From a virus, in the IMG/VR virus record IMGVR_UViG_3300047361_000330, positions 1 to 20,424 of that record: 20,424 bases of DNA; one strand, 5' to 3'. This document shows, piece by piece, positions 1 through 20,424 of this stretch. Each line of letters starts with the position of its first letter. Position 1 is the stretch's first letter. The translations under genes were made by a program, and so were the position numbers. The notes beneath the pieces are model-generated. The model searched no databases. It was not told the origin of the DNA and was given only the letters and a program-made list of their open reading frames with translations.

Positions 1-34
1 GTAAGCTAAAGGATTGGAGCTTAAGGGACTTGAT

Positions 35-742
35 ATGAGATGCAATGGCTTGAAGTCGATGAAGAAGAGCTGGATGATGAGCTTGATGATCTCCTGCTTA
101 TTAGCAGTGATTGCTGGCTGTGATCCTGTTGAAGACAAGGACTACCTAGACCTCACCGAGAAGACACAACTTGGTGCGTATATTTCGTTAGCTGTGGTGA
201 CGAGTGAGCCAGAGCCTGACGGTGGTGGCGGGAAGCTAGAAGTTGGAAGCGAGTGTCCAGACTGTCTCGGTCGTGGGATGGTGGGTGACGGCACAATAGA
301 AAATAAGTGTAGCCGTTGCAATGGCACCGGAAAGATACAGAAAGGCGACCCTGATGTGGCCGCCATTGTAGATGACTTCAATGAAACTGTTATGACTAAC
401 GAAGAGTTGGGCGATTGGATAAGTGCAGACACGCCTAAGGGATGTTTGTGCGATCCAGCATGTCCTGACTGTGATGGCACATGCGACCCGTGTAATTGTT
501 TGTTCTGCCTGCCCCGTAAAGATCCACTACCCGACCCCATGCCTGCCCCAATGGAGGAGACTGTCCGAAGGAATGGACAGCTTTACCGTAAGGAAGGGAA
601 CATGTTAGTGCCGGTGGAGGATATAAAAGATGTCAGAACAAAACGAATCGGAGAAGACACCACCAGTAACAGCAGATCTGTCAGGCCTATTCAAAATTGG
701 GGAAAGGTTTGGGATTCCGTTGTTGCTGTTGGTTGCAGTTAG
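35..742 (+). CDS. Cysteine-rich lipoprotein with DnaJ-type zinc motif
   Basis: A predicted envelope lipoprotein of 235 residues. I chose the ATG at 35 because AAGGGA sits six bases upstream; an upstream in-frame TTG at 14 and the ATG at 59 are alternatives. The N-terminus has lysines, a hydrophobic stretch and a lipobox (VIAGC, Cys at residue 29). Two CxxCxGxG motifs follow (CPDCLGRG at 74-81 and CSRCNGTG at 92-99), as in the zinc-binding domain of DnaJ. A second cluster of eight cysteines lies at about 137-158. No J domain is present, so it is not a DnaJ chaperone. The last 113 bases overlap the next gene in another frame, so the C-terminal tail may be a by-product of that overlap or of a frameshift. 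Together with the next gene it could be a spanin-like lysis pair, with this as the outer-membrane partner. The lipoprotein call is firm; the function is unknown. Confidence 0.7.
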   Translation: MRCNGLKSMKKSWMMSLMISCLLAVIAGCDPVEDKDYLDLTEKTQLGAYISLAVVTSEPEPDGGGGKLEVGSECPDCLGRGMVGDGTIENKCSRCNGTGKIQKGDPDVAAIVDDFNETVMTNEELGDWISADTPKGCLCDPACPDCDGTCDPCNCLFCLPRKDPLPDPMPAPMEETVRRNGQLYRKEGNMLVPVEDIKDVRTKRIGEDTTSNSRSVRPIQNWGKVWDSVVAVGCS

Positions 743-1034
743 TTACGTCACGTTTAACGAGATCATCAAGCCAATAGCAGGGAAGTATGTTGAAGTACTT
801 GATGAAGTTCGGACTAACAATCAAGAGCTGAAGGATGCGTTGTTTACGTTAGGCGAAGCTAACAAAGCAAACATCACGAGGATTGTGTCAGACCTTGACG
901 AGATGGATGCAAGCATCCAACAAATAAACAGGACGTTGACAGAGCTGACGCTCATAGCGAGACGAGTATCAAATGAGGGTAAAGCGTCATCGTCTTACGA
1001 AACGTCAGGGGAAGATAGCGGAAGCGGCTATTGA
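630..1034 (+). CDS. One-pass membrane protein with coiled coil, spanin- or holin-like
   Basis: A 134-residue protein starting inside the preceding lipoprotein gene. The start is supported by GGAGG nine bases upstream. After a polar N-terminus there is one hydrophobic segment at about residues 28-43. A long charged, heptad-like helix runs through about 52-115, and the tail is rich in Ser and Gly. This topology (short cytoplasmic N-terminus, one membrane span, periplasmic coiled coil) is the one used by inner-membrane spanins and some small phage lysis proteins. The overlapping lipoprotein supports a spanin reading, but the order is the reverse of lambda Rz/Rz1, where the lipoprotein gene lies within or after the inner-membrane gene. 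A structural or anchoring role is equally possible. It overlaps the next gene by 62 bases. Confidence 0.65.
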   Translation: MSEQNESEKTPPVTADLSGLFKIGERFGIPLLLLVAVSYVTFNEIIKPIAGKYVEVLDEVRTNNQELKDALFTLGEANKANITRIVSDLDEMDASIQQINRTLTELTLIARRVSNEGKASSSYETSGEDSGSGY

Positions 1035-1506
1035 GATAATACCTGACGCGATACGAGGCTTCCAAAGAGCGTATCCGGGTATCAGTAGGAAACTGGCGAA
1101 TATAGATGCAGTGAGTGTGGCTCACCTTGCTGTAGTAGTAGCTTCACGCACATACGACCCGAAGAGGTCGCAGTTGACTACATACTTTAGTAGGGCGATA
1201 CACAATTCCTTGTTGAAGGAGCTGCAGAAAGAGAAAAGGTTAAGATACGGTAGCTCGGATAGAGTACCGATGGAACTCGCAGAGAAGGAGCGTGAGTCAG
1301 AGCACTGGAAGCATGAGCTTGCAGCGTCTTTGTCTACGCTCACTAAAGAGCAACGCCAGTTAGTGCGAGCAAGATACTTCGACCAGAAGACATTTGAAGA
1401 AATGGCCGAAGAGTTTGGTTGCGACAGGAGAACAGTCCGTCGCCGACTGTCAGATGTTATCAATCTTTTGGGGGAACTTTCGGATAGCCCTGAAGACGAT
1501 GCTTGA
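973..1506 (+). CDS. Phage RNA polymerase sigma-70 family sigma factor
   Basis: A 177-residue protein that would redirect host RNA polymerase to phage promoters. The N-terminal half resembles sigma region 2: around residues 60-90 a YDPKRSQLTTYFSRAI segment leads into a basic KELQKEKRLR stretch. The C-terminal part (about 120-168) resembles region 4: a 'LSTLTKEQRQLVRARYF' helix, then a helix-turn-helix with EEMAEEFGCDRRTVRRRLS. It is small, close to ECF or phage sigma factors, with a short linker. The start at 973 has only a weak purine-rich region upstream, suggesting coupling to the overlapping previous gene. Its 3' end overlaps the convergent recombinase gene by 47 bases. The three-copy element upstream of the minus-strand units is a candidate target, by inference only. 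Confidence 0.8.
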   Translation: MRVKRHRLTKRQGKIAEAAIEIIPDAIRGFQRAYPGISRKLANIDAVSVAHLAVVVASRTYDPKRSQLTTYFSRAIHNSLLKELQKEKRLRYGSSDRVPMELAEKERESEHWKHELAASLSTLTKEQRQLVRARYFDQKTFEEMAEEFGCDRRTVRRRLSDVINLLGELSDSPEDDA

Positions 1507-2155
1507 GAGCAACGCTTATTGTGTTACGATCCCAATGTGTTCCACGAGGTCGAATATACCCTTCGAGCCTAGCTTTAAGTGCGCTTTTTCGCAGGGTAAT
1601 TCCGTCCTCTTTCCACTGTGCTAGCATCTCAGTTTGTCTTCTGTCCTCCATGCAAGGAACAAAGTCATTTCCTTTACGCTTCCATCCTGTTGGAACGAAT
1701 CGGTTGTAGACCTTGCCTTTGCTACGAAGTACGCCGAGTGCATCTTTGGTACGTTCTTGTATGACCATCTTCTCACCGACAGCACCGCCTAGCTGTGAAT
1801 AGCAGAAGGACATACCGAACGGTGTAGAAGTATCAAGTCCGGGCATGTTAGCAAAAGAGAACTTAATGCCTCGTGTCACTAACTCGTCCATAACCCTTGC
1901 ACCATCAGGGCCATTCCTAAATAGTCTGTCTAATCTTTGGAATACAATGTGGTCAGAGGGTTTCAGGCGCAAATAAAGCTGACGGCCACTGGGTCGTTCG
2001 AACAACTCAGTGCCGCCAGTAGTTGCATGATCATAAAAGAACTCATCTAGCTTCTTGCCTATTCTTTCTGCATAAGACAAGCAAGCGTCATGCTGAACAG
2101 TTTTAGTAAGTTGTTGGTCTTGTGTTGAAGCACGACCATATCCGTAAATCACCAT
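1460..2155 (-). CDS. Serine recombinase (resolvase/invertase family)
   Basis: A 231-residue site-specific recombinase. The N-terminal resolvase domain starts with YGYGRAS, giving the catalytic Ser at residue 10 and the usual Arg at 8. The active-site helix motif is DHIVFQRLDRLFRN (Asp76, Arg77, Arg80). A long helix follows at about 113-140, as in resolvases. The C-terminal part (about 150-225) has GW.RKG and an 'RGTHWDRNTISVAL' segment like the DNA-binding recombinase domain. The protein lacks the zinc ribbon and long coiled coil of large serine integrases, so inversion, resolution or a reduced integrase are all possible. The start is supported by AAAGGA upstream. Nested inverted repeats lie just upstream at 2181-2270 and could be its binding site. 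Confidence 0.88.
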   Translation of the reverse strand: MVIYGYGRASTQDQQLTKTVQHDACLSYAERIGKKLDEFFYDHATTGGTELFERPSGRQLYLRLKPSDHIVFQRLDRLFRNGPDGARVMDELVTRGIKFSFANMPGLDTSTPFGMSFCYSQLGGAVGEKMVIQERTKDALGVLRSKGKVYNRFVPTGWKRKGNDFVPCMEDRRQTEMLAQWKEDGITLRKSALKARLEGYIRPRGTHWDRNTISVALKHRLQGYPKVPPKD

Positions 2156-2180
2156 GATATCCTTTCTAATTGGCGAAACC

Positions 2181-2270
2181 CATACAGCAGGGTGAGAGGT
2201 AAAAACATACAGTCACCAACTCGGAGGCATTGAGTATAGATAGGTGCTGTATCAATCACCCTGCTGCATA
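2181..2270. repeat. Nested inverted repeats upstream of the recombinase gene
   Basis: In this 129-base intergenic stretch an outer pair, CAGCAGGGTGA at 2185-2195 and TCACCCTGCTG at 2256-2266, is a perfect 11-base inverted repeat; widened to 2181-2195 and 2256-2270 it is 13 of 15. An inner pair, ATACAGTCACC at 2207-2217 and GGTGCTGTAT at 2243-2252, is inverted with one inserted base. All four arms share an ATACAG or ATGCAG core. The layout suits a dimeric DNA-binding protein, either the recombinase or a repressor. No convincing terminator or standard promoter was seen here. Confidence 0.6.
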
Positions 2271-2284
2271 GGCGGTCGCTAATA

Positions 2285-2617
2285 CTAATCGACGGGCACG
2301 ACGTTTATTACGTCGTCTAACCATCCCGTGTAATCCGCATCTATATCTTTAGCAACAAGAGATATTGCTGCAAAGATAATCCGTAACATCTGTTCAGGCT
2401 TGAGCTTGTCAGGCTTTGATTGATGATACGCAGACAACTGTGTTATGACAAACGATAACGCAACCGTTTGCTCAGTAACACTATTCCGTAATGGCTCTGG
2501 TGCTTCGCAGCCATCGAAGTATTTGTTGATAAGCTTTTTGCCTGTCTTGGCAACTTGCTCATCATCAGCATACTTGTCAAGTATAACCTTGAAGTCAGAG
2601 TCTAGAAACTTTCTCAT
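2285..2617 (-). CDS. Hypothetical protein, last gene of the amidoligase unit
   Basis: A 110-residue, mostly helical-looking protein that I do not recognise. The start is preceded by AAAGGATAG, partly inside the stop codon of the upstream amidotransferase gene, from which it is separated by only three bases. This points to co-translation with the amidotransferase. It has no cysteine cluster, signal peptide or clear membrane span; a hydrophobic helix near residues 82-95 looks like a core helix. The C-terminus is acidic. Its position after the amidotransferase and amidoligase suggests a role in the same process, by context only. Confidence 0.7.
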   Translation of the reverse strand: MRKFLDSDFKVILDKYADDEQVAKTGKKLINKYFDGCEAPEPLRNSVTEQTVALSFVITQLSAYHQSKPDKLKPEQMLRIIFAAISLVAKDIDADYTGWLDDVINVVPVD

Positions 2618-2620
2618 ACA

Positions 2621-3523
2621 CTATCCTTTCCCGTTGTAGTGCTTGGCTAGACATGCAATCATTTCTGGGTCTTCGAACCACATGTCCTCGATTAACTCAC
2701 GACACACACCCATATCTTCGAGCACTTGACAGCCAGCGGCATCGTCTTCGTGCATGGTGTTGCCACGATACTCAGCCTCTGATGAGTGAGGCTTGTCAAC
2801 TGGGTAAGCCTCGTCAGCATCGAGCAGGAACTGGTCGTCATCATACGACCACTGACTCTTGCCACTGTACTCGGACACCGAACCACGGTGGCTGTTGTAC
2901 CAAGGATTCTTACCTGCAGAACTGACAGTACTACTGGTGTTGAAGCCAGCATTCCATGAAGCAGGCCACGCCTTGGGTTCTTCATAGGTCTTGTTGGAAT
3001 ACCAATGACCATTCTTAACCTCGTAGCCTGCTTCCTTATTCCACCACGCGAAGTCACCGTCAGCATGCAGGAACGCACACTTGTTGTAGTCTATGTACTG
3101 TTCTGCAATGAACTGACAACCTGCATTCCAAGGGAACAGTGGGCTGTCGTGATACATAGGACGGAGAACTTGCTTGACGAAGTGCCAAGTATCTGACTTG
3201 TCCTTCATCTCGTTGCACTCAATATCTAGCTGACCGTTGTGGATCATAGCTAGATCAGAGCCAACACGGAATGGGTGACAGTTACGCTTCTCGATAACGC
3301 CGTGTGTCTTGATGCGGAAATGCACAAGAGCTGGGCGATCACGGAAAGGTTTGAACTGCTTCCAGAAGTCTTTGAAGCTAGTCGTATTCTTGCGAATGAT
3401 GACTGACTTCTTGTGACGGTCAGGGACTGCAAAGCCCCAGCCGTCTGGGTTACGGTCGTAACCGTTCTGATAAGCCTTGTAGTCTGGCTTGACGCCAGCG
3501 GGCTTAGTAATTGCGATACACAT
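2621..3523 (-). CDS. Class II glutamine amidotransferase
   Basis: A 300-residue Ntn-hydrolase-type amidotransferase, expected to hydrolyse glutamine to glutamate and ammonia. The protein begins MCIAI, so Cys2 becomes the N-terminal nucleophile once Met is removed. Other family motifs are NPDGWGFA (25-32), HFRIKTHG (68-75), CHPF (82-85), IHNGQL (94-99) and SDTWHFVKQVL (110-120). Beyond about residue 190 the sequence is Ser/Asp/Glu-rich and not clearly conserved. No synthase domain is fused, so the ammonia acceptor must be another protein. The amidoligase gene ends eight bases upstream in the same unit, making it the natural partner. Alternatively the fold may act as an amidohydrolase or peptidase on gamma-glutamyl compounds. 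Confidence 0.88.
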   Translation of the reverse strand: MCIAITKPAGVKPDYKAYQNGYDRNPDGWGFAVPDRHKKSVIIRKNTTSFKDFWKQFKPFRDRPALVHFRIKTHGVIEKRNCHPFRVGSDLAMIHNGQLDIECNEMKDKSDTWHFVKQVLRPMYHDSPLFPWNAGCQFIAEQYIDYNKCAFLHADGDFAWWNKEAGYEVKNGHWYSNKTYEEPKAWPASWNAGFNTSSTVSSAGKNPWYNSHRGSVSEYSGKSQWSYDDDQFLLDADEAYPVDKPHSSEAEYRGNTMHEDDAAGCQVLEDMGVCRELIEDMWFEDPEMIACLAKHYNGKG

Positions 3524-3531
3524 AGAGCGAC

Positions 3532-4902
3532 CTACTTTCGCTTAGAGTTACGTTGCGACTCACGCTTGTGAGCTGCAAACATCTTGACCATACCCGCCAG
3601 TTCCGACTGACGAGCGAAGTTACCATGGGCGTAAGGGAACTGACGTCTATTGAAGACAGAGTGTCTGACAATAGGGCCAAGACCAGTACGCTCAATGTTG
3701 CTGTATGGGACATACTGGAAGTAGTCGCATAACAGCTGAGCCATCTGCATGTTGCCAAGGATACGCATGGGATTGGTAGACGACCTGAACAGTCGCATCT
3801 CCCAACCGTGCCATGATCTCCGTGACATAGCGTCGTGCTTTCGGCACTGTGCTTGCGGATGCTTGCTATACACATTCATCTGCTGCACGTAGTTGATATG
3901 ACAAGTATCAAGATACCTGTCAGTATCATCGCACCACACTTGCTGGTCGTGATGTGACCGGCAGTAGTGGTGTGGGTGACGACCGCCAATGAACTTCATG
4001 TCATTGGGGTGTGACTTGACGATGTACAAGAACACCTTGTAAAGCGTAGCTTGAGTCGTCATGGTGTCAGACACATTAACGTGCATGCCACATGAGTCAT
4101 TCGACCACGCCTTAGCATTGCGTTGCCACCTGTGATCCATTCCGCCATCAAAGTATTGTTGACGAAACAGTTTGAACTGTTTGAACGGCGGGAGTGACTT
4201 GAAGTACTCCATGTGTTCAATCCAGTAATCACGACTCCACCCTTGGGCCAGCATCATGTAACCATAGTGGCACATCTGATGGTCAGCGAATGTCAATGGT
4301 GGAGTCTTGGACTCTGCGGGCGACGAGCCCTCCAGAGACGCATCATTGCAGGCTACTGAGTAGCCACTGATACGAGAGTCAAGCAAGCCATGGCAAGACA
4401 AACGATCAGCCACATGGCTGTTCATCGTGTGGTCGTTATCATGGCTATGGCTACTCTTCTCGATCTCGATACCGAAGCGTTGCAGATGCAGAGCCTTGAT
4501 GGGCTTGCACCTACGCCACCTGAGGGCATCGAAGTCATCCGTGATTGCACTGAACCCTAGCACACGCAGCGGGTCAGTACTGTAACAGCGATTGCCGTTC
4601 TCCTCTTCCTCGCTACAGCAGCAGCAATCATGACACTCACCGCAATCATGGCAGCAGTTGTCAAGATGGTCTCCGCCGCAGTAGACAATAGTGTTGCAAC
4701 TAGGGCATTCTTCGCAGTCACAACAGCTCTCACACACATCGCAATGTCCGTGCATGCAACCGTTGCCGTCTTCGAATCGCTCATCGCAACTCTCGCAATA
4801 GGAGCAACAGCAATCATCTTCAGGCTGCTCACAAGTAGAGCAGCACTCTACCTCTTCGTCGGCATCGTTATCCGTAACGAATGCACCGTCGTTTGGTGGC
4901 AT
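3532..4902 (-). CDS. Amidoligase with cysteine-rich N-terminal region
   Basis: A 456-residue protein with two parts. Residues 20-106 hold 26 cysteines, many as CxxC or CC, with His and acidic residues, like several packed metal-binding knuckles. Residues 140-400 fit the glutamine-synthetase-fold COOH-NH2 ligase (putative amidoligase) family: FGIEIE at 143-148, an 'NDASLEGSSPAESKTPPL' segment at 186-203, CGMHVNV at 271-277 and WEMRLFRSSTNP at 367-378. The acidic and His residues in these motifs are those expected to bind ATP and metal. Such enzymes are predicted to join a carboxylate to an amine using ATP; the substrate is unknown. The start has AGAGG upstream and lies 38 bases from the promoter-like element at 4940-4974. 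It heads a unit with the class II amidotransferase. The basic C-terminal tail may bind nucleic acid. Confidence 0.83.
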   Translation of the reverse strand: MPPNDGAFVTDNDADEEVECCSTCEQPEDDCCCSYCESCDERFEDGNGCMHGHCDVCESCCDCEECPSCNTIVYCGGDHLDNCCHDCGECHDCCCCSEEEENGNRCYSTDPLRVLGFSAITDDFDALRWRRCKPIKALHLQRFGIEIEKSSHSHDNDHTMNSHVADRLSCHGLLDSRISGYSVACNDASLEGSSPAESKTPPLTFADHQMCHYGYMMLAQGWSRDYWIEHMEYFKSLPPFKQFKLFRQQYFDGGMDHRWQRNAKAWSNDSCGMHVNVSDTMTTQATLYKVFLYIVKSHPNDMKFIGGRHPHHYCRSHHDQQVWCDDTDRYLDTCHINYVQQMNVYSKHPQAQCRKHDAMSRRSWHGWEMRLFRSSTNPMRILGNMQMAQLLCDYFQYVPYSNIERTGLGPIVRHSVFNRRQFPYAHGNFARQSELAGMVKMFAAHKRESQRNSKRK

Positions 4903-4939
4903 ATCCGTAACCTCTTTCTATTGGGGTAGTAAACCTATC

Positions 4940-4974
4940 TACTATATAGAGATGTGCCTAATAAATAGGGGTTT
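4940..4974 (-). promoter_or_regulatory. Conserved 35-base promoter-like element, copy A
   Basis: Read on the minus strand, this is AAACCCCTAT, then 12 bases, then TCTCTATATAGTA. It lies 38 bases before the amidoligase start and overlaps the stop codon of the upstream gene (4958-5179). The spacing from CCCCTAT to TATATAG is 16 bases, close to sigma-70-type -35/-10 geometry. Copies B and C have the same blocks at the same spacing. Confidence 0.7.
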
Positions 4975-5179
4975 CACAGCGATCCTGAATAACCTTCATC
5001 CTTTCTCTTAGTGCGTGGATTCTTCTTAGGTCTGTCAGGTACTCTTGCTCTGACAGTATTGGAGGATCAAAGCGATGGTTGATCCTGTCTTGCATTAGGC
5101 ATCCAAGGCCATTGATAAGCAGGTCAAGCTGCACTGCATCAACGGTGATCTCGGTTTGGCCTATGAAACTAACTGACAT
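4958..5179 (-). CDS. Small hypothetical protein (73 aa)
   Basis: A 73-residue protein that I do not recognise. Its ATG follows the TAG of the upstream gene with no gap, so it is probably translated by coupling. The second half (about 44-68) is a charged helix with regular Leu/Ile spacing, and the first half contains a short hydrophobic helix. There is no signal peptide or cysteine motif. Its last codons and stop coincide with promoter element copy A, so the end of this gene and the start of the amidoligase unit share DNA. Confidence 0.6.
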   Translation of the reverse strand: MSVSFIGQTEITVDAVQLDLLINGLGCLMQDRINHRFDPPILSEQEYLTDLRRIHALRERMKVIQDRCETPIY

Positions 5180-5512
5180 CTAGTCCTCGCTTTCCATTGG
5201 CTCTACGGGTATCCAATCCTCACCCTCTTCGGTCTCGTAATGGTCGAAGTTGTATCGAACATCAGAGAACATGATGACGCTTGTCTCATCCAGTATGTAT
5301 ACTGAGTAAGCAGCAGAGTCTTCATGCTTGCATGCGTAGTGTGTGGCAGGGCCAGCACAGCACTCACACAACACACGAGTGATGGGAAACCTATGTCCAT
5401 CCTCTGGGCCTCCAACGCAGACGCCCATACGTTCGCCGGGAACCATATCATCAGGTACATAACCTTCTGGTTCCCAATCATTTTCTGCTTCGTTGAACTC
5501 TTCCGGTATCAC
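5180..5512 (-). CDS. Acidic hypothetical protein with a GGPEDG motif
   Basis: A 110-residue acidic protein starting with GTG, supported by AAAGGA seven bases before it. It contains VCVGGPEDGHRFPI near residues 32-45, four cysteines in CECC and nearby positions (about 49-61), and a YSVYILDE strand-like segment. Short proteins with a GGPxDG turn followed by beta strands are common in phages and remain uncharacterised. It overlaps the upstream gene by 35 bases and touches the downstream gene, so all three are likely co-translated. The function is unknown; the spaced cysteines could bind a metal ion. Confidence 0.65.
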   Translation of the reverse strand: MIPEEFNEAENDWEPEGYVPDDMVPGERMGVCVGGPEDGHRFPITRVLCECCAGPATHYACKHEDSAAYSVYILDETSVIMFSDVRYNFDHYETEEGEDWIPVEPMESED

Positions 5513-5711
5513 GATTGATTCCTTTCATAAGTAGTTTAATGAACGTATCGCAACGATTGCGTACATCCCGATTATCCGAAACATCCTCAAGCTGTCTCAT
5601 CCAAGTCATGAGTTCTTGCTTGAGTACAACCATATTGAATCGTGTGCCAGCAACCTGTTCAGCACTGTGATCCATACGATCTTTTTCCTCATCTGTCATC
5701 AGTCGATCCAT
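5478..5711 (-). CDS. Small helical hypothetical protein (77 aa)
   Basis: A 77-residue charged protein, largely predicted helical, with Glu/Lys/Met-rich segments and a basic C-terminus. It is unrecognised. GAGGAGGT lies upstream of the ATG. The final 35 bases overlap the GTG-started gene downstream, and the Shine-Dalgarno of that gene is inside this one, a standard arrangement for translational coupling. No cysteine motif, membrane segment or catalytic pattern is visible. Confidence 0.6.
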   Translation of the reverse strand: MDRLMTDEEKDRMDHSAEQVAGTRFNMVVLKQELMTWMRQLEDVSDNRDVRNRCDTFIKLLMKGINRDTGRVQRSRK

Positions 5712-5732
5712 TAGATACCTCCTCGGTAAGAG

Positions 5733-6194
5733 TCAACTAGGGCTACCAATGTCGTAATCAGCAGCAGTCCCAAAGGCACGGTTATGTGCGTCATTCCGGT
5801 ATTCCTCTCGTTCTGGGGTAATATTCATTCGATACACGTAACAATCAATCTCTGGCTCATTGAGGCCCAGCCACGTATAGCCGAACAACTCACGAGCCCA
5901 TCGCTTGGCGTACCAGCCATGCCGTACGCCTTCAACAAAGTCAACGTGCTTCTCAGCCTCAGGGCTTAGAGCAACAACGTCAACAAACAACACCTCGCCA
6001 TCTTTCGGCTCGATAGTGGCAGCACCATAGTCATGATGCTTTTCCCAGTTATCAATCCGCACATCCGCATAGACTACTTTGTAATCTCTATTGATATTGC
6101 CTCTGTTGTTACGAAGCTGCATCTCACGAACATAAGGCTCTTTGAAGATGCCGTAGAAGGCAAAGAGATTCCAATCTTTGGGGTAACTATCCAT
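5733..6194 (-). CDS. Gamma-glutamylcyclotransferase-like (AIG2/GGCT fold) protein
   Basis: A 153-residue protein whose pattern fits the GGCT/AIG2-like fold. An N-terminal strand and glycine turn, NLFAFYGIF (9-17), corresponds to the family's YGTL-type loop. An 'AATIEPKDGEVLFVDVVAL' region follows at 58-76, then an acidic 'HVDFVEGV' helix start (83-90) whose Glu88 sits where the catalytic Glu is expected. A Tyr-containing strand (HGWYAKRW) and a final strand DCYVYRM complete the pattern. Family members release 5-oxoproline from gamma-glutamyl amines or peptides. The loop differs from the consensus, so activity is uncertain. The gene starts directly after the stop of a 20-codon reading frame. 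A cyclotransferase near an amidoligase and an amidotransferase suggests gamma-glutamyl chemistry. Confidence 0.65.
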   Translation of the reverse strand: MDSYPKDWNLFAFYGIFKEPYVREMQLRNNRGNINRDYKVVYADVRIDNWEKHHDYGAATIEPKDGEVLFVDVVALSPEAEKHVDFVEGVRHGWYAKRWARELFGYTWLGLNEPEIDCYVYRMNITPEREEYRNDAHNRAFGTAADYDIGSPS

Positions 6195-6257
6195 TCATTC
6201 TCCTCCCAGTAATAGGTAAACAACTCGAACAATCATCCAGATAACTTCCCAGTTCAT
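6195..6257 (-). CDS. Predicted 20-residue hydrophobic peptide
   Basis: A very short reading frame (MNWEVIWMIVRVVYLLLGGE) with an excellent ribosome site, GGAGGAAAAT, before the ATG. Its TGA abuts the ATG of the cyclotransferase-like gene, and its last codons (CTGGGAGGAGAA) supply the Shine-Dalgarno of that gene. Residues 3-18 are hydrophobic enough for a small membrane helix. It may be a leader that couples translation, or a real membrane micropeptide. The evidence is ribosome site and spacing only. Confidence 0.45.
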   Translation of the reverse strand: MNWEVIWMIVRVVYLLLGGE

Positions 6258-6299
6258 ATTTTCCTCCGTGAAAAAAGGGGTGACATGCGGGCAAAGCGT

Positions 6300-6347
6300 T
6301 TACTTAACACGCACAATTCCGTATCGACCAATCCATAGAATGGTCAT
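6300..6347 (-). CDS. Possible 15-residue leader peptide
   Basis: A 15-codon frame (MTILWIGRYGIVRVK) with GGAG eight bases before its ATG. It is the first frame after promoter-like element B and so might be a leader peptide of that unit. No attenuator hairpin was found after it. The frame is so short that chance is a serious alternative. Confidence 0.25.
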   Translation of the reverse strand: MTILWIGRYGIVRVK

Positions 6348-6380
6348 AAGATTCTCCGTAGGGTTAGAGTATACCGGCTA

Positions 6381-6415
6381 TACTATATAGAGATACCCCT
6401 AGAATATAGGGGTTA
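6381..6415 (-). promoter_or_regulatory. Conserved 35-base promoter-like element, copy B
   Basis: On the minus strand: TAACCCCTAT, 12 bases, then TCTCTATATAGTA. It lies directly after the HNH nuclease gene and before the unit holding the cyclotransferase-like gene. Here the first block forms a perfect inverted repeat (ACCCCTA, five bases, TAGGGGT), which copies A and C only partly keep. A further inverted pair, AGTATA and TATACT, spans 6369-6385. It could also act as a hairpin for the upstream gene's end, but it lacks a T tract. Confidence 0.7.
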
Positions 6416-6420
6416 AAGCG

Positions 6421-7098
6421 TCATGAGAGATGGCGACGCTTCTCAGCTACAAGCTCAATGAAGAGAACCTGAGCTTTGCGATAGATCTTGTCCTTCTTCT
6501 TGGCGTTACCCTCTTTGGTCATAGGACGTAGATTCCTATGGTCATTGACGGCAGCAACATGAGCCGGATCGTCATGATCTATCTTGGCTATTGGGAAGTA
6601 GTGATCTACTACCCAATATGTGCCGTAGTTATCACGAGTCATCTTCGCGGTGAACTGCGACTCCATCCAATCCATGATGTCGATACCTTCAGGGAGACAC
6701 AGCTTCCTGTTGTTGGTACGCCATCCCTGCTTGGCATCACACATGGCACGTTGAGGGACTTTCTTAAGGTTCTTAAGCAGCCTACCTTTGGGTGTCATGC
6801 GCTTGATAGCATCACACAAACGCCGGGAGTTGCGTGCTATCTCGCGTTTTCCCGGCTTTGAAAGCCATTTCTCTTGATTGGCCTTCTTCTTCACAGGATC
6901 ACGGCCCACTCGGCGTGGTTCATGACCCTGCTTCTCTCGTCTGCGTCGATAGTCCATACGTGCGTACAGCTTCTTCGCAGCCCACTCTATGGGATCACAC
7001 TCGTATTGCCGTGCATGACTACCTTTCGGGGTGACAAGACCCGATAGTTCATACTCAACTACAGCCTGATCCCATAGAGACTTCTCTTTCTCTGTCAT
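6421..7098 (-). CDS. HNH-type endonuclease
   Basis: A 225-residue basic protein with a C-terminal HNH-like nuclease core: WVVDHYFP (162-169, with the Asp-His pair), an 'NDHRNLRP' segment (185-192), and a trailing Asn with Lys-rich sequence (GNAKKKDK). This order matches the metal-finger nuclease fold seen in phage homing and DNA-processing enzymes. The N-terminal 110 residues are strongly basic and probably contact DNA. I chose the ATG at 7098 over a GTG at 7104 because AGGAGG is eight bases from the ATG but only two from the GTG. The ATG overlaps the stop of the upstream small membrane gene (TAATG). It may be a freestanding homing endonuclease or part of packaging or host-DNA degradation. 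Confidence 0.75.
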   Translation of the reverse strand: MTEKEKSLWDQAVVEYELSGLVTPKGSHARQYECDPIEWAAKKLYARMDYRRRREKQGHEPRRVGRDPVKKKANQEKWLSKPGKREIARNSRRLCDAIKRMTPKGRLLKNLKKVPQRAMCDAKQGWRTNNRKLCLPEGIDIMDWMESQFTAKMTRDNYGTYWVVDHYFPIAKIDHDDPAHVAAVNDHRNLRPMTKEGNAKKKDKIYRKAQVLFIELVAEKRRHLS

Positions 7099-7256
7099 TA
7101 GCACAACCTCCTTGCTAAGCTAGTGGCACATCTTACAACAAACCGTACTGGTATGAACACGAAGAACTTAAGTAATCCGTATACCAGCAGGCATGTCATG
7201 AAGATAATGTAGGGAACCATGATAAACAAGCAAAACTGTGTCAACAAAGTAGACAT
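7098..7256 (-). CDS. Small membrane protein (52 aa), paralogue of the upstream gene
   Basis: A 52-residue hydrophobic protein (starts MSTLLTQFCLF, ends SLARRLC). AAAGG lies before the ATG, and the TAA overlaps the ATG of the nuclease gene. Most of residues 5-41 is hydrophobic, followed by a basic tail, so one or two membrane spans with a cytoplasmic C-terminus are likely. A YG...IPV..V.R pattern at about 26-42 matches the neighbouring 47-residue protein at the same relative positions, suggesting duplication. Holin or host-membrane modulator are guesses only. Confidence 0.6.
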   Translation of the reverse strand: MSTLLTQFCLFIMVPYIIFMTCLLVYGLLKFFVFIPVRFVVRCATSLARRLC

Positions 7257-7267
7257 AGTTAACCTTT

Positions 7268-7411
7268 CTAGTTAATACCAAAGATAAAACGAATCACACT
7301 CCACACTGGGATAACGACTAACGCATTGATTACTCCATAGATGAATAACAATGAGCAGCACACTATCCACGGCGAGGATACTACAAGTAGTGCAGTAATA
7401 AAGGGATCCAT
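7268..7411 (-). CDS. Small membrane protein (47 aa)
   Basis: A 47-residue hydrophobic protein (starts MDPFITALLVV) with a strong ribosome site, AGGAGG, six bases before the ATG. Nearly the whole length is hydrophobic, with one or two possible spans. Residues 25-41 carry the same YG...IPV..V.R pattern as the next gene, which begins 11 bases after this one stops and has its Shine-Dalgarno overlapping this stop. The pair looks like a tandem duplication. The function is unknown. Confidence 0.6.
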   Translation of the reverse strand: MDPFITALLVVSSPWIVCCSLLFIYGVINALVVIPVWSVIRFIFGIN

Positions 7412-7443
7412 TAGCGACCTCCTGTCGTTAAGGGTAAAAGAAG

Positions 7444-7488
7444 TGATGCAAGGCGCATCAATCTGCCCAGCCCCGAAGGACTGAGCAG
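7444..7488 (-). other. Two RNA hairpins after the 130-aa gene, one with a UUCG loop
   Basis: On the minus strand, CTGCTCAGTCC, TTCG, GGGCTGGGCAG (7463-7488) forms an 11-pair stem, counting two G-U pairs, closed by the very stable C(UUCG)G tetraloop. Directly after it TGATGC, five bases, GCATCA (7444-7460) forms a second stem. There is no T tract immediately after the first stem, so it may be a weak terminator, a processing site or an mRNA-stabilising structure rather than a classical terminator. Confidence 0.6.
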
Positions 7489-7502
7489 TTTGGCGGGCCT
7501 TA

Positions 7503-7895
7503 CTAGACCTGATTCGACCTCAGAAAGGCGTAGAAGACAGTGCTACCTAGCCACGAATCACCGTTATCGGTGTGTGTCCAGCCAGCACCATCAGGGGTGT
7601 AGACAATGCAATCAAACTCGCCATCGGCTCGCTTGCCTGCCTTGAATACATAACCCTTGCGTTTGCACGCTTCTACTGCCCTTCGCGTGGCGTCATGGTT
7701 AGACCAATCGGGAGGATTGCCGTCAAGGAATATCTTGGCACACAAGTACATAGCCAGCTTCGAGTAGTTACCAAGACGGTAATGCTTCTCGACCTTGCTG
7801 GTTACGGACATGATTGCCCCGATACCATACGACATATCATTCCGGGTATACCAAGAACGTACGCTTGAGGTAGATTTAGGTTGTGTGGTAGTCAT
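7503..7895 (-). CDS. Hypothetical protein (130 aa)
   Basis: A 130-residue soluble protein that I do not recognise. The Ser/Thr-rich start is followed by a mixed helical region (about 20-60), a helix with 'ATRRAVEACKRKGYVFKAGKR' character (about 69-89), and a C-terminal region rich in Gly, Asp and Trp that looks like beta strands (DCIVYTPDGAGW). The ribosome site AGGAGG is nine bases from the ATG but sits inside a small hairpin (7901-7917), so translation may be structure-controlled. It is the second gene of the unit started by element C. Confidence 0.65.
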   Translation of the reverse strand: MTTTQPKSTSSVRSWYTRNDMSYGIGAIMSVTSKVEKHYRLGNYSKLAMYLCAKIFLDGNPPDWSNHDATRRAVEACKRKGYVFKAGKRADGEFDCIVYTPDGAGWTHTDNGDSWLGSTVFYAFLRSNQV

Positions 7896-7900
7896 AAGAA

Positions 7901-7917
7901 TATTCCTCCTCGGAATA
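7901..7917 (-). promoter_or_regulatory. Hairpin enclosing a ribosome binding site
   Basis: On the minus strand TATTCC, GAGGA, GGAATA forms a six-pair stem that places the Shine-Dalgarno of the 130-residue gene in its loop and 3' arm, five bases before the ATG. The upstream bases TTACCCCTATTCC also resemble the first block of the 35-base promoter element, but the second block is absent. Confidence 0.4.
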
Positions 7918-7934
7918 GGGGTAATTGACTAAGA

Positions 7935-7992
7935 CTAACGAGGACTCGTCAGCATGGCTACCAGCCATGGACGCCGCACCGAAGTGCAGCGT
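7935..7992 (-). other. Tandem RNA hairpins after the 143-aa membrane gene
   Basis: Minus-strand RNA after the stop at 8000 would form three consecutive stems. The first is ACGCTGCAC, TTCG, GTGCGGCGT (7971-7992; nine pairs with one G-U, UUCG loop). The second is CATGGCT, GGT, AGCCATG (7953-7969). The third is CTGACGA, GTCC, TCGTTAG (7935-7952, one G-U). No T tract follows. It may be a terminator array, an RNase processing element or a structured untranslated region. Confidence 0.55.
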
Positions 7993-7999
7993 TTCGTCC

Positions 8000-8431
8000 T
8001 TACGCAGCTTTCTTGCTGCGTTTCTTGGATGCTATGCGATAACATCCGTCGTCACCGTGCTTGACCAGCCCACCTTGCTCCATTGCCTCAAGTGCAAAGC
8101 CAAGGTCGTGCTGCAACAACGCACAGTGATAGAAGAGGATGGCGACCTTGCCGAACAAACGCCACAGGTAAAGGGAAACCGCACAGCACACAACAGTCAA
8201 CAAACTATTCCATATCCCAAAGGACACAGCATAGAAGTAAACGTCACTGTATACTGAGGTAACAACCTCACCCAGCATATCTACATCAACCGATGCAGGT
8301 ACATGCTCAGCAACAACCTCTTCTGTCTTAGCAACAACGTCTTCCACAACAGGCTGCAACTCAATAACACCTGCCTTGACAAGTGTTGCTGCGTCGTTGA
8401 CTGCGTTAAGGGCTTCGTTGATGTATGACAT
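8000..8431 (-). CDS. Membrane protein with one or two spans (143 aa)
   Basis: A 143-residue protein, first gene of the unit behind promoter-like element C. The N-terminal 60 residues are acidic and helical, with many Val/Ala/Glu (about 24-46 looks like an amphipathic helix). A strong hydrophobic segment follows at about 64-92 and a second weaker one at 96-108. The C-terminus is short and basic (KKRSKK). The start is backed by GGAG eight bases upstream. The topology resembles small phage envelope proteins such as holins or superinfection-exclusion proteins, but no specific family is recognised. Confidence 0.65.
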   Translation of the reverse strand: MSYINEALNAVNDAATLVKAGVIELQPVVEDVVAKTEEVVAEHVPASVDVDMLGEVVTSVYSDVYFYAVSFGIWNSLLTVVCCAVSLYLWRLFGKVAILFYHCALLQHDLGFALEAMEQGGLVKHGDDGCYRIASKKRSKKAA

Positions 8432-8487
8432 AGTAGATACTCCTCGATAGGGTAATAGAGATAGAGCAACTAGAGTAGTTACTCTTA

Positions 8488-8522
8488 TACTTACTAGAGA
8501 AGTCCCCAGAATATAGGGGTTT
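8488..8522 (-). promoter_or_regulatory. Conserved 35-base promoter-like element, copy C
   Basis: On the minus strand: AAACCCCTAT, 12 bases, then TCTCTAGTAAGTA, 57 bases before the 143-residue membrane gene. The first block matches copies A and B almost exactly. The second differs in the middle (AGTAAGTA instead of TATAGTA-type), so it may be a weaker promoter. It is the most upstream of the three, at the start of the minus-strand block. Confidence 0.65.
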
Positions 8523-8807
8523 AGGACATATACATTGATACAGCAGGTAACACTGCAGGTTGTGGTATGATGATGGGGGGGAGAAGGAAAACACTATATG
8601 TTGTGGTTGGTCTCCCTCTTAAGGCCACATCTTGTGGTTGTCACGACTTCGGAGGAACTCATGACAGATCGGATGCAGGAAAGACGGACGATGCGGGCAA
8701 GGCATTTCGAAGCACCCCGAGTCCCCCAACTGCGACTCGCTACTTATATACGTTCCCCTCTTGGTTTTTTTCTGAAATGAACGCACCCCCCCTCTTTTAG
8801 GTGACAT
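8523..8807. other. Divergent intergenic region between early and virion blocks
   Basis: About 285 bases separating minus-strand and plus-strand genes. It holds ATTGATACAGCA (8534-8545), also found inverted at 2245-2256; three TTGTGGT repeats at 8560, 8601 and 8632; and runs of seven G (8575-8581), seven T (8765-8771) and seven C (8786-8792). I see no perfect plus-strand promoter, although one must lie here or further upstream to transcribe the virion genes. TTATATACGTTCCCC near 8746 is the nearest AT-rich candidate. One small reading frame with a strong ribosome site lies inside. Confidence 0.45.
8661..8780 (+). CDS. Possible small basic protein (39 aa)
   Basis: A 39-codon frame with GGAGGA five bases before its ATG, the best ribosome site in this intergenic region. 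The product is rich in Arg (starts MTDRMQERRTMRARHF) and ends with a short hydrophobic FFLK. It could be a small DNA-binding or regulatory protein opening the virion operon. A longer in-frame version would begin at an ATG at 8598 with no ribosome site. No homologue is recognised. Confidence 0.35.
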   Translation: MTDRMQERRTMRARHFEAPRVPQLRLATYIRSPLGFFLK

Positions 8808-10271
8808 ATGAATCATAATGCTCGAGACATGGAGAACAAGCCTGTTTATGGTGCTGGTGGCTTTAAGATTTGGTCTCATCACGACAAGGAGACGGGTAAT
8901 GCTGGTTTTGCGTATCCGGGCGATGATGACGTAGAAGATTCTAGTTTGGACGGTATACGTCTGATACAGGATGAGCACAACGCTAATAGTGTTAATGAAA
9001 TCATTGATCACGATGCTTGGATGCGTAAAGAAGCTGAGGTAAGTAAGGGTGTTGGTCCTTTCCCGAAGTATGGTTTTGAGAAAGAGGGTCGTGGTTTTCC
9101 GGGTTTCAAGTCTAATGCTCCTGATTTGAACTCTGATTATGGTTCAGTTTTCCGTAACAATGAGCGTCGGGAGACGAATGAGGTAAGTCCGAGTCGCGGT
9201 AATTTATTAGTGAAGCCGTTATCGCCTAATGAGCGTCGTCGTCGGCTCCTTGACAAGCAGTCTGAAGAGTCTGAAGGCAGTCGCACTGGCCAACCACTGA
9301 ACAAGGAGCCGTTGCCTTCTGCACCCCCGATGCGGCCTTATAAGCCGGGTAATCGGAATGCTGGAGTGGGTTGGATGTTGCGTGGTCTGATTGGTCAGTA
9401 TGCTCCGTCTACTATGACGACTCAGGACAAGGACGATGCGGTGCGGGATTATGCAGAAAATCCTGCAATTCCCAAGCGGATCACGAGTTTGCAAGAGCAG
9501 GTAGGTCGATATTACCCTGCTGAGTCGGGTGGTGTAGCGGGGGCGATTAACAAGGCACAGGAGGCACAGGAGAAGAATCCGGGTAATTTGGATCGCAAGC
9601 GTTGGCCGTTGCAGACCCGTGAGGGTATAGAGGGTGATCAGCTAGTTGGTTATGGACCTGCGGAGGAGGGAGTAAGGCCAAATGCGGCGGCGTACTATCA
9701 GAGTCCTCAGACGGATGCTCTTGGCATACGTGGATTGAGTCAGGAGCATACTATTCCGGGAATAAGTTACATCAATGACGCTAACGATGATTCGTTTGGC
9801 GGTGAAACCGATGAGCAGAATTCTCTTGAGCATGAATTGACTCATGGTTCTATTCTTGGTGGCCCGGACGGCAGAACTCCGGGTATTGGTGGGGAAATTA
9901 GAAAAAACACGGGTCCTTTTTCACCTAGTAGGGAATACAAGGGAGAGAACAAGGATCACAATCCTTCGATGTATTATGGCAAAAAGGATCTGGGCTATGC
10001 GATGTCTCCTGCCGAGATAGACGTTCGTTTAGCAGAAGTTAAGCGTCGTTATGCTCAGCACACTGGTATAATCGTTGATACTCCTGAGAAGGCAGAGCAG
10101 GCGATTAAGTGGTTTGATACGACTCGTGGCGAACGCAAGTATGAGATGGGTGAGCACGACAGCGGAAACCACGAACTCTGGAACATGCTGACTCCTGACC
10201 AGAAGGACGAGATTTTGCATCGAATGCCTGAATTAGTTATGGATATAAATGTTTTGGAGGGTTTATCTTAA
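8808..10271 (+). CDS. Virion-block protein with an HExxH metallopeptidase-like motif
   Basis: A 487-residue protein opening the virion block. The start has AGGTGA five bases upstream. The first 250 residues are polar, low in cysteine and rich in Gly, Asn and Arg, likely partly disordered. At 339-346 it reads SLEHELTH, an HExxH zinc-metallopeptidase signature (His342, Glu343, His346). At 399-410 it reads MSPAEIDVRLAE, placing Glu403 as a plausible third ligand in the gluzincin style. The family is not certain. Candidate roles are capsid or scaffold maturation protease, peptidoglycan-acting virion enzyme, or ejected internal protein. Its stop overlaps the next ATG (TAATG), so the two are coupled. 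The visibly T-rich third codon positions differ from the capsid genes further on. Confidence 0.68.
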   Translation: MNHNARDMENKPVYGAGGFKIWSHHDKETGNAGFAYPGDDDVEDSSLDGIRLIQDEHNANSVNEIIDHDAWMRKEAEVSKGVGPFPKYGFEKEGRGFPGFKSNAPDLNSDYGSVFRNNERRETNEVSPSRGNLLVKPLSPNERRRRLLDKQSEESEGSRTGQPLNKEPLPSAPPMRPYKPGNRNAGVGWMLRGLIGQYAPSTMTTQDKDDAVRDYAENPAIPKRITSLQEQVGRYYPAESGGVAGAINKAQEAQEKNPGNLDRKRWPLQTREGIEGDQLVGYGPAEEGVRPNAAAYYQSPQTDALGIRGLSQEHTIPGISYINDANDDSFGGETDEQNSLEHELTHGSILGGPDGRTPGIGGEIRKNTGPFSPSREYKGENKDHNPSMYYGKKDLGYAMSPAEIDVRLAEVKRRYAQHTGIIVDTPEKAEQAIKWFDTTRGERKYEMGEHDSGNHELWNMLTPDQKDEILHRMPELVMDINVLEGLS

Positions 10272-12046
10272 TGTCTTTTTCTGATATACGTCGATTGATG
10301 GAGGAGGCCAACGGAAACCTTAACCATCAGGGCCGTGCGGAGTTTGCGAGGCAGACTTTGCCGTATAGCCCCGAGACAGCAGTTCAGGCTGAGTATGGTG
10401 ATCTCGTACCTACTGAAGAGCTGATAGACGAGTTTTTGCGGAAGGAGTATGTTAACGCGAACACGGGGACGTACCAAGAGGGTGGGTTTCCTAACTTGGA
10501 AGAGGCTCAGGAGTATTTGCTTGGCGAGTATCAGCTTGCCCTAGAGGAGTTGCTTGGTGATCCTCCTTGGAATGCTCCTGAAGCAGACATGGTAAATCAG
10601 TTTGTAAGCGAGTTTTCTGGTGACGAGGGTGCCTTGCCTTTTGTTCCATTATGGAATCCTGTAGACCGTCAGCGATTAGAGGTTGCAATGCGGTCTGGTG
10701 GCTTAGAGGCGGTAAACAAGTACTTCCCTGAGTATAATGGCCTAGAGATGCCGGAGTCCGAAGGCCGTTGGGACCCAGACAGCGTAGTCCTTGAGGAATT
10801 AATTCCTGCTGAGCAGATGAAGGTAATGGGGTTGAACAACCGTCTTAGGTACCTGAATCTTCTTCAGAATGCGTCAGAGAACGACACGAATGTAGACAAC
10901 ATTGCGGTTATGCAGTATCGCAATCCTCAGAGTCCGTTTTTGCGAACTGGCGTTAATCGAATGGGTTTAGATCACCGTGAGGGCATGGCACAAGAGACTG
11001 TCGGGATGCCGAATTACATTATGGCACAGGAAGCTCCAGATGCGGCACGTCTTATGTCGAGCACGTTAGCACCGACATCCACTGGTTTAATGAGCATGTT
11101 TCAGTTGATTCCTGACTTTCATCGTTTCAACCTCATAGACCGAGGTGGTGATTCTGAGTCTGCGGTGGAGAATTTCGGAAAGATGGTTGATCGCAACTTA
11201 GGCAGGTCTTTTGCACACCAGAACGCCAAGCAAAACTATCCATTTTTGGAAACGATGCCAACATCTCAGGTGCAGTCTGGCAAGCCAAACTACGCTGATT
11301 CGTACAAGAGTTTCCGGAAGTTTTACGACAGGCAGGTGAAGAGTCAGCCTCCTGACAACATACAGATGACTGCGGGTGCCATGGAGAGCACGTTTGGCTC
11401 AACACCTGAGCAGCAGAAGGAATTTCTTCATAGTCCGTATGGTCCTCCGGTAGCAAACACGCTTGGTTTTTTTACTGAGCTGGGTGATCCTATTTATCCC
11501 TTTGGTGCTATGGGTGAAAGTGCAGTGGGAGCTGCTCGTGCGTTTCAGCAGCCGGTTAAGGCGGCCAGTAAGATGGGTGCTTTGATACAGAAGGCGAGGA
11601 ATGCGTCCCTTGCGGCAGGTGCTGAGTTTGCTGTAGAGGGTGCTACTGACCTTGCAATCAATACGGCATCTGATGCCATGATGGGTGGGAACATAGCTTC
11701 AGATGGAGGAAAGCCGGTAATTAGAAGCAATTTCGAGGTTGATGACGAGATCAATAAGAATCAAGCAGCGTTAAGAGAAGCAGTGCCTCTGCCACGCGAA
11801 AGTATGGGTAATCCTTTCCAGAACCACCCAAATTACGTTCAAAGGGTTATTGACAGGCGTTCAGAGGCAACTAGCCCTGAAGTTGTTCAGTCACTAATGG
11901 CTCAGGATAAAACAGAGGGATATGGCTTTAAGGCTGACATAATGCGTGAGGCTGAAGAAATGTATCAAGATGAGCTACAAAAGCGGTCCACGCCCCGGAA
12001 AAGTGTTTTCGGAGGAGCCGGATTAAATACGTTCTACACCCAGTGA
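10271..12046 (+). CDS. Large virion-block protein of unknown function (591 aa)
   Basis: A 591-residue protein translated after the metallopeptidase-like protein, with GGAGGG upstream and a one-base overlap. It has no recognised domain. The N-terminal half is acidic and Glu/Leu/Asn-rich. A segment at about 395-480 is Ala/Gly-rich and moderately hydrophobic (LGFFTELGDPIYPFG, later AAGAEFAVEGATDLAI) and could be an amphipathic or membrane-interacting region, as in internal or ejection proteins of short-tailed phages. The C-terminus is charged. Position before scaffold and capsid suggests an internal core or ejected protein. Its stop codon falls inside an 18-base repeat that may be the promoter for the scaffold gene. 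Confidence 0.6.
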   Translation: MSFSDIRRLMEEANGNLNHQGRAEFARQTLPYSPETAVQAEYGDLVPTEELIDEFLRKEYVNANTGTYQEGGFPNLEEAQEYLLGEYQLALEELLGDPPWNAPEADMVNQFVSEFSGDEGALPFVPLWNPVDRQRLEVAMRSGGLEAVNKYFPEYNGLEMPESEGRWDPDSVVLEELIPAEQMKVMGLNNRLRYLNLLQNASENDTNVDNIAVMQYRNPQSPFLRTGVNRMGLDHREGMAQETVGMPNYIMAQEAPDAARLMSSTLAPTSTGLMSMFQLIPDFHRFNLIDRGGDSESAVENFGKMVDRNLGRSFAHQNAKQNYPFLETMPTSQVQSGKPNYADSYKSFRKFYDRQVKSQPPDNIQMTAGAMESTFGSTPEQQKEFLHSPYGPPVANTLGFFTELGDPIYPFGAMGESAVGAARAFQQPVKAASKMGALIQKARNASLAAGAEFAVEGATDLAINTASDAMMGGNIASDGGKPVIRSNFEVDDEINKNQAALREAVPLPRESMGNPFQNHPNYVQRVIDRRSEATSPEVVQSLMAQDKTEGYGFKADIMREAEEMYQDELQKRSTPRKSVFGGAGLNTFYTQ

Positions 12047-12059
12047 ACATGTGTATACT
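12042..12059 (+). promoter_or_regulatory. 18-base promoter-like repeat before the scaffold gene
   Basis: AGTGAACATGTGTATACT. It matches 15136-15153 at 17 of 18 bases. Both copies overlap or directly follow a stop codon and lie 20-35 bases before the next start. TATACT is a good -10 hexamer; no standard -35 is present, so AGTGAAC may be an activator or alternative sigma contact. Confidence 0.5.
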
Positions 12060-12091
12060 ACCCCTGCAACTCATACCCATAGGAGGAAGAA

Positions 12092-13183
12092 ATGAGTGAA
12101 GAGCAAGTCCAAGATTCCCCAGTAGTGGAGTCATCTGCCCCTGTAGAGAGTTCTGCCCCAGTTGAGACAACGACCACGGAGGGCGTTAATGTTCAACCGC
12201 AGCAAGATTCTCCATGGGAGGCGTTTAAGAGTCTTCCTGATTTTGAAGGCCAAGACGATTCATCTATTGCCCGCAGTCTCTATGAGTCGATGGAGCGAGA
12301 GAAATCCGCTACGCGAAATCTGCAGCAGTATCAGCAGCTTATTCCATACGCTCAAGAGTACATGGACAACAAGGATGCGTTTGAGAGCTGGCGAAGTGGT
12401 CAGGCTCAGTCGCAGCAACCTCAACAGGCTGCACCGCAAGCTCCTCAAAAACAAGAGCGAGCACCGTGGTTGGGTCCAGAGGTTAAGCCTGAGCACAAGC
12501 GTTACCTTGTCAAGGACGAGAATGGGCGAGATGCGATTGCTGAGAATGCTCCGTTGGATGCGAGGTATTCGCTAGAGAATTACTTACAGCATCGAGCTGA
12601 ATTTGCTCAAAACTTTCTAAACAACCCCGAAGAGGCGTTGGGTCCGATGATCCAGCAGCAGGCTCAGCAGATTGCTCAACAGATGATGGAAGACGAGTTC
12701 TTTAATCGTGACGAGCAGCAATATGTGAGTACTTTAGAGACTGAGAACGCAGATTGGCTGTATGAGAGCGACGGCAAGACTCCGACTCAAGAGGGTCTGG
12801 CTGTTCAGCAGTACATTCAGCAAGCAGCCGAGATGGGGATTACAGGTGTCGAGCAGCGTTGGCAATACGCCACAGCTCTGGTTGAAAGAGACCTTCTAAA
12901 CAGGGTTCGCCAGAACGAAGCATCAGCAGCTCAAAGACAGCAGTTTTCCCAGCAATTACCGCCTCAACAAGCTGCACAGCAGGCTCCAGCACCAGTTCAA
13001 CAGCAGCAGGTACCGCCGGTTGCACAAAATTCCGCTGAAAAGGACATAGAGTTCTTAAGAAGGGAAGCTTCTCGTAACCCGAGTCGCGGAGCTGGTCAAC
13101 CAAGTCAAGGTTCATCCGATGGGGGTGGACAATCATTTGAACAGAGGTTGAAGCAACAACTTCAAAGAGACAACTTAATTTGA
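12092..13183 (+). CDS. Putative capsid scaffolding protein
   Basis: A 363-residue protein directly upstream of the major capsid gene, where scaffolds normally sit. The start has AGGAGG seven bases upstream. It is very rich in Gln, Ala, Pro and Glu, has almost no aromatic core or cysteine, and shows three zones: an acidic, Ser/Val/Pro-rich N-terminus (1-40), a helical middle with Gln tracts (about 190-260 likely coiled coil), and a disordered Gln/Pro linker before a short basic amphipathic C-terminal helix (FEQRLKQQLQRDN). Scaffolds of several phages bind capsid protein through such a basic C-terminal helix. There is no sequence-specific family call; the assignment rests on position and composition. 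Confidence 0.72.
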   Translation: MSEEQVQDSPVVESSAPVESSAPVETTTTEGVNVQPQQDSPWEAFKSLPDFEGQDDSSIARSLYESMEREKSATRNLQQYQQLIPYAQEYMDNKDAFESWRSGQAQSQQPQQAAPQAPQKQERAPWLGPEVKPEHKRYLVKDENGRDAIAENAPLDARYSLENYLQHRAEFAQNFLNNPEEALGPMIQQQAQQIAQQMMEDEFFNRDEQQYVSTLETENADWLYESDGKTPTQEGLAVQQYIQQAAEMGITGVEQRWQYATALVERDLLNRVRQNEASAAQRQQFSQQLPPQQAAQQAPAPVQQQQVPPVAQNSAEKDIEFLRREASRNPSRGAGQPSQGSSDGGGQSFEQRLKQQLQRDNLI

Positions 13184-13196
13184 AAAGGACAGACTA

Positions 13197-14321
13197 ATGG
13201 CGTCAAGCACTGATTGGGCAAGGACGATTGGTACGACCTTAGTCCTTCATTTGAAGGAAGAAGAACTGGCTACTTTCCGTAAGTACAAGGTCTTTGCACT
13301 TCTTGAAGGCAGCGGTCGTGTCGCAATGAATCAGGGAGGTCGTGGCTTCGACTGGGAAGTCAGATACCGTAATCAGCCTGTGACCTCGAACACAGGTGAG
13401 TCAGCGAGAGTCTTCGCTCGGCACAACCTATGGCAGCGAGCCAATCTTCCGTACCGTGGTTACAGCGTGACCGATATGGTAACAAAACGGGAGATGCTCG
13501 AGAACCGTGGAGTTTCCCAACTTATCGACGTAGCCGGTAAAATGGCAAGTCGTCTTCAAGAGTCTATGCAAGAGCAGCTCGGCCAAGAGATTTACGTTGA
13601 TGGAAATCTTCCCGGCAACGAAAACCGATGGCATGGTCTTGAGTCTATCTTCGGTGTAAACGGTTCCGTTAACATTGACGATGGATCACACGAGACAACT
13701 GCACGAGCAGAAGATCCATTCCTCTGGCCAGATGACATCTACGCTGGTCTTAGCACAGAGCTTGGTGCTCTTGGTGGTGCTCAGCGAGAAGCTGGCTCAT
13801 GGCCTTATGTACCAGTAGACCCAGAGTATGATTACTACTCTCCACTGGTAGTTAACTACAACTCTAGCTTCTTCGGTGGCGCAACAACGTCATGGAAGGA
13901 TCAGTGCATCGAAGCCATCCGAGAGGGTGTCCAACATGCCAAGCGAAACGACACGAAGGAATCACAGATTGATCTCGTGTTACTTAACAGGAAGCTCTAC
14001 ATTGACTTCCTCAACCGTTTAGACAGTCGTGAGCGAGCAATCGTTACGAAGACTGCAGGTCTGAAGTCATACGGCTTCGGTGATGTAGTCGAAATGGACG
14101 GCATCGAAGTTTCGACCGAGTACGCCATTCCATCCGACACAGGGTACGCCTTGTCCATCGGAAACATGGAAATGAAGTGTATGGAAGGCCAGTTAATGAC
14201 CGGCGAAGGTCCTTACTACAACGAAGAGCTTCAAGCGCATCGTTACGCTGTAAGCGTACTTGCCAACATGAAGTTCAAGAGTCCACGTAACTTTGTCAAG
14301 TTCTCACCACAACCTGCTTAA
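13197..14321 (+). CDS. Major capsid protein
   Basis: A 374-residue protein recognised as a phage major capsid protein of the HK97-like fold class. Typical features are an N-terminal 'EGSGRVAMNQGG' and FDWEVRYR region (about 37-58), followed by LPYRGYSVTDMVTKREMLENRG (84-105), where a Tyr/Pro-rich turn precedes the long helix. An 'EIYVDGN' segment and a 'RWHGLESIFG' segment follow at about 131-153. Near the C-terminus, MEGQLMTGEGPYYN and a final beta region with KFKSPRNFVKF are typical. AAGGA lies eight bases before the ATG, 13 bases after the scaffold stop. Its C-ending codons differ visibly from the first two virion genes, as expected for a highly expressed gene. No protease-cleaved delta domain is evident. 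Confidence 0.85.
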   Translation: MASSTDWARTIGTTLVLHLKEEELATFRKYKVFALLEGSGRVAMNQGGRGFDWEVRYRNQPVTSNTGESARVFARHNLWQRANLPYRGYSVTDMVTKREMLENRGVSQLIDVAGKMASRLQESMQEQLGQEIYVDGNLPGNENRWHGLESIFGVNGSVNIDDGSHETTARAEDPFLWPDDIYAGLSTELGALGGAQREAGSWPYVPVDPEYDYYSPLVVNYNSSFFGGATTSWKDQCIEAIREGVQHAKRNDTKESQIDLVLLNRKLYIDFLNRLDSRERAIVTKTAGLKSYGFGDVVEMDGIEVSTEYAIPSDTGYALSIGNMEMKCMEGQLMTGEGPYYNEELQAHRYAVSVLANMKFKSPRNFVKFSPQPA

Positions 14322-14339
14322 GAAGAGGAAAGATAAGCA

Positions 14340-14849
14340 ATGTCAACTTTAACTTCAGATCCGAAGTTTGATCGCGGCAAGACGCTTGGCATCAACGTCG
14401 CGTATTATGACTCGGTAAATCAACCACAGGACTTGCAGGTTGGTGACGGTCTGTCGGTGATTGGGCAACACTCGGTATTCCGAGATGAGAACCCAAGCAC
14501 TGGAGCACTGTACAGCAATTTGACAGTCGAATGTGTCGCAGTAAAGAATGTCGGTTCCGATGTTCTTCAGTGTGGCGACAAGGTTCAGCTTGATCCAACA
14601 GACGCACGACCACTTGGCGTGACTGAAGGTGCAGACGCAACCCTTTACGGGGTTGTTGATGAGTACCTCACAGCACCTGTCAAGGTAGGCGAAGTCTGCT
14701 GGGTAGTGGTTCGCGGCCCAACGGCTGGATCTGCTATCGCATCAGGTGATGCTGACATCGGCACAAAGTTCAATACATTTGATAAAGATGGTGCTCCACT
14801 TGAGCTAAGCCGTCATATCGTCGTGGGATCAGAAGCTCACGGAATGTAG
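14340..14849 (+). CDS. Putative capsid decoration or head-stabilising protein
   Basis: A 169-residue, mostly beta-looking protein immediately after the major capsid gene, the common place for decoration (cement) proteins. GAGGA lies upstream. It is Gly/Val/Thr/Asp-rich with repeated short strands such as NLTVECVAVKNVGSDVLQCG and VKVGEVCWVVVRGP. It has three cysteines but no metal motif. The start contains an LTSDPKFDRGKTLG segment that may be flexible. No sequence family is identified, so the role comes from position and composition. It is the last gene before the hairpin and promoter at 14886-14929. Confidence 0.6.
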   Translation: MSTLTSDPKFDRGKTLGINVAYYDSVNQPQDLQVGDGLSVIGQHSVFRDENPSTGALYSNLTVECVAVKNVGSDVLQCGDKVQLDPTDARPLGVTEGADATLYGVVDEYLTAPVKVGEVCWVVVRGPTAGSAIASGDADIGTKFNTFDKDGAPLELSRHIVVGSEAHGM

Positions 14850-14885
14850 GAAATATAGGGGACCTCTTTGGGGTAGGGGACTCGG

Positions 14886-14918
14886 CAGGGGCAGTTGGTC
14901 TTGTACCTTCTGCCCCTG
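14886..14918 (+). terminator. Strong hairpin after the capsid genes
   Basis: CAGGGGCAG and CTGCCCCTG form a perfect nine-pair, GC-rich stem, with a further GGT/ACC pairing inside the loop. It is followed by TTGTATATAATC, only partly T-rich, so termination is plausible but may be incomplete. It would limit read-through from the capsid genes into packaging genes. The stem region overlaps the next promoter. Confidence 0.5.
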
Positions 14919-14929
14919 TTGTATATAAT
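14901..14929 (+). promoter_or_regulatory. Sigma-70-type promoter before the packaging genes
   Basis: TTGTAC (14901-14906), a 17-base spacer, then a perfect TATAAT (14924-14929). The start would lie some 20 bases before the ATG at 14954. The -35 element is in the loop of the hairpin at 14886-14918. Confidence 0.5.
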
Positions 14930-14953
14930 CACCTAACCCCCAAGGAGACGGAT

Positions 14954-15133
14954 ATGATATATGACAACAGGACGCTAAATCAGCGTAAGAAAGACGCACA
15001 GACCCGTGCTAGTCTTAATCGGGTATCATCTACTCTTAGAGCTTTCGGTCTTATTGGCCGTCCAAACAGCCCTACTGCTGAGTATCGCCGTGATCGTGCT
15101 GTCCATGAAAACATGAGAAAATCTGCTAAATAG
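14954..15133 (+). CDS. Small basic protein (59 aa)
   Basis: A 59-residue protein with a clear ribosome site (AAGGAGA, seven bases before the ATG). It is very basic and Arg-rich (QRKKDAQTRAS, then RPNSPTAEYRRDRAVHENMRK), with a short hydrophobic middle (LRAFGLIGRP). It is unrecognised; a nucleic-acid-binding or packaging accessory role is a guess from charge and from position between the capsid and terminase genes. It lies between two promoter-like sites. Confidence 0.65.
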   Translation: MIYDNRTLNQRKKDAQTRASLNRVSSTLRAFGLIGRPNSPTAEYRRDRAVHENMRKSAK

Positions 15134-15135
15134 CT

Positions 15136-15153
15136 AGTGAACGTGTGTATACT
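15136..15153 (+). promoter_or_regulatory. 18-base promoter-like repeat before the terminase genes
   Basis: AGTGAACGTGTGTATACT, the second copy of the motif at 12042-12059 (one mismatch). It begins three bases after the stop of the 59-residue gene and ends 21 bases before the GTG start of the zinc-ribbon protein. Confidence 0.5.
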
Positions 15154-15174
15154 GTCACGCAATGAGGGATTATT

Positions 15175-15792
15175 GTGACTGACAAGGTGTGTATAGTATG
15201 TGGCGGGACTCATCAAGGCCGTGGTACAACCTGCCCCGAGTGTCGTCGTACAGAGGCACAGAAGAAGGTTGTCAAGCGAGAAGAGAAGACTCTCGACAGA
15301 ATCGAGCAAGAAGCTGCTCGTCTATTTACTCGGGGTGCGTCTCGAGGGGGAGAAAATGTTCCCCATGTAAGCGAGGTGCTGGAAAGGGTGATGTCACTCT
15401 TCGGTGGATCGGGCGGTTTTGCCAGCATGCTCGTGAAGCAGTACTTCGATGCAGCTCCGGGTTCAGCAACCCGTACAAAGATGTTAGAGGCTGTAACCAA
15501 GCTGACCGTACAGACAAGCGAGATGGGTGCAAGTAAGAAGCCTCTGGAGCTATGGACAGACGATGAGCTTGAAGAAGAACTCGACAAACGCCTCGAAGGA
15601 ATCGCCGCTAACTTCCAAGTTATCGAAGCGCAACGAGATGAACCCGATCTCCTTGGGCTCACAGACCACGGGATCACAGAAACGTCAGTTGACGGACCTC
15701 CAAGCGGAGATATCTCAGAGGTCTTGCGAGGCGATCAAGATGTACGAGGCGACCTCGATTCAGGAGGAGATGCACAAGTGCAAGTCGAGTGA
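15175..15792 (+). CDS. Zinc-ribbon protein, candidate small terminase subunit
   Basis: A 205-residue protein starting with GTG (GAGGG eight bases upstream). An N-terminal zinc ribbon is visible: CIVC at 6-9 and CPEC at 20-23. A basic helical region (24-50), a helix-rich middle (about 62-115), and an acidic segment 'ELWTDDELEEELDKRLEG' at 125-142 follow. Such acidic C-terminal segments, and the position directly before the large terminase, fit a small-terminase-like DNA-recognition subunit, though the usual helix-turn-helix is not obvious. It overlaps the terminase gene by about 155 bases if that starts at 15638. The last 50 residues, Gly/Asp-rich, run antiphase to conserved terminase sequence and are probably of little structural value. 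Confidence 0.5.
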   Translation: MTDKVCIVCGGTHQGRGTTCPECRRTEAQKKVVKREEKTLDRIEQEAARLFTRGASRGGENVPHVSEVLERVMSLFGGSGGFASMLVKQYFDAAPGSATRTKMLEAVTKLTVQTSEMGASKKPLELWTDDELEEELDKRLEGIAANFQVIEAQRDEPDLLGLTDHGITETSVDGPPSGDISEVLRGDQDVRGDLDSGGDAQVQVE

Positions 15793-17293
15793 AGTCCTTG
15801 TCATCGGTGGTAACAGGTCTGGCAAGTCTTTATCGACATTCATGGAAGATGCTCGTGCTGTAACGGGCCAAGATCCTTATAACAAGTACCCTGAGAAGGA
15901 TGGCAACCTTGTCATCATTGGTCGTGATTGGAAGCACATTGGCATGGTCGTGTACCCTATGCTGTTTAAGGCTGGGTCGTTTAAGATTATCAGGGATGCT
16001 GATACGAAGGAGTGGCGGGCATACAACCCAGTAGTAGATAAAGAACGGAAAGAAGAGGCAAAGCCTGCGCCCCCTATGATACCTCCACGCTTCATAAAGA
16101 AGACTTCGTGGTTACTCAAGAGTGCAAATTACATACAGAGCTGTGAGCTTCACAACGGATGGCAGATATTCTTTTTCAGTAGTGAGGGTGATCCTCCCCA
16201 AGGTTTTCAGGCAGATAGGGTGCATCTAGATGAGGACGTGGCGAACGAGCAATGGCTACCGGAAATGCAGGCACGTCTTGCAGATAGAAAGGGTTGCTTG
16301 GTCTGGTCCGCAATGCCTCATAGTAAAAACGACGCTCTACTGGGTTTGAGTGAACGGGCAGACAAGGAAGTCGAGGAAGGCCGTGAAAACCCTACTATTC
16401 AGCGTTTTGTTCTTCGCTTTTTGGACAATCCTCATATTGATGAGGAGGAAAAAGCAAAAAATGTAGAGCGTTGGTCTGCTTTAGGCGATGATGTTCTTCG
16501 TATGCGAGCCGAGGGTGAGTTTGTTACCGACTCGGTTCTATGTTACCCAACCTTTCACATGAGTGTACATGGCTATGATCGTGCTGCGTTACCTTCGAAT
16601 GTTATCCCGCCGAATTGGTGTCGTTACGTTGCAATCGACCCCGGACACACAGTCACTGCTGCTCTTTTTGCTGCTGTGCCTCCTGATGGGGACTTGCTTC
16701 TCATATATGATGAACTCTATATCCGTCAGTGCAATGCTGTAAAGTTTGGTGAAGTGATGTTGCAGAAGACCCACGGTCAGCAGTATCATGCGTTCATCAT
16801 GGACATGCACGGAGGACGAATTAGAGAAATTGGCTCAGGTCGTCTTCCTGTGGAGATATACTCAGAGCAACTAAGAGTTCATGACATTAAGAGCACGATA
16901 ACAGGTCACAACTTTTTAGCAGGCTCAGATGATGTTCAAGGACGAATGGCTGAGACTCAGAAGTACCTTCATATCCGTGGCGACAAAGGAACACCAGAAC
17001 TTAGGGTGCTTAGAGGTGCTTGCCCTAATCTCGAAAGGGAGATGAAGCGTTACAAAAAGAAAACACAATACGTCGCGGGCATGAACATTGTCACAGACCA
17101 ACCAAACACACGGGGCGAGGTACACGCTTGCCAAACGCTTGAATATATGTGCGCCGCTCGACCGAAGTATCACAAGCCGCCTGTTAAAACTTTTGGCGAA
17201 GAACATTGGTTAGTTAAGCACTATGAGAACCTGAGAAAGCTCAGGAAGAAGGAAAAGACGAATTACATTTCCCTATCACCCGGAGGACGATAA
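15638..17293 (+). CDS. terL: Terminase large subunit (packaging ATPase and nuclease)
   Basis: The motor that pumps phage DNA into proheads and cuts it. From the ATG at 15638 it has 551 residues. Walker A GGNRSGKS is at 57-64 and Walker B VHLDED at 195-200. In the C-terminal RNase H-like nuclease domain are AIDPGHT (332-338), YDELYI and IMDMHGGR (387-394), which supply the metal-binding acids. The start is uncertain: the open frame runs back to 15527, an ATG at 15563 is possible, and ATG 15742 has a better ribosome site (GAGG). However, the 'SCEAIKMYEATSIQEEMHK' segment just before Walker A is conserved-looking and so must be coding. The stop overlaps the next ATG (TAATG). Confidence 0.93.
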   Translation: MNPISLGSQTTGSQKRQLTDLQAEISQRSCEAIKMYEATSIQEEMHKCKSSEVLVIGGNRSGKSLSTFMEDARAVTGQDPYNKYPEKDGNLVIIGRDWKHIGMVVYPMLFKAGSFKIIRDADTKEWRAYNPVVDKERKEEAKPAPPMIPPRFIKKTSWLLKSANYIQSCELHNGWQIFFFSSEGDPPQGFQADRVHLDEDVANEQWLPEMQARLADRKGCLVWSAMPHSKNDALLGLSERADKEVEEGRENPTIQRFVLRFLDNPHIDEEEKAKNVERWSALGDDVLRMRAEGEFVTDSVLCYPTFHMSVHGYDRAALPSNVIPPNWCRYVAIDPGHTVTAALFAAVPPDGDLLLIYDELYIRQCNAVKFGEVMLQKTHGQQYHAFIMDMHGGRIREIGSGRLPVEIYSEQLRVHDIKSTITGHNFLAGSDDVQGRMAETQKYLHIRGDKGTPELRVLRGACPNLEREMKRYKKKTQYVAGMNIVTDQPNTRGEVHACQTLEYMCAARPKYHKPPVKTFGEEHWLVKHYENLRKLRKKEKTNYISLSPGGR

Positions 17294-17646
17294 TGCCTAA
17301 TTTCAAAGCCCCAGTACTACGAGTTGGAGACCCCGTTAAGTTTCACGCTGATCCGCACAATGACAACGCAAAGCCATACGTTGGATGGTGTCTGAGTGAG
17401 GCAACTCACAATGACGCAACGACTCTCTTGGTATTTACTCCAGAGGTAGGTTTTGTGGAGAAGGTTGCTATCAGACACAAGGATAACCCTGTTTTGCGGG
17501 ATAAACCTAGCCTTGCCTCGATGGGTGGCTGGTCTGAGGCTGATATTACGCTGGACATGAAGAAGATGAAGCAGGCGAAATTCGCTGCTATGGCAACGTC
17601 CGAAAAGTCTGCAAAAGAGACAAAAACTACCCAGAAGGGGAAATAA
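17293..17646 (+). CDS. Hypothetical protein between terminase and portal (117 aa)
   Basis: A 117-residue protein whose ATG overlaps the terminase stop, with GGAGG upstream. The first 80 residues are compact (APVLRVGDPVKFHADP, then LLVFTPEVGFVEKVAIRH), probably a small beta domain. The last 35 are a Lys/Ala/Thr-rich disordered tail. It is not recognised. Its fixed place between terminase and portal suggests a minor head or packaging role. Confidence 0.7.
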   Translation: MPNFKAPVLRVGDPVKFHADPHNDNAKPYVGWCLSEATHNDATTLLVFTPEVGFVEKVAIRHKDNPVLRDKPSLASMGGWSEADITLDMKKMKQAKFAAMATSEKSAKETKTTQKGK

Positions 17647-17649
17647 TCT

Positions 17650-19743
17650 ATGGCTATCCAGCAGCAGACCGGCGTACCACTGTCTAAAAAAGAGGTTCCA
17701 AAGGGTGCCGAAACTCCAGATGAGATTCTGAAGTACATGGCTACCGTGTGGCTTGACAAGATTTCAAAAGCCTACAAGCACAAAAAGTCGTTCAATGACG
17801 ACGCTTGGGAAGCTAGGAACTTCTTTGATGGCGAGGCGAATTGGTTCTGGAAGGACAATTACGCTAGGAGCGAGAACGGTTACAACAGAACCATGAATGC
17901 TCCCGGTTTCCGAATGCAGGTTAACAAGGTCTTTGAAGCTGTAAAGCTGTTTGGTTCGGTCATTTATCATAGAAACCCTTTTCGTCAAGTGACGCCCTCT
18001 ACAGTACCTATTGTTCCACCAGAGGCACTCGGCATTAACATGGCAGACCCTAACATGGCCATGCAGTACGAGCAGATGGTTCAGGTCACAAGCATGAAGG
18101 CAGGCATTCGAGATGTCGTGGCCGATCTTCTCCAACGGGTACTTAACTACACTCCAAGAGAATATGACCTAAAGACTCATAGCCGTCGAGTTGTCGATGA
18201 AGGACTGATCACTGGCTGTGGTGTCTGGTGGACTGAGTTGATGACCATGCCTAATGGCCGTCAGTTTATTGGTTCATTTGCTGACAGCATTGACAACTTC
18301 CTAATGGATCCTGATGCCACAGAGATAGAAGACATCTTGTGGTGTGCTAAGCGTTGCGTTCATCCAATACATGAAGTTGCACAGAAGTACAACTTGGATG
18401 AAGCTGCATTGAAGGGAAACATAGACAAGCAGGGGGCTCAAAATGCTAGATCCCAAGAGCAAGTCGTATTTGGAGATTATGACGGCACAGGGAGGCGCAC
18501 CTCGGGCCCAACGGGCAAGACAAATGATCTTTGCGTCTATTGGAAAATATGGAGCAAAACGGGCGTTGGAGACCGTCTTAAGGATGCCCCCAAAGACCTT
18601 AGAGGAGTATTTGATGGGCTGGGAGAGAACGCCTACATTGTTGTGGCCGAAGGGGTGGACTACCCGCTTAACATACAGCCTTCGATGTTAGGTGAAGAAG
18701 TGAACGAGCAGGGTGTTCCCAATTCACTTTTTACGGCTGTTCAGTGGCCGATTCCGTTTTGGGCTGACGGTGCGAACGGTTGGCCGTTTACTACGTTTAG
18801 TCCGCATCGAAAGCCGGGATACATTTGGCCGATCAGTCACATTAAGCCAGCAGTTCCAGAACTGCGTTTTTTGTGCTGGGCGTATTCGTTCATGGCACAA
18901 AGAGTAGCTACATCCTGCGAGACGCTATTGGGTGTTAGCAAGGCCGCCGATCAAGACATCAAGGATCAGATACTTTCTCAGAGTGAAGCTGGATTCAAGA
19001 TTGTCGAAGTCAGCGAAATGTTGGGTCGCAGTGTAAATGATATTATCAGCGTATTCCAGTTGCCTAATGTAACTGGAGAAATTTGGCAAGTAATTGACGC
19101 TGTGACTCAACTCGCTGACAAACGCTTAGGAATGACTGAGCTTGTCTATGGTATGACTGACAAGCAGATTCGTTCAGCAACAGAAGCGTCTGTTAAATCT
19201 GACCAGATTAGCATTCGTCCTGATGACATGGCAGAAGTTCTAGAAAACTCTATGACTTTGTTATCTCGTAAGGAGGCCATCGCAACACGGTGGCTTCTTA
19301 AAGCTGAAGACCTAGAGCCAATTCTTGGGCCTCTTGGTGCAGCAGCTTGGGAACAGCATGTACAGCAGATGAATCCGTATGAGATTGCTAGAGAATACGA
19401 CTATACGGTTGAGGCTGGAAGTGCGAAGAAAAAGAATAAATCTGCACGGATTGAGCAGATGAACAATGCCATGCAAGTTCTTGGTCCTGTATTGCAGGGT
19501 CTGATTGGTGCTGGAATCGTGGAGCCGTTTAACGCCCTGATAGCTGATTGGGCTGATTCGATGGATTTAGAAGCCTCTGCGTACATGATTCCACCACCAC
19601 CACAACCTGATCCGATGATGGAACAGCCTCAAGAAGGCCCGCCTCCAGAGGAAGTTCCTCCAGAAGAACAGCAAGCTCTCCCTCCACCAGAAGGAGAGCC
19701 AATACCGGGAGCACCGCAGATACCGCCCGAGTTAGTAGGTTAA
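17650..19743 (+). CDS. Portal protein
   Basis: A 697-residue protein, the ring at the capsid vertex through which DNA is packaged and ejected. The call rests on its length, its place just after terminase, and portal-like sequence. This includes an N-terminal helical region with DDAWEARNFFDGEANWFW (50-67), FRMQVNKVFEAVKLFGSVIYHR (88-109), a 'VDEGLITGCGVWWTEL' segment (about 181-196), and a long central helical core with TGEIWQVIDAVTQLADKRLGMTE. The last 50 residues are Pro/Glu/Gln-rich (PPPPQPDPMMEQPQEGPPPE) and probably disordered. The size suggests a short-tailed (podovirus-like) portal. It starts three bases after the preceding stop, with AGGGG upstream. No ATPase or signal motif is present. 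Confidence 0.8.
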   Translation: MAIQQQTGVPLSKKEVPKGAETPDEILKYMATVWLDKISKAYKHKKSFNDDAWEARNFFDGEANWFWKDNYARSENGYNRTMNAPGFRMQVNKVFEAVKLFGSVIYHRNPFRQVTPSTVPIVPPEALGINMADPNMAMQYEQMVQVTSMKAGIRDVVADLLQRVLNYTPREYDLKTHSRRVVDEGLITGCGVWWTELMTMPNGRQFIGSFADSIDNFLMDPDATEIEDILWCAKRCVHPIHEVAQKYNLDEAALKGNIDKQGAQNARSQEQVVFGDYDGTGRRTSGPTGKTNDLCVYWKIWSKTGVGDRLKDAPKDLRGVFDGLGENAYIVVAEGVDYPLNIQPSMLGEEVNEQGVPNSLFTAVQWPIPFWADGANGWPFTTFSPHRKPGYIWPISHIKPAVPELRFLCWAYSFMAQRVATSCETLLGVSKAADQDIKDQILSQSEAGFKIVEVSEMLGRSVNDIISVFQLPNVTGEIWQVIDAVTQLADKRLGMTELVYGMTDKQIRSATEASVKSDQISIRPDDMAEVLENSMTLLSRKEAIATRWLLKAEDLEPILGPLGAAAWEQHVQQMNPYEIAREYDYTVEAGSAKKKNKSARIEQMNNAMQVLGPVLQGLIGAGIVEPFNALIADWADSMDLEASAYMIPPPPQPDPMMEQPQEGPPPEEVPPEEQQALPPPEGEPIPGAPQIPPELVG

Positions 19744-19776
19744 GCCCATTTTCTCCCTGAAAGAGACATAAACACC

Positions 19777-20322
19777 ATGATGGAATTGCCTTTAGAAATC
19801 GCAGAAGCACCTGCCCATGTGCAGGCACACTACATATCCATGATCGAAGATGGTCAAAGTCCTCGATTTGCGGAGATGTGTGCTTTAAGTCAGCCTCCGG
19901 GGACGGGTCAGACTGACCGTGCATTTCTTGAAGGCCGTAACAACATGGAGTGGTTAAACAAATTACCTAAGCGTCAGGCAGATCGAATGGTAGCTGCTGC
20001 TAAGGCAGCGGGAGTTAATCCAGCAGGGAAGTATTACTTTGGTGGCATAGCAGACAAGCGTGGAATATATGACCCTAAAGCATGGGTGTCTGATTCTAGC
20101 GATGTCAAGAAGGTTGCTGAAGAACGTGGGATGGATGTGGATGGAGCAATAAAACACAAATCAAAGAATCGTCCTGTATCGACGCAGAAGGTGGCGTTGG
20201 CACAGGACATTGTTGATAGAGAAACCAAGTACGAGCTTTCGCAAGACCCCAACATAACGAAGAAGGAGGCTCGACGTAGGGCGATCAAGAACACTACGCC
20301 ACATTGGAAGAAGAAGAAATGA
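19777..20322 (+). CDS. Hypothetical virion-block protein (181 aa)
   Basis: A 181-residue protein that I do not recognise. The ATG at 19777 is followed by a second at 19780; the ribosome site (AAAGAGA) is distant, so either may be used. The N-terminus (ELPLEIAEAPAHVQAHY) is followed by a 'DGQSPRFAEMCALSQPPGT' segment, a helical middle with KRQADRMVAAAKAAG, and a very basic C-terminus (KKEARRRAIKNTT, then HWKKKK) that suggests nucleic-acid contact. Its stop overlaps the next start (ATGA). It may be a minor head protein or a DNA-associated internal protein. Confidence 0.65.
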   Translation: MMELPLEIAEAPAHVQAHYISMIEDGQSPRFAEMCALSQPPGTGQTDRAFLEGRNNMEWLNKLPKRQADRMVAAAKAAGVNPAGKYYFGGIADKRGIYDPKAWVSDSSDVKKVAEERGMDVDGAIKHKSKNRPVSTQKVALAQDIVDRETKYELSQDPNITKKEARRRAIKNTTPHWKKKK

Positions 20323-20424
20323 CATACAGGATACTGACAAAGAGGAACAATGAGCAAGGCGTTGTACCGCATGCTACAGAGTTAGCTCTCGGAGAGCTAG
20401 CGCTGAACTACCACGACATGATCC
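20319..20424 (+). CDS. Tail fibre-like protein, N-terminal fragment cut by window end
   Basis: A frame starting ATGACATAC, overlapping the previous stop (ATGA), that runs off the window after 35 codons. The visible part, with 'VVPHATELALGELALNYHD', matches a common N-terminal motif of phage tail-fibre and receptor-side proteins (VPTA..L..GELALN..D). That fits its place after head genes. Only the N-terminus is visible, so the full identity is open. Confidence 0.6.
   Translation, partial: MTYRILTKRNNEQGVVPHATELALGELALNYHDMI

Follow-up and report, generated by a model that had tools for sequence, protein, structure and literature searches.

Organization of the locus

We analyzed a 20,424-nt stretch of viral DNA (IMG/VR record IMGVR_UViG_3300047361_000330, positions 1 to 20,424), referred to below as the window. 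Three open reading frames on its minus strand are predicted to encode a class II (Ntn) glutamine amidotransferase (GATase) of 300 aa (2621-3523), an Amidoligase_2-type (glutamine-synthetase-like) ligase of 456 aa (3532-4902) and a probable gamma-glutamyl cyclotransferase (GGCT/AIG2-like protein) of 153 aa (5733-6194). The coordinates agree with a preliminary description of this DNA, which had placed the three frames on one strand and the first two eight bases apart; the gap between amidoligase and GATase is 8 nt (bases 3524-3531). Some 0.8 kb further upstream, beyond three small genes, a second and distinct unit holds the GGCT-like gene.

Both units are preceded by a 36-nt repeat, present in the window in three minus-strand copies of at least 81% identity. 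The first copy (4938-4973), which contains a CCTA-N5-TAGG inverted repeat, precedes the start of the amidoligase by 35 nt; the second (6379-6414) precedes the GGCT-like gene by 184 nt, and the third (8486-8521) is located upstream of the first leftward unit. A related element sits upstream of the GGCT gene in two relatives, L195 and L206. The shared element that had been noticed ahead of both units is real and is promoter- or leader-like in character. A scan with the sigma-70 consensus showed no excess of promoters, and a search of 12 relatives for a T7-like RNA polymerase that might read the repeat found none, with a control set equally devoid of any match.

Directly ahead of the GGCT-like gene, a 20-aa micropeptide, MNWEVIWMIVRVVYLLLGGE, is encoded at 6195-6257 on the minus strand, 121 nt downstream of the second repeat copy, and its stop codon abuts the GGCT-like start. 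The micropeptide gene directly precedes the GGCT gene in L195 and L206 as well (three of three records including the window), and all 20 residues are identical in the three, the genes showing six synonymous and zero amino-acid-changing differences. Downstream of the GGCT-like gene, a minus-strand frame at 5180-5512 encodes a small protein with a GGPEDG motif, for which phmmer gave no significant match; by eye, the GGCT of L195 and L206 is likewise followed immediately by a protein whose GGP-DG motif resembles it. Separately, a host search by way of the capsid protein returned one short contig from an Ignavibacteriales lake-sediment MAG, a match too weak to name a host.

The amidoligase and the class II amidotransferase

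The product predicted from 3532-4902 was assigned by profile as an amidoligase, and we regard this assignment as secure. Library scans gave no direct Pfam or NCBIfam match, PF12224 included, and the amidoligases of the relatives L206, L195 and L199, which score clearly by profile, likewise have no Pfam match. A profile from whose building the window protein had been left out found it at E=1.5e-12, and BLASTP matched it at 3e-6 to the annotated, PF12224-positive amidoligase of phage ctgrD200. Ten core residues that are invariant in an alignment of 15 amidoligases including this one (E148, D187, S189, E197, P202, G272, H274, R308, E368 and R370) are all kept in the window protein, which displays the motifs FGIEIE, NDASL..E..TPP, CGMHVNVS and EMRLF. 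The independent profile and the core residues support the amidoligase that had been proposed from the letters alone. No match was obtained by tblastn of the amidoligase against phage records, and scanning viral contigs for peptide patterns of one protein at a time also returned nothing. The N-terminal region is rich in cysteine (27 Cys within the first 150 residues); it presumably binds zinc, and its composition suggests macromolecule binding. A degenerate second amidoligase is carried by relatives, L206 among them.

The product of 2621-3523 is, from its sequence, assigned with certainty to the class II GATases. It matched Pfam GATase_4 (PF13230) with 28 bits (cutoff 23; E=1.3e-6) and, in tblastn, the GATase of OM43 phage MEP402 at 3e-28, and a homologue with 43% identity is present in one relative. 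The protein begins Met-Cys, with the catalytic Cys2 following Met1, as do those of all relatives, and H68, R70, T73, G75, N96, G97 and D111, which belong to the glutamine-binding and oxyanion motifs HFR, THG, NG and SD, are invariant in an alignment of eight proteins. The C-terminal ~100 residues have no assigned role. Pfam, phage relatives and catalytic residues accordingly agree with the earlier call of a class II amidotransferase with an intact N-terminal Cys.

A probable gamma-glutamyl cyclotransferase

The product of 5733-6194 is very probably a GGCT/AIG2-like gamma-glutamyl cyclotransferase, a call in which synteny counts for more than score. Like the GGCT/AIG2-like family (PF06094 GGACT), it carries YG-x-F/L near its N-terminus (FYGIF) and a Glu in an EG motif (E88 in DFVEGVRHGWY, the putative catalytic Glu), but it passes no library model, having no match in Pfam, NCBIfam or PHROG. 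Y14-G15 and D85-x-x-E88-G89 are kept in the window protein and in L193, L195 and L206. The L193 homologue is 39% identical with its motifs kept, and a search of viral contigs and bacterial genomes for further homologues of this pair found none beyond the L193 contig; tblastn of the window protein against phage records gave no match. The proteins at the equivalent place in L195 and L206 pass the PF06094 cutoff, and the GGCT call is probable because the position of the window gene matches that of these Pfam-certified GGCTs of two close relatives, with the identical micropeptide ahead and the Glu kept.

The missing library matches would also be expected if the 153-aa protein were no cyclotransferase but a small protein of another alpha/beta type in which the EGV motif occurs by chance, a reading that we consider improbable. 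A profile of 20 viral GGCTs found the protein at E=5e-8, but these 20 had been picked by the very motif found in the window protein and the signal fell to chance level once that motif was masked, and we therefore did not take the score at face value. A terminase profile carrying the identical selecting motif does not detect the protein, which speaks against a chance motif, as do the persistence of the motifs in the L193 homologue and the place of the gene behind the micropeptide. AIG2-type GGCTs of other phages that had not been chosen by motif failed to detect it. Structure prediction points both ways: a single-sequence AlphaFold model (pLDDT 42) had no meaningful fold match, and a two-sequence model reached pLDDT 41, for which VIA-align, at this low confidence, gave Z 3.9, tied with unrelated folds, but for which the top five Foldseek matches were all gamma-glutamyl cyclotransferase chains, human GGCT first (E 0.018-0.074). 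The family placement offered in the preliminary description is thus made probable by synteny and by the retained E88, the Glu that it had pointed out, with no library match behind it and with sequence and fold scores that do not decide on their own. Loss of catalytic residues, which that description had considered, was not observed; they are kept in the alignments of all three proteins.

Linkage of the genes across phages

The amidoligase lies directly upstream of the GATase in 15 of 15 GATase-carrying records of the window's uncultured phage group, which argues that their linkage is more than chance. More widely, an amidoligase is present at 83 of 88 GATase-bearing phage loci, and it lies within 100 nt of the GATase in 72 of 80 other GATase-bearing viral contigs. 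The core pair occurs together in every group member with a visible GATase, including those without a recognisable GGCT. For assays, this minimal pair is therefore the unit of choice, a simple system of one ligase and one ammonia source.

For the GGCT, the co-occurrence that had been anticipated in related phages was partial, with a GGCT recognised in only 4 of 16 group records (window counted). The 12 records without one are compatible with a GGCT-like gene that stands outside the system, for instance an independent gene of gamma-glutamyl (e.g. glutathione) metabolism or counter-defence that is nearby by chance. Its separate unit, with the 0.8 kb and three small genes that intervene, and the ~3 kb and other genes that separate the GGCT from the amidoligase in L195 and L206, fit such independence as well. 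In other phages, however, the GGCT adjoins the GATase (L014, L019, L021, L046 and L084) or is fused to it (phage C75C1), and amidoligases were found on 10 of 34 contigs with motif-picked GGCTs, compared with 0 of 31 terminase-motif contigs in the same scan (Fisher p=0.001). Since the amidoligase and GGCT units of the window also carry the same repeat element, we regard independence as possible but rather doubtful.

Comparison with described cassettes

Clusters of amidoligase, GATase and GGCT recur among very different phages. Iyer et al. (2009) are said to have predicted a peptidoglycan-modification cassette of this kind. The gene set of the window is a divergent new example of a set already described in many phages, and the caution that its linkage might not be new has proved justified. 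A "peptidoglycan modification cassette" has been published for RIO-1-like podoviruses, phiEco32, PaP3/LUZ24/tf and UFV-P2 (PMC5498523, PMC3890496). Cassettes of the RIO-1/phiEco32 type resemble the window in that a single cluster of the early region holds an amidoligase, a GATase of class II and a GGCT, the last a probable one in the window. They additionally encode an ATP-grasp enzyme and a further ligase, which in UFV-P2 is PF14395, and the window amidoligase differs from theirs in its heavily Cys-rich N-terminus. PF14395 (COOH-NH2_lig) was not detected in 22 relatives or among the ten early-region proteins scanned in the window, which is a fragment, and no ATP-grasp enzyme was found among those ten proteins. 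Because the PF14395 ligase was not found in the 22 relatives, the peptidoglycan reading cannot simply be transferred.

The amidoligase-GATase pair has also been published for OM43 phages MEP401 and MEP402 and mycobacteriophage Marvin (PMC10580990). MEP402 and ctgrD200 resemble the window in having a two-gene module of the same order and near-zero spacing, and no GGCT was recognised in the regions of these two that were examined. MEP401/MEP402, ctgrD200 and Marvin belong to phage lineages unrelated to that of the window, and their GATases are ~30-38% identical to the window protein, compared with only ~17-24% for the amidoligases.

Proposed function and target

Family membership, adjacency and conservation make it likely that these phage genes constitute a module for glutamine-dependent amide formation that belongs to the known amidoligase-GATase(-GGCT) type. 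Judging from the intact residues, the N-terminal Cys of the GATase would hydrolyze glutamine to release ammonia, and by the chemistry of its family the amidoligase would use ATP to activate a carboxylate as an acyl phosphate and convert it to an amide with ammonia or another amine, its Cys-rich N-terminal region probably recruiting the target. The GGCT-like enzyme of the neighboring unit might cleave off gamma-glutamyl groups in the form of 5-oxoproline and in this way trim the product or undo gamma-glutamyl amides of the host. The target would be modified early in infection, for example for the exclusion of competing phages.

In the literature consulted, neither activities nor substrates were reported for phage members of these families. 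The most likely targets are a peptide of the host envelope (the peptidoglycan stem), which we tentatively favor, and a host or phage protein, which seems somewhat less likely. The known activity of GGCT enzymes on small gamma-glutamyl amines would fit an alternative in which the pair serves secondary metabolism and produces an amidated amino acid or some small diffusible metabolite, shielding the phage or poisoning competitors with no macromolecule modified. An intracellular product would require no transporter or carrier protein, and the OM43 phage paper (PMC10580990) relates that such a role has been suggested for Marvin. Set against this are the Cys-rich N-terminal region, with its suggestion of macromolecule binding, and the ten early-region proteins scanned, among which there was no other biosynthetic enzyme; a small metabolite as the target is, in our estimate, rather unlikely, on a par with a protein. 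For the amide-forming module, identification of the target would turn a long-standing prediction, that of a cell-surface change excluding rival phages, into a testable fact.

A more elaborate version appears quite improbable to us, namely a distinct macromolecule-amidating writer/eraser machine of this uncultured phage group that would mark a host protein, or a peptide of the envelope, with an amide. It would consist of a zinc-finger amidoligase (with the degenerate paralogue of the relatives as a regulatory or targeting subunit), a dedicated GATase and a GGCT eraser made together with the invariant 20-aa, probably membrane, micropeptide.

Organization of the locus

The window is a linear virus record of 20,424 bases, and its plus strand carries the major head protein, terminase and portal genes. 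An ORF check placed genes for a class II glutamine amidotransferase (GATase; 2621-3523), an amidoligase (3532-4902) and a protein resembling gamma-glutamyl cyclotransferase (GGCT; 5733-6194) on the minus strand within 3.6 kb, with a gap of 8 nt between the first two, in agreement with the preliminary description. The promoter-like element that had been proposed to precede both units was confirmed as a 36-nt repeat present in three copies (4938-4973, 6379-6414 and 8486-8521), each preceding a leftward unit. Inside the element lies a short inverted repeat, the arms of which vary by copy (CCCCTA/TAGGGG, CCTA/TAGG, and CCTAT/ATAGG in L206, a relative from the same uncultured phage group), and this is followed by a TCTATATAG-like sequence. 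The element could be a promoter for a phage sigma factor, a site for a phage-type RNA polymerase or a leader hairpin. A candidate for its reader is a sigma-70-like factor with regions 2 and 4 (973-1506, plus strand), which was kept in 12 of 12 relatives searched at 41-67% identity.

The amidoligase and GATase form a stable two-gene module

The GATase scored above the Pfam cutoff for GATase_4 (1.3e-6), and Cys2, R70, N96-G97 and D111 were invariant in eight aligned proteins; the match and the invariant Cys2 bear out the proposal of a class II amidotransferase with an intact N-terminal Cys. Its best phage matches were OM43 phages MEP402 and MEP401 (3e-28), the uncultured phage ctgrD200 and Marvin-like mycobacteriophages. 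This family call leaves no room for doubt.

The amidoligase gave no match to any library model scanned. It aligned with the annotated amidoligase of ctgrD200 (BLASTP, 3e-6), which passes PF12224 and is encoded 5 nt before a GATase. A profile that excluded the window, built from motif-bearing amidoligases of annotated phages and of GATase-selected contigs, detected the window protein at 1.5e-12. An alignment of 15 amidoligases has ten invariant residues, and the window protein keeps every one of them, in the motifs FGIEIE, NDASL, CGMHVNVS and EMRLF. These two results uphold the earlier amidoligase assignment. Residues 1-150 hold 27 cysteines, compared with 14 in the closest relatives, L195 and L206, and these cysteines probably form zinc sites.

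Among 80 viral contigs gathered through GATase alone and 8 phage records, an amidoligase was present at 83 of 88 GATase loci, and 72 of the 80 contigs have it no more than 100 nt away on the GATase strand. We also reached the window's own phage group via its capsid protein, in records of up to 60-80 kb. GATase was found in 15 of the 40 longer records, many of the other 25 being fragments, so that this count is not evidence of absence. The amidoligase was directly upstream in 15/15 GATase-bearing records (gap ≤56 nt), the co-occurrence proposed as a check, so that in this group the pair constitutes a stable two-gene module.

Directly upstream of the first amidoligase gene, a second amidoligase-like gene is present on the minus strand of L195 (2925-4016), L206 (7853-8911) and a further relative, L193 (4144-5241), and is missing from the window. 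Its motifs are intact in L193 (GIEVE, CGLHVHVD, EIRLP) and lost from the homologues in L195 and L206, the latter reading IGVIY, YQFVFD and KLLD; the L206 and L193 proteins match at 3.4e-05. These sequences suggest that the L195 and L206 proteins may serve as a pseudoenzyme subunit or partner.

Synteny supports the GGCT-like assignment

The GGCT call is the weak point of the three-gene reading, and synteny is its strongest support. Library scans with the 153-residue protein gave no match. Its L193 homologue is 39% identical and keeps FAFYGIF and D--EGV--G-Y. A scan with this motif at the DNA level yielded 20 clear viral GGCTs, whose profile matched the window protein at 5e-8. Because the selection of these GGCTs relied on the motif that they share with the window protein, and masking it brought the score down to chance level, the score counts neither for nor against the call. 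A terminase profile bearing the same motif by accident did not find the window protein. The AlphaFold model was poor (pLDDT 41); its five best PDB matches were all human gamma-glutamyl cyclotransferase chains (E 0.018-0.074), and VIA-align gave a Z of 3.9, tied with other folds.

Upstream of the amidoligase-GATase pair, L195 and L206 each encode a protein that passes PF06094 (2.6e-6 and 4e-7, respectively). Directly before the GGCT-like gene in the window, L195 and L206, abutting or nearly abutting its start, is a 20-residue minus-strand frame, MNWEVIWMIVRVVYLLLGGE (6195-6257; L195:6526-6588; L206:11439-11501). It is identical at 20/20 residues, and L195 and L206 each differ from the window by six synonymous changes and no replacing one, whereas identity among the GGCT proteins is only some 21-27%. 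This frame probably encodes a genuine hydrophobic micropeptide that ORF cutoffs failed to pick up. A related repeat element also lies ahead of it in both relatives (L195:6645, with another at 5790; upstream of L206:11437). The Glu named in the earlier GGCT/AIG2-like claim is kept in 4/4 proteins compared (the window, L193, L195 and L206), and we consider the protein probably a GGCT.

Elsewhere, GGCT begins about 45 nt past GATase in five viral contigs, and in phage C75C1 one protein (L006:6001-6897, plus strand), annotated only as gamma-glutamyl cyclotransferase, matches both domains; this GATase-GGCT fusion is direct evidence for a link between the two activities. An amidoligase was present on 10/34 GGCT contigs versus 0/31 terminase-motif contigs (Fisher p=0.001), all found solely via the motif. 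The association of GGCT with amidoligase also holds more broadly.

Relation to known systems and possible target

The amidoligase-GATase(-GGCT) association is already published for other phages, as the preliminary description had suspected, and the window locus is mostly known in kind. UFV-P2 carries COOH-NH2 ligase, amidoligase, GATase, ATP-grasp and AIG2 genes (PMC3890496), and the amidoligase-GATase pair occurs in MEP401/402 and over 30 metagenomic genomes (PMC10580990). The latter paper traces the superinfection and secondary-metabolite ideas to Iyer et al. 2009 and to the paper on Marvin. Unlike the RIO-1-type peptidoglycan modification cassette, which includes a second ligase (PF14395), the locus showed no PF14395 ligase in 22 relatives; we therefore file it under amidoligase-GATase(-GGCT) rather than the full cassette.

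The data establish which families the pair belongs to, its intact residues, its adjacency and its conservation. From established family knowledge, the GATase would release ammonia from glutamine, the amidoligase would activate a carboxylate with ATP and then form an amide, and the GGCT-like enzyme would free gamma-glutamyl groups as 5-oxoproline. We tentatively favor an envelope peptide as the target, chiefly in view of published predictions and the Cys-rich region, though neither proves it; a protein and a metabolite seem somewhat less likely, and equally so. The locus widens the range of cases and contributes a minimal version of the gene set together with two side findings.

Other genes and a host hint

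Downstream of the GATase unit is a serine recombinase gene (1460-2155, minus strand); L193, L195 and L206 have homologues of it at the corresponding end of their units. The sole capsid protein match in a bacterial genome (L209:8922-10016, 56% identity) lies in an Ignavibacteriales MAG from lake sediment, on an 11.8 kb contig that may be viral sequence binned with it, and gives a weak hint of an Ignavibacteriales host. By eye, the plus-strand frame at 14-742 opens like a predicted lipoprotein (CLLAVIAGC) and continues with CxxCxGxG zinc-finger repeats of the DnaJ type (CPDCLGRG, CSRCNGTG).
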